Shown here: positions 1-64,000 of the stretch, one piece after another
How positions within the stretch are numbered: the first letter of the stretch is position 1
Layout of the letters: the number at the start of each line of letters is the position of its first letter
IMG/VR virus record: IMGVR_UViG_3300043775_002839
Span: 1 to 64,000 of that record
DNA: 64,000 bases
Source of the DNA: a virus
Strand: one strand, 5' to 3'
Notes under the pieces: model-generated
The model's input: the letters and a program-made list of their open reading frames with translations, nothing else
Database searches by the model: none
What the model was told of the DNA's origin: nothing
Translations under genes and position numbers: made by a program

Positions 1-670
1 AAATGGAGCGCTACCTTCTGTATCGATCGCAGAAAGTTTTGATGGAATTCTAGAAATCAATGGAACTATTAGTGTTAGTGGAGCAGGTTCAAGTAATGAA
101 ATTCTATATATACCTATGAGACTTCGAGATGTCCCACAGGCTACTTCAAATGTTTTACAATATGAGGTAAACATCAATAGCGGTGTATGGGCTAAAATGC
201 CGATAATCACATATAGTTCGGCTGACTTGAATAAAACAAACTATACGCGATATAACACAATTGTAAATACTGGTGCTTATACAAGAATAGGACAGACAGT
301 TACTAACAATACTTCAAAAACTATTTATATATTTGTAGGTCTAGACCAGCGGAACACTCCTTTTTGGAAAACTTGTAGTTTTTGGAGGTGCGAGTACTAT
401 TACTATAACTGGGCAGTTCATGGAAAATGGAGGAATAATGATAGCGCTACAAATTATATTCAGACATATGCAGGTGATTGGACTTCGAACGCTGCTGGTA
501 TTCTTAATTATTATTGGAGTGGATATTATTCTATTGCGTCAGGACAGGCGCTATATGGCGTCTTACAACAGGAGTCTTCATCAGACCCTAATCATACAAT
601 AGAGCTCTTCTGGTCTTTTAGTCCTACTGATATATCATCAAGAAAACAATTTACTTATAACCTTTATTAA
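1..670 (+). CDS. Virion/fibre-like protein, C-terminal part (5' end outside window)
   Basis: The frame is open from base 2, upstream of the first ATG at 116, with no stop, so this is the 3' part of a longer gene. The visible ~222 residues are rich in Ser, Thr, Asn, Tyr and Gly and lack charged clusters, as is usual for beta-rich fibre or adhesin domains. Aromatic residues (several Trp and Tyr pairs) are concentrated in the last 120 residues, as in ligand-binding tips. It lies just ahead of other virion genes. I recognise no named family; a receptor-binding or baseplate role is inferred from composition and position. Confidence 0.6.
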   Translation, partial: NGALPSVSIAESFDGILEINGTISVSGAGSSNEILYIPMRLRDVPQATSNVLQYEVNINSGVWAKMPIITYSSADLNKTNYTRYNTIVNTGAYTRIGQTVTNNTSKTIYIFVGLDQRNTPFWKTCSFWRCEYYYYNWAVHGKWRNNDSATNYIQTYAGDWTSNAAGILNYYWSGYYSIASGQALYGVLQQESSSDPNHTIELFWSFSPTDISSRKQFTYNLY

Positions 671-682
671 AACTTTACTAAA

Positions 683-1498
683 ATGACAGACTTTAAAAAA
701 TACATACCGACAAACTGGAACACTATTAAATTCATAGTTTTAGCAGTGCTTGTTTTATTATTAACATACCAATGCGATAGAAATTCAACCCTTAAACAGG
801 ACGCTGAAAATGCCCAAAAGGTTGCAACCCGAAATTATAATAATCTTAAAGCATCTCAAGATACTATTAAATTTGAAAGAAACAGGAATGGAGAACTAGT
901 TGCAATCAAATTAGGATATGAGTTTGATATTAACACTCTAACTGCCGAAAATAAAGAGATTATTGCAGGGTATCAAAAAGCCCTAGGCCTCAATAAAGAC
1001 CTTAAAGGTGTAAATTCTCTACTAAGAGCCGAAATTAAAGTAAAAGATTCTATTATTAATGCCCAAAGTTCAGTTGTTCAAACAAGTGATTCAACTGCGA
1101 CAGTATCGATTAGTAATGAAAAAAATTGGGATAAATATAATTGGAGTAAGTTTAATGGAACTGTTGACCTTTTAAGAAATAAAAAGACTAATAATATCTC
1201 AGTTCTTTCAAATAAATTTAACTTTGAGCAAGGAATCGAAATTAAGGCAGCAATTATAAATGAAGAGGGTACTAACAAATTAAAAATTACATCATCCTCT
1301 CCTGGAGTACTATTTACTAATATTGAAAATATTAATTTAGTTAATGACAAATTAAACCAAAGACTTGAAAAAAAATCAGGATGGTCGCTTGGAGTTGGAG
1401 TTGGATATGGAATTAACCTAAATAATAATCAAGTTATTGGTATTGGTCCATCACTAAATGTAGGACTTATATGGTCTCCAAAATGGCTTAGGTTTTAA
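683..1498 (+). CDS. Membrane-anchored coiled-coil protein with glycine-rich C-terminus
   Basis: 271 residues. A single hydrophobic segment at about residues 16-30 ends at YQC and is followed by a long Lys/Glu/Asn-rich coiled coil (about 35-130). The last 40 residues alternate Gly and hydrophobics (GVGVGYG..., ending LIWSPKWLRF), like a short beta-hairpin region. Similar one-helix, coiled-coil, Gly-rich-tail proteins are common in Bacteroidota phages. Function is not established; an envelope-spanning, spanin-like role is one possibility. The Cys after the hydrophobic segment is not in a good lipobox. It starts 12 bases after the previous stop. Confidence 0.6.
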   Translation: MTDFKKYIPTNWNTIKFIVLAVLVLLLTYQCDRNSTLKQDAENAQKVATRNYNNLKASQDTIKFERNRNGELVAIKLGYEFDINTLTAENKEIIAGYQKALGLNKDLKGVNSLLRAEIKVKDSIINAQSSVVQTSDSTATVSISNEKNWDKYNWSKFNGTVDLLRNKKTNNISVLSNKFNFEQGIEIKAAIINEEGTNKLKITSSSPGVLFTNIENINLVNDKLNQRLEKKSGWSLGVGVGYGINLNNNQVIGIGPSLNVGLIWSPKWLRF

Positions 1499-1512
1499 AA
1501 AATTATAGAGTA

Positions 1513-3573
1513 ATGGCAAAATCATCAAGATTCGTTAAATTAGACGATGACGTATTATTAGAATTTATGTATCATGACCAATCAACCCCTGATTTGGTCA
1601 AAATCGAAAATGACGATAATGGAAGTCAAATCAAGTATTTAGATACAATTGATGGAAATGAAAGTGCTTCTAGGTTTTTAATACACGAATTGGGTTCAGA
1701 TGTTGTAGAATTTACAGTGACGATTGCGAATGGATTTATTGTTATTAATAATTTTGCTTCCCGAATGTTATTGTTGAAAAATGGAAGCACTTATAAATTC
1801 GACTTAAGTAATGTTAGTATTAATAAAAAATCAGGATTTAATATTCCTGGTGGAAATGGATATCTAAGTGGAACTACTTATATTTATACTCCAACGACTA
1901 ATGGTAAATATTCTTATGAATATCTAAATTTAGCAGGCACTAATTTTATTGGTGGAGAAATTCAAGTAACTAACCGTGCAAATTCCCTATTTTCAGTTCC
2001 ATTAACAAATACTGGAAATGATATTAGAACCGGAGCCGGCCAATCTGGAAGATATTATGCAGTTCCAACTGCTGAATCAAGTACATGGGCACTTCTTACA
2101 AATGGATTAAACTACTTAAATTCTGCTGAATGGAATGGTACTATTGCTAATGATTTACAACCAATTCCAATCGAAGATGTTGCAGATGTATATTATGATA
2201 CTATTAGATTACATTTAAGAACTGGATATTCTTTTAGCGGTAGAAAATATGATGGTTTCCTATTTCAAACAAAAGTTAAAAGAAACTCCGGAATTTATAA
2301 TTATTTTAACTCAACAGTTTATTTAAACTCTTCAAGTTTTGAAACCCAAAATCCGAATCCATTCATATTAGGAGAATCTTCATATTCTAAGTATATTGAA
2401 ATTAAAGTTCCTTCATTGGTTCAAATGTTTTCACCTGCAACAAATGAAAAGTTTAAAAATACTTTTTTTGCATCATCTGGAGCGGATTCAATTCCAACAA
2501 CTGCAAACTATGAGTTTGATTTTAAATTAATCGATAGCGTAGTTACTATTGGAAATTACGATTATATTAATGTTGCTGAAGGAAAATCATTAACTCTATC
2601 ACAAGAAGATGAATATGTCGATATTGCAGTTAATATTGAACATGCGACAGATGGAGACTATTTTAAAATTTATGGAACTTACAATGGAGACCAAGCCTCA
2701 TTTGAAAATTATATAACTGGAAGAATTTCAACTTCAGGAGATGACATTACTCTATTTTATGAAGTTCAAGTTGCAGAACAATTAGGTCTTAATTATATTA
2801 ATACATTTAATAATACCTTTACACAAACTTCAAATTATGATGAGCCAATTGTATTCAGACCGGTTATTTTAAACTCTTCAGTGTCGAGTAACTTCTTATT
2901 ATCGGTTAACTTGAGAATTTACAATGAAACTGATAATACCCAAATTGTAAAAACAGCCTCTTTAATTTATGCACAGCCTAAAAAATATGGCAAAAAATTA
3001 TTAAAACTGGGTCTTAATTCTAACTTTACGCCAAGCATAGTATATAATACTTTGCCGAATACTAGCGTTAATAGAGAACTTAATCAATTCGTAAATTCTA
3101 TCCGGCCTAGTGTTGGAGAAACTAAATATGTTTCAGTTGCCCTCGATACTTATAGAATAATGGGAGGAAGCACTCAAGTGACAATTGATGGAGCAGAAGT
3201 AAATGACTTAACATCAATGGATTATAAAAAAGAAGGGGATGGAATCATTACACTTTCAAAAGTTTCTGATAATTATATTAAATTTAAAATTGTTCAGCCC
3301 GATGGAGACTCGATGAAAAACGTAAGTCTTGTTAATGCTGAAGATTTGGTACTTATAATTAAAAGTGGAGCAATAGAACAACAAATATCGCATGACCCTA
3401 GTTTTCCAGGAGTCGACCTAGGAGCTGGAGAAGTTTTCTTTAAGGTGACAAAAAGCGTGGCAGTCCGTTTTGACCAAAGCGATACAAATCAAAATGCAGA
3501 CAAATTTTATATTAACATAAAAAACGGAAGTACCGAATCTCTATTGTACTACGGAAACGTAAACATTATATAA
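1513..3573 (+). CDS. Large virion-type protein, unknown
   Basis: 686 residues, no membrane segment or signal peptide. It is Asn/Ser/Thr/Tyr-rich with regular short hydrophobic stretches, suggesting stacked beta domains. The stop overlaps the start of the next gene (TAATG), and that neighbour looks like a tail-tube-fold protein, so a tail or baseplate role is likely. No catalytic motif is visible and I cannot name a family. Confidence 0.6.
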   Translation: MAKSSRFVKLDDDVLLEFMYHDQSTPDLVKIENDDNGSQIKYLDTIDGNESASRFLIHELGSDVVEFTVTIANGFIVINNFASRMLLLKNGSTYKFDLSNVSINKKSGFNIPGGNGYLSGTTYIYTPTTNGKYSYEYLNLAGTNFIGGEIQVTNRANSLFSVPLTNTGNDIRTGAGQSGRYYAVPTAESSTWALLTNGLNYLNSAEWNGTIANDLQPIPIEDVADVYYDTIRLHLRTGYSFSGRKYDGFLFQTKVKRNSGIYNYFNSTVYLNSSSFETQNPNPFILGESSYSKYIEIKVPSLVQMFSPATNEKFKNTFFASSGADSIPTTANYEFDFKLIDSVVTIGNYDYINVAEGKSLTLSQEDEYVDIAVNIEHATDGDYFKIYGTYNGDQASFENYITGRISTSGDDITLFYEVQVAEQLGLNYINTFNNTFTQTSNYDEPIVFRPVILNSSVSSNFLLSVNLRIYNETDNTQIVKTASLIYAQPKKYGKKLLKLGLNSNFTPSIVYNTLPNTSVNRELNQFVNSIRPSVGETKYVSVALDTYRIMGGSTQVTIDGAEVNDLTSMDYKKEGDGIITLSKVSDNYIKFKIVQPDGDSMKNVSLVNAEDLVLIIKSGAIEQQISHDPSFPGVDLGAGEVFFKVTKSVAVRFDQSDTNQNADKFYINIKNGSTESLLYYGNVNII

Positions 3574-4124
3574 TGATTTTAAATAGTAGAAATAATTTAT
3601 TCAATTTTAAGTTTTCAAGGACTTTTATTCCTAAAGAGGTTGCCGACAAATATCGAAAGTATTTGAATAGAATGCCGGGTAATTTAATTACTGAACCTAT
3701 AGATTTTATAAACTATTCAATTCAAGGAGTTGGTCTTCCAGGAATCAGTTTTGACCCTATTGAAATTGCGCCAAATGATGGTACAATAACATATCATAGA
3801 GGTTCAATTCCAATACAAAATACTATTGATAGACAGTTTAAAGTAACGCTACAACTGCTTGATGGTTATATAAATTATTGGATTATGCAGGATACTTTAT
3901 TGTATTATTATTCAAAGACGGTTAAAGAACCTTTTATCAATGATATTAAACTTCAAATAATGGATGCAGAGGGGATTCACTTGATGAGCGCTGTTTTTGA
4001 AAAACCAATACTTAATTCAATTTCAGATTTGGAGTTAAATATGAGTTCAAATATTGCAGAATTTACAACCTTTGACCTGAATTTTTACTATAACAAATTT
4101 AATATAATATTAGAAATAGATTAA
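3573..4124 (+). CDS. Tail-tube-fold protein (gp19/gp54-like), tentative
   Basis: 183 residues. The layout resembles T4 gp19 and related tube-fold proteins: an N-terminal strand (FNFKFSRTF), a loop with GVGLPGI, a central strand RQFKVTLQLLDG followed by a helix (NYWIMQDTLLYYY), and a C-terminal strand pair with N.S....FTTFDLNFYY. T4 gp19 is 163 residues. Such proteins build the inner tail tube or its junction with the baseplate hub. Assignment rests on pattern, not on a database search. It overlaps the preceding stop by one base and is followed two bases later by a small internal-protein-like gene. Confidence 0.45.
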   Translation: MILNSRNNLFNFKFSRTFIPKEVADKYRKYLNRMPGNLITEPIDFINYSIQGVGLPGISFDPIEIAPNDGTITYHRGSIPIQNTIDRQFKVTLQLLDGYINYWIMQDTLLYYYSKTVKEPFINDIKLQIMDAEGIHLMSAVFEKPILNSISDLELNMSSNIAEFTTFDLNFYYNKFNIILEID

Positions 4125-4126
4125 AC

Positions 4127-4495
4127 ATGAAAACATTTTTAGATTACATAGCAGAACAAGATATAACAGAAAACGAACTACAAGTCCTAAACGAGTCTCT
4201 TCAAACCGAATGGACCGAAGAACTTGAAGCTAAAGTTGATGCAGCTTTAGAGCAATTTTCAAAGACTTACAAAAATCTTGATGGAACTTATAATATCCAA
4301 GCGTTCAATGAAGAGATTACTAATGAAGGTATTTTAGGTAGTATCTTTGGTGGACTTGCAGGTTTTGCACTTGGTAAAACTGTTGGTAAAACTATTGCTA
4401 ATATTTTAGGAATCCAAAGTGGTATAATGTACGATATGTTAACCTCAAGACTAGTAGGAGCCGCTCTTGGTTCTTCTCTTGGTAGTAGAATCTAG
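4127..4495 (+). CDS. Small head-targeted protein with glycine-zipper C-terminus
   Basis: 122 residues. The N-terminus MKTFLDYIAEQ closely matches the capsid-targeting peptide of T4 internal proteins (MKTYQEFIAEA). A second protease-type site, ITNE|G, falls at residues 64-68. The 55 residues after it are uncharged and glycine-rich with GxxxG-like spacing (GSIFGGLAGFALGKTVGKTIANIL...). Cleavage would free a membrane-active-looking peptide. Packaging and release are inferred from these motifs. The next gene starts one base after this TAG stop. Confidence 0.55.
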   Translation: MKTFLDYIAEQDITENELQVLNESLQTEWTEELEAKVDAALEQFSKTYKNLDGTYNIQAFNEEITNEGILGSIFGGLAGFALGKTVGKTIANILGIQSGIMYDMLTSRLVGAALGSSLGSRI

Positions 4496-5152
4496 ATGAA
4501 TTTTGTAACGATTGACTTTTCCCTAAATTCACCAGGTATTTGCATCTTTTCAGATGACAAGTACTACTTTATTGGGTATTTAAAACCAAACACAGGTACT
4601 AAAGCCGAACAAAAGCTTCAAGAGGAATTAGACTTGCTTGAAGATACCAGAATTACTCATCAACCGGATTGGACGAATAACGAGGCCTATTCTAAAAGCG
4701 AGATGATTAAAATCCAGCGACACACCCAGACTGCAAGTGACATTATTAATATGATTATTGAAATTGCAGGCGATGATTCCCCTTTTGTGATTGCTTTTGA
4801 AGGCTCCTCTTATGGTTCTTCGGGTGGAACTAATAATATTATTGATATGGCGGCTGGAGCAGCAATCCTAAAGATGGAACTAATGTCGAGGCTTAAAGTC
4901 CAAGATATGATGACCATCGCACCTTCGACGATTAAGAAACATGCAGGTAAGGGTAACATGAAGAAGGATGAACTTTGGGTTAAATTCTTGGATAACGTTT
5001 TAAACGATTCAGTGCTTGAAACCTCGTCACTGCTTGGATTCTGTAAAACCCACATCGGAGAGACTAAAAAAGTCCCAAAACCTTTAGATGATTTGGTGGA
5101 TGCCTATTTTCTGAACCACTTAGCCCGGACTCTATTTTACCCGGAGGCTTAA
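4496..5152 (+). CDS. RuvC-like Holliday-junction resolvase
   Basis: 218 residues with an RNase H-like plan. The first acidic strand is TIDFSLNSPGICI (Asp7), the second is FVIAFEGSSYGS with its Glu near residue 102, and C-terminal acidic residues lie in KPLDDLVDAYFLNHLAR. These match the spaced carboxylates of RuvC-type resolvases that bind two metal ions. T4 itself uses endonuclease VII (gp49) for this task; RuvC-like enzymes replace it in many other large phages. It probably resolves branched DNA before packaging. A gp32 gene follows after a structured leader. Confidence 0.65.
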   Translation: MNFVTIDFSLNSPGICIFSDDKYYFIGYLKPNTGTKAEQKLQEELDLLEDTRITHQPDWTNNEAYSKSEMIKIQRHTQTASDIINMIIEIAGDDSPFVIAFEGSSYGSSGGTNNIIDMAAGAAILKMELMSRLKVQDMMTIAPSTIKKHAGKGNMKKDELWVKFLDNVLNDSVLETSSLLGFCKTHIGETKKVPKPLDDLVDAYFLNHLARTLFYPEA

Positions 5153-5179
5153 AGACTTTAGTTATATTCAACATGTAAG

Positions 5180-5290
5180 TTTTTGTTTCAAGAATCTTAA
5201 AAAATATTTTAAGAAGGTAACTTTATGCCTCCAGGGACATGTCACCCTGATAAAAAAGATATATAATAATATAGATTCTTGAAACAAAAA
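5180..5290. repeat. Perfect 18-bp inverted repeat, 75-base loop
   Basis: The arms 5180-5197 and 5273-5290 are exact reverse complements. As RNA they would form a long hairpin that encloses both a smaller hairpin and a promoter-like motif. The poly-U/poly-A ends of the arms could also act as a bidirectional terminator between the resolvase gene and gene 32. Confidence 0.85.
5258..5266 (+). promoter_or_regulatory. GATATATAA promoter-like motif, gene 32 leader
   Basis: Exact match to the motif that recurs ahead of many genes in this window. It is unusual in lying 124 bases before the start codon and inside the inverted-repeat loop, so it would give a long leader. Confidence 0.4.
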
Positions 5291-5381
5291 AGAGAGTTTC
5301 TATATAACTATCATAAGTAATTAAAAGGGCCCTTAACACTTATTAAATTAAAGTTTAACAAAAATTAAAGCAATTAAAGAC

Positions 5382-6305
5382 ATGGCAGAATTTGACATTT
5401 TTAATCTTGGCGTAAATGACGTCGAAACACACGAAACCCAAGCTTCATCTGGAAGCGATCTTTACAAACCTACCGCAGATGACGGTAAGGATGGAACTTA
5501 TAAAGCAATGATTCGCTTTGTTCCTAACCCAACAAACCCACGAAACTCTTTAGTGAAAAAATACGTACACTGGCTAACTAATGCAAGTGGTGACGGTAAA
5601 ATGGTAGATTCTCCATCAACAGTTGGAGCTCCATGTCCTATCGCAGATGTATTCTTTAAGTTACGTAAAAGTGACTCAGCAGTTGACCGTAAAATGAGTG
5701 ATAAACTTAAAAGACGTGAGCAATACTTTGCACTTATTAAAATCATTAAAGACCCACAAAATCCTGAACTAGAAGGACAATACAAAGTTTTCAAATTTGG
5801 TTACAAAATCAAAGAGAAAATCGATGAGGAATTAAAACCAGCATTTGGTGAACCAACTCAAGTATTTGACCTATTTGCAGGTAAAAACTTCGAATTGATT
5901 ATTACTCGTCAAGGAGAATTTAACAACTACGATAAATCTAAGTTCTCTTCAAAAACTTCACCTATTGAAGTTGATGGTAAAGGTGCAACCAGAACTCCTG
6001 AAGCAATGGGTGCTATTAAAGCAGAATTGGAATCAGCTCCAAGCCTAGAGCCATACGAATACAAAGCATGGGACGGAGAAACTCTTGATTTTGTTAATTC
6101 TATTCTTAGAAATTACTTAAATCCTGGAAGTTCAATAGATTCAGTTGTTAATAAGCCTGCTGCTAAAAAAGCTCCAGCAAAATCTGAACCAACTTCAGAA
6201 TCTAGTGATTTTGAATTCCCAAATGAAATGGTAGGAAATCCAAGCTCTACTAACGTAGATTCTTCTGATGACCTAGATTCATTCTTAAACGACTTAGATA
6301 TTTAA
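5382..6305 (+). CDS. 32: Single-stranded DNA-binding protein gp32
   Basis: 307 residues (T4 gp32 is 301). The core matches gp32, with strands around KDPQNPELEGQYKVFKFGYKIKEKI and FELIITRQGEFNNYDKSKF. The C-terminus is an acidic tail (SSDDLDSFLNDLDI), the usual contact site for replication partners. T4 gp32 binds zinc through one His and three Cys; here the region reads VDSPSTVGAPCPIAD with a single Cys, so the zinc site appears lost. The protein coats ssDNA during replication, recombination and repair. It is followed by a strong terminator and preceded by a structured leader. Confidence 0.88.
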   Translation: MAEFDIFNLGVNDVETHETQASSGSDLYKPTADDGKDGTYKAMIRFVPNPTNPRNSLVKKYVHWLTNASGDGKMVDSPSTVGAPCPIADVFFKLRKSDSAVDRKMSDKLKRREQYFALIKIIKDPQNPELEGQYKVFKFGYKIKEKIDEELKPAFGEPTQVFDLFAGKNFELIITRQGEFNNYDKSKFSSKTSPIEVDGKGATRTPEAMGAIKAELESAPSLEPYEYKAWDGETLDFVNSILRNYLNPGSSIDSVVNKPAAKKAPAKSEPTSESSDFEFPNEMVGNPSSTNVDSSDDLDSFLNDLDI

Positions 6306-6326
6306 TCTAACGTTATTTTATAAACT

Positions 6327-6356
6327 AAAGGGCTAATTAAACTTAGCCCTTTTTTT
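6327..6356 (+). terminator. Intrinsic terminator after gene 32
   Basis: AAAGGGCTAA (6327-6336) pairs with TTAGCCCTTT (6343-6352) around a 6-base loop and runs into a T tract. It separates the highly expressed gene 32 from the primase gene. Confidence 0.9.
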
Positions 6357-6368
6357 CTATATAATAGT

Positions 6369-7493
6369 ATGCAGAGTCAAAAAATCACCGAAGATTTAAA
6401 GATAAAAATCAGGAGCTTGGTAAAACAAGCAATTGTAAAGGCCCACCATGAGCCAAGCAAGCATATGATTAAAGAGATGCCAGGTAGAATTACAATGGCA
6501 TGTCCTTATTGCGGTGACTCGACTACCGACCATAAAAAGAAACGTGGAAATCTCTACTGGGATACCTTACAATTCCATTGTTTTAACTGCGGCGTTCATT
6601 CAAATGCATACCAATTATTAAAAGACCATCATATAAAATTTCAAAGTACCGATGATTCTATTCAAGTTATTGACTATATTCAAGAGCATAAAATGGAAAC
6701 TAATGAAATTGAAGTACTCGAACATGATGTGTTTAAATTAACATATGATATGGCTCCTACCCGAAAAGAGCTAATGGAATGGTTTAAATTTAAAGAAGTC
6801 GAACCAGGAGACCCTGCATTTTTTTATCTTAAGAATCGATTGTTGTCCAGTCAAATGAATCGTTTTATGTACTCTCCTAAGGATAAAAGAATCGTAGTAC
6901 TCAATGTAGCCCCAAATGATAAAGTTATCGGCTTTCAAACTCGTTCAATCGACAAGCGTTCTAATTCTCGTTATTTAACTTATGACCTTGAGAAGATGTA
7001 CCAAGAGATTCAACGGGAGATTGTGCTGACTGATGAAGAATTGATTGGCGTTAAAAAACTTTCAACTCTTTTTGGAGTAATGACAGTTGACTTTGAACGC
7101 GAAGTTACAATGTTCGAAGGACCTATCGATGCAATGTTTATGCAAAATTCGATTGGATTGGCAACTGCAGGTCGTTCAACCTTAGAATTTGATGAGATAC
7201 CTACAATACGATATATGTTTGATAACGATACTACCGGTAAAAAGAAGATGATGGAGAAGATTCGAAGAGGCAAACAAATATTTACATGGGAGAAGTTCTT
7301 TAAAGATACTAAAATCGACAAGGATTGGGAAGACTTTTTGCAAAAATTGAACAAAGATGAAAGAGATAAATATCCTAAACAAATAGGTGATTTAAACGAT
7401 TTGGTGATCGCGTCTTGGCTAACAAAAAATAAATGCTTAGCGCAGATTCAAAAGTATTTTACTAACTCTCGACTAGATGCATATTACCTATGA
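6369..7493 (+). CDS. 61: DNA primase gp61-like
   Basis: 374 residues (T4 gp61 is 342). A zinc-ribbon lies at about residues 40-78 (CPYCGDS... then FHCFNCG). A TOPRIM core follows, with the catalytic Glu in FEGPIDAMF and the metal-binding DND in YMFDNDTTGKK. It makes RNA primers for the lagging strand together with the gp41 helicase encoded at 39.4 kb. A TATATAAT-type motif lies 5-11 bases before the ATG. Its stop overlaps the next start (ATGA). Confidence 0.85.
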   Translation: MQSQKITEDLKIKIRSLVKQAIVKAHHEPSKHMIKEMPGRITMACPYCGDSTTDHKKKRGNLYWDTLQFHCFNCGVHSNAYQLLKDHHIKFQSTDDSIQVIDYIQEHKMETNEIEVLEHDVFKLTYDMAPTRKELMEWFKFKEVEPGDPAFFYLKNRLLSSQMNRFMYSPKDKRIVVLNVAPNDKVIGFQTRSIDKRSNSRYLTYDLEKMYQEIQREIVLTDEELIGVKKLSTLFGVMTVDFEREVTMFEGPIDAMFMQNSIGLATAGRSTLEFDEIPTIRYMFDNDTTGKKKMMEKIRRGKQIFTWEKFFKDTKIDKDWEDFLQKLNKDERDKYPKQIGDLNDLVIASWLTKNKCLAQIQKYFTNSRLDAYYL

Positions 7494-7708
7494 TAAAAAT
7501 AGACTTTTTAGAAATGGTTGCCCAAGAATTCGAAGATTTTGAAAACGAAAAAAACAAAAGAAAGAATATTAAGATGATGCTAGATTTTAGTACATCAAAA
7601 TATTCACACACTGAAAAAGAATTTAAAATGACTAAGCCGCGATTAAAGGCCCGGTTAAAAAGTTCAGTATTTATTAAAGACAACAATAAAGGAAATTCAC
7701 TTTTTTAA
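7490..7708 (+). CDS. Small basic protein, unknown
   Basis: 72 residues, overlapping the primase stop by four bases in the translational-coupling arrangement. Acidic N-terminal half, strongly basic C-terminal half (KPRLKARLKSSVF) and a final NSLF. The C-terminal LF ending is shared with gp43's C-terminal half. The neighbours are all replication or recombination genes, so an accessory role there is likely, but I do not recognise it. Confidence 0.6.
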   Translation: MIKIDFLEMVAQEFEDFENEKNKRKNIKMMLDFSTSKYSHTEKEFKMTKPRLKARLKSSVFIKDNNKGNSLF

Positions 7709-7719
7709 AAGCATCATAT

Positions 7720-8148
7720 ATGATAGATGTCAAAGACAAGATAACACAACTTGACGAGTACTTAATTAAACAGCGAGAAGATTGGACCCAAAAAATAAAA
7801 GGTCTAACTGAGGAACTTAAATTAGGTAACAATTTAGAGAGCGTAAGTGCATTCACACTTAGTTATCGACAAATATTGGTTGAACACCTCGCAACCATGG
7901 GTAATCGAATCAAAACCCAAAAATCAATAGTAGATAAAAAGTATAAAGATAAATGGATTGAGTATTATAGTTATGACTATAAGCTCACCGATAAAATGCG
8001 CGAAAAATTCGTTGACGCAGACATTGCGGACGATACAAATATCCTTGAGTTATTAGTGACTCAAAAAAGTTTTTTTGAGGGATCAATTAAAACACTCGAC
8101 AACATGGGCTTTGCAATCAAAAACAGGTTGGACATTAGTCGTTTATAA
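7720..8148 (+). CDS. uvsY: UvsY-like recombination mediator
   Basis: 142 residues (T4 UvsY is 137). Mostly helical and charged; the C-terminal LDNMGFAIKNRLDISRL corresponds to the T4 C-terminal GFAIKHIQDMRAF. UvsY loads UvsX recombinase onto gp32-coated ssDNA. Position immediately before uvsW agrees with T4 gene order. The middle has diverged strongly, so the call rests on length, tail motif and context. Confidence 0.72.
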   Translation: MIDVKDKITQLDEYLIKQREDWTQKIKGLTEELKLGNNLESVSAFTLSYRQILVEHLATMGNRIKTQKSIVDKKYKDKWIEYYSYDYKLTDKMREKFVDADIADDTNILELLVTQKSFFEGSIKTLDNMGFAIKNRLDISRL

Positions 8149-8164
8149 AAATATCAAATGAGAT

Positions 8165-9673
8165 TTGATTTTAACATTAACGGATGACAATCAATTTTTA
8201 AGAATTGATGAAGCAACCGAAATTGAGTTAGAGCAGATTAGAATCTCTCTGACCAAAAGAATAGAAAGTTGGAGGTTTCACCCTCTAGTAAAACGCGGAG
8301 TTTGGGATGGATATGTATCATATATTAAAGATGATAAATGGATTCCAGCCGGACTTTGGCGTCATGTTATGACAATATGCAAAGAATACCGATACGAACT
8401 TAAAATCGAGGGTATTAAGAGACTTATTGACTCCAATATTAATGCAGAACAATTTGAGGAATGGGCTCTAGAATTCTTTAAGGGTTCACAGTTTACTCCT
8501 CGTGACTATCAAATAGAAACTGCATATAACATACTAAAATTTAGAAAGTGTCTAGCAGAGCTTGCAACTTCAGCAGGTAAGACACTGATTAGCTTCATGA
8601 CCGTTGCATACATGCTTGAAAAAGGACATGCCCAACGGATTCTTTTTATTGTACCGAATGTTTCATTGGTTGTACAAGCCCATGAAGATTTCCATGAATA
8701 TAATTGTAAAAATAGAATTGACCTAAGAATCCAACAAATATTTGCAGGACAAGAGATTAAAAAGAACAAAAATATAATTATTGGAACCTATCAATCACTA
8801 ATTAAAAAAGAACCTGCTTATTTTGCAGAGTTTGATGCAGTTATTGTCGATGAAACTCATAAGGCAAAAGGAGCCAGCATCAAAGAAATTCTTAGCAAGT
8901 GTGTTAATGCAAAATATAGGTTTGGACTTTCAGGTACAATTCCAAAAGATGGTACGCTTGACAAATTAACCCTAATGAGCCAGACTGGACCTGTGATTAG
9001 TGAGGTTAAGGCAAGTTTCCTACAAGAGCAAGGACATATTGCTCAATGTGTTGTTAAGGTTATTGAAATGAACTATGCAACTCCAAAGCAGCGAACAGCC
9101 TTTATGGAATTGGCACAGAATAGATATGATAATAAAGATGTGTTCTCATTAGAACAAAACTTTGTAATCACTAGTGATGCCAGACTTAATTTTATTTCAA
9201 ATGTAATTTCAAGAGTACCCCGGAACTCATTGGTGCTTTTTCATCGAATAGAACATGGACAGAGACTCTATGAAAAGTTAAGGCAAGAGAGCAATAAAAG
9301 GGTATTTTATGTCGATGGTGGAACTGCTTCAGAAATCCGAGAGGAATACAAAAAGAAGATGGAGGCTGGAGATGAAATTGTAATTGTTGCAAGCTTTGGA
9401 ACCTTCTCTACAGGTATCTCAATCAAGAAAATACACAACATATTTTTTACTGAATCATTCAAATCAGAGGTAATTATAAGACAATCAATTGGACGTGGAC
9501 TACGACAGCATGCATCAAAAGACAAGGTATTAATTGTTGATTTTGTAGATGATATTAGAACAGTTGAATGGGATAATTATTTATATAAGCATGGAAAGGT
9601 GAGACAATCAATATACAAACAAGAGAAATTTGAATACACTGTAAAGAAAGTGGATTTTGATGGGGATATATAA
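8165..9673 (+). CDS. uvsW: UvsW recombination helicase
   Basis: 502 residues, close to T4 UvsW. An N-terminal DNA-binding domain (VKRGVWDGYVSYI) precedes SF2 motifs: Walker A ATSAGKT, DETH box, GLSGT, and motif VI QSIGRGLRQH. It unwinds R-loops and branched DNA, and in T4 helps switch from origin- to recombination-dependent replication. The start is probably TTG at 8165: the in-frame codon at 8159-8161 is TGA, and the nearby ATG at 8158 opens a different, nine-codon frame. Confidence 0.88.
   Translation: MILTLTDDNQFLRIDEATEIELEQIRISLTKRIESWRFHPLVKRGVWDGYVSYIKDDKWIPAGLWRHVMTICKEYRYELKIEGIKRLIDSNINAEQFEEWALEFFKGSQFTPRDYQIETAYNILKFRKCLAELATSAGKTLISFMTVAYMLEKGHAQRILFIVPNVSLVVQAHEDFHEYNCKNRIDLRIQQIFAGQEIKKNKNIIIGTYQSLIKKEPAYFAEFDAVIVDETHKAKGASIKEILSKCVNAKYRFGLSGTIPKDGTLDKLTLMSQTGPVISEVKASFLQEQGHIAQCVVKVIEMNYATPKQRTAFMELAQNRYDNKDVFSLEQNFVITSDARLNFISNVISRVPRNSLVLFHRIEHGQRLYEKLRQESNKRVFYVDGGTASEIREEYKKKMEAGDEIVIVASFGTFSTGISIKKIHNIFFTESFKSEVIIRQSIGRGLRQHASKDKVLIVDFVDDIRTVEWDNYLYKHGKVRQSIYKQEKFEYTVKKVDFDGDI
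9665..9673 (+). promoter_or_regulatory. GATATATAA promoter-like motif
   Basis: Exact motif match overlapping the uvsW stop codon, 41 bases ahead of the packaged-polyprotein start at 9706. Candidate late promoter for the internal-protein cluster. Confidence 0.55.
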
Positions 9674-9705
9674 ACATAATAACTTAATAAAAAAACATAT
9701 TAAAA

Positions 9706-12492
9706 ATGGCACAAGTTAATAGAATTTCTTCATTTAAGAGCTTTACTGAGGTTAAAAACCAGGAGGCTACAATGAAACTAAGAGAAACAAACAATGCAAA
9801 AAGACAGGAAACTGTTGGTAAAATTGGAGCAATCCTTGATGAAATGGGATTAACTTCTCTATCTGAACTGGATGAAGAGAAAAAACAAGCACTAATTAAC
9901 AAAATGTTTGGAAACGTTTCAGAAGATGAAGCAGAAGATATTGAAGACGAACTTAATAAATTAGGAGAACCTAAAAAACTAGAAGAGGGAAATGCATTTA
10001 TTTTTGCAGCCAGTAAAGCTAAACAAGATGGAAAATCTGAGTTTGAATTTAATGGTAAAAAATATAAAGTAACCATTAAAAAAGATACAGGTCTTAAAGA
10101 AGGTAATGCGTTTGGAGCTGCTGTTAAAAAAGCCAAAGAAGATGACGAAGATGAATTTGAAATTGACGGTGAAACTTACGAAATTGAAGAGGCTAAAAGA
10201 AGTAAATTTACTGGTAAAACTGCAAATGACCTATATACTCAAATTGGTGGAAAACCTGTAGAAGTTTTTGTTGGAAATGACTGGTACTCAGTTAACCCTG
10301 CAGAATTAAAAGGTGACAAAGGAGATTCTTTCATTGGATACACAAGAGATGGATCTGACCATGAATTCTATCTTAAAGACATTAGTTTTATACAAGAATC
10401 TTTAAATGAAGGTAAGCATGGAATGGCTAAAAAATTACTTAAAGGAATTGTTGATGGAGATTCTTCAGAAGCAGAAGGTATCAAATTATCAAAAGAATTA
10501 GCTGACCATTATTTAAACTGGATTAGCACATCTGCGTTTGGTAAGAAAAATGAAAACTTACCATTGAATATGTTGATAAATGCAAGTTTTAACTGGGGAA
10601 TTGAAAGACAATTAGACCCTAAATTAAAAGGAGAACTTGAAGCACTAAAAGCAAGCCAAAAGAAAAATGAATCTATAGTTAATGAAGCCCGTTCAATTGC
10701 TAAAATTCAATATGACTGGTCTAAACTGACAACTACAATGCAGGCTACCGCTCAAAATTGGAAAGCTGCTGAAGGGTCTGCTAAAGAAATGTTGCTTGGA
10801 AAATTAAAAGAAATGACTGCTCAAAAGAAAGCTCTAGAAGCTGAATTGGATGCGACAATTGCTGATAAAGACAAAGACCTAGAATTAGTAGTTTCTGAAG
10901 CATTCAACCGATTACCAAAAGATGTTATTGGAAATGAATTATACTTAGCATCTAAAAATTTAACCAACTTATTTAATAGTGCAAATGCCGGAAATGATAT
11001 TGACACTGGAGTAGTTGATTCTATCGTTAAACAATTAAACATTGTTAAAAAATCTGTTAAGAAATTTAACAATGCTGAAGAAGTTGCTGGAACTGTTTAT
11101 GAAGGAGAAGTATTATTATTTGATGAAATAGGAACGGAATTAGAAGCTCTTAAAAAGAAAATATCTGGCTTAATGAAAAGCGCAACAGATAAAAAATGGG
11201 TTTCAGCATTAGGTGCTGCTTCATCTGCACTTTCTAACTTAGATAGAAATTTAAGTCAATCAGATTCTAAATTAGGAGCTATTATTACCGAAGCTGATCT
11301 ATATGAAGGTAAAGCAAAAGACCTAAAACCAAATCATAAATACACATCAGACTACGGTGAAGTTACATTCATCAAATTAAATCCTGATGGTAAAACTATG
11401 AAGTTGCATTCAAAAGAAACTGGAGAAATTAAAACAGATATTTCAAATGCATACAATATGGAATTAATTGAATCAGTAGTTAATGAAGCTGAAAAGTTCA
11501 AAAGCACTAAAGATTTCATAGATTTCTTAGAGGAAATCGATGGTATGCCAGAGAATAGAATCAAAAGAATCATGGGTAAAGATTACATCGATACTCCAGG
11601 AGGTTTCAGAGATGAGGCAGATGATTATGATAATGACATCGAAGAGTATACCCTTTCTAACATGGGTAAATCTGATTTTAACGAACTTAAAACATGGTGG
11701 GAAAACAATGTTCAAGAATCTTTAACTGAAGGTCAAGATCCAAGCGCAGAAAAAACAAGTAGAGCTGAACAATTAAAAAAATTAAAAGCCTTTAAAGCTC
11801 GCCAAGAAGAAACAGAAAAACTTAAAAAACTACAAGCAAAAAGAGCTAAAGCCGCTGGATCTGCTAAAGAATCTGTAGTTGCTGAAGGTAAAGATGATTA
11901 TATGGCCAGATCTGGAAGTGCAGATATTAACATAAAGAAAGGTTATAAGCATTTAGTTGAATATGAGCTAGAAGACCTTTATAATAAATTAGGAGCATTA
12001 TCAAAAGAATATAAAATTAAAGGAATTACTGCTACCTTTGAATCAGTAGTTAATGAAGCTGAAGTTAGTTCTGATGATGAATTTAAAGAATACGCAATGA
12101 GCGTTTTGAAAAAAGCATTTGGAGATGACTTTGATGAGGCTAAAGCTGGAGAAGTAGTTGATGGAATTCTTAAAAAATGTGGAGATGATTACGGAGCTGC
12201 TGTTGGAATGCTAACAAGTTCTCTTGGAGAATCAGTAGTTACTGAAGCATTTGATGCAAACTACTGGGAAGATTACCATGAAAAATCTCCAAAAATAACA
12301 TCTGCATCTAAGGTAGCAAATGCTGTTGAAGATTGTGTTTGGGATTGGAATGATAATAATGAAAATGGCAAAGAAAATGAAGTTAGTAAGACTGGAGAAA
12401 AGAAAGTAATGAACTTGGCGCATGACTTTTTTAAAGCAAAAGGATACATCTCATTTGATATTATTGATGCAATGATTGCTCAGGAATCTTAA
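9706..12492 (+). CDS. Head-packaged polyprotein with about twelve prohead-protease sites
   Basis: 928 residues, acidic, Lys/Glu-rich, no membrane segment. The N-terminus (ISSFKSFTE) resembles the capsid-targeting peptides of the neighbours. Sites fitting the T4 gp21 rule (hydrophobic-x-E|A/G) follow Glu residues 94, 132, 162, 235, 327, 529, 534, 594, 675, 727, 784 and 847, many in the repeated context ESVVNE|A or ESLTE|G. Two tandem ~35-residue modules (EGNAF..A..KAK.D...EFE..G..Y) occupy about 94-162 and are cut exactly at their borders. Processing would yield a set of small internal proteins. Their functions are unknown. Confidence 0.7.
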   Translation: MAQVNRISSFKSFTEVKNQEATMKLRETNNAKRQETVGKIGAILDEMGLTSLSELDEEKKQALINKMFGNVSEDEAEDIEDELNKLGEPKKLEEGNAFIFAASKAKQDGKSEFEFNGKKYKVTIKKDTGLKEGNAFGAAVKKAKEDDEDEFEIDGETYEIEEAKRSKFTGKTANDLYTQIGGKPVEVFVGNDWYSVNPAELKGDKGDSFIGYTRDGSDHEFYLKDISFIQESLNEGKHGMAKKLLKGIVDGDSSEAEGIKLSKELADHYLNWISTSAFGKKNENLPLNMLINASFNWGIERQLDPKLKGELEALKASQKKNESIVNEARSIAKIQYDWSKLTTTMQATAQNWKAAEGSAKEMLLGKLKEMTAQKKALEAELDATIADKDKDLELVVSEAFNRLPKDVIGNELYLASKNLTNLFNSANAGNDIDTGVVDSIVKQLNIVKKSVKKFNNAEEVAGTVYEGEVLLFDEIGTELEALKKKISGLMKSATDKKWVSALGAASSALSNLDRNLSQSDSKLGAIITEADLYEGKAKDLKPNHKYTSDYGEVTFIKLNPDGKTMKLHSKETGEIKTDISNAYNMELIESVVNEAEKFKSTKDFIDFLEEIDGMPENRIKRIMGKDYIDTPGGFRDEADDYDNDIEEYTLSNMGKSDFNELKTWWENNVQESLTEGQDPSAEKTSRAEQLKKLKAFKARQEETEKLKKLQAKRAKAAGSAKESVVAEGKDDYMARSGSADINIKKGYKHLVEYELEDLYNKLGALSKEYKIKGITATFESVVNEAEVSSDDEFKEYAMSVLKKAFGDDFDEAKAGEVVDGILKKCGDDYGAAVGMLTSSLGESVVTEAFDANYWEDYHEKSPKITSASKVANAVEDCVWDWNDNNENGKENEVSKTGEKKVMNLAHDFFKAKGYISFDIIDAMIAQES

Positions 12493-12509
12493 AAATAATC
12501 TAAATAAAT

Positions 12510-12545
12510 AATACCTGATGTTTTACCATGTCAGGTATTTTTATT
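12510..12545 (+). terminator. Intrinsic terminator after polyprotein gene
   Basis: AATACCTGA (12510-12518) pairs with TCAGGTATT (12531-12539), followed by a T-rich run. A TATTATATTTACA element follows directly and may restart transcription at 12557. Confidence 0.8.
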
Positions 12546-12556
12546 ATATTTACACT

Positions 12557-12829
12557 ATGAAACACATTAACCTATTTGAAGAGTTCTTAAATGAATCTGA
12601 CTATACAGATGCAAGATCTGATTTGTCAGCTAAATCTCATGATATATTCATAAAAAGAAAAGAACTTAGAGATAAAGTAAATAGTTTGAATCAAAAGGTA
12701 GATGACCCAAAATCTGCAATTCAAGCCCAAATAGCAACTCTTAAGATGTCGCTTCTTGAACTTGATAATCAGAAAATAAAAATAAGCTCAACAATACTTG
12801 ATTTAAACAATAAACTAAGCAATTTATAA
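12557..12829 (+). CDS. Small head-targeted coiled-coil protein
   Basis: 90 residues from the ATG at 12557, which gives MKHINLFEEFLNE|S, the shared targeting peptide with a protease site after Glu13. An upstream in-frame ATG at 12518 falls inside the terminator hairpin and is unlikely to be used. The remainder is one long helical, Lys/Asp/Leu-rich coiled coil. Probably packaged in the head; function of the mature ~77 residues unknown. Confidence 0.65.
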   Translation: MKHINLFEEFLNESDYTDARSDLSAKSHDIFIKRKELRDKVNSLNQKVDDPKSAIQAQIATLKMSLLELDNQKIKISSTILDLNNKLSNL

Positions 12830-12830
12830 T

Positions 12831-14120
12831 ATGAAAACAAGAATCCTTAATTTTAACCGGTTCATAACTGAAAAGTATGAAGTTAAATTGAATGAGCAAT
12901 TGCTATTAGAAGGTGGAGCCGCTGGACATATGTCCCATCCATTTGATAATAATGACCTAACATTTGGCGACTTTAAGAATATGATTATTGGTGGACTTCA
13001 AGGAGAATTAAACTTCGAAGAGGAACCTACTGAAAAAACAGACGGTCAAAACGTTTTTGCAACTATTCAAAATGGTGAAGTTAAATTTGCCAGAAATAAA
13101 ACTGAGTTGCAAAACCCTATGAGTCTTAAGGATTTCCAAAATAAATTCGAGGGACATGCAAGTAAATTAGTACAAGATACTTTTCAATTTGCAGCCGCTG
13201 ATTTGGCAACCCTGCTTATAAAGTTACCCGCAAAAACACAAGACGAAGTGTTCCAGAATGGTCTGAACTTCATGAACATGGAGTTGATATATTCTGCTAA
13301 CCCTAATGTAATTCACTACGATGTTGATGTAATTCAATTCCATGGTATCAAGAAGACTGATGGAGCTGGAAATATAGTTGGAGACGACAATAGTGCGGCA
13401 AAAAGTGTTAGTGGAGTACTTAAATCCCTTAATGCTGATGTTGGAAAAACATTCACAATAATTCCTCCACAAGTTATTAAACTACAAAAAGATATAAACT
13501 TTGAAGAGAATCAGACTAAATTCTTAGGAAAACTTGAAGCTCTTAAAAATCGTTATAAATTAACAGATGCTGATGTAGTTGCCCGTTACCATGAAATGTG
13601 GTGGAGAGAGCAAATTGAAGCCTCATTTGGTGACCTACCGCAAAATATCAAAGAGGGTCTATTACTTAGATGGGCCTATGACGATAAGAAAACCTTAAAC
13701 CTTCGTTCATTAGACAAAGAATTGACCAAAGAGCAGGCAGAAGCTGTTAAGAAGTTTGATAAAGAAGACGTTAAAAAGAAATTCAAAGAAAATATTCGAC
13801 CATTCGAAGACCTTTTCTTAGAATTGGGAAGTGTTATCCTAAAGAATGCAAGTAATTTTGTTGCTGCTTCACCAGACAAAGAAATGCAAAGGCTACATAC
13901 TGAAATCCGAACCGAAGCCGACAAGATTAAACTTAATGGAGATGTAACTCAAATTGACAAAGTTGCAAAAGAACTTGACCGATTAGAGAGAATTGGAGGA
14001 ATCCAGTCTATTATACCGACTGAAGGTATTGTATTTTCATACAAAGGACACATGTACAAATTAACAGGAACATTCGCTTCCATAAATGGATTATTAGGTA
14101 TTATTAGGTATGGGAGGTAA
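12831..14120 (+). CDS. KxDG-type ligase-like nucleotidyltransferase, head-targeted
   Basis: 429 residues. Covalent nucleotidyltransferase motifs are visible: motif I EKTDGQN (Lys69 as the AMP/GMP acceptor), a motif III-like NMELIYSANPNVIHYD, motif IV EGIVF (Glu398) and motif V HMYKLTG. These are shared by RNA/DNA ligases and capping enzymes. The N-terminus carries possible prohead-protease sites FITE|K, KLNE|Q and LLLE|G (Glu27). The conserved-looking GGAAGHMSHPF begins right after the last of these. It may act as an RNA or DNA ligase delivered with the genome; the substrate cannot be read from sequence. Confidence 0.7.
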   Translation: MKTRILNFNRFITEKYEVKLNEQLLLEGGAAGHMSHPFDNNDLTFGDFKNMIIGGLQGELNFEEEPTEKTDGQNVFATIQNGEVKFARNKTELQNPMSLKDFQNKFEGHASKLVQDTFQFAAADLATLLIKLPAKTQDEVFQNGLNFMNMELIYSANPNVIHYDVDVIQFHGIKKTDGAGNIVGDDNSAAKSVSGVLKSLNADVGKTFTIIPPQVIKLQKDINFEENQTKFLGKLEALKNRYKLTDADVVARYHEMWWREQIEASFGDLPQNIKEGLLLRWAYDDKKTLNLRSLDKELTKEQAEAVKKFDKEDVKKKFKENIRPFEDLFLELGSVILKNASNFVAASPDKEMQRLHTEIRTEADKIKLNGDVTQIDKVAKELDRLERIGGIQSIIPTEGIVFSYKGHMYKLTGTFASINGLLGIIRYGR

Positions 14121-14931
14121 AAAATACAACTACATTTATAAAACAACCTGCATAATTACAAATAAGTTTTATATTGGAATGCATTCAACCGACAATCTAG
14201 AAGATGGTTACATTGGTTCAGGTAAAAGGTTATGGCATTCAATTAATAAACATGGAAAGGACAATCATGTTTGCCAGATATTGGAATTCTTACCTGATAG
14301 AAAATCATTAGCTGAAAGAGAAAAGGAAATTGTTAACATAGAAATGTTAAACGAGGAACTATGTATGAATATCACAACAGGTGGTGAAGGCGGTTATAAT
14401 TTAAAAGCAGTTGAATCTAATAGACTTAAAAAAGGCAAAACATACGAAGAAATATTTAAAACCCCAGAAATGGCAGAGTATAGAAGACAATTAGCAAAAG
14501 ATAATTACAGTAAATCTATTGAAAGTTATAATTTTAAAAATATAGATAAAAATAAACATTTTGAAATATGTAAAAAAGGAGCAATTGCGCATCAAAATTC
14601 TGAGTATATCCATAGTGAAGAAACTAAATCTAAAATAAAAGATTCTAATAAAAATAGAGATTGGTCAGATAGAAAAACTGAAGATTATAGAAACAACATA
14701 TCAATAAAAACTAAAGAGGCAATGTCCAAATTAGATAATAAATTTCAAGAAAAAGCTTTAGAATCAAGATTAATATATTGGTCTAATAAAAGAATTGAAC
14801 AGATTAATAATATCATTGAACTTCAAAACACGGGTAATACCCCAAAAGAAATAAGAGTTAAATTAAATATGTCATATCATGTTTATAATTCTAGAATAAA
14901 AGAAATAAATACGATAGATAAATCAATATAA
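14110..14931 (+). CDS. GIY-YIG endonuclease (homing-type)
   Basis: 273 residues. The N-terminal domain has YIYKTTCIITNKFYIG with DGYIGSG further on and a catalytic-type Glu in AEREKEIVNIE, the GIY-YIG nuclease pattern of T4 Seg proteins. The rest is Lys/Asn-rich with NUMOD-like spacing and a C-terminal helix-turn-helix-like stretch (NTPKEIRVKLNMSYHVYNSRIKEI). The gene begins inside the last codons of the ligase-like gene and ends 9 bases before the next, so it looks inserted between two packaged-enzyme genes. It is more AT-rich than its neighbours. Confidence 0.8.
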   Translation: MGGKKYNYIYKTTCIITNKFYIGMHSTDNLEDGYIGSGKRLWHSINKHGKDNHVCQILEFLPDRKSLAEREKEIVNIEMLNEELCMNITTGGEGGYNLKAVESNRLKKGKTYEEIFKTPEMAEYRRQLAKDNYSKSIESYNFKNIDKNKHFEICKKGAIAHQNSEYIHSEETKSKIKDSNKNRDWSDRKTEDYRNNISIKTKEAMSKLDNKFQEKALESRLIYWSNKRIEQINNIIELQNTGNTPKEIRVKLNMSYHVYNSRIKEINTIDKSI

Positions 14932-14940
14932 TTTAAGATA

Positions 14941-16812
14941 ATGGCATTACAAAAATTAAGAGAGTATTTTAACGAAACCAATAGAGAAACCTTTATTGAA
15001 ATGTTAAAAAATAGGGTGTTAGTAACTGAGAAAGTTTCTGCACCTACATTTCTTGTTAAAAGAAATCTTGATGGATTTGAATATTTTAAATCTTCAAATT
15101 CAGACAAATTAAATCTAGTTGACCGAACTATTATCTCCCTATATGAGATTGCAATCAACTACATGCAAAGTTTGCCAAGTGAAACTAAAAGTCAAATGCC
15201 AATTGATTGGAGATTTGGTTTTGAATACCTTCCGGAAGTTAATGTATCTAAAATTAAATACGGGAAAACTCCAAAAAATAACCTAATCTTGACTCATATC
15301 CAACAACTTGGAGAAGGAGATAGGGTTAAGAAAACTATAAATGACCCAGTTATCCTAAATAAATGGGCAAAAATTCTTGATGTTCAACAGCCAAGCGTAA
15401 TTTTTGATGGCTATTTATCTCAATTACAACGGGATGAATTACTTGAAGTACTTGGAATGAGCGATAGAGAATTTAGCGAATCATTTGACTATTTGCCGGA
15501 AACAAAAGACAAAACTAGTTTTACTAGTAAAATAGTTAAACTTTTTAACAATAGTGCTTTTGAAACTGCCTTAAATTCTGACATTGATGATGAATTTGAT
15601 GGATTAGTTGTTAATTTTATTGATGAAAAATCTATTAAATCTTTTAAATTAGAGGACTTTATCCGAAAAACTGCAGTTGATAACTCTTCAAGTCACATGT
15701 ATCAAATTGCAGTCACTGACTTTTTAGAATTTATAACTCAATTTAAGATCGATGAAGTTCAACTTGAAGACGAAAGAGCCGATTATAGATACCTTGAAAT
15801 AATGTCGATTATATTTAATGAATATGTTGACAAAAACTCTTCAAAATATATTGGAGTTAATTTTGAAAGCGCTGAATTTTCATCAGCAAATTCTTTTAAA
15901 TTAAACTCAAAATATATTACCGATGAAAAAACCTTAAAATATGTTTCTAACGATATTTTAGCGGAACTTTTTAAAATGATTTTAGGTTCTTTTAGAAAGA
16001 AGCGAACAAAAACATCAGACTTAATAGATGAGGACACTATGGAACGTTTAAATGAAATAATTGAAAAAATCAATGAAAAAATATTTGTTGAAAGCACTGA
16101 TGAAAATTCAATCTATGATTATCAAAATTTTATGTTGCGCGATAGGATTAAATCTTCAGTTAACCTGAATGAAGCGCTTAAACTTACTCACGTTGAACAA
16201 GGAAAACAACCAGTAAATATGTTTGTTGGAAGATTTCAGCCATTTACACTGGGACATGCAAAGGTTTTAGAAACTATACATAAAGAGAATGGATTCCCTG
16301 TAGTTGTATTCCTTGTTAAATCAAAAACCAAAAAGAAAGGTGATGAATTTAGCAGACCATACGATGAAAAGACTCAAATCGATATGTTTAAAAACGTCCA
16401 AAAACAATACTCATTCTTAAAAGAAATATTTGTAGTTCCGACTGGAGGTATCGATGTTATGTTTAATGAGATGAGACCTAAATACGAACCAGTACTTTGG
16501 GGAACGGGAAGCGACCGAATGACAAGTTATGGTTATCAAGTTAATAATGATGCGTATAGAGACCAATTAAACTGTAGAGCTGATTTTGGACTTTTTGAAA
16601 TTCCAAGAACTGACGATGATATTTCGGCTACTGCAGTTAGAAATGCCTTATTAGCAGGTGATGAAAAACAATTTAACAATCTAACGCCAAAGGCAGTTCA
16701 TTCGATGTATAAAGAATTAAAATCTAAAATTGAAGATGCTATGGGAGTTGTTGCCGAATCAGTTACAAATGATATTATGACATTCGAACAATTTATTAAT
16801 AAAGATATATAA
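14941..16812 (+). CDS. Head-packaged protein with NMN-adenylyltransferase-like domain
   Basis: 623 residues. Residues ~425-600 form a nucleotidyltransferase domain of the NadM/NMNAT type: MFVGRFQPFTLGHAK (HxGH-class motif) and ISATAVRNALLAGDE (ISxTxxR). Protease-type sites NLNE|A (after Glu411) and VVAE|S (after Glu606) bracket this domain and would free a 195-residue enzyme. The N-terminal ~410 residues are unrecognised. The extreme C-terminus, MTFEQFINKD, resembles the neighbours' N-terminal targeting peptide, here at the other end. The likely role is NAD synthesis or a related nucleotidyl transfer early in infection; substrate is inferred. Confidence 0.75.
   Translation: MALQKLREYFNETNRETFIEMLKNRVLVTEKVSAPTFLVKRNLDGFEYFKSSNSDKLNLVDRTIISLYEIAINYMQSLPSETKSQMPIDWRFGFEYLPEVNVSKIKYGKTPKNNLILTHIQQLGEGDRVKKTINDPVILNKWAKILDVQQPSVIFDGYLSQLQRDELLEVLGMSDREFSESFDYLPETKDKTSFTSKIVKLFNNSAFETALNSDIDDEFDGLVVNFIDEKSIKSFKLEDFIRKTAVDNSSSHMYQIAVTDFLEFITQFKIDEVQLEDERADYRYLEIMSIIFNEYVDKNSSKYIGVNFESAEFSSANSFKLNSKYITDEKTLKYVSNDILAELFKMILGSFRKKRTKTSDLIDEDTMERLNEIIEKINEKIFVESTDENSIYDYQNFMLRDRIKSSVNLNEALKLTHVEQGKQPVNMFVGRFQPFTLGHAKVLETIHKENGFPVVVFLVKSKTKKKGDEFSRPYDEKTQIDMFKNVQKQYSFLKEIFVVPTGGIDVMFNEMRPKYEPVLWGTGSDRMTSYGYQVNNDAYRDQLNCRADFGLFEIPRTDDDISATAVRNALLAGDEKQFNNLTPKAVHSMYKELKSKIEDAMGVVAESVTNDIMTFEQFINKDI
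16804..16812 (+). promoter_or_regulatory. GATATATAA promoter-like motif
   Basis: Exact motif, 33 bases ahead of the ATG at 16837 and overlapping the previous stop codon. Confidence 0.6.
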
Positions 16813-16836
16813 AACATAAATAAATATAAAAATACT

Positions 16837-19044
16837 ATGAATTTTAATCAATTCCTAAACGAAGGTACTTCTTCATATGGTGGACCAGCTGGACTTACTA
16901 AAGATGAGACACTTAAAATAGCTCAAAAATTTGCAGATGCCGCCGCTAGTGTAGACCCTGAAAAGGGAAAATGGAGCGTAAATAAAAGAACCTTAGAGGA
17001 AGATGGTTTTGACTTAGACTACAATAGTGAGGAATTTGACGGTGGTTCATATAACATTTACAAAAATGGTAATGTTGTAAATATGGCTCTTCGTGAAAAT
17101 CCAGTTTTAGGTAAAATTGGAGATGATATTAAAACTATTGCAAAAGGTTTTAAAAAAATGATGGCTAATGAATCTGTTACAAATGAGGCTACCGTTAAAA
17201 AAGGAAGCATTGTAATTCCTTACGCTTCATCTGATGGAGAATTTATAGTTGATAAGGTTTTTAAAAATAAAGATGGAGAAGTTTCTTATACTGGTGAATT
17301 TAAGAAAACTGGTAAGAAAATGGAATACATTTTCCATAAAGATGATAAAATCATTAAAGAATCAACAATTACTGAAGAATATGATGTTAGTGGACTTTCA
17401 AGATCAGAACTTAAAGATGCAATTGACTACTTAGAAGCACACGATATTTCACACGACTATGATGGACGTGAAGATATTCTATATTTTGATATGACAGAAT
17501 TGGACAAAAAAGGCCAAGAACAAATGAAAAAATTGGGCCTTAGTGAATCAACCATTAATGAAAGAAATATCACAATCAAAAGACAATATACTGATAAACG
17601 TCCTGCAGTTACTGTAGGTAAAGCTGCTAAAGTTCGTAATAGAATGTTAGAGGCTATTAAAGATGGTAAAGTTTCACAGGAAGATTTTAATAATATTCTT
17701 AAAGAAATGACCACAGATTCTAAAAGATGGTTGAGAAGAAACGCTCAGTGTTTTAACGTATCTGAAGATGGAATTAGCCTATCAAAAACAGGTTCAAGAA
17801 TTCTTAAAAATGTTATGGTTTCTGAAGCTACTGAAAAGGCACCAAAGATTTGGGTTCCCGGAGGATTTGATAAAGCAATCTCAAAATACCCAAATAGTAA
17901 AATCACAAGAAAAATTGTATTAGATGCAGCACTTAAATGGGATGTAAATCCAGAAGATGCAATCCAATATGTTGAATATGGTTGGATGATTGACTTAGAC
18001 GAAAATAAAAACACAAATGATATGAGCACAAAATTTATTTACGAATCTTTCCAAGAATTCGTTGAAAACAGATTAAATGAAGGTACCCTAAATGAGGCAT
18101 TCAAAAGCGCTAAATTGGCTAACCTTTTTTCAGTAGGAAGTGCAGGTACTAAAGACCTTGCAGGAGCATTCTATACTTTTTCAAAACTAGCACTTGATAA
18201 AATCGAAGATTATGATATTATCGAAATGGATCCTCAAACCGCCCGTAAAGAAAAAAGAGCAAACGCTGTTTATTTTTACGTAGTAACTAACCAAAAGGAG
18301 AATCCATATATCGAAGGTAATATTCCAAATATTTACAACAATGGAATTATCCAATCAAATACCCTATTAGCAATGACTAATGGACAAAATGAATGGTACT
18401 CTACTGGATATAATAGATACTCAAAAACTGAAACTATATCAAAAGCAAGTTCAAGAGAAGATGCTGCTGGATTTGATAAAAGAGACAGTAAAAGATATGA
18501 TGGTTCAGGAATTACCAGTATTACAAAAGTAGCTGAATTAGCCGACATTGCTTACGTTATTGACTTAGATGTTCTTAAAGCAAGATATTCTACAGCAACA
18601 TTAACAACACAAAGAGCTGATGATAAAAGAGGAGCTACTGCTTTCCAAAGTGACAAAGACTTTAAAGCAGAAAACAAATCTAGATATAACCAAATCTTAG
18701 CACAAAAAGCATCTGCAATGCCAATGGACTCAGTGGTTCTAGGAGCTATTGATACTCTATCTACACAAATTAAAGATGCCCTAACCAAAGGTGAAAAAGG
18801 AAAATATGGAGAACTTATTATCGGACTGGACCCTAAAGGTAGAGAAATCAAAATGAACGATGCTGCAAATTTAATGAGAAATATCCTTGATGAGTATAAC
18901 AGATATGTAGGATACGTTGTTGAAACTGAAAAAGAAATTGCATCCGGATATAATGGAAAATGGGCTGAAGGTAGATTAAAAGATAGTTCTAAAACAATCG
19001 TTGATTACGTTAAGAAAGTAGACGCTAAAAATTACGCTTGGTAA
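16837..19044 (+). CDS. Large head-packaged protein with multiple protease sites
   Basis: 735 residues. N-terminus MNFNQFLNE|G is a short targeting peptide. Further sites: VTNE|A (after 117), TITE|E (180), TINE|R (242), RLNE|G (415) and TLNE|A (420). The pair at 415/420 would release a ~315-residue C-terminal protein beginning AFKSAKLANLF. A small compact module around residues 190-235 (HDISHDYDGREDILYFDM) lies between sites. No catalytic motif is recognised. The longest mature fragment is the most likely effector. Confidence 0.65.
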   Translation: MNFNQFLNEGTSSYGGPAGLTKDETLKIAQKFADAAASVDPEKGKWSVNKRTLEEDGFDLDYNSEEFDGGSYNIYKNGNVVNMALRENPVLGKIGDDIKTIAKGFKKMMANESVTNEATVKKGSIVIPYASSDGEFIVDKVFKNKDGEVSYTGEFKKTGKKMEYIFHKDDKIIKESTITEEYDVSGLSRSELKDAIDYLEAHDISHDYDGREDILYFDMTELDKKGQEQMKKLGLSESTINERNITIKRQYTDKRPAVTVGKAAKVRNRMLEAIKDGKVSQEDFNNILKEMTTDSKRWLRRNAQCFNVSEDGISLSKTGSRILKNVMVSEATEKAPKIWVPGGFDKAISKYPNSKITRKIVLDAALKWDVNPEDAIQYVEYGWMIDLDENKNTNDMSTKFIYESFQEFVENRLNEGTLNEAFKSAKLANLFSVGSAGTKDLAGAFYTFSKLALDKIEDYDIIEMDPQTARKEKRANAVYFYVVTNQKENPYIEGNIPNIYNNGIIQSNTLLAMTNGQNEWYSTGYNRYSKTETISKASSREDAAGFDKRDSKRYDGSGITSITKVAELADIAYVIDLDVLKARYSTATLTTQRADDKRGATAFQSDKDFKAENKSRYNQILAQKASAMPMDSVVLGAIDTLSTQIKDALTKGEKGKYGELIIGLDPKGREIKMNDAANLMRNILDEYNRYVGYVVETEKEIASGYNGKWAEGRLKDSSKTIVDYVKKVDAKNYAW

Positions 19045-19045
19045 G

Positions 19046-19393
19046 ATGAAACATATTAAATTATTCGAACAGTTTGTTAATGAAAAGATAGAATATCCGG
19101 AGGGAGTTAAAACCACGGATGATAAAATACTTGACAAGGTGGCTAAACTATTAAATTCTTCTAAAGGCATAATTGAAATAGGTTCTGGCTCTGTTAGAGG
19201 TAAAAAAGTTCCTTTTCAAACTGGTGAGGCAAACTTTAACATAACAGGACATAGAGAGTATTACGTTCTTCTTTGTAGTAAAGGAGAATTTGAAATTCCT
19301 AGAGAAGATATTAAAAATGCCCAAGAGCTATACGATCAAATTGAAAAGGCTATTCAAATGGGAAAAGTAACAATAGGAAAACAAAGATCATGA
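19046..19393 (+). CDS. Small head-targeted protein, unknown
   Basis: 115 residues starting MKHIKLFEQFVNE|K, the shared N-terminal targeting peptide. The mature ~100 residues contain a Gly-rich turn (IEIGSGSVRGKK) and mixed charged strands. It starts one base after the previous stop, and its TGA overlaps the next start, so it is co-translated with the cluster. Confidence 0.62.
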   Translation: MKHIKLFEQFVNEKIEYPEGVKTTDDKILDKVAKLLNSSKGIIEIGSGSVRGKKVPFQTGEANFNITGHREYYVLLCSKGEFEIPREDIKNAQELYDQIEKAIQMGKVTIGKQRS

Positions 19394-19902
19394 TGAAACA
19401 TATACCTACATTCGAAAGTTTTGTAAATGAATCCCTAAACGAAGGATGGGGATTTGATGACATTAAAGAAATCCATTTTGAAACTGATCCTGATAAACAA
19501 GAAAAACTTAAAAGGGTTTACGGTAAAAAAACTGGAGCAATGTCTTATAAGTCTCAAATCGAGGCCGCTGATTATGCACTAACTAAGTATAGAAAAGACA
19601 TTAAATATGACAATGGTAAGTCAGGTAGCGCAGGTCTTACTGATGTATTTATTCCAAGTTCATCAATGGCCGCATTTTCTACAGCTGGTAATGGACCACA
19701 CTCTAAGCCTAAAAGATGGAACCAAAAGGAATATGACAAATGGATTAAAGATATGGCCGGAGATGGTGGTGCAGACCACGCATATGATATGGCCCAAAAT
19801 GCTAAATTTGAACCAGGTCTTATTGATTGGGTTAAGAAAAATGTAGCTTACGGCGAAAAACCATTAGATAGAATTCAGTGGGATATCGAAGCATACACAT
19901 AA
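19393..19902 (+). CDS. Head-targeted protein, unknown
   Basis: 169 residues from the second of two adjacent ATGs (19390 and 19393); the second gives MKHIPTFESFVNE|SLNE|GWG, matching neighbouring targeting peptides and supplying two successive protease sites (after Glu13 and Glu17). The mature part is Lys-rich with several Trp and a Gly/Asp-rich segment (DMAGDGGADHAYDMAQN). Function unknown. Confidence 0.62.
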   Translation: MKHIPTFESFVNESLNEGWGFDDIKEIHFETDPDKQEKLKRVYGKKTGAMSYKSQIEAADYALTKYRKDIKYDNGKSGSAGLTDVFIPSSSMAAFSTAGNGPHSKPKRWNQKEYDKWIKDMAGDGGADHAYDMAQNAKFEPGLIDWVKKNVAYGEKPLDRIQWDIEAYT

Positions 19903-19921
19903 TAATATAAATATAAACGAT

Positions 19922-20458
19922 ATGAAACACATAAAACTATACGAGGAATTCGTAAATGAAAAAGCATACAGATTAACTGGACCTTATGCCTCTAAAGGTA
20001 TTATTGGTAAAGTTATGCAGGCATTTAAAAAAGAAATTGAAAGAGTCACTTACGAAGGCGACGCTGCCGATACTTTAGAAGAAGTTAATGGCGCATGGGG
20101 AGATTTCGGTAAAGATGCTAAAAAAATCATTTTAGATGAAATTAAAAAGGCAGTAAAAGACATGAACCAAGTTGTTTATGTTCACGTTCAAGGTTTAAAC
20201 AAAACATGGGAACCAGACACTGTTAACAGATTAAATAGTGATGGAGGTCCATTGCATATTGTAATTCCTGGAGACTTTATAATTAATGTTGGTTTTATGG
20301 ACGATGTTGATGGTAACAAATTTAAGAATAAATTAGGTGGTATGTTAAACACTGCAATTGCAGGTGGAGAAGACATTTACGGTGGATATGATGCCGAAAT
20401 TGGAGAAAATAATGTAGAAATCAGAGGTTCTGAAATCATGCAAATAGACCAAAAATAA
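19922..20458 (+). CDS. Head-targeted protein, unknown
   Basis: 178 residues, N-terminus MKHIKLYEEFVNE|K as in the neighbours. The mature region looks like a mixed alpha/beta domain: a helix around KVMQAFKKEIERV, strands QVVYVHVQGL and LHIVIPGDFIINVGF, and a Gly-rich C-terminal part. No family recognised. It is separated from the previous gene by a short A/T-rich leader. Confidence 0.62.
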   Translation: MKHIKLYEEFVNEKAYRLTGPYASKGIIGKVMQAFKKEIERVTYEGDAADTLEEVNGAWGDFGKDAKKIILDEIKKAVKDMNQVVYVHVQGLNKTWEPDTVNRLNSDGGPLHIVIPGDFIINVGFMDDVDGNKFKNKLGGMLNTAIAGGEDIYGGYDAEIGENNVEIRGSEIMQIDQK

Positions 20459-20459
20459 G

Positions 20460-21293
20460 ATGCCAAGTACAAGTAAAGCACAACAACAACTAATGGGTAT
20501 GGCATACTCTCTTAAAAAAGGAGATATGGACCCTAAAGATGCAAGCCAAGAGGTTAAAGACCTTGCAGATTCTATGACACTTCAACAATTGAAAGATTTT
20601 GCAAGTACAAAACATGAAGGACTACCTGACCACGTTAAAGAGGCTGAAGACCATGAGGTTGGAATGGCAATGAGTCAACTTAATGCAATTTCCAAAGCAG
20701 TTGGTGAATTACTTCAAAAAATTGGAAGAGAAGAAAAGGACCTGCCAGGATGGTTGCAAGACCATATTTCGCAGTCTTATAATTATATCAAACAGGCAAA
20801 CGATGGTTATCATGAACTTGATGAGATGGTTTCTCCTGATAGTATTGGAGGAATGGGAGCTACTGCCCTACCTTCACCAACTGGAGTAGGTTCTGGAGAC
20901 GTTCCAAAAGGAAGAGGAGATGCAAAAGAGGAAGAGGAAGAAGAAAAAAAGAGACGCAAAGAGTTCTTAAAAAAGTTTAAATCTTTTGAAGAGTTTATAA
21001 ATGAAGCAAGTCTACAAACAATTTCCGGAAATAGTGGTAGAACTATTACATTATTAGATAATAAAAAGTACGAATTAAAGAAAGATGTTAAAAATGCAAA
21101 AATAGGAGACTATGTTAATGTTATCTTGCCAAAAGGAACTATTATTACAAATTTACCTGGTGGAATATTTGCAAATCATACTTCATTAAAACAAAATCGT
21201 AATTACAAGTGGTCCGGCGATATTGGAGTAAGAATCACTTCTATGCCTGAAACAATTCATGAAATTGAAAAGAATGGAAAAGTATTAGAATAA
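20460..21293 (+). CDS. DUF3008-like protein fused to a head-targeting segment
   Basis: 277 residues. Residues 1-60 (MPSTSKAQQQLMGMAYSLKKG ... DFASTKHEGLP) match a small phage protein family known as DUF3008. A Glu/Lys stretch follows (~155-170), then SFEEFINE|A with the cut after Glu182, which is the targeting motif placed internally. The last ~95 residues are a beta-rich domain with LPKGTIITNLPGG. Cleavage would separate the two domains. A strong terminator closes the cluster just downstream. Confidence 0.65.
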   Translation: MPSTSKAQQQLMGMAYSLKKGDMDPKDASQEVKDLADSMTLQQLKDFASTKHEGLPDHVKEAEDHEVGMAMSQLNAISKAVGELLQKIGREEKDLPGWLQDHISQSYNYIKQANDGYHELDEMVSPDSIGGMGATALPSPTGVGSGDVPKGRGDAKEEEEEEKKRRKEFLKKFKSFEEFINEASLQTISGNSGRTITLLDNKKYELKKDVKNAKIGDYVNVILPKGTIITNLPGGIFANHTSLKQNRNYKWSGDIGVRITSMPETIHEIEKNGKVLE

Positions 21294-21317
21294 TAAAAAA
21301 ATTGAAACAATATTTAA

Positions 21318-21347
21318 AACCTCAGTATAACTACTGAGGTTTTTTTA
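21318..21347 (+). terminator. Intrinsic terminator closing the internal-protein cluster
   Basis: AACCTCAGTA (21318-21327) and TACTGAGGTT (21332-21341) form a 10-bp stem with a 4-base loop followed by seven or more T. Confidence 0.92.
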
Positions 21348-21355
21348 ATTTAACA

Positions 21356-21631
21356 ATGATGCAATATTTTTTTAAACCAGACAATTTTGAAAGATGGTCA
21401 AATTTGGCCACTGAAAAAATAAATAAGACAATTGATTCATGTACTACTCTAAGGCAACTAGAATCAGCCAAACAGATGATCGACACATTCATAATGATTA
21501 CTGCTCTCGAAGACAATATTGAAGCAGATGAACTAGAATGGATTGTAAACCTATATTGGCTAAGAATAATTTTAAAAAAACAAATTATTTTGAAACAAAC
21601 CAAAGATAGTGAGTATAAATTAAGAACTTAA
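21356..21631 (+). CDS. Small helical protein, unknown
   Basis: 91 residues, alternative start three bases downstream. Predominantly helical with regularly spaced hydrophobics (LESAKQMIDTFIMITALEDN). It sits between the cluster terminator and the Ro60-like gene, 11 bases before the latter, so the two may be co-transcribed. No family recognised. Confidence 0.55.
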   Translation: MMQYFFKPDNFERWSNLATEKINKTIDSCTTLRQLESAKQMIDTFIMITALEDNIEADELEWIVNLYWLRIILKKQIILKQTKDSEYKLRT

Positions 21632-21642
21632 AAATAAACAAA

Positions 21643-23067
21643 ATGGAATTTATAGACGCATTAAGACAAGATGATATGTTAACTGAAAATGGAATGGCGA
21701 CAAATTCGACATCATTGAATGCTTGCGTTGACCTTTTCTTTAACATTGGAGCTATGAGAGGACAGGACAAGCAACGTTTGATTGCTACTTTCTCTAAAGC
21801 ATTTAATGAAGACCCAAAGCGCGCTATGAAACTTCTTTTTTGGGCTAGAGATGTTCGAGGTGGAGCTGGAGAACGTCAAGTTTTCAAAGACATTTTAGTC
21901 TACTTGGCAGAAAACCACGACTTGGTACTTAAACCAAACTTACACTTAATTTCTGAGTATGGACGTTGGGATGATTTATTAGTCTTAACAGGAAAATATC
22001 TTGAAAAAGAGGCATTCACCCTAATTTCAGATGCTTTAATTGCTGAAAATAATTTATGTGCAAAATGGATGCCCCGTAAAGGACCAATCGCTGAAAAGTT
22101 ACGTAAATTTACTGGAATGTCTCCAAAACAATACAGAAAATCTCTTGTAGGTTTAACTAATGTTGTTGAAACTAAAATGTGTGCTAAAGATTGGAATTCT
22201 ATTGACTTCGGTAAATTACCATCAGTAGCTTCTGCACGTTACCAAAAAGCCTTTGGTAAAAATGCATACGAAAGTTATTCAGCGTATATTGCTTCCCTTG
22301 TAAAAGGTGAGGCTAAGATTAATGCAGGTGCAGTTTATCCTTACGATATTATTACATCGTTAGAGCGTGGAAATGCAACCGTAGCAAACGAACAATGGAA
22401 AGCCTTGCCAAACTATTTGGAAGGTGCAAATGATATGATTTTACCAGTAGTAGACGTTTCAGGTTCTATGTCAACTCCAGCTGGTGGAAGTAAAACTGTA
22501 ACTTGTATGAATGTTGCAATCTCATTAGGTCTCTATATTTCTGAAAGAAATGAAGGTCCTTTCAAAGATGCATTTATTACATTCTCAAGTAAACCACAGT
22601 TACAAGTATTAAGTGGCTCACTGAATGATCGCTACACACAGATGTCAGACTCTGATTGGGGAATGTCAACAGATCTTGAGGCTACATTCAAACTGATCCT
22701 AGATCAGGCCACTAAGCACAAATTATCGCAAGATAAAATGCCAAACAAAATCCTAATCCTATCGGATATGGAGTTTAACACGGCAACATCAAAACGATAT
22801 GGAATAGAAAGTGGATGGAATCCAACTGCGCAGCAGATGATTGAAACTATGTATTCCGATGCAGGTTACAAAGTACCTCAAATTGTTTACTGGAACATTC
22901 AATCCCGAAACGGAGGAGTACCAGTTTCATTTGATGCTAAAGGAACTGCCCTAATTTCAGGATTCTCTCCAGCGATTATGACAAGCCTACTTGGAGGAGA
23001 TATAGAATCTCCACAACAAATAATGGATAAAACAATTTTGAGTGAGAGATACGCTCCAGTTGTTTAA
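21643..23067 (+). CDS. Ro60-like TROVE/DUF2828 protein with vWA domain
   Basis: 474 residues. The N-terminal ~260 residues are alpha-helical repeats with LFWARDVRGGAGERQVFKD and SEYGRWDDL, the pattern of TROVE/DUF2828 proteins. The C-terminal von Willebrand A domain starts at ILPVVDVSGSMSTP, carrying an intact MIDAS DxSxS, with a later Asp in ILSDMEFN. Ro60 proteins form RNPs with Y RNAs and with defective RNAs. The downstream 23.07-23.44 kb segment lacks a gene and ends in a terminator, which is the usual place for a Y-like RNA. Function in this phage is inferred. Confidence 0.75.
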   Translation: MEFIDALRQDDMLTENGMATNSTSLNACVDLFFNIGAMRGQDKQRLIATFSKAFNEDPKRAMKLLFWARDVRGGAGERQVFKDILVYLAENHDLVLKPNLHLISEYGRWDDLLVLTGKYLEKEAFTLISDALIAENNLCAKWMPRKGPIAEKLRKFTGMSPKQYRKSLVGLTNVVETKMCAKDWNSIDFGKLPSVASARYQKAFGKNAYESYSAYIASLVKGEAKINAGAVYPYDIITSLERGNATVANEQWKALPNYLEGANDMILPVVDVSGSMSTPAGGSKTVTCMNVAISLGLYISERNEGPFKDAFITFSSKPQLQVLSGSLNDRYTQMSDSDWGMSTDLEATFKLILDQATKHKLSQDKMPNKILILSDMEFNTATSKRYGIESGWNPTAQQMIETMYSDAGYKVPQIVYWNIQSRNGGVPVSFDAKGTALISGFSPAIMTSLLGGDIESPQQIMDKTILSERYAPVV

Positions 23068-23068
23068 A

Positions 23069-23077
23069 GATATATAC
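23069..23077 (+). promoter_or_regulatory. GATATATAC promoter-like motif
   Basis: One mismatch from the recurring motif, just after the Ro60-like stop codon. No start codon follows at the usual distance; it would instead start a noncoding transcript. Confidence 0.4.
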
Positions 23078-23436
23078 AATAAATTGGTTCCTTACAGCAA
23101 ACGATACAAGCAATTATAAACTACGCAAAATCGGAACCAGGTGGATCGGTACAGCAAAAAGTACAAACACAGCTATGATAGCCAGACGTATTACAGAGAT
23201 TGCATCAAGTATAACAGGCAAATGGAAGTTTAACCAGGATAAAAAATGGATCACCAGTCGCACCACCTCAATAGGTGATAAGTAGGATGGGTCGAAGTTT
23301 AGTAGACGCTCGCGAACATCAAAGCCGAAGACTATAAAATGGGTTATTCCGCCGGGAAGAAAATCACGAAAAACGATCCCGTAATAATTTAATCCTGACA
23401 AAATTGTTAATAACTTTTTTAGTCAGGATTTTTTTA
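23078..23436 (+). ncRNA. Candidate noncoding RNA (possible Y-like RNA) beside Ro60-like gene
   Basis: About 360 bases without a credible ORF, visibly richer in G+C and poorer in T than the surroundings. It is framed by a promoter-like motif (23069) and a strong terminator. Visible stems: 23085-23091 with 23133-23139 (7 bp) and 23250-23255 with 23274-23279 (6 bp). An ACAGCAA(n)4TACAA motif occurs twice, at 23094 and 23151. I could not identify a tRNA-like T arm, so the Y-RNA label rests on gene context. Several frames stay open by composition, so a short peptide cannot be wholly excluded. Confidence 0.5.
23391..23436 (+). terminator. Intrinsic terminator ending candidate ncRNA
   Basis: AATCCTGAC (23391-23399) pairs with GTCAGGATT (23422-23430), followed by a T tract. 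The loop is 22 bases. Confidence 0.88.
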
Positions 23437-23485
23437 TGTCGATTTTTTGTATTATATTTACATATCTAATTTAAACAAACATATT

Positions 23486-23710
23486 ATGACTTCAATTTTA
23501 ACACAAGAACGTTACAATCAAATTATGAATAACCAAACATACTTGACTCAAGAAGAGTATGATTTTTGTTTTAATATTAACCCATCAGAGGTTCGTACAT
23601 CGACTTCATATATTGGAGATTATTCAAAATCTGGTGCATACTTAAACTGTAATGTTTATAGTGAGCATGACCATGAAAAACGTCAGTTTGAAATGGAAAC
23701 TGGTCTTTAA
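23486..23710 (+). CDS. Small protein, unknown
   Basis: 74 residues from the ATG at 23486; a longer reading from TTG at 23447 would run through the promoter-like TATTATATTTACA element and is rejected. Rich in Tyr, Asn and Glu (QEEYDFCFNINPSEVR), acidic at the C-terminus. It is set off by a terminator upstream and a promoter-like motif downstream, so it is a one-gene unit. No family recognised. Confidence 0.55.
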   Translation: MTSILTQERYNQIMNNQTYLTQEEYDFCFNINPSEVRTSTSYIGDYSKSGAYLNCNVYSEHDHEKRQFEMETGL

Positions 23711-23733
23711 TAAAGTACATAAAAAACAAAACC

Positions 23734-23742
23734 AATATATAA
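23734..23742 (+). promoter_or_regulatory. AATATATAA promoter-like motif
   Basis: One mismatch from the recurring motif, 32 bases ahead of the start at 23766, the typical spacing in this window. Confidence 0.5.
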
Positions 23743-23765
23743 CATATAATACTTAAACACAAACT

Positions 23766-24041
23766 ATGAATATTTTAGATGAAGCAAGCGGAATAGTTAA
23801 TAACCGCTCCGAAGAAGCAGACAGAAATTACGGTCCATTTTCAGAAGGTATGGACCGGGCTGCAATGATTTTTAAAGGTATGACCGGACTTGAAGTTACA
23901 GGTGAACACATGTTTAAAGCGCTAGTTGCACTTAAATTCTCTAGAGAATCGTACAATCACAAGCGTGATAACTTATTAGATGCAGTTGCATATATCCAAG
24001 GATTAGACAACTACATTAACGAAAAGCAAAACAATGGTTAA
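23766..24041 (+). CDS. DUF6378-like small protein
   Basis: 91 residues. NILDEASGIVNNRSEEADRNYGPF, then EHMFKALVALKFSRES and HKRDNLLDAVAYIQGLDNYI, give the pattern of the phage DUF6378 family (helical, with a conserved YG and a KxxR...D..DA.GY segment). Function of the family is unknown; the layout is reminiscent of small all-alpha nucleotide pyrophosphatase-like folds. Its end overlaps the next gene by eight bases. Confidence 0.6.
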   Translation: MNILDEASGIVNNRSEEADRNYGPFSEGMDRAAMIFKGMTGLEVTGEHMFKALVALKFSRESYNHKRDNLLDAVAYIQGLDNYINEKQNNG

Positions 24042-25083
24042 CATTTACACAGTTTTAGATTCATTAAAAGGTAAGAAGATTGCAATTGATGATGTTGTAA
24101 CTACGTATAGTTCAAAGAAGGCCAGCCATAAAAGTGCATGGGCCTTCTTATTAGCTAATCAATTAAAGTCTCTCAGTTTGGATGTTGAAGTACTTACCAA
24201 GTCAGAAGATATTCATCAATATGATATCTGGTTGGTAGCTCTTCCAATGGAATTCCAAGGGTCTTATAACTTATTTGGTGGAGCCACTGACGAACCAGCA
24301 GAGAGAATTAAAAGATTCTTAGATTTTAATGGAACAATATATTGTTTGAATCGAGAAATGCCAAATGTTGGACAATTTGCCGAAAGCCGAATGAAATCAT
24401 GTTCTCCTCTGTGGGCATCTCTTAATACTGAGGCACTTACAAAAAGAAGTTTGGAAACACAAACGATTGAATTAAAACTAGATTCTAAAACATTTGTTTT
24501 AGGAGATTCTCATTCAGTTTCAGTGTACCATCCAGGTTCAAATATTAGTCGAAATGATGGTAAAACCCTATTTGGAGTCTTAAAAGAAGGAATGCGATCT
24601 TATATTCCTTTAGATACTGAACACTTAATAACGTACTTTGGAAACATCGATGTTCGTCATCACTTATGTCGACAAGAAAAACCAGTCGAAGCGGTTAAAA
24701 GTTTAGTAGCAAACTACTTTGAACACCTTAAATCATTAGGAATTCAAAAGAATACCATCGTAAAATTATTACCAATCGAATTTGAAGGTCGTAGAATTCC
24801 TAAAACTGGCTACCATAAAGGAACACCATTTATCGGAACTCAACGAGAACGGACTCAATTAATGGAAATATTTAACGAAGAGGTTGACAAACTCTCGGCT
24901 ATATATAATATGAACGTAATCGAATGGCCGATTCACTGGTACTCAGCAGACCCTCAATACTTTGCCGATACCTATATGGAAAAGCCAGGTTCTGTTCACC
25001 TATCTAGAGAGTTTTACCAATATGATTTCGAGACGTCCGAAAAAAATGTTGTCCTAAAGAAGACTATCAATACTCTTTTTTGA
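24034..25083 (+). CDS. SGNH-hydrolase-like protein, tentative
   Basis: 349 residues. The segment FVLGDSHSVSVYHPG (about 150-165) resembles the GDSHS block of SGNH-type hydrolases and acyltransferases, and a late PGSVHLS could supply the catalytic His. An N-terminal ~110-residue region (IWLVALPMEFQGSYNLFGG) may be a separate domain. If correct it would add or remove acyl groups on a glycan or lipid, consistent with the inositol, HAD and methyltransferase genes downstream. Coupled to the preceding gene by an eight-base overlap. Ends in TLF. Confidence 0.4.
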   Translation: MVNIYTVLDSLKGKKIAIDDVVTTYSSKKASHKSAWAFLLANQLKSLSLDVEVLTKSEDIHQYDIWLVALPMEFQGSYNLFGGATDEPAERIKRFLDFNGTIYCLNREMPNVGQFAESRMKSCSPLWASLNTEALTKRSLETQTIELKLDSKTFVLGDSHSVSVYHPGSNISRNDGKTLFGVLKEGMRSYIPLDTEHLITYFGNIDVRHHLCRQEKPVEAVKSLVANYFEHLKSLGIQKNTIVKLLPIEFEGRRIPKTGYHKGTPFIGTQRERTQLMEIFNEEVDKLSAIYNMNVIEWPIHWYSADPQYFADTYMEKPGSVHLSREFYQYDFETSEKNVVLKKTINTLF

Positions 25084-25133
25084 AACTTTTTAAATAAAAC
25101 AAGTATAAAAATTATAAATTAAATTTTAAGAAA

Positions 25134-26321
25134 ATGAACAAAATTAAAGTAGGAATTATTGGAACTGGAAATTGCGCTAAATCATTAGTTGAAGGTGTAC
25201 AATATTACACAGAGAATCCAAATGATATTACCGGAATGATGAAGTCCGATATTGGAGGTTACAAAGCAGAAAATATTGAATTTGTCTGTGGATTCGAAAT
25301 TGATGAACGTAAAGTTAATCAAACATTAGGATATGCACTTAAACAAAGACCAAACTCTGCATGGGACATTGTTGATGTAATCAAATCTGAGGCTCCAGTT
25401 TATGAGGCTCCAGTAATTGATGGTTATGCAGCCCTTATGGATAACTATCCAGAACAAAATCGTTTCTTAGTTGACGAAAAACTAAGAAATTCTACAGACA
25501 TGAATCGCACTGATTGGACACCAAAAAAATCAAGAGAATGGAAGGATTCAATCATTGCTAAATTAAAAGACCATGGAGTTGAGGTATTGATTAACTACTT
25601 ACCGGTAGGTTCTCAAAAAACAACTGAATTCTGGGCTGAAATTTGTCTTGAAACAGGAATCTCACTAGTAAACTGTATTCCAGTTTTTATTGCATCTGAC
25701 CCAGCTTGGGAGCAGCGATTTATCGATGCTGGAATTCCAATTATTGGAGATGATATGCGTTCTCAATTTGGAGCAAGTATTCTTTCTCAAATGTTACAAG
25801 AACTTGCCTTTGAAAGAGGACATCATGTAAAAGCCCACATCCAAAGAAATGTTGGAGGTAACACAGATTTCTTAAACATGGAAGACAAATCTCGTCTAGC
25901 ATCTAAAAAGATTTCTAAAGAAAATGTTATCCGTGCACAAAACGAAATCCGTGGAATTTCAACTGAAGATTCATTCTTACACGCAGGTCCTTCTGAATAT
26001 ATCGCATTCTATGGTGATAACAAAGTTGCTAACTTCCGTTTAGAACTTACAGGATTCGGTGGAGCACCAGTTCTTTTTGATGCTCAATTAAGTGTACAAG
26101 ACTCTCCAAACTCTGCAGGAGTTGTAATTGACGCAGTTCGTTACTTAAGAGTTGCAAGAGAATTAGGAGTTGTAGGAGCCTTAAGAGGTCCTTCAGCATT
26201 TACACAAAAAACCCCACCAGACCAGATGATGTTTGCTGACGCTGTTTATGAATGTACTGAATTGGCTGCAAGACGCCTAACAGATTCTACAAGAAAACAG
26301 TTAGTTGCTAAAACAAAATAA
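25134..26321 (+). CDS. ino1: myo-Inositol-1-phosphate synthase
   Basis: 395 residues. The N-terminal Rossmann motif VGIIGTGNCAKSLVEGV binds NAD; LINYLPVGS, NCIPVFIASDPAW, IIGDDMRSQFGASI and RNVGGNTDFLNM are signature segments of the short bacterial/archaeal inositol-3-phosphate synthases. The enzyme converts glucose-6-phosphate to inositol phosphate. Sequence looks complete with no frameshift. Rare as a phage gene. In Bacteroidota, inositol phosphates feed inositol lipids, so host-envelope change or a phage-specific modification are both possible. A strong terminator follows. Confidence 0.9.
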   Translation: MNKIKVGIIGTGNCAKSLVEGVQYYTENPNDITGMMKSDIGGYKAENIEFVCGFEIDERKVNQTLGYALKQRPNSAWDIVDVIKSEAPVYEAPVIDGYAALMDNYPEQNRFLVDEKLRNSTDMNRTDWTPKKSREWKDSIIAKLKDHGVEVLINYLPVGSQKTTEFWAEICLETGISLVNCIPVFIASDPAWEQRFIDAGIPIIGDDMRSQFGASILSQMLQELAFERGHHVKAHIQRNVGGNTDFLNMEDKSRLASKKISKENVIRAQNEIRGISTEDSFLHAGPSEYIAFYGDNKVANFRLELTGFGGAPVLFDAQLSVQDSPNSAGVVIDAVRYLRVARELGVVGALRGPSAFTQKTPPDQMMFADAVYECTELAARRLTDSTRKQLVAKTK

Positions 26322-26342
26322 GTCTAACAATTACATTAACCT

Positions 26343-26372
26343 AAAGGGAGAGAAATAACTCTCCCTTTTTTT
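26343..26372 (+). terminator. Intrinsic terminator after inositol-phosphate synthase
   Basis: AAAGGGAGA (26343-26351) pairs with TCTCCCTTT (26360-26368) and continues into a T tract. Confidence 0.9.
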
Positions 26373-26387
26373 ATCAAAACTTTAAGC

Positions 26388-26786
26388 ATGTTAAATATTT
26401 TTAAAACAAAAAAACCAATCGATATCTACGGATATGATTTTGACGGAGTAATTTCAATTGGAATAACTCCAAGAGCCACCACCGATTTTATTATTACTGG
26501 AAGATGCGTCGATGAACAGGACGAAGTTCGTGCAATTCTTAAAGAGAGAGGAATTAAATGCAAGGTCTATTTTAATCCAATGACCTTAGCAGAGCGTGGA
26601 AACCATACTGTTGCGGCAAGAAGACATTCTGGACATCATAAGGCACATACAATTAACCGTTTAAAAGGTGAAGGTGTTATTGTTTCCAGGTTTTTTGAAG
26701 ATGACCCAATACAATACCAAATCATTCAGGAAAACTGTCCTGATGTCGAATTGGTTAATATTGTATCAAAATTAGTACAGAAGTAA
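26388..26786 (+). CDS. HAD-superfamily protein
   Basis: 132 residues, small for the family. Motif I YDFDGVIS (Asp17, Asp19), motif II IITGR (Thr37), a Lys near HHKAHTINRL and motif IV FFEDDP give the full HAD set without a large cap domain. It would be a phosphatase for a small phosphorylated molecule or a nucleic-acid end. Being next to inositol-phosphate synthase, an inositol-phosphate substrate is conceivable but not shown. The gene is followed one base later by a methyltransferase gene. Confidence 0.7.
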   Translation: MLNIFKTKKPIDIYGYDFDGVISIGITPRATTDFIITGRCVDEQDEVRAILKERGIKCKVYFNPMTLAERGNHTVAARRHSGHHKAHTINRLKGEGVIVSRFFEDDPIQYQIIQENCPDVELVNIVSKLVQK

Positions 26787-26787
26787 G

Positions 26788-27489
26788 ATGTCTAGAGTTA
26801 AACTTCCAGAGTTTCCAATTTCTAAGTTGGAAAGGACCAGACTTAAAAAGAAATATGTTAAGATACTAGGAGCATCAGAAGGCGTTGATGACGCTATGAT
26901 TGGCGAAAGCATTTCTAATTATTTAATACCTGAGGTTGACTATAAGGGAGCAGTTTGTTTAGATCTTGGAGCTAATATCGGCACATTTACTCAAATCGCA
27001 CTGGATTCCGGAGCAAGTAAAGTATGTACGGTAGAATGTGATGTCAGAAACTTTGAAAAACTAAGAGAAACATTTAAAAATGACGACTATGTTGACTTGG
27101 TTTATGCTGCAGTTTCTGGGCTTCCCGAAAAGACCCTAAAAATATTCAAATCCCATAGTCAAAATGCGCATTGTTCAACTTCAATTGAGAATAAGATAAA
27201 GTTCAGTGAATATGACTATGTTGAAAATATCCATCTAAAAAAGTTATTAAAAAAATACAAGCCAGATATTATAAAGATGGATATTGAATCTGCAGAGTAT
27301 ACCCTAATCGATACCTTAATAGATTACCAACCTAAATATTTGTTTATTGAATTACACGCTGGAAAGCACAGGGCTGAAATGTATCAGGTGTTAGAAAGGT
27401 TAGAGACTGTTTACCCGTACTCAAGGATAGTTCCACTAATTATATTCACCGACAATTTAATAGCGCACGATTGCTTTTTTAAAAAATAA
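26788..27489 (+). CDS. FkbM-family methyltransferase
   Basis: 233 residues. SAM-binding motif I VCLDLGANIGTFTQIA, then VECDVRNFEKL (acidic loop) and DIIKMDIESAEYTLI, the typical FkbM order. These enzymes usually O-methylate sugars, lipids or natural products. In a run with inositol-phosphate synthase and HAD genes it may modify an inositol- or sugar-containing product. Substrate unknown. Confidence 0.8.
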   Translation: MSRVKLPEFPISKLERTRLKKKYVKILGASEGVDDAMIGESISNYLIPEVDYKGAVCLDLGANIGTFTQIALDSGASKVCTVECDVRNFEKLRETFKNDDYVDLVYAAVSGLPEKTLKIFKSHSQNAHCSTSIENKIKFSEYDYVENIHLKKLLKKYKPDIIKMDIESAEYTLIDTLIDYQPKYLFIELHAGKHRAEMYQVLERLETVYPYSRIVPLIIFTDNLIAHDCFFKK

Positions 27490-27492
27490 AAT

Positions 27493-28686
27493 ATGAAAAT
27501 GACTTCAAATAAACAATTGCTTGAGATGGATTCTCAGGCACTATTGGATTTAATACCAACAGAAAAAAAGCAGCTCATTCGAGATTTTATTCATGAAATG
27601 AATCGAAGAGAATATGAGGTTCGTTTTGCAAAAACCTGTACTTTTGATACTTTTAGGCATCGAGAAGGTACTGGAGAGGACAAATTTGGGCATGGATTTA
27701 TTGTAGAGGGACGATCAGTTCCATACTTCCACCCAAATCGTTCGTTTCACGACGAGATTATTTGGTTAAACGAAAATGTCTTCTACAATCCAGAATGTAC
27801 CTTTGAAGACCGACTAATTAATGCAGCAATTGTAAAATTCTATGGACCGTCAAATACAATTAGTCTATTAACACACGACACTGGATTTCCATTTGTTAAA
27901 TATGACCGATTAGTTAATGATGAGAAGTATGTTCTGCAGTGCATGGTTAATATGGAGAATGCCAGAAGACGTGGAGAAAAGATTTATGGTACTACAGAAT
28001 TACGAACAAGTTTGCAGACAGAATCGAGAAACCATGCCCGAGTTCTTAAAACTCCTTATGATGTATTAATCAATGCCGAACCGGATCCAACCAGACAGAG
28101 TCGAACAAGCGATATGTTTTTTTGGTTTACCTTACTAGGTCCTCGTTTTGCAGAATTTTATGCTAAGAAGCCGACAATGGAAGAATCGTTTGACTTTTTA
28201 ACATCGCATCGAGGAATTGGAAACTATTATGGATATCACTTTAGTACCAACCTTGCCCGAATGCCTGAAATTGGGACTCCTGATCTATTGCGACCAAACA
28301 GTTTATCTGGAAATCTTAACGAAGATGATGACTTTGTTGCACCTGGAGTTGGAGCGATGACCACAATCAACTGGTTCTATGAAGACTTAGGTTTTTCAAT
28401 CTCATCTGATGTTGGAGCCAAGGTTATCAGACAAATCAGGGACACTCAACACGATTTCTTTGATTTTACTGGAGAGAATCTTGACTATTTAGAAACTATC
28501 ACAGAGACTGGAAGGTTTACAACTTTTGGTACAGAAATTAGTTGTTGTCAGTTTGGCGTATTTTTACGATTGAGAGACAGCAAGAAAATGGCCCTAAACC
28601 GCGCAAATGCTCCAATTTCAAAAGAGCAAATTGGCGAATCATGCGAGGTTGAAAACGTATCATTTAAAAGTTCATGTTTATTTTAA
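27493..28686 (+). CDS. Possible thymine-hypermodification protein (aGPT-Pplase-like), tentative
   Basis: 397 residues, soluble. The segment SHRGIGNYYGYHFSTNLARMPEIG ... EDDDFVAPGVGA resembles the helix-hairpin-helix-like region of alpha-glutamyl/putrescinyl-thymine pyrophosphorylase-type proteins that occur in phages with hypermodified bases. A conserved-looking FDTFRHREGTG lies near residue 50. I am not certain of the family. The C-terminus CLF resembles the LF endings of several replication proteins here. If correct, the virion DNA may carry modified pyrimidines. Confidence 0.35.
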   Translation: MKMTSNKQLLEMDSQALLDLIPTEKKQLIRDFIHEMNRREYEVRFAKTCTFDTFRHREGTGEDKFGHGFIVEGRSVPYFHPNRSFHDEIIWLNENVFYNPECTFEDRLINAAIVKFYGPSNTISLLTHDTGFPFVKYDRLVNDEKYVLQCMVNMENARRRGEKIYGTTELRTSLQTESRNHARVLKTPYDVLINAEPDPTRQSRTSDMFFWFTLLGPRFAEFYAKKPTMEESFDFLTSHRGIGNYYGYHFSTNLARMPEIGTPDLLRPNSLSGNLNEDDDFVAPGVGAMTTINWFYEDLGFSISSDVGAKVIRQIRDTQHDFFDFTGENLDYLETITETGRFTTFGTEISCCQFGVFLRLRDSKKMALNRANAPISKEQIGESCEVENVSFKSSCLF

Positions 28687-28727
28687 ACAGTTTCAAAATT
28701 ACCTATAAAACTATTATATAAAAACTT

Positions 28728-29195
28728 ATGGCAAATATAGACAATCAATGTAAAGACCTTGAAGTTCATGACTTCTATTCAAATTCGACCACCCACCTGG
28801 CGGATATTATGGAAAACCAAAAGAGGATGCAAGAGCAAACTTATGGTTTCAATTTTGAAAATATGTCAATTAGAGAAATTATGAACTTCTGGCATGTCAA
28901 TACACACGCGGTAGTTGATGAAATTCATGAAATGACCGATGCCCTTGGAGGTATTAAAGATGGTAGTGGAAATGCAGTTTGGAAATACTGGAAAAAAGAC
29001 TTTGCAAAGTATGAAACTATGAAAGTTTCCGACCTATCAGAAGAGGACAAAAAAGAACTTTATATGGAATGGGTAGACATACTACATTTCTTTATAAATT
29101 ATGCATCTTCAATCGGATTAGATGCAAAAACAGCATACAATTATTACTTCGCAAAAGCAGAAGAAAATGTTAACCGCCAAAAAAGAGGATATTAA
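28728..29195 (+). CDS. 56: All-alpha dUTPase / dCTP pyrophosphatase (gp56-like)
   Basis: 155 residues. DEIHEMTDALGG and EWVDILHFFINYASSIGLD supply the ExxxD and ExxD metal sites of the all-alpha NTP pyrophosphatase family, and KYWKKDF lies between them. T4 gp56 cleaves dCTP and dUTP to keep host-type nucleotides out of phage DNA. Position directly before gp43, with the stop overlapping its ATG, fits a dNTP-supply role. Confidence 0.75.
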   Translation: MANIDNQCKDLEVHDFYSNSTTHLADIMENQKRMQEQTYGFNFENMSIREIMNFWHVNTHAVVDEIHEMTDALGGIKDGSGNAVWKYWKKDFAKYETMKVSDLSEEDKKELYMEWVDILHFFINYASSIGLDAKTAYNYYFAKAEENVNRQKRGY

Positions 29196-30592
29196 TGATA
29201 TTAGACATCGAACAGCGTGAAAAAGATGTTATCATTTCATACTACAATGACAAGGGAGAAGTAGCATTCAAGCAATATCCAGTGGACAAATTCCAAAATT
29301 GGTATGTTTGCGATGACAAAGACAAAGCGGCCAGTCCAGACTATAAAAACTGGGATGGCCGACCTGTTAAGCTTGGTTATGGAAGACAATTCAATAAGTT
29401 CTCTATTCTTTATTTTTTAGATAATCTTTCAGAGAAAGATAAAAAAGACCTAACAGCATATAATATGCCAAAGACCTATTTTGTCGATATTGAAACTGAA
29501 ATTGTCGATGGCTTTCCAAAAGCCGAAGAGGCCAAAAGCCGAATTCTTTCATTCTCAATAATTACTCCAGACCGTAAAGCAATCGTGCTTGGACTGGAAG
29601 ATATGGCCCCAGATAAAATCCAAAAGATTCAAGATGATACCAATGAGTATTTCAAAGACTTTGATATGGACTGGGAATTTAAGTACCATAAGTTCAAGTC
29701 AGAGTATGATATGGTGTACACTTTCTTAATGAAATTCTTACCAAAGTTTCCAATGATGACTGGTTGGAATTTTATCAACTATGACTGGCAATATATTGTT
29801 AATCGATGTAAGAGACTTCAAATTGATATTAAAGAAGTTGGCATGACCCATTCAATCGATCATACTGACGGTCGACCTCTTCATATCGGAATTCTTGACT
29901 ACATGCAATTGTATGACAAATATGACCGAACCGTAAAAGTTAAAGAATCTAACTCTTTGGATTATGTTTCTAGTCAAGTCCTTAATGTTAATAAAATCAA
30001 GTTCACTGGCTCACTACAGGACTTATACCGGGATAACTTTGTCAAGTACATATATTACAATGTTGTCGATTCAGTACTTGTATATTACATTGACCAGAAG
30101 TTGAAGTCGATGGAGGTACTACTAACCTTGGCAAACATTACTAATATGCCATTATATAAAGCAAGTTCTCCAGTGGCAGTTACTGAAGCGATTATGGCCA
30201 GAAAACTTGCTGAGCAAGGAATGCGAATTGGAAGTGAAGAAAAATCTGACAGTCAAAAAGATGGCCAATATGCTGGAGCATTCGTAAAAGAACCAATCTT
30301 AGGATTCTATGAAGGTGTAAGTGCATTCGATTTTGCTTCACTATACCCTTCGATCATGAGACAGTTCAATATATCTCCAGATGCGTACATCGAAAAGATT
30401 TATAAAAGTGAAATTGAAGAGCGCAGAAAGAACAAAGAAGTTATTGTTTGTGATAATGGTGTAGTTTACAAGACCGAAGATTCTATTCTAAGAAAAATAT
30501 TAAGTGACCTTTATGCACAGCGTAAAGATTATAAAAAAACTTCTTATGAATATTTCACAAAAGCAGACCGGTTGAAAAAACTACTCCAATAA
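29195..30592 (+). CDS. 43A: DNA polymerase gp43, N-terminal half (exonuclease and motif A)
   Basis: 465 residues. Family B exonuclease motifs are intact: Exo I YFVDIETEI, Exo II NFINYDWQYIVNRC, Exo III YYNVVDSVLVYYI. Palm motif A follows (DFASLYPSIM). The protein stops in the fingers region at RKDYKKTSYEYFTKADRLKKLLQ, before motif B. The missing part is encoded 4.6 kb downstream (35173). No intein sequence is present at the break, so the halves must assemble noncovalently. Together they total 863 residues, close to T4 gp43 (898). Confidence 0.9.
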   Translation: MILDIEQREKDVIISYYNDKGEVAFKQYPVDKFQNWYVCDDKDKAASPDYKNWDGRPVKLGYGRQFNKFSILYFLDNLSEKDKKDLTAYNMPKTYFVDIETEIVDGFPKAEEAKSRILSFSIITPDRKAIVLGLEDMAPDKIQKIQDDTNEYFKDFDMDWEFKYHKFKSEYDMVYTFLMKFLPKFPMMTGWNFINYDWQYIVNRCKRLQIDIKEVGMTHSIDHTDGRPLHIGILDYMQLYDKYDRTVKVKESNSLDYVSSQVLNVNKIKFTGSLQDLYRDNFVKYIYYNVVDSVLVYYIDQKLKSMEVLLTLANITNMPLYKASSPVAVTEAIMARKLAEQGMRIGSEEKSDSQKDGQYAGAFVKEPILGFYEGVSAFDFASLYPSIMRQFNISPDAYIEKIYKSEIEERRKNKEVIVCDNGVVYKTEDSILRKILSDLYAQRKDYKKTSYEYFTKADRLKKLLQ

Positions 30593-30596
30593 AACG

Positions 30597-30605
30597 TATA
30601 TATAA
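30597..30605 (+). promoter_or_regulatory. TATATATAA promoter-like motif
   Basis: One mismatch from the recurring motif, 31 bases ahead of the nrdB start. Confidence 0.5.
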
Positions 30606-30627
30606 ATTTCTAAAAAAAACCCCATCA

Positions 30628-31605
30628 ATGAGCAATATCTTTCAAAAACGCGTAAATATTTTACCTTACGAATACCCTTCCCTATTAGCATACAAAGACG
30701 CAATCCGTCACTCATATTGGATTCATACCGAATTTAACTTTACAACAGATATTGATGACTTTATGACTAAAGTATCTGACTCAGAGCGTGAAGTAATTAA
30801 AAGATCGATGCTTGCAATTGCACAAATCGAGGTTAATGTTAAAACTTTTTGGGCAGATCTTTATAAAAGAATGCCAATCACTGAAATTGGAGATGTTGGT
30901 ATGACATTTGCAGAAAGTGAAGTGAGACATAAAGATGCTTACGCACAATTATTAAGAATCCTAGGATTAGAAGACGAATTCCAACATGTAGTAGAGATTC
31001 CAGCAATTAAAGATAGAATTGCATACTTAAGCAAGTATTTGGACGGTACAAGAAGTAAGGACAATAAAATGTATACGAAATCCGTACTGCTATTTTCATT
31101 GTTTATAGAGCATGTTAGCCTATTTAGTCAATTCTTTATTATGATGTCCTTTAACAAGGAGAAAAACCTATTTAAAGGTATTTCAAATGTAGTTGAAGCG
31201 ACAAGTAAAGAGGAGGAAATCCATGGAAACTTTGGTTCTGAGTTGATTAACATTATTAAGAGAGAGAACCCAGAATGGTTTGATGAGGAATTTGAAAATC
31301 TTATAGATTCTGCTTGTAAAAAAGCATACCTAGCAGAGGTTAAAATTCTTGATTGGATTTTTGAAAAAGGTGAACTTGATTTCCTATCAAAAGAAACTAT
31401 CAAACAATTTATTCAAAATCGTTTTAATAATTCCCTACAGCGAATTGGAATGAAACCTGTATTTGAAGTTGATTTTACAGAAATTGAAAAATCTCTATGG
31501 TTTGATGTTGAGATTCTTTCAACAAAGGAGGGAGACTTTTTCTATAAAAAGCAAATTGATTATTTTAAGAAAGGTAAGTCAATTACCGAAGACGATTTGT
31601 TTTAA
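30628..31605 (+). CDS. nrdB: Ribonucleotide reductase class I beta subunit (NrdB)
   Basis: 325 residues. Ferritin-like helices carry ESEVRHKDAY, corresponding to the ExxH...Y set with the radical Tyr retained, and EEIHGNF supplies the second-half ExxH. The first metal ligand position appears to be Glu (AQIEVNVKTF) rather than the Asp of E. coli R2. The C-terminal tail (SITEDDLF) is the usual R1-binding peptide. It supplies the radical for dNTP synthesis with NrdA. It sits between the two polymerase halves and is followed by an HNH endonuclease gene. Confidence 0.88.
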   Translation: MSNIFQKRVNILPYEYPSLLAYKDAIRHSYWIHTEFNFTTDIDDFMTKVSDSEREVIKRSMLAIAQIEVNVKTFWADLYKRMPITEIGDVGMTFAESEVRHKDAYAQLLRILGLEDEFQHVVEIPAIKDRIAYLSKYLDGTRSKDNKMYTKSVLLFSLFIEHVSLFSQFFIMMSFNKEKNLFKGISNVVEATSKEEEIHGNFGSELINIIKRENPEWFDEEFENLIDSACKKAYLAEVKILDWIFEKGELDFLSKETIKQFIQNRFNNSLQRIGMKPVFEVDFTEIEKSLWFDVEILSTKEGDFFYKKQIDYFKKGKSITEDDLF

Positions 31606-31643
31606 TTAATGTCCTTTTTTGATAAAAAAATTCAGATGATTGA

Positions 31644-31652
31644 GATATATAA
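31644..31652 (+). promoter_or_regulatory. GATATATAA promoter-like motif
   Basis: Exact motif, 31 bases ahead of the HNH endonuclease start at 31675. Confidence 0.6.
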
Positions 31653-31674
31653 ACTATAAAAATATAACAATCAA

Positions 31675-32496
31675 ATGAATTGGACAATCATATATAAAAA
31701 CTTAATAGATAATGCAATCTTAGAAAAAAGAACTAAAAGTACTGAAATATATTATGAAAATCATCATATTGTTCCAAAACACATGGGAGGTGATAATTCA
31801 AAAGATAATTTAGTACTTTTGACATTTAGAGAGCATGTATTAGCGCACTATTTGTTATGGAGAATCCATGGATGTGAGGGTGATAAATTAATGTATTCTC
31901 TTAGAAATCTTCAAACCGAAGAGGCTCAAAGATTAAGAGTTAAATTAGCAGTTGAAGCAAATAGAAATGGAGGTAAAGGATTTAGACTATGGGATGGCGA
32001 TAAAAATCCAATGAAAGATCCGAAAAAAGTTCAAAAAATGATTGAAACCAAAAAGGAAAAATACAATGGACATGTAATATCTAGCGAAGCAATGGAAAAT
32101 TGGTACTCTGGAGTTTCAAACCATTTAAAAGAAATGGCAAAGGACCCTGAAATTCAAGAAAAAAGGTCTAATACTATTAAACAAATTAATGCAACCCTAA
32201 CGCCGGAAGAATTTGCACTAAAATATAATAATGCTGGTGAAAACAATGGAAACTTTGGATGGATTAAAGGGTATTATGAAGTAGTTGATCCGGATGGAAA
32301 TGTTACTAAATATGAAAGTCAAGAGAACATTATAAAAGAATTAAATGTATCTCAATCTTTTTTGGTTAGAAATAGAAACAAAGGAGTATTATATACAAAA
32401 CCAAAAAAGAATGCCGGACAATGGAACGGATGGACTTTTAATTACTTTAAGCTTCCATGTCCAACTACGGGTAGAATACAAAAAGAACATAAATAA
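31675..32496 (+). CDS. HNH homing-type endonuclease
   Basis: 273 residues. HNH core YENHHIVPKHMGGDNSKDNLVLL ... EHVLAH, then a NUMOD3-like DNA-binding segment (GDKNPMKDPKKVQKMIE) and a C-terminal helix-turn-helix-like part (ENIIKELNVSQSFLVRNRNKG). It is free-standing between nrdB and nrdA, a common target region in T4-like phages, and has its own promoter-like motif. It probably mobilises this intergenic region between co-infecting phages. Confidence 0.85.
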   Translation: MNWTIIYKNLIDNAILEKRTKSTEIYYENHHIVPKHMGGDNSKDNLVLLTFREHVLAHYLLWRIHGCEGDKLMYSLRNLQTEEAQRLRVKLAVEANRNGGKGFRLWDGDKNPMKDPKKVQKMIETKKEKYNGHVISSEAMENWYSGVSNHLKEMAKDPEIQEKRSNTIKQINATLTPEEFALKYNNAGENNGNFGWIKGYYEVVDPDGNVTKYESQENIIKELNVSQSFLVRNRNKGVLYTKPKKNAGQWNGWTFNYFKLPCPTTGRIQKEHK

Positions 32497-32522
32497 TAAA
32501 ATTTAAAAACAAATTAAACTAA

Positions 32523-34148
32523 ATGGAATACGAAAAGAATTACTGGCTTAACGAAGACAGTAGAACATTTTTATCTAGAGGCTATATTACTGAATCTCCA
32601 GAGCAGCGAATTAAAGATGTAGCAAATACCGCAGAAAAGGACTTAAAAATTGAAGGATTTGCAAAAAAGTTTGAGGACTATATGACTAGAGGATTCTATA
32701 GTTTATCAACTCCAGTTTGGATTAATTATGGAAAAGACAAAGGACTTCCGGTTAGTTGTTATGGAAGTAACGTAGATGATACTTTAGATAGTATTTTAAA
32801 TGGAAGTAGAGAAGTTGGAATGATGTCAAAATACGGAGGAGGAACCTCTGCATTTTTAGGAAACATCAGAGCAAGAGGTACTAAGATTTCAACAGGTGGA
32901 ACTGCCGATGGTCCAGTGCACTATGCAAGATTATATGATACAACAGTTGATGTATGTAAACAATCAGAGGCCAGAAGAGGAGCATGTGCAGTTTGGTTAC
33001 CAGTTGAACACGATGACATTTTAGAATTTTTAGACATTGGAACTGATGGAAATCCAATTCAAAATCTACAATATGGAGTTACTGTTACCGATGCTTGGAT
33101 TGCTGAAATGAAAGCAGGAGACGCAGACAAACGTAAAATTTGGGCTAAAATAATTCAAAGACGTAATGAGTTTGGCTTTCCTTACATTATGTTTAAAGAT
33201 AATACCAATAACAATTCACCGTACAAAGAGTTAGGACTTGAAATTACTGCAAGTAACCTATGTAGTGAAATTCAATTACCAACCGACAGTTTCAATTCAT
33301 TTGTATGTTGTTTAGGTTCTATTAATCTATTACACTGGGACGAAATTAAAGAAACTGATGCGATTGAAGTTTACACAATGTTCTTAAACGCAGTAATGGA
33401 CGAATTCGTTAACAAGTCTTATAACATGCCTGGAATGAAAAGAGCATGGAGATTTGCAAATGACCACAGAGCGCTGGGTCTTGGAGTATTGGGTTATCAT
33501 TCCCTGTTTCAATCTAAATTAATCAGTTTTGATTCACTTCAAGCAAAACAATTAAACCATGAAATCTTTTCAACACTAAAGGAAAAGAGCGAAGCGGCTT
33601 CTAGATTATTACATGACGAGAAAGGTTACAAATCAATCCGACCAGGATATGCAAACACTACGCTAGTTGCGATTGCTCCAACCAAAAGTAGTTCATTTAT
33701 CCTAGGACAAGTAAGTATGGGAATTGAACCAATCAAATCTAATTATTTTATCAAAGATTTGGCCAAGTCAAAAACTATTTACAAAAATCCTTTCTTAATT
33801 CAAGAGTTAGACAAATATGGTTTAAATACACCAGATGTTTGGGAAGGAATATTAAAGCGCGATGGAAGTGTACAACACTTAGACTTTCCAACTAAAGAGG
33901 TTTTTAAATCTTTTGTTGAAATCAGTCCAAAGGAAATAGTACTACAAGCGGCTCAAAGACAGCATTTTATTGACCAATCGCAGTCACTAAACCTAATGAT
34001 ACATCCATCAGTTTCGGCTAAGGATATTAATACACTATACCTTTACGCTCATGAGGAAGGGGTTAAAACATTATACTATCAATTTAGTCAAAGTTCAGCC
34101 CAGTCTTTTGCAAGAGACATTTTAGAATGCTCAAGCTGTGAGGCATAA
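32523..34148 (+). CDS. nrdA: Ribonucleotide reductase class I alpha subunit (NrdA), short form
   Basis: 541 residues, against about 750 for T4 and E. coli NrdA. The N-terminal ATP-cone is absent. Active-site features are present: PVSCYGS and FVCCLGS for the reducing Cys pair, NLCSEI for the Asn/Cys/Glu triad, PTKSSS phosphate loop, and the Tyr pair in KTLYYQFS. The C-terminal CSSC is the redox-shuttle Cys pair. Without the ATP-cone, overall activity is probably not shut off by dATP. Lies between the split polymerase genes. Confidence 0.9.
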   Translation: MEYEKNYWLNEDSRTFLSRGYITESPEQRIKDVANTAEKDLKIEGFAKKFEDYMTRGFYSLSTPVWINYGKDKGLPVSCYGSNVDDTLDSILNGSREVGMMSKYGGGTSAFLGNIRARGTKISTGGTADGPVHYARLYDTTVDVCKQSEARRGACAVWLPVEHDDILEFLDIGTDGNPIQNLQYGVTVTDAWIAEMKAGDADKRKIWAKIIQRRNEFGFPYIMFKDNTNNNSPYKELGLEITASNLCSEIQLPTDSFNSFVCCLGSINLLHWDEIKETDAIEVYTMFLNAVMDEFVNKSYNMPGMKRAWRFANDHRALGLGVLGYHSLFQSKLISFDSLQAKQLNHEIFSTLKEKSEAASRLLHDEKGYKSIRPGYANTTLVAIAPTKSSSFILGQVSMGIEPIKSNYFIKDLAKSKTIYKNPFLIQELDKYGLNTPDVWEGILKRDGSVQHLDFPTKEVFKSFVEISPKEIVLQAAQRQHFIDQSQSLNLMIHPSVSAKDINTLYLYAHEEGVKTLYYQFSQSSAQSFARDILECSSCEA

Positions 34149-34240
34149 AAGACCGGCAATCTGAAACATGATTGCATTTTAGGACCGGGACTAGTTCACG
34201 GAGGTGTAAAGCAGGGAATTCGCTACTCCCTGCTTTTTTA
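34149..34240 (+). ncRNA. Candidate structured small RNA after nrdA
   Basis: No ORF. Contains a hairpin GCAATC/GATTGC (34156-34161 with 34170-34175), a GGACCGGGACTAGTTCACG segment, and ends in a 10-bp terminator stem. It may be a processed nrdA 3' end or an independent RNA. The GGACCG...ACT...CACG order recurs in the next element. Confidence 0.4.
34208..34240 (+). terminator. Intrinsic terminator after nrdA
   Basis: AAAGCAGGGA (34208-34217) pairs perfectly with TCCCTGCTTT (34227-34236), with a T-rich tail. Confidence 0.92.
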
Positions 34241-34256
34241 TTTTTAAAAATTTATG

Positions 34257-34265
34257 AATATATAA
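34257..34265 (+). promoter_or_regulatory. AATATATAA promoter-like motif
   Basis: One mismatch from the recurring motif. No start codon follows before a terminator at 34331, so it would drive a short noncoding transcript. Confidence 0.45.
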
Positions 34266-34270
34266 TTAAT

Positions 34271-34358
34271 AAAAATCTAAATAAGAACCCCTCCTCAGGA
34301 TAGAATCGGAGGACCGACTCACACGAGTTTAACCTGTCAGTAATGACAGGTTTTTTTA
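34271..34358 (+). ncRNA. Candidate ~85-nt small RNA with own promoter motif and terminator
   Basis: Lies between a promoter-like motif and a terminator, with no ORF. A CCTCC/GGAGG stem (34290-34294 with 34308-34312) precedes GGACCGACTCACACGAG, which echoes the segment after nrdA. The compact promoter, stem and terminator layout is that of an independent small RNA. Expression is untested. Confidence 0.5.
34331..34358 (+). terminator. Intrinsic terminator upstream of gene 45
   Basis: AACCTGTCA (34331-34339) and TGACAGGTT (34344-34352) form a 9-bp stem with a GTAA loop and a T7 tail. Confidence 0.93.
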
Positions 34359-34413
34359 TGTGAAACAAAACCCCTTTTTTGTCTATAATATTAAAATAAT
34401 TTAAACACTAAAT

Positions 34414-35169
34414 ATGAAAATTAAAATTGACAAAGTAGACCAAAACAATTTCATCGGTTTTGTGAATAGACTTAAGGTTATCGATACCTTTATCTACTTT
34501 AAAATCAAGGATGAAGTGGTACAGGCATCTGCCTATCTTCCACAAAGAGATGCTGTAAAACATCACAGAATTCCAGTGTCGCAAGTATTCCAATTGGAAG
34601 ACGGCGCTATTAACACATCAAAAGAATTAAAAATTGCTTTCTTTGATGCTGGTCGTTTAACTGACGCATTTAAACAATTTGAATTTGGAAACATCCAAGC
34701 TGAAATTGAATTTGTAGAAAATGACGAGGATTTTGTAGCAACTGAGTTCCGTATTTTCAACAATGAATTGGAAATTAAACTTGCATGTTCTGAGCCTTCA
34801 TTAGGTTATAAAGACCTTACAGATGCTCAAATTGCAGGAATCTTTAATATTGACGCAGCAAACTATGTATTTGACATGGATTATACTGCAACTTCAAAAG
34901 TTCGTTCTCTTTTTGGATTGGACAAAGAAGAAACTTTCACGATCTCAACTAATGCAGAAGGTGTCCGAATGAAAGGTAAAACTTACAACTACCTTGTGAC
35001 TGATTCATTCCAAGGAACCAATCCTGGAAATGTAACTCTTTTCAAAAAATATTTAAACCTATTAGACAAAGAAGATTATTCAGCAAATGTTATGGATAAC
35101 AGAGTAGTATTACGCTCAAAAGATTCAGAAACATTACTAACTATCGCTACTTGCCAAACTGCTGAATAA
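34414..35169 (+). CDS. 45: Sliding clamp gp45
   Basis: 251 residues (T4 gp45 is 228). Duplicated clamp-type domains: VNRLKVIDTFIYFKIKDEVVQASAYLPQRDAVKHHRIPVSQVF in the first, and YVFDMDYTATSKVRSLFGLDKEETFTISTNAEGVRMKGKTYNYLV in the second. The trimeric ring tethers gp43 and also activates late transcription with gp55 and gp33. It is directly upstream of the second polymerase half, with 3 bases between. A TCTATAATA element lies 32 bases upstream. Confidence 0.82.
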   Translation: MKIKIDKVDQNNFIGFVNRLKVIDTFIYFKIKDEVVQASAYLPQRDAVKHHRIPVSQVFQLEDGAINTSKELKIAFFDAGRLTDAFKQFEFGNIQAEIEFVENDEDFVATEFRIFNNELEIKLACSEPSLGYKDLTDAQIAGIFNIDAANYVFDMDYTATSKVRSLFGLDKEETFTISTNAEGVRMKGKTYNYLVTDSFQGTNPGNVTLFKKYLNLLDKEDYSANVMDNRVVLRSKDSETLLTIATCQTAE

Positions 35170-35172
35170 TTT

Positions 35173-36369
35173 ATGACAATCGAAGAATTAATACTAAAAC
35201 CAGAAGGTGAGTTATCACAAGATGAAATTAAAATATTGGTTGAGCATTATTCTATGTTGTCAGCAAAGTTCGGTGCCTATGAGCAAGCAGTAAAAGTAAT
35301 GCTTAACTCAATCTATGGTGCATTCGGTAATAAATGGTTTCACTTTTTTAATATAGACATCGCAGAATCTATTACCTTACAGGGACAGTCTGCGATTCTA
35401 TATTCTGAGAAGATACTAAATAAGTACTTTCAAGAGTTCTGGACTAAAGACAAGGCAGTTCATGAGTTTTTTAACATCGGAGTTAAGAGCAAATTGGTGC
35501 GACCTTCAGTAGTCTATATTGATACCGATTCTTGTTATGTACAGTTTGAAGAGATGTATGAATCTATCGAATGGCTTGGAGACAAGTTATCGATTGACCA
35601 ATTCATTATGAAATTGTATAACTTTAGACTTAAGGATTATATCTTTAAGTGTATGGAGAAATATGCCGAAGCCACTAATACTGAAAACTTCCTCCAGTTT
35701 GAATTGGAAACGATTGCATACTCTGGAATTTGGTTAGCTAAGAAAAAATACCTGCAGAATATTGCATGGGAAGATAAAATCGGAATCGAAGAACGTTACC
35801 CTTCGCTTAAGAAAGTGAAAACCATCGGATTTGATACAATTCAAAGTTCAACTCCAGCTCTTGCAAGAAAGCAATTAACTGAGATACTTAAACTGATTCT
35901 TTCAGAAAAACCTACTGCTTCTCTATTAAAGAGACTTGTAGACCATTTGAAACAATGTAAAAAAGAATTTCAGCTGGCAAGTGTTGATGAGATATGTTTT
36001 AATAAAAGAACTAACAATATTGAAAAATATATTGTAGATGATACTGTAGAATTTCAATATGGTTTAAAATGTCCGCCAAACGTTAAAGCTGCTGGTTTTT
36101 ATAATTTCTTAATGAATCAAAATCCAAAGCACAAGAACAAATATAAGATGATTGGTAATGGTGAAAAGTTAAAACTATACCACTGTAAACATGGAACTTG
36201 CGAAATATTTGCATACCAACCAGGATCTCATCCCTATGAAATCGCTCCTCAAGTTGACTATGAAACACAATTTGAAAAGAGTGTTATAGACCCATTGAAC
36301 CGGGTTCTTACTGCAGTTGGTTTACACACATTAAATAGAAACTTAATTTATTCAACCTCATTATTTTAA
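35173..36369 (+). CDS. 43B: DNA polymerase gp43, C-terminal half (motifs B and C)
   Basis: 398 residues. Motif B KVMLNSIYGAFGN and motif C YIDTDSCYV are intact, with a thumb domain after them. The first ~35 residues (MTIEELILKPEGELSQDEIKILVEHY) are an added helical leader that replaces continuity with the fingers of 43A. The C-terminus STSLF resembles clamp-binding tails. It needs 43A (29195) for catalysis because motif A lies there. The start follows the gp45 stop by three bases. Confidence 0.9.
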   Translation: MTIEELILKPEGELSQDEIKILVEHYSMLSAKFGAYEQAVKVMLNSIYGAFGNKWFHFFNIDIAESITLQGQSAILYSEKILNKYFQEFWTKDKAVHEFFNIGVKSKLVRPSVVYIDTDSCYVQFEEMYESIEWLGDKLSIDQFIMKLYNFRLKDYIFKCMEKYAEATNTENFLQFELETIAYSGIWLAKKKYLQNIAWEDKIGIEERYPSLKKVKTIGFDTIQSSTPALARKQLTEILKLILSEKPTASLLKRLVDHLKQCKKEFQLASVDEICFNKRTNNIEKYIVDDTVEFQYGLKCPPNVKAAGFYNFLMNQNPKHKNKYKMIGNGEKLKLYHCKHGTCEIFAYQPGSHPYEIAPQVDYETQFEKSVIDPLNRVLTAVGLHTLNRNLIYSTSLF

Positions 36370-36371
36370 AT

Positions 36372-36563
36372 ATGGATATAGATATCGAAGACTTAACCCA
36401 AGACCAAAAAGAATATGTCAATCAGTACAGGAGAATTAATTCTAGACTAGAATCTCTTATGAAACAAATGTCAATAATACAAAACGAGACCAAAGGTCTA
36501 ATAGAGGAACTTGAAGACCTCCGAAAAAAAGAAACAAAACAATATAAAAATGGCAAAAAATAG
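36372..36563 (+). CDS. Small coiled-coil protein, unknown
   Basis: 63 residues, a single charged coiled coil (RRINSRLESLMKQMSIIQNETKGLIEELEDLRKKE) with a basic tail. It is two bases after 43B and overlaps the uvsX start by 14 bases, so it is co-translated. An accessory or assembly role for its neighbours is possible; no family recognised. Confidence 0.55.
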   Translation: MDIDIEDLTQDQKEYVNQYRRINSRLESLMKQMSIIQNETKGLIEELEDLRKKETKQYKNGKK

Positions 36564-37509
36564 ATTTACATTTGACGATTTAAACGCAGAACTTGCGGGA
36601 TTAAACCCATTAGGTTCTGTTATGGATAAATCAGACTTCTCTGAAGTTACTGAATGGATTCATACCGGAAACTATCACTTAAATGCATGCCTTTCTGGAG
36701 ATTTATTCGGCGGCTGGCCAAACAACAGGTCTTGTTCGATTGCTGGACCATCAGGAACAGGTAAAACTTTCTTGACACTGAATTCAGTTCGAGAGGCAAT
36801 TAACATGGGTTACTATGTAATCTATTATGATTCAGAGGCTGCAGTTGACAAGGACCAGATGGTAAAATTTGGTATTGATGTAACTAAAGTAAACTATCAA
36901 CCTGTAAATACAGTGCAGGCATTTAGAACTTCAGTAACTTCAATTACTCAGAAAATGCAAGAGGTTAAAAGAAAGGGTGGAGAGATTCAAAAGATTATGA
37001 TTATCTTAGATAGTGCCGGTAACCTTGCAACACAAAAAGAAATCGATGATGCTGCAACTGGAAGTGAGAAGGCAGATATGACACGTTCTAAAATGTTAAA
37101 GTCAATCTTTAGAATTATCATGACGCCATTGGCTGACCTAAAAATTCCTTTCCTATTTACAAATCATACATACCAAACACAAGACTTTATATCACGTCAA
37201 GTTGCCGGAGGTGGTTGTTTAATTGCAGGTTCTAAAATTAGAATGTCAGATGATTCTTTAAAAGCTATAGAAGATATTAAAGAAGGAGACTTAATTAAAA
37301 CATTGCTAGGCGATAAAGAAATAGAAAATACTTGGACATTTAATAAAAAAACATATCAAATAGAGTTTGAAGATGGTAGCATAATTGAATGCTCGGAAGA
37401 CCATAGATTTTTTATAGGAGATGTAAATGATGACCCTCTAGATAATAAAAATTGGATATTTGCTAAAGATTTGGTAAAAAATAACGAAGTATCTAGATAT
37501 ATATTATAG
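36550..37509 (+). CDS. uvsX-N: UvsX recombinase N-terminal part fused to N-intein
   Basis: 319 residues from ATG 36550; an in-frame ATG at 36511 lies inside the preceding gene and gives a non-UvsX leader. Residues 1-222 are RecA-type UvsX with Walker A GPSGTGKT and MIILDSAGNL, ending ...RQVAGGG. At Cys223 (37216) an intein begins: block A CLIAGSKIRMSDDSLKAIED and block B GSIIECSEDH with the catalytic-type His. The 97-residue IntN ends at a TAG. Splicing with the piece at 38493 would rebuild UvsX at the GGG/TGP site, matching T4 UvsX GGGTGP. Confidence 0.9.
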   Translation: MAKNRFTFDDLNAELAGLNPLGSVMDKSDFSEVTEWIHTGNYHLNACLSGDLFGGWPNNRSCSIAGPSGTGKTFLTLNSVREAINMGYYVIYYDSEAAVDKDQMVKFGIDVTKVNYQPVNTVQAFRTSVTSITQKMQEVKRKGGEIQKIMIILDSAGNLATQKEIDDAATGSEKADMTRSKMLKSIFRIIMTPLADLKIPFLFTNHTYQTQDFISRQVAGGGCLIAGSKIRMSDDSLKAIEDIKEGDLIKTLLGDKEIENTWTFNKKTYQIEFEDGSIIECSEDHRFFIGDVNDDPLDNKNWIFAKDLVKNNEVSRYIL

Positions 37510-37528
37510 GAGGTGGTATACCACCTCC
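37509..37528. repeat. Perfect 20-bp palindrome after the N-intein stop
   Basis: The palindrome starts with the last base of the IntN stop codon and reads GGAGGTGG followed by its exact reverse complement joined through TATA. As RNA it is a strong hairpin just upstream of the endonuclease gene at 37553. It could limit read-through, protect the mRNA, or hide the GGAGG it contains. Confidence 0.85.
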
Positions 37529-37552
37529 CTTAATTTAAAAAATATCTTAAAA

Positions 37553-38545
37553 ATGCCAGTACTTAAAGAATATATCAATCCGGATTTAATAGAATTTAAA
37601 AATCTATTAATTAAACACTATCCAGATTTAAACGCTGACAATGCACAGTATATTTTAGAACTTTATTCTTTTGTTTATACCGATAAAATAAAAGGAATGG
37701 TGGATTTTAATTCTAAATGCCAATTATTTTTTAAACAATTTAGAAATGGAAAATCACACTCTTTTTTATCAAAAGAATATTGGATATCAATGGGACATTC
37801 AATAGAATATGCAAGTAAGAAAGTAAGCGAAAGTCAGAAAATTAACAGTCCTCTAAATAAAGAACATTGGTTAAAAAAAGGATTTAGTGAAAATGATGCG
37901 ATTATTAAAATAAAAGAAATTCAATCAAATAGGAGCAATCTTAGATATGAAAAGTATACCAAAGAAGAAATTTCAAGACAAAGCACATGGTCTATAGATT
38001 ATTGGATTAATAAAGGATTCTCAAAGGAAGATGCTATAAAAAAAGTCCATGAAAAAAATTATTCATGTAGAGAATTTTGGAATAGTGATGATGAATATAA
38101 TGAGATTAAAAAAATAATATCTAAAAAAACTTCAGATTTTATTAAAAACAATCCAGAGATTTATAAATCTTTTTTTGGAAGTATTTCTAAGGAAGAAATT
38201 TCATTTTTTAAAGACATTTCAACACATATTAATAATATTAAACATATAGAATTCATTGTCAATATAAAAAAATCTAAAGAACTAGAACAAGGAATAATAA
38301 AATACGATGGTTATTTTAAAGATGATGATTCATTAATTCTAATAGAGTATGATGGATTGTATTGGCATAAACAAGACTATGACGAGATAAAGGATAAAAT
38401 ATGTTTAGAAACAAGAAATGATGTTAATGGTATAATAAGAATAAGTTGCGATGCTTATAAAAATAATAATAAAATAATCAATTTAATACAAGATGCAATT
38501 AGAAAAATTAAAAATAAAGAATGTAACAGAGTTAAAATCTACTAA
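37553..38545 (+). CDS. Free-standing Vsr-like homing endonuclease inside fractured uvsX
   Basis: 330 residues. Three imperfect repeats of the form W..(M/K)G.S...A..K(V/I) (around residues 80, 103 and 144) look like DNA-binding modules. The C-terminal domain KYDGYFKDDDSLILIEYDGLYWHKQDYDEIKDK...C matches Vsr/EDxHD-type nucleases found in the breaks of intein-fractured phage genes. The gene is very AT-rich compared with uvsX. Its last 53 bases overlap, in another frame, the start of the C-intein gene. Confidence 0.8.
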   Translation: MPVLKEYINPDLIEFKNLLIKHYPDLNADNAQYILELYSFVYTDKIKGMVDFNSKCQLFFKQFRNGKSHSFLSKEYWISMGHSIEYASKKVSESQKINSPLNKEHWLKKGFSENDAIIKIKEIQSNRSNLRYEKYTKEEISRQSTWSIDYWINKGFSKEDAIKKVHEKNYSCREFWNSDDEYNEIKKIISKKTSDFIKNNPEIYKSFFGSISKEEISFFKDISTHINNIKHIEFIVNIKKSKELEQGIIKYDGYFKDDDSLILIEYDGLYWHKQDYDEIKDKICLETRNDVNGIIRISCDAYKNNNKIINLIQDAIRKIKNKECNRVKIY

Positions 38546-39065
38546 AGTATATGACCTTACTGTAGAAGACGCTCAGCATTACATCTCAGAAAATGGAGTG
38601 ATTAATCACAACACAGGACCTGAATACGCCGCTTCAATAGTTCTTATGTTAAATAAGGCGCAATTAAAGGATGGTGATAAAAAAGTTGGTATCGTTGTAA
38701 CCGCCAAGCCTGACAAGAATCGTTTCGCAAAACCCCACCCAATTAAATTCCACCTTGACTTTACTAAAGGTATGAATCCTTATGTTGGATTAGAACAATA
38801 TGCAACATGGGATATTTGTGGAATCACAAGAGGTTCTATTGAGAAAGGTGTTAAAACTCCTAAATCAACTGCAAGAGGATGGATTTGTAAACATCTTGAT
38901 GAGACTGTTTCTAATGCAGAATTCTTTACTGAAAAGGTATTTACAAGAGAGGTACTTGAACAAATTAATGAGCACCTTAAGCCAATTTTTAATTATAATA
39001 CTTCGGCTGAAACTCTTAATAATGAAATTGGAGACTTATTAAACGAGGACTTAGATACTGAATAA
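38493..39065 (+). CDS. uvsX-C: C-intein fused to UvsX C-terminal part
   Basis: 190 residues. Residues 1-40 are the C-intein with block F VYDLTVEDAQHYISENG and block G VINHN. Residue 41 is Thr (38613), a competent +1 nucleophile. The C-extein TGPEYAASIVLMLNKAQ... is the C-terminal half of UvsX with an acidic tail. Ligation to the 222-residue N-extein gives a 372-residue UvsX, near the T4 size. The start codon lies inside the endonuclease ORF. Confidence 0.9.
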   Translation: MQLEKLKIKNVTELKSTKVYDLTVEDAQHYISENGVINHNTGPEYAASIVLMLNKAQLKDGDKKVGIVVTAKPDKNRFAKPHPIKFHLDFTKGMNPYVGLEQYATWDICGITRGSIEKGVKTPKSTARGWICKHLDETVSNAEFFTEKVFTREVLEQINEHLKPIFNYNTSAETLNNEIGDLLNEDLDTE

Positions 39066-39066
39066 T

Positions 39067-39378
39067 ATGGAAGTGAATCTTAATCGACTAGATGAAGACA
39101 AACTACCCATAAAATATATTTTAGGCATCCATGAACAACTAGAAAGTTTTCCGGATGCCTTTGATATTATACATGTTTATGTTGTCGAAACTATGAAAAA
39201 ACCAGACCGTCCACGAAACAATTTTACAAAACATTCATTGATGACATATCATGCTTGTGGTAATATTGAAAATGCGGAGAAGGGTTTGGAACAGGCAATT
39301 GGACTTGGTTTAATTGAACAAACCAACTCTGAAGATGGAAAAGAATCTTATAAGATATTAATTAACCCATTCCAATAA
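39067..39378 (+). CDS. Small protein between uvsX and gp41, unknown
   Basis: 103 residues, one base after uvsX-C. Helical with a possible winged-helix feel (HSLMTYHACGNIENAEKGLEQAIGLGLIEQ). The position between recombinase and helicase genes hints at a replication accessory or loader role, but it lacks recognisable gp59 features and is half that length. Confidence 0.55.
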   Translation: MEVNLNRLDEDKLPIKYILGIHEQLESFPDAFDIIHVYVVETMKKPDRPRNNFTKHSLMTYHACGNIENAEKGLEQAIGLGLIEQTNSEDGKESYKILINPFQ

Positions 39379-39418
39379 GAAACTTTACCTCAAAAGTGCT
39401 TATAATCTAAAAAAATAT

Positions 39419-40732
39419 ATGAAATTCGGACAAGATTTTGAAAAAATATTCTTTAAGTTATCTTTGGCAAAACCAAAGTACTTAGAAAAAATACATAAAG
39501 GCTTTTATACTTCAGATGAAATAGACACAATGCATTTTTTAGCAACGAAGTTCTATGAGAAATTCCATGAAGCTCCAAAGGCGGATCAGATGAAAATCCT
39601 TTCTCAAAGTCCTAAGTTTAAAGGAAAGGTTGATGAGAATATTATTGAATTGGTTTATAAAACTGACCTATCACAATATGATGAAGAATGGCTAGTTTCT
39701 ACTGCTGAAGCCTGGATTAAATGGAGAACATTCGATACTACTTTAATAGACACTATTGAGTATATTAAGACCACTGAAGTTACTCCAGAGAATGCAGATT
39801 CAATCATCTCAAAAGTTAAAAGTTTAATCAATGACCGAAATTCAATTGTATTTAACTCAGATATTGGACTAGATTTCTTTAATGCTGGCGATCACTACCA
39901 AGAAGGTCGAGCTAAATTTTCGACAGGATATAACTTTTTAGACAGGTTACTTTCTGGCGGTTATGACAAAGATGGTTCATTGATAGTTTATGTTGGAGAA
40001 CAAAATATTGGTAAGTCTATTTTCTTAGCGAATGACGCCGCAAATTTTGTTAAGATGGGAGTTAACACTGCATTTGTTTCTGCGGAAATGGCAGCTCATA
40101 AAGTTCTTAAAAGAATTGGAGCAAACCTACTTACAATTCCAATGAATGAATATGACGCCAAAGCCCAAAATAAAGACCTGATTAAAAGAAAGCTTGAAAA
40201 TGTAGGTGATGGTTTAACACCACCTGGAAATCTTTTTGTAAAACAATTTCCAACTTCTCAAGCAACTGTACCAGATATTGAAGCCTATTTAAAACAAATC
40301 GAAGAGGAACGTAAGATAAAACTAGGAGCCATTGTTATTGACTACATAAATATCCTGGCAAACTATAGAAATCCAAACTCTGAAAATATGTACCTTAAAA
40401 TCAAGCAAATTGCTGAAGATTTACGTGCAATGGGAGTAAGAAATAATTGGTTGATAGTTACTGCAACACAGATTAACCGAAATAATTATAATTCAAGTGA
40501 TATTGGAATGGGAGATGTTGCAGAATCCGCAGGACTTTCGCATACCGCAGATTTAATGCTTGGAATTATTCAAGATGATATTATGCGAGCATCATTTGAA
40601 TACTGGCTTAAAGTCTTAAAAATTAGAGATGGTGAAGGTAAAGGTGTTAAATGCCGACTAGATATTAACTATCAATACATGAGACTTACTGAAACTGATG
40701 ACGTTACAAATTCAAACATACACAACTTATAA
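39419..40732 (+). CDS. 41: Replicative DNA helicase gp41
   Basis: 437 residues (T4 gp41 is 475). DnaB/RecA-type core: Walker A VGEQNIGKSIF, SAEMAAHKVLKRIGANLL, the Walker B-type strand LGAIVIDYINIL, and VTATQINRNNY before a sensor segment DVAESAGLSHTADLMLGI. Hexameric 5'-3' helicase for the fork, partner of the gp61 primase at 6.4 kb. A TTATAAT element lies about 18 bases ahead of the ATG. Confidence 0.88.
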   Translation: MKFGQDFEKIFFKLSLAKPKYLEKIHKGFYTSDEIDTMHFLATKFYEKFHEAPKADQMKILSQSPKFKGKVDENIIELVYKTDLSQYDEEWLVSTAEAWIKWRTFDTTLIDTIEYIKTTEVTPENADSIISKVKSLINDRNSIVFNSDIGLDFFNAGDHYQEGRAKFSTGYNFLDRLLSGGYDKDGSLIVYVGEQNIGKSIFLANDAANFVKMGVNTAFVSAEMAAHKVLKRIGANLLTIPMNEYDAKAQNKDLIKRKLENVGDGLTPPGNLFVKQFPTSQATVPDIEAYLKQIEEERKIKLGAIVIDYINILANYRNPNSENMYLKIKQIAEDLRAMGVRNNWLIVTATQINRNNYNSSDIGMGDVAESAGLSHTADLMLGIIQDDIMRASFEYWLKVLKIRDGEGKGVKCRLDINYQYMRLTETDDVTNSNIHNL

Positions 40733-40734
40733 AC

Positions 40735-41178
40735 ATGAGAACACAAAGAGATAAAATATTCGACAATACATTTACTGAGAGTGAATATGAATTAGACAGT
40801 TCATTTTCTTTTGAAATTGCTCCAAGCTACCTAGACAATCGAGACGAAGAGGACAAAATTGAAACGCAAATCATAATCACAAAGATTCATGAACTAATTG
40901 AATCTTCAAGATTTAAACACTTCAATAGCATTAACGAATTTAATGAGACTGTTAAATTAAAAAAGAATGAAATTAACGAAATCTATGAATTTATTTCAGA
41001 CGAGCTCAGACCAAACCATTCAATTATAGAAGTATTTTCAGAATTATGTGATTACTTTAATGTTAATCCAACCAAATTCTACCAGTCACTAGGAAACAAA
41101 TTTAAAGAAGAGCTAATCGAAGTATTAGACAAGAAGACAAACGTACTTAAGAAAAAGCATATAAATAGATTATTCTAA
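40735..41178 (+). CDS. Possible late-transcription coactivator (gp33-like), tentative
   Basis: 147 residues, two bases after gp41 and two before gp47. The C-terminal half (IIEVFSELCDYFNVNPTKFYQSLGNKFKEELIEVLDKKTNVLKK..INRLF) has the helix-helix-hydrophobic-tail order of T4 gp33-type coactivators, which bridge RNA polymerase and gp45. The N-terminal half is acidic. The match is weak and rests on pattern only; a general replication accessory is the alternative. Confidence 0.35.
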   Translation: MRTQRDKIFDNTFTESEYELDSSFSFEIAPSYLDNRDEEDKIETQIIITKIHELIESSRFKHFNSINEFNETVKLKKNEINEIYEFISDELRPNHSIIEVFSELCDYFNVNPTKFYQSLGNKFKEELIEVLDKKTNVLKKKHINRLF

Positions 41179-41180
41179 CT

Positions 41181-42293
41181 ATGATTCAACAAGCAAATTT
41201 AAACAAGCCAGTAAAAAGAATTTGGATTCTAGGTGATATGCACTTAGGAGTCCGTTCAAGTTCTTTGGAATGGTTAGAGATGCAAAAGGATTTTTATGAC
41301 AACCAATTTATTCCGACTCTATTAGAAAACTATGAAGATGGAGATATTTTGGTTCAAGTTGGAGATGCTTTCGATAATAGACAAAGTGTAAACATTAGAG
41401 TCCTACATTATGCAATCGATCTTTTTGAAAGACTTGGAAATATTCTACCGACTCACGTAATCTGCGGAAACCACGATATCTGGGCAAAAAAGAGCAATGA
41501 TGTAAGTTCTATTGATGCACTTAAATGGATTCCAAATGTAAGTATCTACAAAGAACCCCAAACATTCAATTGGGGTGGACGAGAAATCCTATTAATGCCA
41601 TGGAGACGGGACGTAGAACATGAAGTAGAAACTTTAGATGCATTCCCAAACGCTGAAATTGTATTTTGCCATTCAGAAGTTCGAGGTATTAAATTAAATA
41701 AGAAGGTTGACAATCACCACGGAACCGATTCAACTACTTATGACCGATTTACTGCAGTTTATTCAGGACATATTCATTATAGACAGAGACGCGGACAACT
41801 GAGAATGGTTGGTACGCCTTATGAATTGACCCGATCTGATATGGACAACACTAAAGGATTTGATCTGGTTAATTTAGAAGACATGCAGGAGACCTTCTTT
41901 GAGAATACAATATCACCAAAGTTTGTTAAATTTAATCTAACCAATCTTTATAATACACCTCTTGGAGAATTTAAAGATGCCATTAGAAATAATTTTGTAG
42001 ACCTTTATGTCCCATCAAATATTGCAACAACATCTGCTCTTTCAAGACTAATTAATAAAGTACAAACAATAAGTAGAAAAATTGACCCCAATATCTACGA
42101 ACAGGACACATTCTTAGACGAGGATTCATACGACATGGACCAAATTGAGGACCTATACAAAAATTATAATATCTTACATCTTTGTAATATCTATGTCGAT
42201 AATACTGGACATGCCGAAGATGTTAAAACACAAATCAAGGATCGTTTAAAGAAACTTCACGATTTTTACGCATATAATAATCAAATGGATTAA
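41181..42293 (+). CDS. 47: Recombination nuclease subunit gp47 (SbcD/Mre11-like)
   Basis: 370 residues. Metallophosphoesterase motifs: ILGDMHLGVR, VGDAFDNRQS, ICGNHDIW, FCHSEVRG and YSGHIHYRQ. With gp46 it resects DNA ends and restarts forks. Adjacent to gp46 as in T4. Confidence 0.9.
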   Translation: MIQQANLNKPVKRIWILGDMHLGVRSSSLEWLEMQKDFYDNQFIPTLLENYEDGDILVQVGDAFDNRQSVNIRVLHYAIDLFERLGNILPTHVICGNHDIWAKKSNDVSSIDALKWIPNVSIYKEPQTFNWGGREILLMPWRRDVEHEVETLDAFPNAEIVFCHSEVRGIKLNKKVDNHHGTDSTTYDRFTAVYSGHIHYRQRRGQLRMVGTPYELTRSDMDNTKGFDLVNLEDMQETFFENTISPKFVKFNLTNLYNTPLGEFKDAIRNNFVDLYVPSNIATTSALSRLINKVQTISRKIDPNIYEQDTFLDEDSYDMDQIEDLYKNYNILHLCNIYVDNTGHAEDVKTQIKDRLKKLHDFYAYNNQMD

Positions 42294-42295
42294 AT

Positions 42296-43969
42296 ATGAA
42301 AATACAAAGTATTGAACTAAAAAACTTTGCATCCTACGGCAATCAAGTTCAAACGATAAAATTCGAAGATGATAAATCTGAGCTATTTTTAACATTGGGT
42401 AAAAATGGCGAAGGCAAAACAACTATTGCTAACGCGATAGTTTTTGCGCTTTACGGGAAAGTTGAAGGTGTTAAAATGTCTGACCTTCCAAACCGAATTA
42501 ATAAAGAACTTTGGGTCCAAATAACCTTACAATGTAAAAGTACAACCGTTGTTATTGAGCGCGGTCTGGCTCCTGGAATTTTCAAAGTACTCCTTAATGG
42601 AATTGAATTTGACAAGGCAGGAAAACGTTCAGTACAAGAATATCTTGAAGAGGAAATCTTTGGCATTCCATACCATGTATTTAAAAACATTATTATTCTC
42701 TCGGTTAATGACTTTAAGTCTTTTTTAACAATGAGCAATAGTGACAAACGTCAGATCATTGATAAAATGTTTGGATTCTCTATCTTAAATGAAATGCAAA
42801 ATGCACTTAAAGAAGAGAGGCGAACACTTAAAGGTGATATTGATGCATTTGGTAGAGAATTGAGTCAAATAAATGAGAACATAAAATCGGTTCAAATAAA
42901 ACTTGACCAATTAATGGTTGAAAGCCAAGAAAAGGACAAGCAGAAAATTCAACATCTTAAAGATTCTCTTGTTAAATATGACGAAAATAAAAAGAAGTTA
43001 GAAGAGGCTCAAGGTAAAATTACTGCAAGCATTAAAGGTTTAAATCTAGACCTTCAAACAAATCAGTCGACCGAAACTGAATTAAAGTTTAAAATAGCAG
43101 AACTTAAAAAGAAATTAGAGTTGTATGAAAATAATTCATGCCCAACTTGCGAACATGAGCTTACTGGAGAATTTCATAACTCTAGAAAGGATGAACTTGA
43201 ATCTGAACTAAAAGATATTCCAAGTCAACTTCAAGAAGTTACTGGGGAAGTGTCAACTATTAAAACCCAAATCAGCGATCTTAGAGATAAAGATAGTGCA
43301 GTTCGAGACAAAGTATCTTCCTTAAATATTAACATTGCAAATTTTAAAACAGAGCTCTTAGCAATTGCCGCATCAATCAAAGGCACAACTGATTTTTCTC
43401 ACATGGAACAAATTATCTCTGACTTTGAAACCCAAGAGTTGGAGAAAGGAAATCTCAAAGATACTAAAACAATTGACTACAATTTCTTAGAAATGGTTGA
43501 AGAGGTTCTTGGCGAGGATGGAGTTAAAAATCTTGCAATCAAGACAATATTGCCCGGACTGAATGCAAACATTGCAGCTATGACCCAGACAATGCACCTT
43601 CACTTCCACCTCAGGTTTGATGAGAAATTCAATTGTATTATCAATCACTTAGGAGAGGAAATAAACCCAATGACCCTTTCAACAGGAGAACGAAAGAAAG
43701 CCGACTTTATAATTATTATTGCAATTATTAAAATCCTAAAGTTAAGATTTCCACAATTAAATTTACTATTCTTAGATGAGTTATTAAGTTCTGTCGATCA
43801 GGATGGAATTCACAATATCCTAAAAATTTTGAGTGGAGTAATCAAGGAGAGCAAAATTAACTGTTTTGTTATCAACCACACACCCTTGCCCCACGAAATC
43901 TTTGACAAAAAGATTCAAATCTACAGAGAAAATGGATTCTCTAAATTTAATATTGAGCTAATAGAATAA
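42296..43969 (+). CDS. 46: Recombination ATPase subunit gp46 (SbcC/Rad50-like)
   Basis: 557 residues (T4 gp46 is 560). Walker A LGKNGEGKTTIANAI, a central coiled coil with the zinc-hook CPTCEHEL near residue 280, ABC signature LSTGERKKADF and Walker B NLLFLDELLSSVD. Partner of gp47. Confidence 0.92.
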   Translation: MKIQSIELKNFASYGNQVQTIKFEDDKSELFLTLGKNGEGKTTIANAIVFALYGKVEGVKMSDLPNRINKELWVQITLQCKSTTVVIERGLAPGIFKVLLNGIEFDKAGKRSVQEYLEEEIFGIPYHVFKNIIILSVNDFKSFLTMSNSDKRQIIDKMFGFSILNEMQNALKEERRTLKGDIDAFGRELSQINENIKSVQIKLDQLMVESQEKDKQKIQHLKDSLVKYDENKKKLEEAQGKITASIKGLNLDLQTNQSTETELKFKIAELKKKLELYENNSCPTCEHELTGEFHNSRKDELESELKDIPSQLQEVTGEVSTIKTQISDLRDKDSAVRDKVSSLNINIANFKTELLAIAASIKGTTDFSHMEQIISDFETQELEKGNLKDTKTIDYNFLEMVEEVLGEDGVKNLAIKTILPGLNANIAAMTQTMHLHFHLRFDEKFNCIINHLGEEINPMTLSTGERKKADFIIIIAIIKILKLRFPQLNLLFLDELLSSVDQDGIHNILKILSGVIKESKINCFVINHTPLPHEIFDKKIQIYRENGFSKFNIELIE

Positions 43970-43981
43970 GATATATATTGA

Positions 43982-46573
43982 ATGGCAAATTATAACCAGA
44001 AGTTTAACTCTGACGATAGTGTAGTTAGACACATTATTATAGGATTTTTAGCCGATTTGAATACTAAATTGTATTTTCATCGACAAATAACCAATGAAGA
44101 GAGAGTAGTAGTGGACGTTCCATTTTACTACTCAATAACAGGGGATGACCAGTTCCTAAGAGATAATTTCTTATTTTCTACAGCATCCGGTCCAAATTGT
44201 ACTCCAGATAAAGAACATGCCGATGCAAACTACGATGTTGTACCAAGAGGACTTGTAAACTTTGATGGACTTGCTATTGATTCTGGAAAACTAGTTAATA
44301 AAAGAATCTCCGGTAACTATACTAAAATGAATTCTGAGGGAATTATTGAATCTTATGTTGCCGAATTTGACATGATTCCAATAACTATCAGTTTTAATGT
44401 TGAAATACTAGTATCTTCAACTCTTGATTCTTTTAAAATAACTGAGGCAATAATTAAAAGAATGTACAAATCCAACTATTTTAATGTTGAAGTTGGACAT
44501 TTAGAAGAGGGTAATTATAGAATTGCATCTTATTATGCCCTACCGGACGATTATAATCTTGAAAGACCCGTTGGATTCAAATATGATGATAAGGACCGAT
44601 TTAAAATAACCTTTCCAATTGAAGTTAATTCATTTATACCTTCATTCCATCTAGGAAATGAAGAAAGTTTCGGAACAAATACAGATCGTTTCGGAACAAA
44701 TCAACGTTCTACTGAAATGTTTGCTGGAAATAGAATGTTTACAATAAATAACATTATAAATTCGACAGATGTTACTCAAATCGATTCCGGTCCATTTCTT
44801 GGAGAAATTATACAAGTGCCATCAATACCACCAACAAATGGTAGTTCACTATTTGGATCTCAGGGACCTATAGGTCCTGCAGGAGACAGAGGACCTCAAG
44901 GACGCCAAGGTCCTATAGGACCTCAAGGATATCAGGGTATTCAGGGTATTAAAGGAGATCAAGGACTTCAGGGTATTAAAGGAGACCAAGGTACTCAAGG
45001 AGATCAAGGACTTCAGGGTACTCAAGGAGATCAAGGACTTCAGGGTATTAAAGGAGACCAAGGAATACAAGGAGACCAAGGAATACAAGGAGACCAAGGT
45101 ACTCAGGGAGACCAAGGAATACAAGGTACTCAGGGAGACCAAGGAATACAAGGTACTCAAGGAGACCAAGGAACGCAAGGTACCACTCCACTTTGGATTT
45201 TTAGAGGTGAATGGGTAAATGGGATTGATTATATTGCTGGAGACTTGGTTACATTTAACGGATCTCTTTACTATACAGCAACCGGCGTTTATTCTTCTTT
45301 TAATCCGGAATATACTGGAGTGGACTGGGCTCTTATATCTCCGAGAGGAGACCAAGGAGACCAAGGAGACCAAGGAGACCAAGGAGACCAAGGAACTCAA
45401 GGAGACCAAGGAACTCAAGGAGACCAAGGAACTCAAGGAGACCAAGGAACTCAAGGAGACCAAGGAACTCAAGGAGACCAAGGAACTCAAGGAGACCAAG
45501 GAACTCAAGGAACTCAAGGAACTCAAGGAGAAAAAGGCACAACAGGAAATTTTGGTGGTGCAACATTTGAGTTCTTCTATGACAATGATACAACGGATCC
45601 TGTAAATCTTACTTCTGGACACATAAGAATTAATGAATTTGGTACTGAAATGTACATTTCATATTTAGATGCTAACTCCGTAAATATTCAATCATTCATA
45701 CATACAATTGATGACTCATCTTCTCAGATCAAAGGTTCATTTAAACTAACCTCATATTCTGACCCACTGCTTTATGCATTTTTTAATATCACCGGCTCTC
45801 ATACAGAACATTCAGATCATTTTAATGTTCCAATTGCATTTATTTCTAGCCCTATTGCTGGAACTGTACCTCCTGATCAAAGAACATATATTACATTTCA
45901 AAGAACAGGAGATATTGGAGACCGAGGACCTCAAGGAGACCAAGGACCTCAAGGACCTCAAGGACCTCAAGGAGACCAAGGACCTCAAGGAGACCAAGGA
46001 ACTCAAGGAGACCAAGGAACTCAAGGAGACCAAGGAACTCAAGGAGACCAAGGAACTCAAGGAGACCAAGGACCTCAAGGAGACCAAGGACCTCAAGGAG
46101 ACCAAGGACCTCAAGGAGACCAAGGACCTCAAGGAGACCAAGGACCTCAAGGAACTCAAGGAGACCAAGGACCTCAAGGACCTCAAGGAGACCAAGGACC
46201 TCAAGGAGACCAAGGAACTCAAGGAACTCAAGGAACTCAAGGAAATGGACCTCAAGGACCTCAAGGACCTGCTGGTACAGGTTCAGGTGCAGGTGGAAGT
46301 ATTAAATCAATAAACGTAATAAGCAGTAATACAATCGCCGGAAGTAATGCTAGCACTGAATACACATATCTTGCATCAGGAACTATTGATATCACTCTTC
46401 CAACAGCCGTGGGAAATACAAATAACTACTATATCAAAAATACAGGAACAGGTACAGTAACAATTAAAACAACAGGATCTGAAACAATAGATGGAAGTTT
46501 AACAGCACCTCTGCGGGTACAATACACTGCGCTAACTCTTGTCAGCGACCAATTAAACTGGTTCATAATATAA
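43982..46573 (+). CDS. Collagen-like tail fibre with carbohydrate-binding-type insert
   Basis: 863 residues. About 290 N-terminal residues form a non-repetitive, probably attachment domain. Three collagen-like blocks of Gly-x-Gln/Pro triplets follow (about 290-400, 455-522, 640-770), mostly GDQGTQ and GPQGDQ. Between the first two is a compact aromatic domain (GEWVNGIDYIAGDLVTFNGSLYYTA) of the CBM5/12 chitin-binding type. A short Gly-rich stretch and ~85-residue C-terminal beta domain follow. It is a trimeric fibre candidate. A GATATATAT element ends only 3 bases before the ATG. Confidence 0.8.
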   Translation: MANYNQKFNSDDSVVRHIIIGFLADLNTKLYFHRQITNEERVVVDVPFYYSITGDDQFLRDNFLFSTASGPNCTPDKEHADANYDVVPRGLVNFDGLAIDSGKLVNKRISGNYTKMNSEGIIESYVAEFDMIPITISFNVEILVSSTLDSFKITEAIIKRMYKSNYFNVEVGHLEEGNYRIASYYALPDDYNLERPVGFKYDDKDRFKITFPIEVNSFIPSFHLGNEESFGTNTDRFGTNQRSTEMFAGNRMFTINNIINSTDVTQIDSGPFLGEIIQVPSIPPTNGSSLFGSQGPIGPAGDRGPQGRQGPIGPQGYQGIQGIKGDQGLQGIKGDQGTQGDQGLQGTQGDQGLQGIKGDQGIQGDQGIQGDQGTQGDQGIQGTQGDQGIQGTQGDQGTQGTTPLWIFRGEWVNGIDYIAGDLVTFNGSLYYTATGVYSSFNPEYTGVDWALISPRGDQGDQGDQGDQGDQGTQGDQGTQGDQGTQGDQGTQGDQGTQGDQGTQGDQGTQGTQGTQGEKGTTGNFGGATFEFFYDNDTTDPVNLTSGHIRINEFGTEMYISYLDANSVNIQSFIHTIDDSSSQIKGSFKLTSYSDPLLYAFFNITGSHTEHSDHFNVPIAFISSPIAGTVPPDQRTYITFQRTGDIGDRGPQGDQGPQGPQGPQGDQGPQGDQGTQGDQGTQGDQGTQGDQGTQGDQGPQGDQGPQGDQGPQGDQGPQGDQGPQGTQGDQGPQGPQGDQGPQGDQGTQGTQGTQGNGPQGPQGPAGTGSGAGGSIKSINVISSNTIAGSNASTEYTYLASGTIDITLPTAVGNTNNYYIKNTGTGTVTIKTTGSETIDGSLTAPLRVQYTALTLVSDQLNWFII
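44860..45185 (+). repeat. Collagen-like coding repeat, block 1
   Basis: Tandem 9-base units coding Gly-x-x triplets, including GIQGIKGDQGLQG-type variants. Direct-repeat structure is evident at DNA level. Confidence 0.9.
45343..45540 (+). repeat. Collagen-like coding repeat, block 2
   Basis: Near-identical 18-base units (GGAGACCAAGGAACTCAA) in tandem. Such low-divergence repeats are prone to copy-number change by slippage or recombination. Confidence 0.92.
45908..46275 (+). repeat. Collagen-like coding repeat, block 3
   Basis: Tandem 9- and 18-base units alternating GPQ, GDQ and GTQ triplets, almost identical at DNA level to block 2. Confidence 0.92.
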
Positions 46574-46585
46574 AAATAAAACAAT

Positions 46586-47035
46586 ATGGCATACAATCCT
46601 AATAATCCAAACGGAAGAACAACAGCATCAGCATCAGCTCCCGTTGTTCTTGCTAATGACGTTACACCTCCATTTTCTATAGCAGAAGCAACTACAGGAG
46701 GAGCCTCTGTATTTAGACTTGTGTCTGCATCGGGACAGAACATTACTCAAGTAAAAACTCCAGCAGGCCAGGCAAAGATAACAGGGTGGTACATTTACAA
46801 TTCAAATGGATCTGCAAGAACTTTACGTTTTTTTAATGTAGCAGTTGCACCAACTCTTCTTACAGCGCCGTATCTTACTATTACAATTCCTGCATTATCC
46901 GCAGCTAACTGCCCATTTCCAGCAGGAATAGATTTTTCAAATGGAATTTACATAGCAACTACAACGGCATCGGATGACGCTGCCGCTGGAGGAGTTTCAG
47001 CAGGTGATTTAATAATAAACATATTCTACAAATAA
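46586..47035 (+). CDS. Small virion protein, unknown
   Basis: 149 residues, Ala/Thr/Ser-rich and nearly all beta in appearance (KITGWYIYNSNGSARTLRFFNVA), with a Gly/Ala-rich C-terminus. Similar small proteins accompany fibres and decorate virions. It lies between two fibre genes and is spaced one base from the next gene. Confidence 0.6.
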   Translation: MAYNPNNPNGRTTASASAPVVLANDVTPPFSIAEATTGGASVFRLVSASGQNITQVKTPAGQAKITGWYIYNSNGSARTLRFFNVAVAPTLLTAPYLTITIPALSAANCPFPAGIDFSNGIYIATTTASDDAAAGGVSAGDLIINIFYK

Positions 47036-47036
47036 A

Positions 47037-47345
47037 ATGAAAATACAAGCAACACAATCAGTACAGCTTCCATTATTAGGAACAGTTAACAATTTAGAAA
47101 TTAGAGTTAACTCTTTTCCACTATTTCCATCTTCTATAGAGATAATTTGGCAAGTAAGTGGAGAAACACTAATTAAAGAAGGAACAATGACTCTTCCGAC
47201 AGAAGTAGTTTCTGCATGGGGAACAGATGACACTATAGTAAAAGACTACGTGCTTCAACAATTAGGATTGGTCGAAGATACTACAACAGATCCTGTAGTA
47301 GAAATTTCACAACCATCAACTCCAACTGAAGAAACTCCGCAATAA
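47037..47345 (+). CDS. Small protein, unknown
   Basis: 102 residues, one base after the previous gene. Beta-rich N-terminal 80 residues (LEIRVNSFPLFPSSIEIIWQVSG) and an acidic, Pro/Thr-rich tail. A virion or fibre-assembly accessory is likely from context only. Confidence 0.55.
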   Translation: MKIQATQSVQLPLLGTVNNLEIRVNSFPLFPSSIEIIWQVSGETLIKEGTMTLPTEVVSAWGTDDTIVKDYVLQQLGLVEDTTTDPVVEISQPSTPTEETPQ

Positions 47346-47357
47346 AACAAAGTTTAA

Positions 47358-50300
47358 ATGGCCGTTAAGTATTGGTATAAAGCAGCAAATTCAAATGATA
47401 ACTGGTCAACTACAACAAACTGGTGGACAACATCAGGTGGACCAACAGGAGGAGGTGTTAATGCCGGTTTACCTACGTCTGCTGATGATGTTATTTTTGA
47501 TTCTGCATCTACTACTAGCGCTACTGTAACAATAGTTACAACTGCGGCGGTATGTAATAGTATAAACTTTACAGGTTTTACAGGAACATTAGCAGGAAGC
47601 ACAGTTGGACTTAATGTAACTAATACAACGGGTAGAGGTCTTTCTGCTAACACTCCACTTTTTGCATGGGGTTCTGGAATGACTGTATCTTTTTCTGGAA
47701 CTGTTACATTTGGAGGTACTGGAACAGGAGGGTGGATTTATTGTAATGGCAAGACATTTCAAGGTCCAGTTATATTTAATAATACTGCAGCTACCTTTAC
47801 TTTTAAAGATATATTTAGAACATCTGCAACTGCTACTGGTGGTTTAGGTGCATTAGTAACACAAACTGCGGGTGCTATAATTGCAACAGATGCTGCTGCT
47901 GAATTTGGAAGATTCACATCAACTGGTACAAGTGCTAGCAAAACCTTTAACTGTACCAACTTATACCTAAAGGGAACAGGTGCACTATATACTTTAGGTA
48001 CTAGTTCAACAGGTTTAACAACATCAATCACCAATATTTATGTTGATAATGGGACAACTACTGCAAAAACTTTATTATTTAATACCCAGTTTGGTTCTAC
48101 AAACCTAGAACTTGGTGGTTCAGGGAATATATCAATAGCATTAGGTACTACTAAACAACCTGCGGTAACTGTTACTAACACAGGAGGAACCGACTATATT
48201 TTTAATATAACAGCAACTACCACCATTAAATCACTGGTATTTACTCAACCTATAACATGGTCAAATGCTGCAATCACTACAACAATATCTGGAAATCTAA
48301 CACTTGTAAGTGGAGTAACTATCGGTGCTCTAGGAACTCCAAATCTTGTTTTTTCTGCCAATGCAACAATAACAACTGCGGGTAAAAGTTTAGTAACAGG
48401 AACATTAACTACCAATACATCAACAACAACAACTATAGTAGGAGTATTGTCTAGTAATGCAAATATAACATTTAATAGTACAGTAAATACTAGCGATGAT
48501 GTTAGTACAACAGGTACTTTAACTATTGGTGGTACAAGTAATCTTTCAGGAAGTATAATATCTGCAGGTGTATTGACTATTTCAGGAGCTACTGCATCTT
48601 TAAATACAGTAGCAAGTTCAGCGGTTACATGCAATGGTTTAACTACACTAACGGGTGGAAGCACAATTTCATATGCCGGAACATTTACATCTGGTTCAAT
48701 AACTATAACAAGTGGTTCATTTACCGGAACTACCGGTGTTGCCGGTAATTTAGTATGTAATGGTATACTTACAATAACATTAGGCTCAATTAATACCGGA
48801 GGAGCTTCATTACAGGCAAGTTCAATAACTCAAACAGGTACAGGAGCTAAAAGTATTATAGCAGCTAATTTGTATTTAACAGGAACAGGCACATTATACA
48901 CAAATACAACTTCAACAGGTTTAACCACGTCTATTAGTAATATGTATGTTACTAATGCAGCAACTACTGCAAAATCTTTAATATTTGACGGTCAATTTGG
49001 TTCTACAAATTTAGAACTTGACGGATCAGGAAATATAACTTTTACACCAGGAACTGCTAAAACTCCTAATGTAACGGTAACTAATTCTGGCGGGCTTGCA
49101 TCTAATTTTAATATTGCAGCTACTGGAACTATAGGAAATTTAATATTTACTACACCTGTAACATGGAATAATACCCTCAGCGTAGTATTAACATTAACAG
49201 GAAATACATTTACCCTAGTAAGTGGGTTGGCCTTTGGTGCTAATGGGCATTCTTCATTAGTTTTTTCTAACAATGTAGCAATTACCTTAGCTGGCAAAAG
49301 TTTAGTAACTGGAACATTAACAACTAATGCAAATGCAACCTTTGATGGAGGCATCACTAGTAACGCCGCTATCTCATTAAATGGTACAACTAGTATTCCT
49401 GGAAATATTGATACTACAAGTTTACTAACTATTGGAGGTGCTTGTACTATCACAGGAGATACTGTATCTTCAAGCACAATGGCTATTAATGGTGCAACAG
49501 CTTCATTAAGTGGAACAGTACTATTTAATGTAACGGGAACAGGCGCACTTACAATAACACAGGGTTCAATTAACACAAACGGAGGTACATTAACTGTAAG
49601 TTCTATTACTTCATCAGGAGTTTCTGCTAAAAGTATAACGGCTCCCATTTTATATTTAACAGGAAATGGAACATTATATACTGCAGCTACCGGTTTAACT
49701 ACTACTATTACCGACGTGTATGCTATCGCAACAACTGGATCAAATAGAACACTTACATTTGATACTCAATTTGGTTCTACAAATTTAGAATTAGGTGGAG
49801 CTGGTGCTGGAAATATTACATTCATACCTGGTACAACATTTCAACCAAATTTATTAGTATCAAATACTGGTAATGCAATATTCAATATTTCTACCGCAGG
49901 AACTATTAAAAATTTAATATTTTCAGCCTCATCAAATGTCAATTGGTCAAACAGTGCAGTCATAATAACATCTATCGGATCTTTGTTTACAATGGTAGGT
50001 GGCATAACAGTCACAACCACACCATCGCTTGTTTTTTCTAATGCGGTAAATATAACAACTGCTGGCAAAAATTTAGTTACTGGTACCTTAACAACCAATG
50101 AATCAGTTAATATAATAGGAGCATTTAATAGCAATGCTGCAGTTACACTTAATGGAAATCCACTAGCTTCTCCAACTTCATTTAATTGTGATAGTACGTT
50201 TCAGACAACAGGTGCTTTAATCGCATCAGGAATTGCTCATACTTGTAATTTTAGTAGTACATTAACTGCAGCATCTATTACTATAAATTCTGGTTGCACA

Positions 50301-52916
50301 TCAAACACAGTTGGAAGTGTTGTTTGTAATGGTTTAACTACAATATCAAGCGAAGGATTCTTCGGATACTCTGGAACATTTACATCTAATTCAATAACTC
50401 TAAATTCGGGTACTATTCAAAATGATGGCAGTACCGATAATCAAACACTTATATGTACAAACATACTTACTCTTGCAAGTGGTAATATTAATACTTCCAA
50501 TTCTGCATCAGAAATGTATATTGGTTCAATTATTACTTCCGGATCAGGCGTTAAATCTATCTCAACTTTTTCCAATTTATATCTAACAGGAACGGGTACA
50601 CTTTTTACTCCAGGAGCAGCAACTGGGTTGTCTACTGTTATACAAAATATTTATGTAACTAATAATTCAATAACATCAAGAACTTTAACATTCACAGATA
50701 CATTTGGTTCAACTAATGTATATTTACAAGGTACATTATCAGGTGCAATAACATTCGGAGGTGGGACTGCCTTTGTTCCAAATGTGTATGTTCAAAATAC
50801 AGGAGGTGCTGTTATATCTTTCCAAACAGGAACTTTTACTAACTTAACATTTTCAACCGGTACTAATGTTACATGGACCAATACAGCCGCGCAGACAATA
50901 ACAATGCAAGGAAATCTTGTAATGGTTTCTACGATGAACACCTTAACGACAACTCCTACATTATTATTTAATACGGCAGCAAGTATTACATTGGCCGGGG
51001 AAACTCTATACACTGGATCTATAATAGTAGATGGAGTACAGGTAGATATATTAGACAATTTTAATAGTAATATACCCGTAATTGTTCAAAATAGTGGAAA
51101 ACTATATACAAAAGAATTTTTGACTACCGGGCTTCTTTCTATTTTAAGTGACGGTACTATTTATACTACAGGTTCTACTTTTTCTATTGGTAGTTTAACA
51201 TTGATGGATGGCACTGTCAATTTAGGTTCGAATAGTCATGTATGTACCGGAAATGTGGGTGCATCAGGATTTTCTTACATTAATAATGGGCCATTAACTA
51301 TAAATGGGACATTAACTATAAGTGGCGGAGGTCAATTGGATCTCAATAGTAGTGTTAACGTAATAGGCCTAACCACTCTTACTGGCGTATCTACACTTAA
51401 TACATATTCTAATACTACCGTATTTTCAGCAGTGACTATAACAAATGGTTATATCAGCACAGGTAGTAATTCATACGTATGTACCGGTGTAACTACTCTA
51501 ACTGAAGGTGATTTTGGAAATAACACAGGAGACCTTTACACAGGAACTCTTACAACCACTGGAGGTGCTGCACCAAAAAATATATATGCACCAAAATTAT
51601 ATTTAACAGGAACCGGTGCATTATATACACACGGTACTGGTGTAATTTTATCTGCAGGACCCGACGCAATACACATAATAGATAGTACTAGTGCCGTAAA
51701 ATCTCTTTTATGTAATACCCAGTTTCCTTATACTACAAATATTCCAATTTATTTAGGTGGCTCGGGCTCAGGCTCTATATCAATAGCACCAGGGTCAACG
51801 TGTCTTCCAATTATAAATGTAACTAACACTGGAGGCGCTAATATATCGATAACCGGAGCCAGTGCTACTATAACAAGTTTAGTATTTGCAAATACATCTA
51901 ATGCGGTATGGAATAATGGAGCAATGACATTAAACATCCAAAATGACTTAAATTTAGGTACTAATCTTAATATGACAGTCACCGCTACTCCTACTATTGT
52001 ATTTAATGTTGGGAGTAGCAATATATCGTTATATGGAAAAAGTCTAACTGCGCCTATATCAATAACATCCGCGACCACCGCCAATGTAACTAATGATTTT
52101 TCTAGTACTTCATCTGTGACAGTTACAGATGGATCACTTGGTGTAATGTCTGGTAATTTCACCGCGACTACACTTACCTTATCCATTGATGGAACTTTTG
52201 TAATGTCTTCTTCCGGTAATATCAATCTAACATCAATATCCTCTTCCGGGAGCTATACTCAATACACAGGAAATTTAATATGTACTGGAGCAATTACAGT
52301 CCCTGGTATATTTCAAACAGTTACAGGTCCAGTTTCTATTCAATGTACATCATTCATCGGAAGTACAGCAGAATGCATTATTAATTTTTCAGCTAATACT
52401 ATAGTAACTCTAACAGGTACTGGTACGGTATGGTCTGCACCTACTACTGCAAGTTCTATACAAGTTTTAGGTATTATAAAAATAACAAATCCTGCTACTA
52501 CGAATATTACATTCGCAGGAGGCGGTTGGTTTTATTATGAATTAATATTTGATAGAGGAATATCCCCTAATAATAATACTATCACCGGAAGCAATTTTTT
52601 TACAAATTTAAGAGATTTGGGAACAGTCGCTCATTCTTTAATACTAGGAACGGGAACAACTCAGCAAGTTGGACACTTTGATGTAAAAGGAAGCCCGGAC
52701 AATTCAATAGCAATAGCAAGATCCGGTACAACTGGAGTCGCTACACTGCTTAAATTTCCAGAGGGTCTTGTTATTTGCGATTGGATAACCGTAACGAATG
52801 TTACTGCTGAAAACTTTGATACATTCTATTCCGGTCCAAATAGCACTTTAACTAATGCCGCTAACTGGATTGCTGGAGGAAAGGTCCGAAACCAAAGTGC
52901 TCTAGGCGCAGGATAA
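47358..52916 (+). CDS. Giant repetitive beta-rich fibre/adhesin
   Basis: 1852 residues, dominated by Thr, Ser, Asn, Gly, Val and Ile with almost no Lys, Glu or Arg. The N-terminus (YWYKAANSNDNWSTTTNWWTTSGGP...PTSADDVIFD) is a module often seen in surface adhesins. Several ~300-residue divergent repeats follow, marked by recurring LYLTGTGTLYT, QFGSTNLEL and TTAGKSLVTGTLTTN phrases, as in beta-helical stalks. C-terminal ~90 residues are less repetitive (VICDWITVTNVTAENF). Likely a long side or tail fibre. Confidence 0.7.
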   Translation: MAVKYWYKAANSNDNWSTTTNWWTTSGGPTGGGVNAGLPTSADDVIFDSASTTSATVTIVTTAAVCNSINFTGFTGTLAGSTVGLNVTNTTGRGLSANTPLFAWGSGMTVSFSGTVTFGGTGTGGWIYCNGKTFQGPVIFNNTAATFTFKDIFRTSATATGGLGALVTQTAGAIIATDAAAEFGRFTSTGTSASKTFNCTNLYLKGTGALYTLGTSSTGLTTSITNIYVDNGTTTAKTLLFNTQFGSTNLELGGSGNISIALGTTKQPAVTVTNTGGTDYIFNITATTTIKSLVFTQPITWSNAAITTTISGNLTLVSGVTIGALGTPNLVFSANATITTAGKSLVTGTLTTNTSTTTTIVGVLSSNANITFNSTVNTSDDVSTTGTLTIGGTSNLSGSIISAGVLTISGATASLNTVASSAVTCNGLTTLTGGSTISYAGTFTSGSITITSGSFTGTTGVAGNLVCNGILTITLGSINTGGASLQASSITQTGTGAKSIIAANLYLTGTGTLYTNTTSTGLTTSISNMYVTNAATTAKSLIFDGQFGSTNLELDGSGNITFTPGTAKTPNVTVTNSGGLASNFNIAATGTIGNLIFTTPVTWNNTLSVVLTLTGNTFTLVSGLAFGANGHSSLVFSNNVAITLAGKSLVTGTLTTNANATFDGGITSNAAISLNGTTSIPGNIDTTSLLTIGGACTITGDTVSSSTMAINGATASLSGTVLFNVTGTGALTITQGSINTNGGTLTVSSITSSGVSAKSITAPILYLTGNGTLYTAATGLTTTITDVYAIATTGSNRTLTFDTQFGSTNLELGGAGAGNITFIPGTTFQPNLLVSNTGNAIFNISTAGTIKNLIFSASSNVNWSNSAVIITSIGSLFTMVGGITVTTTPSLVFSNAVNITTAGKNLVTGTLTTNESVNIIGAFNSNAAVTLNGNPLASPTSFNCDSTFQTTGALIASGIAHTCNFSSTLTAASITINSGCTSNTVGSVVCNGLTTISSEGFFGYSGTFTSNSITLNSGTIQNDGSTDNQTLICTNILTLASGNINTSNSASEMYIGSIITSGSGVKSISTFSNLYLTGTGTLFTPGAATGLSTVIQNIYVTNNSITSRTLTFTDTFGSTNVYLQGTLSGAITFGGGTAFVPNVYVQNTGGAVISFQTGTFTNLTFSTGTNVTWTNTAAQTITMQGNLVMVSTMNTLTTTPTLLFNTAASITLAGETLYTGSIIVDGVQVDILDNFNSNIPVIVQNSGKLYTKEFLTTGLLSILSDGTIYTTGSTFSIGSLTLMDGTVNLGSNSHVCTGNVGASGFSYINNGPLTINGTLTISGGGQLDLNSSVNVIGLTTLTGVSTLNTYSNTTVFSAVTITNGYISTGSNSYVCTGVTTLTEGDFGNNTGDLYTGTLTTTGGAAPKNIYAPKLYLTGTGALYTHGTGVILSAGPDAIHIIDSTSAVKSLLCNTQFPYTTNIPIYLGGSGSGSISIAPGSTCLPIINVTNTGGANISITGASATITSLVFANTSNAVWNNGAMTLNIQNDLNLGTNLNMTVTATPTIVFNVGSSNISLYGKSLTAPISITSATTANVTNDFSSTSSVTVTDGSLGVMSGNFTATTLTLSIDGTFVMSSSGNINLTSISSSGSYTQYTGNLICTGAITVPGIFQTVTGPVSIQCTSFIGSTAECIINFSANTIVTLTGTGTVWSAPTTASSIQVLGIIKITNPATTNITFAGGGWFYYELIFDRGISPNNNTITGSNFFTNLRDLGTVAHSLILGTGTTQQVGHFDVKGSPDNSIAIARSGTTGVATLLKFPEGLVICDWITVTNVTAENFDTFYSGPNSTLTNAANWIAGGKVRNQSALGAG

Positions 52917-52945
52917 CTAATAAACAAAAAACATTTTAATAAAGA

Positions 52946-52954
52946 GATATATAA
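52946..52954 (+). promoter_or_regulatory. GATATATAA promoter-like motif
   Basis: Exact motif, 31 bases ahead of the ATG at 52977. Confidence 0.62.
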
Positions 52955-52976
52955 ATAAAATAAAATAATAAACAAT

Positions 52977-53738
52977 ATGACAACTAATATTCTTGCACCA
53001 TTTGTTAAATTAGATGAATCTTTCCAGTTTTATGTAAGCGGAAGACTTTTTGAAATGAATGAAACTGAAATTAAAGAAGTTGAAGGAACCCAAAATTCAA
53101 CCCTAATTAATGCAATTAATGCATTCGAATCTTTTCAATTTACAGAAGATTCTGTAAGATGGTTCCATGGACCAAGCAAATTTATCTACAATTTAGCTGA
53201 AGGAGTTTTTCAACACAACAATTCAGAAATTTTAGGAAATTCATTTTCAAACCACATTATGGCAGCTGGACATATCAGATATGCTGAAAAACCAATTGCT
53301 GAATTATTTGAATCTCTTCCTACACTACTAGAAAATTTTGTAACTCTTGATTTTGCTGCAACATTCGAAGGAAATGAAGTAACTGTAAATCTTTTTAAAT
53401 TAAACGAGGATGTTTACGTTGCACGTTTTAACAAGGCAAATAAAATTGCAAAATTCTTTAAAGCAGCTAACGCTAATGAAGCTGCCGAATATGTTACTAA
53501 AGAGACTGGAGAATCTGCGCTTCTTTTCTTAAAAGAGATGGTTGAAGGACAATCTGCTGAACTTGCAATTAAAGAGGAAAAACTACAAACTTACGAATCG
53601 ATGATTTCTTTCCTAAAAGACCAAAAAGGGCTATTGGCAAATGCTGATAGAAACGATGAGTCTATTAAAGAGGCTGAGTCTTTAATCAATGGAGAAATCC
53701 AGTCATGGGAAGACAAGATTGCTGCACTAGATGCATAA
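52977..53738 (+). CDS. Unknown protein of the head/late module
   Basis: 253 residues, soluble and acidic. A mixed N-terminal domain (FVKLDESFQFYVSGRLFEM) and a C-terminal coiled coil from about residue 190 (EEKLQTYESMISFLKDQKGLLANADRNDESIKEAE). It has its own promoter-like motif and a hairpin downstream. No family recognised; position suggests a structural or assembly role. Confidence 0.55.
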   Translation: MTTNILAPFVKLDESFQFYVSGRLFEMNETEIKEVEGTQNSTLINAINAFESFQFTEDSVRWFHGPSKFIYNLAEGVFQHNNSEILGNSFSNHIMAAGHIRYAEKPIAELFESLPTLLENFVTLDFAATFEGNEVTVNLFKLNEDVYVARFNKANKIAKFFKAANANEAAEYVTKETGESALLFLKEMVEGQSAELAIKEEKLQTYESMISFLKDQKGLLANADRNDESIKEAESLINGEIQSWEDKIAALDA

Positions 53739-53763
53739 TCTACATAGTTTTTAAATTAATATT

Positions 53764-53788
53764 AAAGGGAACGTTAATCGTTCCCTTT
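53764..53788 (+). terminator. Hairpin, possible weak terminator
   Basis: AAAGGGAACG (53764-53773) pairs perfectly with CGTTCCCTTT (53779-53788), but the following sequence is GGTGTTTAG rather than a long T tract, so termination may be partial. Confidence 0.65.
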
Positions 53789-53825
53789 GGTGTTTAGCCT
53801 GGAATTGAAACAGAATCAACACTTC

Positions 53826-53834
53826 GTTATATAA
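53826..53834 (+). promoter_or_regulatory. GTTATATAA promoter-like motif
   Basis: One mismatch from the recurring motif, 30 bases ahead of the gp55-like start. Confidence 0.45.
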
Positions 53835-53855
53835 ATCTAAACTAAAGAAATAAAA

Positions 53856-54227
53856 ATGGCTAAAACTAAAAACTATTTAAACAATAAGGACTTACATGAT
53901 GCAATGAGTGAATCCAAAAATATGGATAAACTGACACCAACTGCAGAAAAAATGTTAATCCTATTAGCAGAACGCGCAATTAACAGAATGTCTTATGTTA
54001 ACAAAGACGACCGGGATGATTGCCTCCAATTTGCAATGTTAGACCTCTTAAAATATTGGAGAGGATTTAACCCAGTCTATCCAAATGCTTTTGCCTATTT
54101 TACAGAAATTGCCAAACGAGGATATGCCAAAGGTTGGAATAAAATTCATCCACAAAAATACAAAGGTACTATCTCTATGAGTAGAACATCAGGAGATGAT
54201 GATAGTGGCGGGATCTATTCTATTTAA
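53856..54227 (+). CDS. 55: Late-transcription sigma factor gp55-like
   Basis: 123 residues, shorter than T4 gp55 (185). NYLNNKDLHDAM at the start parallels T4 gp55 NYVNNKELLQAI. A sigma region 2-like helix follows (DRDDCLQFAMLDLLKYWRGFNP..PNAFAYFTEIAKRGYAKGWNK), where T4 has NPHAYITQACFNAF. The C-terminus is Gly/Ser-rich ending in IYSI, a possible clamp contact. It would direct RNA polymerase to the GATATATAA-type promoters. The stop overlaps gp4 by one base. Confidence 0.72.
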   Translation: MAKTKNYLNNKDLHDAMSESKNMDKLTPTAEKMLILLAERAINRMSYVNKDDRDDCLQFAMLDLLKYWRGFNPVYPNAFAYFTEIAKRGYAKGWNKIHPQKYKGTISMSRTSGDDDSGGIYSI

Positions 54228-54715
54228 TGTCAATAAAGAATTTAAAACCAACCAAAAAATCCGGATTTAATCAAGGATATTTTAATCCCAAGAACCCTCA
54301 AAAATATATAGGTTCATCGCCTATTATTTACAGAAGTTCTTGGGAATATAAGTTTATGATTTGGTGTGATATTAATGACAAAGTCCTTTGTTGGTCCAGT
54401 GAACCTGTTGAAATTAAATATTGGTCACGCCAGGGAAACAAGCAGAGAACATATAACCCAGACTTTTACTTTAAAATACTTAAACAGGACGGCTCAACTG
54501 AAGAGTTTCTTGCCGAAATTAAGCCAAAAAATCAAATACAAAAACCAACCCCTCCTGCAAATCCAACCAAAAAAAGCGTTGCATCCTATAAATTTCTTAC
54601 CGAACAGTACATAAAAAATATGGATAAATATAATGCTGCTAAAGAATATGCGGAAAGTCGCTGTTGGCGATTTATTGTTCTAACAGAAGATACAATTAAA
54701 AATGGGTTACATTAA
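54227..54715 (+). CDS. 4: Head completion nuclease-like protein gp4
   Basis: 162 residues (T4 gp4 is 150). NPKNPQKYIGSSPIIYRSSWEYKFMIWCDINDKVLCWSSEP, then YNPDFYF and FLAEIKPK, follow gp4 and give the D...E.K signature of TnsA-like nucleases. gp4 completes filled heads before tail joining in T4. It overlaps gp55 and the next gene. Confidence 0.82.
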   Translation: MSIKNLKPTKKSGFNQGYFNPKNPQKYIGSSPIIYRSSWEYKFMIWCDINDKVLCWSSEPVEIKYWSRQGNKQRTYNPDFYFKILKQDGSTEEFLAEIKPKNQIQKPTPPANPTKKSVASYKFLTEQYIKNMDKYNAAKEYAESRCWRFIVLTEDTIKNGLH

Positions 54716-55337
54716 ACAAAGAATAGCCGAACTTAGCAAAGAATTTGGAGGTAAAATAAGAGCCTCTCGAGCATGTATGGATTGGTACGAGGCTGGAATT
54801 AAATCTAAAAGCCAAAATGAGGCTAAAATAACCCGAACAAGGTTTCAACCCGGAAAGATTTATGTTTTTAAATACTTTCCAAAATATGCAAAAGAGCTCC
54901 CTTGGTTTGACCAAAATCCAGTAGTGTTAGCAATAGAACAGGTTAATAATAATGACTTTGGAATTAATTTAAACCTGCTGCCAGTTCCTTACAAAGAAAA
55001 GTTATTGGATGAACTATTTACCCGTATGAATATAAAGGTAGATGTACAAGAAACAGACATAATTTCAGAAATTCTAGGAATTGAAACACCAAGTGGAATT
55101 GATGCAATTAAAGAAAAACCTCTCCGAATAACTTATGAAGGAATTAGGGCATACCTTGAAAAGGATGGATATGATTTTGCCCTAAGACAATATATACCTT
55201 CAAGAAAGAAGGACCAAGCAGTTGTTAGTTATTCAAAATGGCCAGAAATAGCACTATGTGATTTTATGGACTTTAATAAAACAAATGTACTGAAGGTCAG
55301 ATTAATGTTTAATGACTATTTAAAAAAGAATATATAA
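54702..55337 (+). CDS. Conserved phage protein, unknown
   Basis: 211 residues. The stretch FQPGKIYVFKYFPKYAKELPWFDQNPVVLAIE ... GINLNLLPVPYKEKLLDEL is a pattern I have seen in many large myoviruses without an assigned function. Basic and soluble. It is located between gp4 and the portal gene and overlaps gp4 by 14 bases, which suggests a role in head or packaging assembly. Confidence 0.65.
   Translation: MGYIKQRIAELSKEFGGKIRASRACMDWYEAGIKSKSQNEAKITRTRFQPGKIYVFKYFPKYAKELPWFDQNPVVLAIEQVNNNDFGINLNLLPVPYKEKLLDELFTRMNIKVDVQETDIISEILGIETPSGIDAIKEKPLRITYEGIRAYLEKDGYDFALRQYIPSRKKDQAVVSYSKWPEIALCDFMDFNKTNVLKVRLMFNDYLKKNI
55329..55337 (+). promoter_or_regulatory. AATATATAA promoter-like motif
   Basis: One mismatch from the recurring motif, 31 bases ahead of the portal start and overlapping the preceding stop codon. 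Confidence 0.5.
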
Positions 55338-55359
55338 CTTAAATTAATATAATAATATA

Positions 55360-56952
55360 ATGGCAGGATTTGTACAAAGAAATGGTCCATTGACTAAAGC
55401 CCCGTTTAACCTAAGTAATACGCTTAAGAAGTTATCTTCTTTTGGTATGTACTATGATGATTTGGTGCTTAGACAATCTCAAGCAATAGGCCCAGTAGAA
55501 GATGCAATTGGTTACGGCCAAATGAACCCAACAGGTCTGGATAGTGATGATATGTATGGCGCATTTGCAGCCCTTTCGATGGCTGATACTACAATGCGTA
55601 AAAATATTCCATTCTTTGACCAAGCATATCGTGGTAAAAGAGATGAACTGCGGGCTTTTGCGCAGCATGATGAAATTGAAGACATCCTGGATATACTTTG
55701 CGATGAGTCAATTGTATACGATAGCAAAAACTTCATGGCCAATCCCGAGATTATTGGAATGGAAGTTTCTGAAGATGTACAAAAATATCTTAATAAAGCA
55801 TATAGAGACCTGTATCAATACTTTGGATTTAACCTAGACCAATCAGCATGGTACTTCTTTAGAAAATGGTTAATTGATGGTTATCTATCATTTGAGATTA
55901 TTTATAATCCTGAAATGTCAGAAGTTATTGGATTTAAAGAAATTGATCCAATCACATTGGTTCCAGGATATAACCACGAAGATGGTAAAAAAGTTTGGAT
56001 TCAGTTTAAAGACGATCCAGTTAAGCAGAGAAAATTGTATGATTCACAGATTGTGTACATATCATACTCTTCGATTACTACAGCATCAAGGGTTTCTTAC
56101 CTTGAGAGACTTGTAAGAGCATTCAACTTAATGAGAATTATGGAACATACCCGGGTTATTTGGGCTGTGACCAATTCATCTTATAGAATGAAATTTATTA
56201 TACCAGTCGGTGGTAAATCTAAAACAAGAGCAAAACAATCCCTTGCTCAACTGATGAATAACTATAAAGAAGTTGTAGATTTTGATTGGGACAGTGCATC
56301 CCTTACAACTAATGGTAAACCAATGTTACAATTTAATAAAGAATATTGGTTACCTAGCAAGGACGGAGAACAACCAGAGATTGAAACCTTGGGTGGAGAA
56401 GGTCCAGAGCTTAGCGACACTGAATCATTAAAATACTTCTCAGATAAACTTAAATCAGTTTCAAAAATTCCTTACAATAGATTCATGTATGAAGATGGCG
56501 GAGGAGATTTCAATCTAGCTGCAGATGGTATGATTAGAGACGAGATTAAATTTAGTAAATTTATTAATCGTTTACGTAGCTCATTCCAAGAGATATTGAT
56601 TAAACCCCTATGGATTCAAATGTGTCTTAAATTTCCAGAATTTAAAGAGGATGCAGGATTTAGAACCCAAATTGCTCTAAGATTTAACGAGGATAATATG
56701 TTCTCTGAATTAAAGACAATGGAAATCATGCAAAAGAGACTTGATTTTATTACTACAATGAAAGATTCACTGGTTAAAACAGATCCTGTAACTATGGAAG
56801 AAACTCCATATTTTGATATGGACTTCTTAGTTGATAGATACCTTAAACTCTCTCCAGATGATAAAGCAGCTAATGATGCATATAAAGCCAGAACTGCTGC
56901 TGCAAAAGCTGCCGAACCGGAACCTGAAGATCCAATGGCAATGGGAATGTAA
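55360..56952 (+). CDS. 20: Portal protein gp20
   Basis: 530 residues (T4 gp20 is 524). Typical T4-like portal segments include EIEDILDILCDESIVYD, FRKWLIDGYLSFEIIYN, FKEIDPITLVPGYN, and NRFMYEDGGGDFNLAADGMIRDEIKFSKFINRLR near the tunnel-loop region. Forms the dodecameric gate for packaging. Followed in order by core protein, protease/scaffold and capsid genes, as in T4. Confidence 0.92.
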   Translation: MAGFVQRNGPLTKAPFNLSNTLKKLSSFGMYYDDLVLRQSQAIGPVEDAIGYGQMNPTGLDSDDMYGAFAALSMADTTMRKNIPFFDQAYRGKRDELRAFAQHDEIEDILDILCDESIVYDSKNFMANPEIIGMEVSEDVQKYLNKAYRDLYQYFGFNLDQSAWYFFRKWLIDGYLSFEIIYNPEMSEVIGFKEIDPITLVPGYNHEDGKKVWIQFKDDPVKQRKLYDSQIVYISYSSITTASRVSYLERLVRAFNLMRIMEHTRVIWAVTNSSYRMKFIIPVGGKSKTRAKQSLAQLMNNYKEVVDFDWDSASLTTNGKPMLQFNKEYWLPSKDGEQPEIETLGGEGPELSDTESLKYFSDKLKSVSKIPYNRFMYEDGGGDFNLAADGMIRDEIKFSKFINRLRSSFQEILIKPLWIQMCLKFPEFKEDAGFRTQIALRFNEDNMFSELKTMEIMQKRLDFITTMKDSLVKTDPVTMEETPYFDMDFLVDRYLKLSPDDKAANDAYKARTAAAKAAEPEPEDPMAMGM

Positions 56953-56973
56953 TTAAATAAAAATATAAATAAA

Positions 56974-57324
56974 ATGAAAATAATTAAAACATTTGAGGAA
57001 TTTACAAGCTCACTTCAAGAAGATGCAATCGATGCAGGTGAAGATTCAAAAGTAGTAGTTGACGATGTCACACTTGACTCAGGAAAAGAAATTAAATCCA
57101 CTGAAATCCTAGGGACTATATTATCCTCTAAAAGTGAAAAGGAATTTAAAGAATATTTCTATAAAGAATACGGAAATACAGCGTTTACCGAAGAGGATAT
57201 GTTTACCCTTGTTAAATTTTTTAATGACTACCAAGAGGAAGTTGCTCAAAAAGAGAAGGATGCCGAAAAAGATGCAGAAGGCGGAGAAGGTGGCGAGGAA
57301 AAGGATCCATTGGCAGACATTTAA
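56974..57324 (+). CDS. Prohead core protein (gp67/gp68 position)
   Basis: 116 residues. MKIIKTFEEFTSSLQE is related to the targeting peptides of the 9.7-21.3 kb cluster. The protein is acidic with a Glu/Asp/Gly-rich tail. In T4 two small core proteins (67, 68) occupy this place between portal and protease. A core-assembly role is inferred from position and composition. Confidence 0.6.
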   Translation: MKIIKTFEEFTSSLQEDAIDAGEDSKVVVDDVTLDSGKEIKSTEILGTILSSKSEKEFKEYFYKEYGNTAFTEEDMFTLVKFFNDYQEEVAQKEKDAEKDAEGGEGGEEKDPLADI

Positions 57325-57351
57325 TTTTTAAAAATCTTCAAAAATTAACTG

Positions 57352-57360
57352 GATATATAA
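57352..57360 (+). promoter_or_regulatory. GATATATAA promoter-like motif
   Basis: Exact motif, 33 bases ahead of the protease/scaffold start. Confidence 0.62.
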
Positions 57361-57384
57361 TAGAAATATAATAAAATAATAATT

Positions 57385-59307
57385 ATGACTAAAAACTTAC
57401 TGATCCTAGAAAGATCGTCTACAGAGTTAGAGTTTAAACAAGAAGGTGGGACCTATGTTCTAGAGGGTATCTTTGGAGAAATCGATAAGAAAAATCGTAA
57501 TAACCGAATCTATACTGAATCTGAATACTTACCGCAAATTGAGGCTCTACAGGCAAAAATTAAATCATCTAAGTTATTAGGTGAATTAGATCACCCGCAA
57601 ACATTTGATGTTTCTTTAAAAAATGTATCACATATTATTGAAGAACTTACTTATGACACAGAAACTAAGCAGGTTAAAGGACGTATAAGATTATTAGATA
57701 CTGATGCTGGAAGACAGGCAAAAGCCCTTGTAGATGCTGGTGTTCCATTACAAATTTCAAGTAGAGCAGCTGGTGCAGTTGAATCTAATGGAACTGTAAA
57801 AATTAAACAATTATTTACTTATGATTTAGTGGCAGACCCTGGGTTTGAAAACGCTGAATTGAAAAGAGTTAATGAAGCTTATGGGTTTCTTAATGAAGGA
57901 AATGACCTATTTATTTACGAGATAAATAAAGAAAACGAACAACAACCAATCGAAAATATAAACGAAACAAAAATGGCAGAGTCTAAATTTATTACGGTTG
58001 AGGATTTTAATAAATACTCTAAATATCTTTCTGAAGAAATTAAATCTATTAAAGAAGGTATGAATTCTTTAACAGAATCAGAGTCTACTAGTTCTCAATT
58101 AGGAACCCTTAAAGAATATACTGATTATTTAGCTAAGAAATTAGATGAATCAATCAAATATTCAGAACACATTGCTGAAAAAGCAGACCAAGGTATTCAA
58201 TACTCAGAAACACTTGCAGAGAAATTGGATCAAGGTATTCAATACTCAGAGCATATTGCTGAAAGCGTTGATGCTATCAAAAATTACACTAACTATTTAG
58301 CTGAATCTTACAATGAAGGTTCTACTTCTTACGAGAATTTAATTAAATATACTGAATATTTAAGAGAGAACTTAGAAAAAGTAACTGAGTATGCTGAGTA
58401 CGTTGCAGAAACTGTTAACACTAACCTATTATTAGAAGACGAAGCAGGAATTCCAGCTGAAGACCTTAAAGATGAAACAGAAGATGTTTCTCCTGATGTC
58501 GTAGATGCTGACGGTAATGTAATCACTGGAAAACCAGAAGACGTTGCTAAAGATGTAAAACTTGCTGGTAGTGGAGATGCTGCTGGTGAAGAAATTAAAG
58601 AAGCAAACGACGGAACTGCAGCAGGTTTACCAGCTGAAGATATCAAAAAAGCTACTAAAGATGTTACTGTAGATGTAATTGATGCTGACGGTAATGTAAT
58701 TAAATCAAAACCAGAAGATGTAGAAAAGGACTTAGAACTTGCCGGTAAAGGAGACGCTGCTGGAAAACAAGTTGACCAGATGGAAGCTTACAAAAATTCA
58801 ATCACTTCTAAATTAGAAGCCCTAGTTGAAAAAGTAAATGCTAAAAAAGAAGACAATCCAACATTCTTTAAATTTATCTCTGAAGAGAAAGTAACCGAAT
58901 TTAACGCCCTATCTACTGAAGATAAAACTAAAGTTGTAAGTGCAGTCGAAGGTAGAGGTTACCTAACTGAAGGACAAATCTTGGCCCTATGGAATACTTC
59001 ATTAAGTGGAGTTGTAGAAACTAATAATTCACCTACAGTTATTAAATTAATGCCAACTGAATACCATGATACTTGGGCTAAATGTTCTGAAGGTAAGAAA
59101 AACCAAATCATCGCGCAGTCTAAATATCATAAATTAGAAACAGCTTACCAAGTTGCAAACTTTTGGCAAACTAGAGACCTTAGAGAAGTTGCTCCAGTAA
59201 TGGAAAAAATCGCTATGGTAAATGAATCAACAGTTGAAGATGTTCAAACTTTAGGTTATGATGCTACCCAATTAGGTGCTGAAATTGCAAAAAGATTCAA
59301 TAGATAA
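57385..59307 (+). CDS. 21/22: Prohead protease gp21 fused to scaffold (gp22-like)
   Basis: 640 residues. Residues ~1-170 are the protease: FGEIDKKNRNNRIY, catalytic-type His70 in LGELDHP and Ser in QISSRAAG (125-126), then TYDLVADPGFENA. Self-cleavage-type sites VNE|A and FLNE|G follow near 163-170. The rest is scaffold-like: heptad repeats of ~14 residues (YSEHIAEKADQGIQ), then two copies of a ~50-residue module containing VDADGNVI and KPEDV. In T4 protease and scaffold are separate genes. A probable internal start lies at 57973. Confidence 0.85.
   Translation: MTKNLLILERSSTELEFKQEGGTYVLEGIFGEIDKKNRNNRIYTESEYLPQIEALQAKIKSSKLLGELDHPQTFDVSLKNVSHIIEELTYDTETKQVKGRIRLLDTDAGRQAKALVDAGVPLQISSRAAGAVESNGTVKIKQLFTYDLVADPGFENAELKRVNEAYGFLNEGNDLFIYEINKENEQQPIENINETKMAESKFITVEDFNKYSKYLSEEIKSIKEGMNSLTESESTSSQLGTLKEYTDYLAKKLDESIKYSEHIAEKADQGIQYSETLAEKLDQGIQYSEHIAESVDAIKNYTNYLAESYNEGSTSYENLIKYTEYLRENLEKVTEYAEYVAETVNTNLLLEDEAGIPAEDLKDETEDVSPDVVDADGNVITGKPEDVAKDVKLAGSGDAAGEEIKEANDGTAAGLPAEDIKKATKDVTVDVIDADGNVIKSKPEDVEKDLELAGKGDAAGKQVDQMEAYKNSITSKLEALVEKVNAKKEDNPTFFKFISEEKVTEFNALSTEDKTKVVSAVEGRGYLTEGQILALWNTSLSGVVETNNSPTVIKLMPTEYHDTWAKCSEGKKNQIIAQSKYHKLETAYQVANFWQTRDLREVAPVMEKIAMVNESTVEDVQTLGYDATQLGAEIAKRFNR
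57973..59307 (+). CDS. 22: Probable nested scaffold start within protease/scaffold gene
   Basis: An in-frame ATG (residue 197 of the fusion) begins MAESKFITVEDFNKYSKYL exactly where the scaffold part starts. It is preceded by an A-rich, G-poor stretch (ataaacgaaacaaaa) indistinguishable from genuine leaders in this phage. It would produce the scaffold alone in excess over the protease, as in the nested protease/scaffold genes of other phages. Use of this start is inferred. Confidence 0.5.
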   Translation: MAESKFITVEDFNKYSKYLSEEIKSIKEGMNSLTESESTSSQLGTLKEYTDYLAKKLDESIKYSEHIAEKADQGIQYSETLAEKLDQGIQYSEHIAESVDAIKNYTNYLAESYNEGSTSYENLIKYTEYLRENLEKVTEYAEYVAETVNTNLLLEDEAGIPAEDLKDETEDVSPDVVDADGNVITGKPEDVAKDVKLAGSGDAAGEEIKEANDGTAAGLPAEDIKKATKDVTVDVIDADGNVIKSKPEDVEKDLELAGKGDAAGKQVDQMEAYKNSITSKLEALVEKVNAKKEDNPTFFKFISEEKVTEFNALSTEDKTKVVSAVEGRGYLTEGQILALWNTSLSGVVETNNSPTVIKLMPTEYHDTWAKCSEGKKNQIIAQSKYHKLETAYQVANFWQTRDLREVAPVMEKIAMVNESTVEDVQTLGYDATQLGAEIAKRFNR

Positions 59308-59312
59308 TATTA

Positions 59313-59342
59313 TTTTTTGGTTTTTTTAAAAAAACCAAAAAA
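59313..59342. terminator. Perfect 15-bp inverted repeat, bidirectional terminator-like
   Basis: TTTTTTGGTTTTTTT (59313-59327) is immediately followed by its exact reverse complement (59328-59342). It is AT-rich, so the hairpin is weak, but its place between scaffold and capsid genes suits a transcription boundary. Confidence 0.65.
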
Positions 59343-59466
59343 ACAAAGATATATAATACTTATTAAAACATATTCGATGCTCAGTTAAGAAGCAAAAAAC
59401 TGAAATAATATCGAAAACTCGTAATATACGAAAACATAAAACCATTAAAAAAAAATAAATTTACAA
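59343..59466 (+). promoter_or_regulatory. Structured leader of the major capsid gene
   Basis: GATATATAA at 59348-59356 lies 119 bases before the ATG, giving a leader of roughly 100 bases. It can fold into a two-step hairpin, TTCGAT/ATCGAA (59373-59378 with 59410-59415) enclosing TCAGTT/AACTGA (59381-59386 with 59398-59403). A second small hairpin (59419-59431) follows, then an A-rich unpaired stretch up to the start. It may stabilise the most abundant mRNA. Confidence 0.55.
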
Positions 59467-60984
59467 ATGGCAAATTTAATTAATGAAGCAGAAATCAGAG
59501 CAACGTGGGCTCCGATTATCGAATCTGCGACAGGTATCAACGATGCAAGCAAATTAGCTTGGATGTCAGAATACTGTCACAACCACAAATTATATGAAGA
59601 TGCTTCTCAAATGAGCTTAGGTACTGCTGGTAACATCTTTGGTATGGGTGCTACAGCTTTACCTGGAAATACCTTTACAAATGGTATGTCTACTACAAAA
59701 GGTTCTGGAGACAAATCTCCTTCTTTACTTCCTTTAGCAATGCAAGTTGCTGCTCAAACTATCGGTCTTGACTTAGTACCAGTAGTTCCTATGGCTGGTC
59801 CAATGGGATTATTATCTTACTTAGACTTTGTTTACGAAGGTGGTAAATTAGGTGGAACTACTGCTCCAACTTATGTTAAAGCTAACCCAGTTGCTGGTAC
59901 TTCTGATTTAGCAGCTGCTACTGCTGGTTCTCCTGCAGTTGCAACATCTACAACTTATACTTACATTGGAAAATCTCGTATCGATGGTTATTCAATCTTT
60001 AAAGTAAATGGTAACCCAGTTGCTGCTAACGTTGCTGCCGATTTACTATTAGCTGTAAATGCTGTATTATCTCCTGATACTACCGGTACTATCTTAGATG
60101 TACAATTAGTAAAAGCTTTAGAGGATCACGTTAAAGGATTCGCTGCTTCTACTGCATCTGGTACTCCATTTACAAGAGAAGGTGGAGAACAAACTCCAGA
60201 CAAAGTTATGGGTCTATCTTTATTCTCTAAAAGCGTTTCAGCTGAAACTTTCCAAGTTGCTGCTGCCGTTACAAGAGAGCAAGTTCAAGATTTAAAACAA
60301 TTCGGAGTTGATGCTGTTGCTCAAGTTGAAGCTGTTTTAACTAATGAATTAACTCAAGGTATTAACCAATACATCTTAGGAAGAATCAGAACTTTAGGTA
60401 CTCTTAACGTTACTAGAGCTTTCAGCGCTGATGCATTTGACTTAAGCTTACCTGCTGCTTCATCTTTAACAGGTGGTGAAACTTTACCTTCTGTTCACAG
60501 AAGAATTCTTTCTCAAATCTTAGCTTCTGCTAACTTAATTGCTAACAGAGGTAGAAGAGGTGCTGGTAACTTCGCAGTATGTGGACCACAAACTGCTACA
60601 GTTTTACAATCAATCGCTGGTTTCGTTGCAAACCCAATGGCAAATACTTTCGCACAAGCTGCTGGAGCTATCTACCCATTAGGATCTGTAGCTGGAATTA
60701 ACATCTATACTGACCCTACAATGGACTGGGCTGATTATTCAATCGCAGTTGGTAGAAAAGGAGACGGAAACGGACCTGGTATCGTATTTATGCCTTACTT
60801 AATGGCTGAATCAGTTCAAGCAATTGCTGAAGGAACTATGGCTCCTAAAGTAGCTGTTAAATCTAGATTCGCTCTAGTTGATGCAGGATTCCACCCTGAA
60901 ACTCAATATGTTGAATTTAATGTTAAACCAATCACTGCTTCACCAGCTGTTGCACAATGGACTAACTTATTAACTTTAGCTTAA
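59467..60984 (+). CDS. 23: Major capsid protein gp23
   Basis: 505 residues (T4 gp23 is 521). T4-like segments include ATWAPIIESATG, LDLVPVVPMAGPMGLLSYLDFVYEGGK, TREQVQDLKQFGVDAVAQVEAVLTNELTQGINQYILGRI, NRGRRGAGNF and GRKGDGNGPGIVFMPYLMAE. T4 removes 65 residues at LTE|AEI. Here an analogous LINE|AEI lies at residues 4-10, so processing may be minimal, or it may occur near residue 40 (KLYED). Codons favour GCT, GGT and similar, as in a very highly expressed gene. Confidence 0.93.
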   Translation: MANLINEAEIRATWAPIIESATGINDASKLAWMSEYCHNHKLYEDASQMSLGTAGNIFGMGATALPGNTFTNGMSTTKGSGDKSPSLLPLAMQVAAQTIGLDLVPVVPMAGPMGLLSYLDFVYEGGKLGGTTAPTYVKANPVAGTSDLAAATAGSPAVATSTTYTYIGKSRIDGYSIFKVNGNPVAANVAADLLLAVNAVLSPDTTGTILDVQLVKALEDHVKGFAASTASGTPFTREGGEQTPDKVMGLSLFSKSVSAETFQVAAAVTREQVQDLKQFGVDAVAQVEAVLTNELTQGINQYILGRIRTLGTLNVTRAFSADAFDLSLPAASSLTGGETLPSVHRRILSQILASANLIANRGRRGAGNFAVCGPQTATVLQSIAGFVANPMANTFAQAAGAIYPLGSVAGINIYTDPTMDWADYSIAVGRKGDGNGPGIVFMPYLMAESVQAIAEGTMAPKVAVKSRFALVDAGFHPETQYVEFNVKPITASPAVAQWTNLLTLA

Positions 60985-60992
60985 TATTTTAC

Positions 60993-61051
60993 TTTAGAAC
61001 CTACGTTCTAAAGATACTTAAAGGGAACTGAGAAATCAGTTCCCTTTTTTT
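60993..61051 (+). terminator. Hairpin plus strong intrinsic terminator after capsid gene
   Basis: TTTAGAAC/GTTCTAAA (60993-61000 with 61005-61012) forms a first hairpin. AAAGGGAACTGA/TCAGTTCCCTTT (61020-61031 with 61036-61047) forms a 12-bp terminator stem with a GAAA loop and a T tract. Confidence 0.93.
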
Positions 61052-61053
61052 GT

Positions 61054-61062
61054 GATATATAA
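61054..61062 (+). promoter_or_regulatory. GATATATAA promoter-like motif
   Basis: Exact motif immediately after the capsid terminator, 35 bases ahead of the start at 61089. Confidence 0.65.
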
Positions 61063-61088
61063 TCTATCAAACAAAATACATTAAAATT

Positions 61089-62129
61089 ATGAACAAATTT
61101 GAAAATTGGTATACAAGTATACTTGAAGAGGTTGCAACACCTACCAAAACCCTAGTTGGAGATGTCGATACGATTATAAACTCACTAGACACTCTTGTTA
61201 AAGAATTAACTGAAGAATTTGATTCTCCTGAATTTAATGAAGTAAATGAGGCTGATGCAGAAGGTCCAAGCAAAGTTATGCAATGGATTTGGTGGATGCC
61301 AAAGGCCAGAAAGGCGCAACAAAAGATTAACAAAATTAAATTAAATGTTACTGACATGGAAGCTGCCGCTTCAGATGCTCCGGATAAAGACCAAAAGGCA
61401 AAAATTAGTGCTAAAGCAGGAATTGCTAGAGACCAGGCCGGAGAACTTCAAAAAATGGTTGATGACAAATATGGTGCAAAGGGAGAATTGGTTAAAAAGG
61501 CCCTAAGTAGTGAAAAAATTGCAGGTCAAATTGCATCTATTAAAAGAGCAACGGGATTAGAAGATAATCCAAAAAAGGTTGCATCTTATAAAGAAAAAAT
61601 GGCTGAACTTCAAGTTAAATACAAAGAGGATCAGGCTGCAATTGCAGAACTTGAACCTTCTGAAGAGGATAAAAAAGCTGAAAAAGAAAAGAAAGAAAAG
61701 GAAGCAAAAGATGCTAAAACCGCACAAGATAAATTAAATGCTGACGCAGAAGCTGCTAAAAAAGCAACTGCTGATAAAGAAGCTGCCGACAAAGAAACTG
61801 CCGACAAAGCAACTGCCGACAAAGCAACTGCTGATAAAGAAGCTGCCGACAAAGAAAAACCAAAGGACGATAAAAACTCTAAAGAAGGAAAACTTAAAAG
61901 ATTAGAAGATATGTTAGCAAAAGCTAAAGAATCTGGAGACGAAGAAAAAATCAAAAAAGTACAAGACTTAATTGATAAAGTTTCTGCTAAAGAATCATGG
62001 CAATTAGATGGTACTACATTAGGAATGATGTTAGAATCTGAAATCTTAAAATTAGAGATGAGTTTTACATTAAACGAGTCAAAATACAATAATTTTAGCG
62101 TTAAAGATAGATTCTCTAGATTACTATAA
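61089..62129 (+). CDS. Internal head or core protein with coiled coil
   Basis: 346 residues, very Lys/Ala/Glu/Asp-rich. N-terminal MNKFENWYTSILEE|V and later VNE|A (after Glu54) and TLNE|S (after Glu330) fit prohead-protease sites, so both ends would be trimmed. The central region is a long coiled coil with tandem ADKEAADKETADKATA repeats at about 230-258. Position right after gp23 with its own promoter motif suggests a head-core or internal protein. Its end overlaps the convergent minus-strand gene by six bases. Confidence 0.65.
   Translation: MNKFENWYTSILEEVATPTKTLVGDVDTIINSLDTLVKELTEEFDSPEFNEVNEADAEGPSKVMQWIWWMPKARKAQQKINKIKLNVTDMEAAASDAPDKDQKAKISAKAGIARDQAGELQKMVDDKYGAKGELVKKALSSEKIAGQIASIKRATGLEDNPKKVASYKEKMAELQVKYKEDQAAIAELEPSEEDKKAEKEKKEKEAKDAKTAQDKLNADAEAAKKATADKEAADKETADKATADKATADKEAADKEKPKDDKNSKEGKLKRLEDMLAKAKESGDEEKIKKVQDLIDKVSAKESWQLDGTTLGMMLESEILKLEMSFTLNESKYNNFSVKDRFSRLL
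61770..61860 (+). repeat. Short tandem coding repeat (ADKEAADKETADK)
   Basis: Imperfect 15-base units coding A-D-K-x-x extend across this part of the core-protein gene. They form a charged helical rod at protein level. Confidence 0.8.
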
Positions 62130-62624
62130 TTTAGAATTTTTTCTTGCAATATTTAAAAACTCCTTTTGTTGATTCAATAGGAGTTTTTTTACGTGCTGTT
62201 GGAAGGCAACTGAAGATTTAAGGATTCGACCATCCACCGTCTTACCACCAAGAGTATCGTGATAATCAGGATGAACAAAGTTCTCCACATTAAAGTTATT
62301 TATATTAGACCTGATAGGTTCACCAGAAAGTGCACAAGTCCAATCAATCGTATCATAGCTCTCCTCAAGCTCTTCACCTTTCATTAGCTCTCCAGTCGAC
62401 CAATCATAATAGTACCTGTCCCTCTTTGAATCGTTTTTATGTTTACACATTTCAAAAATAATGTGTAGGAACTGGTCAGACTGGGCACTTTCTTTTATTA
62501 GTGGATTCTCTAATAGAAGACGACGCTGTTGTCTAGAGAGACCTTCATAACATACACCATACCTATTCCTTGGATAGGGTCCTCCAGTTCTACGAATCTT
62601 TGGGTATTTGTTATTAAAAGCCAT
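62124..62624 (-). CDS. Minus-strand gene, unknown small protein
   Basis: 166 residues, the only credible minus-strand gene here. Basic N-terminus (NNKYPKIRRTGGPYPRNRYG), then GLSRQQRRLLLENPLIKES, DRYYYDWSTGELMKG, and a Cys in WTCALSGEPI. No + strand ORF competes in this interval. It is divergent from gp44 (65-base gap) and convergent with the core-protein gene. The hairpin AAAAACTCCT/AGGAGTTTTT inside its 3' end (62155-62187) could terminate the + transcript. Family not recognised. Confidence 0.7.
   Translation of the reverse strand: MAFNNKYPKIRRTGGPYPRNRYGVCYEGLSRQQRRLLLENPLIKESAQSDQFLHIIFEMCKHKNDSKRDRYYYDWSTGELMKGEELEESYDTIDWTCALSGEPIRSNINNFNVENFVHPDYHDTLGGKTVDGRILKSSVAFQQHVKKLLLNQQKEFLNIARKNSKL
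62155..62187 (+). terminator. Terminator-like hairpin in the convergent overlap
   Basis: AAAAACTCCT pairs with AGGAGTTTTT across a 13-base loop, followed by further T. It lies inside the 3' coding end of the minus-strand gene and would stop + strand transcripts from the core-protein gene. Confidence 0.6.
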
Positions 62625-62655
62625 AAGATATTTATCTGAAACTTATAGAGACCTT

Positions 62656-62664
62656 CTTATATAA
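62656..62664 (+). promoter_or_regulatory. CTTATATAA promoter-like motif
   Basis: Two mismatches from the recurring motif but at the usual spacing, 34 bases ahead of the gp44 start, within the 65-base divergent region. Confidence 0.4.
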
Positions 62665-62689
62665 TACCTATAAACTTAAACCTAAAAAA

Positions 62690-63640
62690 ATGATTCAAGC
62701 ACTTTTTACAGAAAAATATCGTCCTAAAAATCTAGAAGACCTAATCCTTCCAGAACGTGTAATGTCGAAATTTGAAAATGGACTAACACAGAACATGTTA
62801 TTGGCAGGTAGCCCAGGAACTGGTAAAACTTCAACTGCAAAGGCTATTGTTAATCAATTTGGATTACCATACCTCTACATTAATGCATCTACCGATACTT
62901 CAGTTGATGTAATTAGAACCCGAATCACTGATTTCTGTTCAACAATGTCAATCCTAGATGACCAAGGAAAATTTAAAGTTGTTATATTAGATGAGGTTGA
63001 TGGTGTATCTGACCAATTCTTTAAAGCACTTCGTGCAACCATGGAGCAGTTTGCAAGTAACTCTCGTTTTATTGCAACTTGTAATTACGTTAATAAAATC
63101 CCAGACCCAATCCTTTCGCGTTTTGAAGTTATTAACTTTGATTTTGATAAAGCAGAAGAGAATGAATTGACTAAGAAATATATTAGACGAGTTTATGATA
63201 TTTGTGGAAAAGAGGAGATGACAATTGAAAAACCAGCCCTTGTAGAATTTGTTAAAAGAAACTTTCCAGACTTACGTAGTACTCTTAATAAATTACAAGG
63301 ATATAAGACACAAGGTACTCAGAATATTACAATAGATGACGTTAAGAAATTTAATTCAGTCTATAAAGATATGTTTGACCTTATTTTTAATCAAATGGAC
63401 CCTGTAGTTAACTATAAGTACATTGTCGGTGAATATTCAAATAGAGTAGATGATGTCCTACAAACGCTTGGTCAAGAATTTATTGAGTATATTCAAACAG
63501 AAAAACCACAAAATGCCCGACACATTCCGCAAATTGCAATTTGCGTTGCAGAACATCAAGCACAAAGAACCTTGGTAATCGACCCGGTTATTACATTGCT
63601 CGCATGTGTGTACAAAATTCAAACAATAGTTAACGGTTAG
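62690..63640 (+). CDS. 44: Clamp loader large subunit gp44
   Basis: 316 residues (T4 gp44 is 319). AAA+ motifs: EKYRPKNLEDLILP, Walker A LAGSPGTGKTSTAKA, Walker B VVILDEVDG, sensor 1 RFIATCNYVNKI and a DPILSRFEVINF arginine-finger region. With gp62 (not in this window) it loads gp45. It is separated from the rest of the replication block by the virion genes. Confidence 0.92.
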   Translation: MIQALFTEKYRPKNLEDLILPERVMSKFENGLTQNMLLAGSPGTGKTSTAKAIVNQFGLPYLYINASTDTSVDVIRTRITDFCSTMSILDDQGKFKVVILDEVDGVSDQFFKALRATMEQFASNSRFIATCNYVNKIPDPILSRFEVINFDFDKAEENELTKKYIRRVYDICGKEEMTIEKPALVEFVKRNFPDLRSTLNKLQGYKTQGTQNITIDDVKKFNSVYKDMFDLIFNQMDPVVNYKYIVGEYSNRVDDVLQTLGQEFIEYIQTEKPQNARHIPQIAICVAEHQAQRTLVIDPVITLLACVYKIQTIVNG

Positions 63641-63641
63641 T

Positions 63642-64000
63642 ATGGAAAAGGTAGCAATAATTTGTCCAATCAAAGATGAAAATACATTTATCCATAAATT
63701 CTTTGAGTACTACAAGCAACATTTAGATAGTAAGGATATTTATATTCTAGATTTCAGATCGTCTGAAGAGTATATTAAAGATGTGATCCGTCCAAATGCA
63801 AATGTAATACATACCGATGCAGATATTTTAGATGCACCTGGAGTTTTCAATGAAATAAAAAAGAACATGGAATTGTTAAAATCTGAAGGATACAATTTTG
63901 TGATTCCATTAGATGTTGATGAGATACTATACTATCATGATGAAGGAGGACTAAAAGGATTCCTACAGGGTTTAACAAAATCCCATGATATAGTAACATG
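63642..64000 (+). CDS. Glycosyltransferase-like protein, N-terminal part (3' end outside window)
   Basis: About 119 residues visible from ATG 63642, one base after the gp44 stop. The start MEKVAIICPIKDENTFIHKFFEYYKQH and the later FVIPLDVDEILYY (DxDE metal-site type) are typical of GT-A fold glycosyltransferases that begin with an IKxE-type block. It may glycosylate DNA, capsid or host surface. The C-terminal part is not seen. Confidence 0.6.
   Translation, partial: MEKVAIICPIKDENTFIHKFFEYYKQHLDSKDIYILDFRSSEEYIKDVIRPNANVIHTDADILDAPGVFNEIKKNMELLKSEGYNFVIPLDVDEILYYHDEGGLKGFLQGLTKSHDIVT

Follow-up and report, generated by a model that had tools for sequence, protein, structure and literature searches.

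An 18-bp inverted repeat before gene 32 of a T4-like phage most likely combines two divergent middle-type promoters, with a putative gp32 operator downstream

A textbook example of feedback on translation is the autocontrol of gp32, the single-strand DNA-binding protein of phage T4. Belin reportedly described antisense transcription at T4 gene 32 in 1987, and the late promoters of T4 share the octamer TATAAATA. The T4 gene 32 operator is defined as several UUAAA/UAAA repeats that are unstructured and overlap the initiation region, and the source describes these repeats and a pseudoknot as both being essential for repression (PMC535899). In the T4 leader itself, TTAA stands at −31, −27, −22 and −17. 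Part of this literature reports that RB49 is without the operator pseudoknot, and a review calls for a more thorough study of gp32 autocontrol in diverse T4-related phages (PMC3014915). The middle promoters of T4 carry a MotA box, with a centre TGCTT located 12 ± 1 bp from the −10 (PMC2988021). The T4 origins oriF and oriG are described as a middle promoter combined with an A+T-rich unwinding element (PMC3016281); oriG (ori34) is annotated as primed by an RNA running opposite to late gene 34.

The DNA analysed here, which we refer to as the window, is a stretch of 64,000 nt within a 93.7-kb record in which 98 of the 102 mechanical ORFs lie on the plus strand. The phage is T4-like and has a gp23-like capsid. 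By gp32, the nearest records in the phage collections are a 462-kb uncultured phage (51%) and the Prevotella Lak phages (~37%). These records suggest a Bacteroidota host, as do the TATATTTACA boxes, which we take to be the Bacteroidota promoter consensus. Boxes of this kind stand before several ORFs between 64 and 93.7 kb of the record (G000; loci L083 and L084), where they suggest a third, host-like early promoter class. The gene order also differs from that of T4, since gp32 is preceded here by a RuvC-like gene, whereas in T4 segG and 59 come before gene 32. The two genes and the elements of the repeat between them are as follows.

4496-5152, plus strand: RuvC-like resolvase gene upstream of gp32 (phrog_159, E 1.5e-14)
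5159-5167, plus strand: left member of a 9-bp inverted repeat outside the arms (partner 5302-5310), at the two −10 regions
5180-5197, plus strand: 5′ arm of the 18-bp perfect inverted repeat, from the repeat search
5232-5249, plus strand: inner CAGGG...CCCTG hairpin (arms 5232-5236 and 5245-5249), not conserved
5258-5266, plus strand: putative late-type promoter box GATATATAA, from copy count and gene context
5273-5290, plus strand: 3′ arm of the 18-bp perfect inverted repeat, from the repeat search
5382-6305, plus strand: gp32 single-strand DNA-binding protein gene (PF08804, 68.4 bits against a cut-off of 26.8; phrog_224)

The arms TTTTTGTTTCAAGAATCT and AGATTCTTGAAACAAAAA are fully complementary over 18 bp, with 75 nt between them. 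The perfect repeat pointed out in the initial annotation is real. Shuffling 5153-5381 by dinucleotides 500 times gave perfect inverted repeats of 13 at most, and in the 64-kb window the pair is the sole one with arms of at least 16 at a comparable distance. The inner CAGGG/CCCTG pair is likewise present, and the promoter motif said to be enclosed by the repeat corresponds to the promoter-like GATATATAA box in the loop. The accompanying claim, that an mRNA started at this motif would hold only the 3′ arm, is correct as anatomy: an RNA begun at the late-type box would include no more than the 3′ arm, and one begun at the middle promoter (predicted start ~5313) would include neither arm. The outer 9-bp pair flanks the 18-bp arms and continues their symmetry. 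Copies of the arms or the loop elsewhere in the window were not found above chance. A match at 93596-93616 (L002) was rejected as a copy of the element, being another middle-type promoter whose spacer happens to contain AAAAAGATATATAATA. It may be added that CCCGGAGGCTTAAAG (5140-5154) and CTTTATGCCTCCAGG (5221-5235) are 87% complementary, which gives the left transcript's start a near copy in the loop.

Judged by its motifs, the 18-bp mirror repeat is most likely two outward-pointing copies of the phage's own mid-infection promoter. From the centre outward, each arm reads TTGAAACAAAAA, followed by TATAAC at 17 nt (right) or 18 nt (left) past TGAAAC; within each arm lies the −35-like box of the phage middle-type promoter (TGAAAC-N17/18-TATAA). 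The promoter of the 3′ arm points to gp32 and that of the 5′ arm points left, antisense to the RuvC-like gene. Their parts are located as given below.

5161-5166, minus strand: −10-like TATAAC of the leftward promoter, with a predicted start at ~5156
5185-5190, minus strand: −35-like TGAAAC of the leftward promoter, in the 5′ arm, with an 18-nt spacer to the −10
5280-5285, plus strand: −35-like TGAAAC of the rightward (gp32) promoter, in the 3′ arm, from the motif match
5303-5308, plus strand: −10-like TATAAC of the gp32 promoter, with a 17-nt spacer and a predicted start at ~5313-5316; found in 47 of 49 clusters

Matches to the motif expression in the 93.7-kb record number 15 on the plus strand and 2 on the minus strand, one of the latter being the 5′ arm. 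Exact TGAAAC-N17/18-TATAA occurs at 7 plus-strand sites in the window, all of them ahead of ORFs, at 50-53 nt in 6 of the 7 and at 102 nt for gp32. Among the genes behind the motif in the window are one for a gp55-like late sigma and that of the clamp loader gp44, and on this ground we call the promoters middle-type. Two further genes stand behind such promoters: a myo-inositol-1-phosphate synthase-like gene (25134-26321, plus strand, PF01658, E 1.5e-22), which follows its promoter directly and is unusual in a phage, and a gene for a DUF2828/DUF7788 protein (21643-23067, plus strand, phrog_850, RNA-binding, E 7e-154). In relatives having blocks of minus-strand genes the same motif faces these blocks, at 23 nt from the −10 to the gene start. 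Because the motif thereby faces minus-strand genes at its usual distance, its reading as a promoter gains support. Such sites are seen at G002:C1:6721, G003:C1:91051, G001:C1:19392 and G004:C1:58125. A generic sigma-70 scan listed neither of the two divergent sites. As in the MotA promoters of T4, a phage-specific upstream box is joined to a TATAAT-like −10 ahead of replication genes; unlike them, the box is TGAAAC at 17-18 nt from the −10, as against TGCTT at ~12 bp. A search of 5 records, possibly fragmentary, gave 0 matches to the domain of MotA, the T4 factor (PF09114).

For conservation, loci with more distant gp32 were added and the upstream 420 nt were clustered, giving 49 clusters; the sequences come from environmental contigs and lack phylogenetic independence. 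On this scale the rightward promoter is present in 47 of 49 clusters. The exact leftward TGAAAC-N18-TATAA is present in 40 of them, as compared to a shuffle mean of 0.01 and a maximum of 1 per 49. When leftward spacers from 10 to 25 were scanned in the 49 clusters, only 18 occurred, save for one case of 13. A one-base variant of the left site takes the same place in 6 more clusters (L127, L139, L142, L145, L172 and L174), with a spacer of 18, or of 19 in L127 and L172. The left site is absent from L048, which was searched over 1.2 kb from gp32, and from L103 and L104; the last two are the most distant gp32 loci, and both promoters are missing there. The first search had given the left site with the 18-nt spacer in 60 of 62 distinct loci. 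The misses were L048 and L020, the latter having 205 nt of upstream sequence only; it was scored as a miss in the 62 and was merged with a fuller copy at clustering. The position table uses 38 of the 49 clusters, and in it both boxes are fixed by the match pattern. Across 7 large relatives we counted 98 motif sites, 85 oriented with gp32 and 13 against it. The 13 are made up of 7 before gp32 (one per phage), 4 that face minus-strand genes and 2 inside plus-strand genes. The unexpected part is this conserved antisense promoter, as its sequence would have it, beside gp32.

Between the two middle-type promoters lies the box GATATATAA, which by analogy with T4 we regard as a late-type promoter box. 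It has 14 copies on the plus strand and 0 on the minus strand of the 93.7-kb record. Of the 8 copies in the window, 6 stand 31-41 nt ahead of an ORF, with distances of 124 nt for gp32 and 119 nt for the major-capsid-like gene. The genes preceded by the box include those of the gp21-like prohead protease and the gp23-like major capsid, but an HNH endonuclease-like gene is among them as well. In 42 of 49 clusters this region contains a GATATATA or AATATATAG box. As in the gp55-dependent late promoters of T4, a short A/T box stands before virion genes, and a candidate for a gp55-like late sigma is encoded at 53856-54227 on the plus strand (phrog_234, E 1.2e-8), behind a middle-type promoter of its own. 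The box differs from the T4 octamer, being GATATATAA here.

The best joint explanation, to which we give a probability of about 0.82, would be a divergent pair of middle-type promoters with a late-type box between them and a gp32-binding array in the leader. The inverted repeat would then be a layout at the DNA level, formed by two divergent promoters of the form TGAAAC, 17 or 18 nt, TATAA. The right promoter would give the gp32 transcript, and the left one, starting at ~5156, a non-coding RNA antisense to the RuvC-like gene and the late genes upstream. With the late-type promoter between the pair, gp32 could be expressed in both the middle and the late period. The gp32 mRNA of the middle promoter would begin downstream of both arms and carry an unstructured leader with phased UUAAAG/UUAACA repeats, which gp32 probably binds cooperatively, repressing its own translation. 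In this picture the motifs with their spacing and conservation, the genes around them and the repeat array are read from the sequence, and the start sites, the promoter activity and its timing, and the binding of gp32 are predicted from it.

The leftward promoter is the part for which no gene to be served was found. Its transcript would start about at the RuvC stop codon, and conservation there extends for ~20 nt with none beyond ~+25. A hidden antisense gene was rejected, as no frame is common to the 55 distinct loci (loci with <400 nt on the left having been dropped) and some have no frame at all. A hairpin at the start of the left transcript was considered as well; a conserved TCTTTAAGCCTCNGGGTAAA stretch is present in many loci, but since its folds are weak and inconsistent we claim no hairpin. 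One tentative possibility is a regulatory role, in which antisense RNA from this promoter would damp the expression of the RuvC-like gene and of the late block on its left during the middle period. A start at the RuvC stop that is aimed into plus-strand genes would suit such a role, and in the relative G003 the 100 kb around gp32 holds 96 plus-strand and 0 minus-strand mechanical ORFs. The antisense transcription reported for T4 gene 32 points the same way. However, synonymous conservation in the RuvC gene is raised in the last five codons only, with no constraint beyond them (26 loci, in which the RuvC stop is 8 nt from the −10 box).

It is rather unlikely, in our estimate, that the left promoter provides a replication primer, in which case the R-loop of a middle transcript would prime leftward synthesis and the pair would mark an origin beside gp32. 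The comparison with T4 speaks for it, since oriG likewise has a middle-type promoter antisense to a late gene. The leftward middle-type motif, which is conserved, would be the candidate primer promoter. A left transcript with neither a conserved frame nor conservation beyond ~+25 is what a primer would permit. Moreover, the GC skew at four-fold sites differs between the left and the right of gp32 in one relative, but the overall skew keeps its sign and the four-fold difference may reflect gene class only. The A+T-rich unwinding element of oriG is not seen here: the first 150 nt of the left transcript have a GC content of 0.36-0.38 against 0.34 further on (76 loci). The place in the gene order is also another than that of oriG. 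The origin reading is no more likely than antisense control of the late block. That large T4-like phages throughout a clade keep a single dedicated counter-directional middle promoter at gp32 whose sole product is a non-coding antisense RNA, one that could prime leftward replication, we consider unlikely. A search of open-licence literature turned up no description of an antisense promoter at gp32 for phages of this kind.

On the right side, the middle-promoter leader contains two further features.

5321-5336, plus strand: TTAAAAGGGCCCTTAA palindrome (GGGCCC) with which the gp32 leader opens; in other relatives this place has GGTACC or no palindrome
5321-5379, plus strand: TTAA repeat array, a putative gp32 translational operator (leader 5321-5381), from repeat count and shuffles

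Seven TTAA start at 5321, 5333, 5343, 5348, 5355, 5365 and 5374, that is, 5-12 nt apart. The collection of 81 loci yielded 79 leaders (none from L028 and L029), of which 40 are distinct. In these 40, TTAA[AC] has a mean of 4.4 in the last 50 nt (minimum 3) vs 1.47 after shuffling, and 113 of the 145 repeat intervals measure 8-10 nt. Of 80 loci, 68 have at least 4 TTAA[AC][AG] per 45 nt at gp32; no other such stretch occurs in these loci, whose total of 700 kb contains heavy overlap between homologues. The 93.7-kb record has one further TTAA[AC][AG] cluster, at 92886.

As with the T4 operator, the array sits ahead of a gp32 gene and offers several UUAAA/UAAA repeats that are unstructured, run up to the start codon and overlap the initiation region. 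The repeats differ in being mostly 8-10 nt apart and often UUAAAG or UUAACR, whereas the TTAA starts of T4 are 4-5 nt apart. As to the 5′ pseudoknot of T4, secondary-structure folding gave only a weak hairpin at the start of the leader (−1.6 kcal/mol) and no stable structure resembling it. It is plausible from the sequence that the array is the gp32 autocontrol site; the autoregulatory site proposed earlier would then lie not within the inverted repeat but further downstream, in the 5321-5381 TTAA array. We think it quite unlikely that the array is merely an A/T-rich, translation-enhancing leader of the host type. Bacteroidetes mRNAs are described as naturally without Shine-Dalgarno sequences (PMC6847099), and their leaders may for that reason be under selection for other features. 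But 29 other long leaders of the same record have at most 2 TTAA[AC] against 6 at gp32, and the confinement of the dense arrays to gp32 in 68 of the 80 loci tells against a general leader property. By eye, the gp32 leaders of Lak megaphages (L087 and L088) show the same TTAAAG repeats, with an in-frame TAG near the gene start, and use of the ATG that follows the repeats requires this TAG to be read through. TAG is reassigned in Lak phages.

The initial annotation also suggested that the repeat could switch between termination and expression. This finds no backing in the comparison of 24 distinct relatives (the window included, and taken from those without an inserted ORF). All 18 pairs are intact in 9 of the 24, and only the six pairs of the promoter box are kept in 24 of 24. 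Outside the box there are 12 pairs; breaks affect the 7 inner ones in 9-14 of the 24 and the 5 outer ones in 1-10, with few double changes. By this pattern a conserved RNA stem was rejected. The inner hairpin was rejected as a conserved element as well, since its exact form occurs in 1 of 24, the window alone, and no stem was found in 10 of 24. An intrinsic terminator or attenuator was also dismissed, there being no T-run after the stem and no conservation by compensatory changes. Rfam gave 0 matches at gathering score in the window, the sub-threshold hits being at chance level. In many clusters a plus-strand ORF of ~56-70 codons (e.g. in L030, L046 and L069) separates the two promoters; it is absent from the window clade. 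The leader RNA folds more stably than its shuffles on both strands (z of −3.8 on plus and −4.9 on minus), which merely restates the inverted repeat. That the repeat is an RNA hairpin, whether attenuator or gp32-controlled switch, in upstream read-through transcripts is therefore highly improbable despite the perfect stem in the window clade and the z of −3.8, given the broken pairs, the absent T-run and the intervening ORF. A clade-specific function of the stem may exist in the nearest relatives of the window, because the full 18 bp is kept there (9 of the 24 distinct relatives).

Dozens of divergent phages keep the leftward promoter, which has no gene, at a fixed spacing, and this points to an origin or to a conserved antisense transcript. 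If the origin reading is true, gp32 synthesis and origin firing would be switched on together by one divergent promoter pair. Downstream, the phased UUAAR array extends over a large clade of uncultured T4-like phages, and the Lak phages show it by eye too. As a putative operator, it would extend the question of gp32 autocontrol past the T4 relatives studied so far.

Follow-up and report, generated by a model that had tools for sequence, protein, structure and literature searches.

In phage T4, residues 4 and 7 of the capsid-targeting peptide direct packaging into the head, whereas cutting depends on residues 8 and 10; the known T4 targeting peptides are N-terminal, and the Alt protein undergoes C-terminal processing too (PMC9026906). 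In cyanophages, NMNAT-like proteins have been found in virions by mass spectrometry, with a warning from the authors about possible carry-over in CsCl preparations (PMC9602691, PMC10665884), and NMNAT-like/cytidyltransferase virion proteins have been reported for S-CBWM1 and S-SZBM1 as well. Phage NAD salvage by NadV plus NadM or NadR is established (PMC9503650), and the particles of vibrio phages are reported to contain a NARP2 protein, for which an immediate defence was likewise suggested (PMC12028318). The genes for two of the virion-detected cyanophage proteins begin with MKSFLQFLKE↓A (S-SCSM1 ORF91) and MKNFSSFLTE↓A (S-CREM2 gp154), the arrow marking the putative cut.

Here we analysed a 64,000-nucleotide stretch (the window) of a 93.7-kb record of a T4-like bacterial virus, IMGVR_UViG_3300043775_002839, the remainder of which was also read; the record encodes a T4-type portal, head maturation protease and major head protein. 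The ORF at 14941-16812 (+ strand, as are all features marked + below) encodes a 623-aa protein that we describe as a precursor, made up of a pseudo-RNA-ligase domain, a NadM-like adenylyltransferase domain and a C-terminal targeting-like peptide. Relatives of the protein were found at 34 IMG/VR loci (48-99% identity), and the main alignment comprised 21 sequences, 20 of them relatives with 48-96% identity to it. The AlphaFold2 model built from this alignment had a mean pLDDT of 70 and a pTM of 0.42, values that make the packing of the domains untrustworthy. A preliminary description of this ORF had pointed out NadM-type motifs, two protease-type sites and the fragment between them, all of which we confirmed; it had missed the N-terminal pseudo-ligase domain, the C-terminal peptide and a neighbouring ligase-like gene.

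The predicted released fragment (residues 412-606; 16174-16758, +) is a HIGH-superfamily adenylyltransferase of 195 aa. The protein matched phage cytidyltransferase families in PHROGs (E 1.1e-17) and Pfam CTP_transf_like over residues 427-567 (E 1.1e-6), its PF01467 score of 29.3 bits exceeding the gathering cut-off of 21. The best solved sequence relatives were NMN adenylyltransferases (MJ0541 and the Synechocystis NMNAT/Nudix protein), and in Foldseek comparisons both NMNAT and phosphopantetheine adenylyltransferase lay near the domain, which has a Rossmann-type fold; M. thermautotrophicus NMNAT and NadM were among the top matches. Two nucleotide-binding motifs are present: GRFQPFTLGHAK at residues 430-441 (16228-16263, +), an HxGH-type motif with Thr at the first position (GRFQPFTLGH, Thr replacing the first His), and ISATAVR at residues 561-567 (16621-16641, +), of the (I/S)S(T/A)xxR type. 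Residues G430-T436, G438, H439, S562-T564 and R567 were invariant in the 21-sequence alignment, so that the loss of nucleotide-binding residues, named in the preliminary description as a refutation, was not seen. The NadM-like character of the domain is backed by sequence and fold matches together with these motifs.

The acceptor side of the domain differs from NadM, and NMN, implied as the substrate in the preliminary description, is a candidate and not proven. Among curated models, the nearest were cyt_tran_rel, above its cut-off, and the archaeal NMNAT model TIGR01527, for which the domain scored 31.5 bits against an equivalog cut-off of 181.2 bits; the PPAT model gave 13.4 bits. The D-x3-N-x2-W motif of NadM, whose Asn and Trp we take to bind nicotinamide, the Trp by stacking, corresponded in a pairwise alignment to D505-x3-N509-x2-R512. 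Asn509 and Arg512 were both invariant among the 21 sequences, with Arg standing at the Trp position in a region where the multiple alignment is unstable. The SGNP of NadM reads GTGSDR in the domain, a GxDR-type motif that is common to the nucleotidyltransferases of cyanophages and Campylobacter phages.

Residues 1-383 (14941-16089, +) form a domain resembling T4 RNA ligase 2 (Foldseek 2hvr, E 1.7e-6, prob 1.00), and other RNA ligases were matched as well; these matches were assigned to residues 1-380 by elimination, with the nucleotidyltransferase matches set aside, and by motif position. The ligase motifs are degenerate. Motif I reads EKVSAP or ENVAAP, with Asn at the position of K31 in L010, L011 and L028, three of the relatives; the D/H-G of a KxDG-type motif I was not present in the 21-sequence alignment, and the motif IV Glu is Asp throughout, giving DG(L)(V/I) instead of EG. 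The catalytic pair of an Rnl2-type enzyme, a KxDG-type Lys and a motif IV Glu, is missing from this domain. Motif I is ENLDG in the LR756500 homolog and EDxQG or ENIQG in phages of 635-735 kb, where the ligase-fold domain occurs without an attached nucleotidyltransferase. From these motifs we read the domain as a pseudo-ligase that would have lost ligase chemistry.

The acidic P1 residues named in the preliminary description, Glu411 and Glu606, lie exactly where it placed them, with the 195-aa fragment between them. A simple protease motif is weak evidence in this protein because it is so frequent: [VILFMA]xE occurred 27 times in 623 aa and [VIL][NATSQ]E six times, compared to 3.2 in shuffled sequences, and a bare count of LxE-type matches was rejected as evidence of cleavage. 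Conservation is more informative for the first site. Residues 410-413 (NE↓AL; 16168-16179, +; putative prohead protease cut after Glu411) were 99% conserved as NE-A/G-L, whereas the flanking linker was 73% and 67% conserved, and they end a segment (residues 384-412) with pLDDT below 50, which we take as a disordered linker. The second putative cut, after Glu606 (VVAE↓S; 16756-16758, +) ahead of the C-terminal peptide, reads VVAE or VVVE in closer relatives only, but [VILM]xE occurs at a shifting position in the short linker before that peptide in 21 of 21 sequences; residues 604-613 are another low-confidence segment of the model. The presumed cutter is a gp21-type head maturation protease encoded at 57385-59307 (+; phrog_207, E 1.1e-40). 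The product of the major head protein gene (59467-60984, +; phrog_138, E 7.9e-43) starts MANLINE↓A. Sites of the form [VIL][NT]E[AGSKQ] are enriched in head-cluster proteins, with five in the protease ORF and seven in the ORF starting at 9706 (0.8 and 0.7 in shuffles, respectively).

Two of these head-cluster proteins have further features. The product of 57385-59307 (640 aa) has 15 protease-type sites and YSExxAE repeats following the protease part, and may be a protease-scaffold fusion; that of 9706-12492 (928 aa) has 13 such sites, several of them ES(V/L)x(N/T)E, and looks like a polyprotein to be cut into many pieces. Elsewhere in the window, 43982-46573 encodes an 863-aa protein with a weak match to the T4 gp15 tail-sheath stabiliser and four collagen-repeat stretches.

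The precursor ends in MTFEQFINKDI, of which MTFEQFI (residues 613-619; 16777-16797, +) resembles capsid-targeting peptides. T614, F615 and Q617 were invariant and F618 95% conserved in the 21 sequences, so that TFxQ[FY] is kept at the extreme C-terminus while the preceding linker is merely 49% conserved. TFEQFI has the FxxF[VIL] pattern with which the products of neighbouring genes begin, in capsid-targeting peptides (MKHIKLFEQFVNE, MKHINLFEEFLNE, MKHIPTFESFVNE and MNFNQFLNE) that are similar to the T4 one. Four other genes of the 93.7-kb record carry a loose FxxF[VIL] near their C-termini, and the argument hence rests on the conservation of the peptide rather than on a single motif. An N-terminal targeting peptide on the precursor (MALQKLREYFNE) was not supported, since distant relatives do not keep its Glu and helix is predicted for these residues. 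The C-terminal placement is unusual. A DUF3008-type protein appears to be a second case of a targeting-like peptide away from the N-terminus: the neighbour in LR756500 (L035 10260-10643) ends in FIKTFNEFKTEYK, and its counterpart in the window (20460-21293) has an internal KSFEEFINE↓A. Because targeting-like peptides are shared in this way, including with the starts of the virion-detected cyanophage relatives, packaging of the precursor into the head and excision of the fragment are likely. Head packaging, as the preliminary description had proposed, thereby gains support from the C-terminal peptide and from those relatives with an N-terminal one.

Taken together, we lean, with a little better than even confidence, towards a head-packaged precursor that is cut by the prohead protease and releases a NadM-like, NAD-making enzyme delivered with the DNA. 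The TFEQFI-type C-terminal peptide would bring the precursor into the prohead core, where the T4 gp21-type protease would make two cuts, one behind Glu411 and one behind a linker Glu close to residue 606. The peptide would thereby be lost, and the ligase-fold domain parted from the adenylyltransferase of about 195 residues. Both mature pieces would enter the cell with the DNA, and the freed enzyme would most likely join NMN, or a close analogue, with ATP to give NAD, using NMN of the host to begin with and, as infection proceeds, what a NAMPT of the phage itself produces. The packaging step is supported by the way site 411 and the C-terminal peptide stand out from variable linkers. Against this reading stand the low NMNAT score, the Arg in place of Trp, the related nucleotidyltransferases of P-RSM4 and CP220, for which NAMPT was not detectable, the LR756500 homolog, which is without the C-terminal peptide, the unusual C-terminal placement of that peptide here, and the pTM of the model.

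A possible but clearly less probable alternative is that the protein is packaged and cut as above but that the adenylyltransferase and a ligase-like partner act in repair or modification of nucleic-acid ends on entry, not in NAD synthesis. The partner gene (12831-14120, +) encodes a motif-intact ligase-like protein with EKTDG; its KTDG (K69), E151, E398G and K410, as well as the F11/E14 pattern of its own N-terminal targeting peptide (FNRFITE↓K), were invariant in 15 sequences. In the relatives it lies immediately upstream of the precursor gene, and LR756500 retains the pair, with a partner carrying MKFLKSYEEFLNE and EKLDG. In the window alone the two genes are separated by a weak GIY-YIG/NUMOD3-like ORF (14110-14931, +), which is probably a homing endonuclease since it is absent at this position from all fetched relatives. 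Similar associations occur in other phages: Campylobacter phage CP220 fuses an EKYDG RNA-ligase-like domain to the same type of nucleotidyltransferase, and in P-RSM4 a KxDG protein (DUF6267) adjoins the nucleotidyltransferase gene directly upstream, which suggests a lasting functional link between the two kinds of protein. The absence of a conserved nicotinamide-stacking Trp also suits action on nucleic-acid ends. However, we know of no HIGH-superfamily nucleotidyltransferase that acts on such ends, the match of the partner to RNA-ligase folds is weak (best E 0.013), and a profile comparison between the partner and cyanophage DUF6267 gave no match, so that their relation is suggested solely by position and motifs. 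No mention of DUF6267 was found in the literature searched. S-SCSM1 ORF90 was dropped as a ligase homolog, as no KxDG-type motif was seen in it and Pfam gave no match.

Two observations concern the wider neighbourhood. A DUF2828/DUF7788 protein (21643-23067; RNA-binding in PHROGs), for which a connection to RNA repair is possible, is encoded just downstream of the head-protein cluster. A myo-inositol-1-phosphate synthase domain is encoded at 25134-26321, with an FkbM-type methyltransferase gene and a 5-hmdU DNA kinase-like gene nearby.

The NAD context bears on both the preferred reading and an unlikely alternative, in which the protein is an ordinary intracellular NAD-salvage enzyme working with NAMPT (NARP2-like), unpackaged, its sites and C-terminal peptide being incidental. 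NAPRTase-family genes, which we name NAMPT from their length, motifs and the tblastn annotation of phage relatives, occurred in all five relatives of at least 199 kb; both of those tested passed the curated NAMPT-type cut-off of 405 bits (554 and 553). None was found in the 93.7-kb record of the window. The precursor homolog was the sole PF01467 protein found in four of these five relatives, and LR756500 has additional nucleotidyltransferase genes near its NAMPT. The larger relatives L045 and L046 also have a nucleoside 2-deoxyribosyltransferase-like gene near the NAMPT gene. The occurrence of NAMPT fits NAD salvage, of the kind already established in phages, but as evidence of NMN specificity it is tempered by how widespread NAMPT is in phages (1940 records) and by the few lineages that the large relatives represent. 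Against an unpackaged enzyme speak the position of the precursor gene among genes with targeting peptides, the conservation of site 411 and the C-terminal peptide within linkers that are not conserved, and the targeting peptides of the virion-detected relatives. An NAD role of the adenylyltransferase is likely but not established.

The proposal that the enzyme counters NAD depletion at DNA entry, the other part of the preliminary description that fared less well than the domain, the linker sites and head targeting, is the weakest step and appears doubtful. NAD-depleting defence enzymes mostly release nicotinamide, which requires NAMPT first (cf. PMC12774641), and a packaged NMNAT alone would hence be limited at entry to pre-existing NMN. 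The NAMPT of the large relatives has no targeting peptide, so that its contribution would come only after expression.

That the precursor is an internal head protein with inactive enzymatic domains and a structural or DNA-condensing role is very unlikely: the catalytic motifs of the N-terminal domain are degenerate, huge phages retain that domain alone at this place and T4-type heads hold internal proteins without known catalytic activity, but across the 21 sequences the residues of the HIGH and ISATxxR motifs hardly vary, if at all, which favours catalysis.

An extension that we regard as improbable in its entirety is a packaged enzyme set encoded by the two neighbouring genes, in which an active ligase-like nucleotidyltransferase, a dead ligase-fold subunit and the protease-freed adenylyltransferase would serve nucleic-acid ends or the recycling of NMN to NAD at DNA entry. 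If so, head maturation would be the switch that separates and activates the enzymes, and NMN recycling would feed an NAD-using reaction during DNA entry. For the preferred reading of a packaged, protease-cut precursor, virion proteomics should find peptides starting at Ala412 and ending at Glu606. If true, this reading would widen the T4 scheme of targeting and cutting, which would then also cover C-terminal peptides and enzyme release from a two-domain precursor. It would connect the NMNAT-like proteins that are so puzzling in cyanophage virions with large phages of a broader class, and bear on the question whether phages inject ready-made NAD enzymes.

The idea of a packaged NAD enzyme is not new, as earlier reports place related enzymes in virions. 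Similar to the precursor, S-SCSM1 ORF91 and S-CREM2 gp154 combine a HIGH-superfamily nucleotidyltransferase, a GxDR motif and a targeting-like peptide, and it is for such relatives that mass-spectrometry data place the protein in virions; their peptide is N-terminal and they have no pseudo-ligase, whereas that of the precursor is C-terminal and its nucleotidyltransferase needs to be cut free. NadM proteins (MJ0541, M. thermautotrophicus NMNAT, Synechocystis NadM) share the fold and the GRFQPFxxGH and S-x-T-x-x-R-type motifs, but the precursor has no Nudix domain, Arg for Trp, GTGSDR for SGNP and a score far under the cut-off. CP220 gp26 likewise places an RNA-ligase-like domain before the nucleotidyltransferase in a single chain, with the EKYDG ligase motif intact and a targeting-like peptide not seen. 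Compared to phage NAD salvage by NadV/NAMPT with NadM or NadR, including NARP2, the likeness is the NAMPT of the large relatives with one candidate NMNAT; the difference is that the precursor nucleotidyltransferase is fused to a pseudo-ligase, not to a Nudix domain or P-loop kinase, and that the NAMPT is without a targeting peptide. The T4 internal proteins and Alt resemble the precursor in the targeting peptide pattern and the putative cut after Glu; the precursor differs in its C-terminal position of the peptide and in an internal cut that would separate two domains. The novelty lies in the C-terminal peptide, the pseudo-ligase and the predicted internal cut, and they make the design of this precursor unusual.
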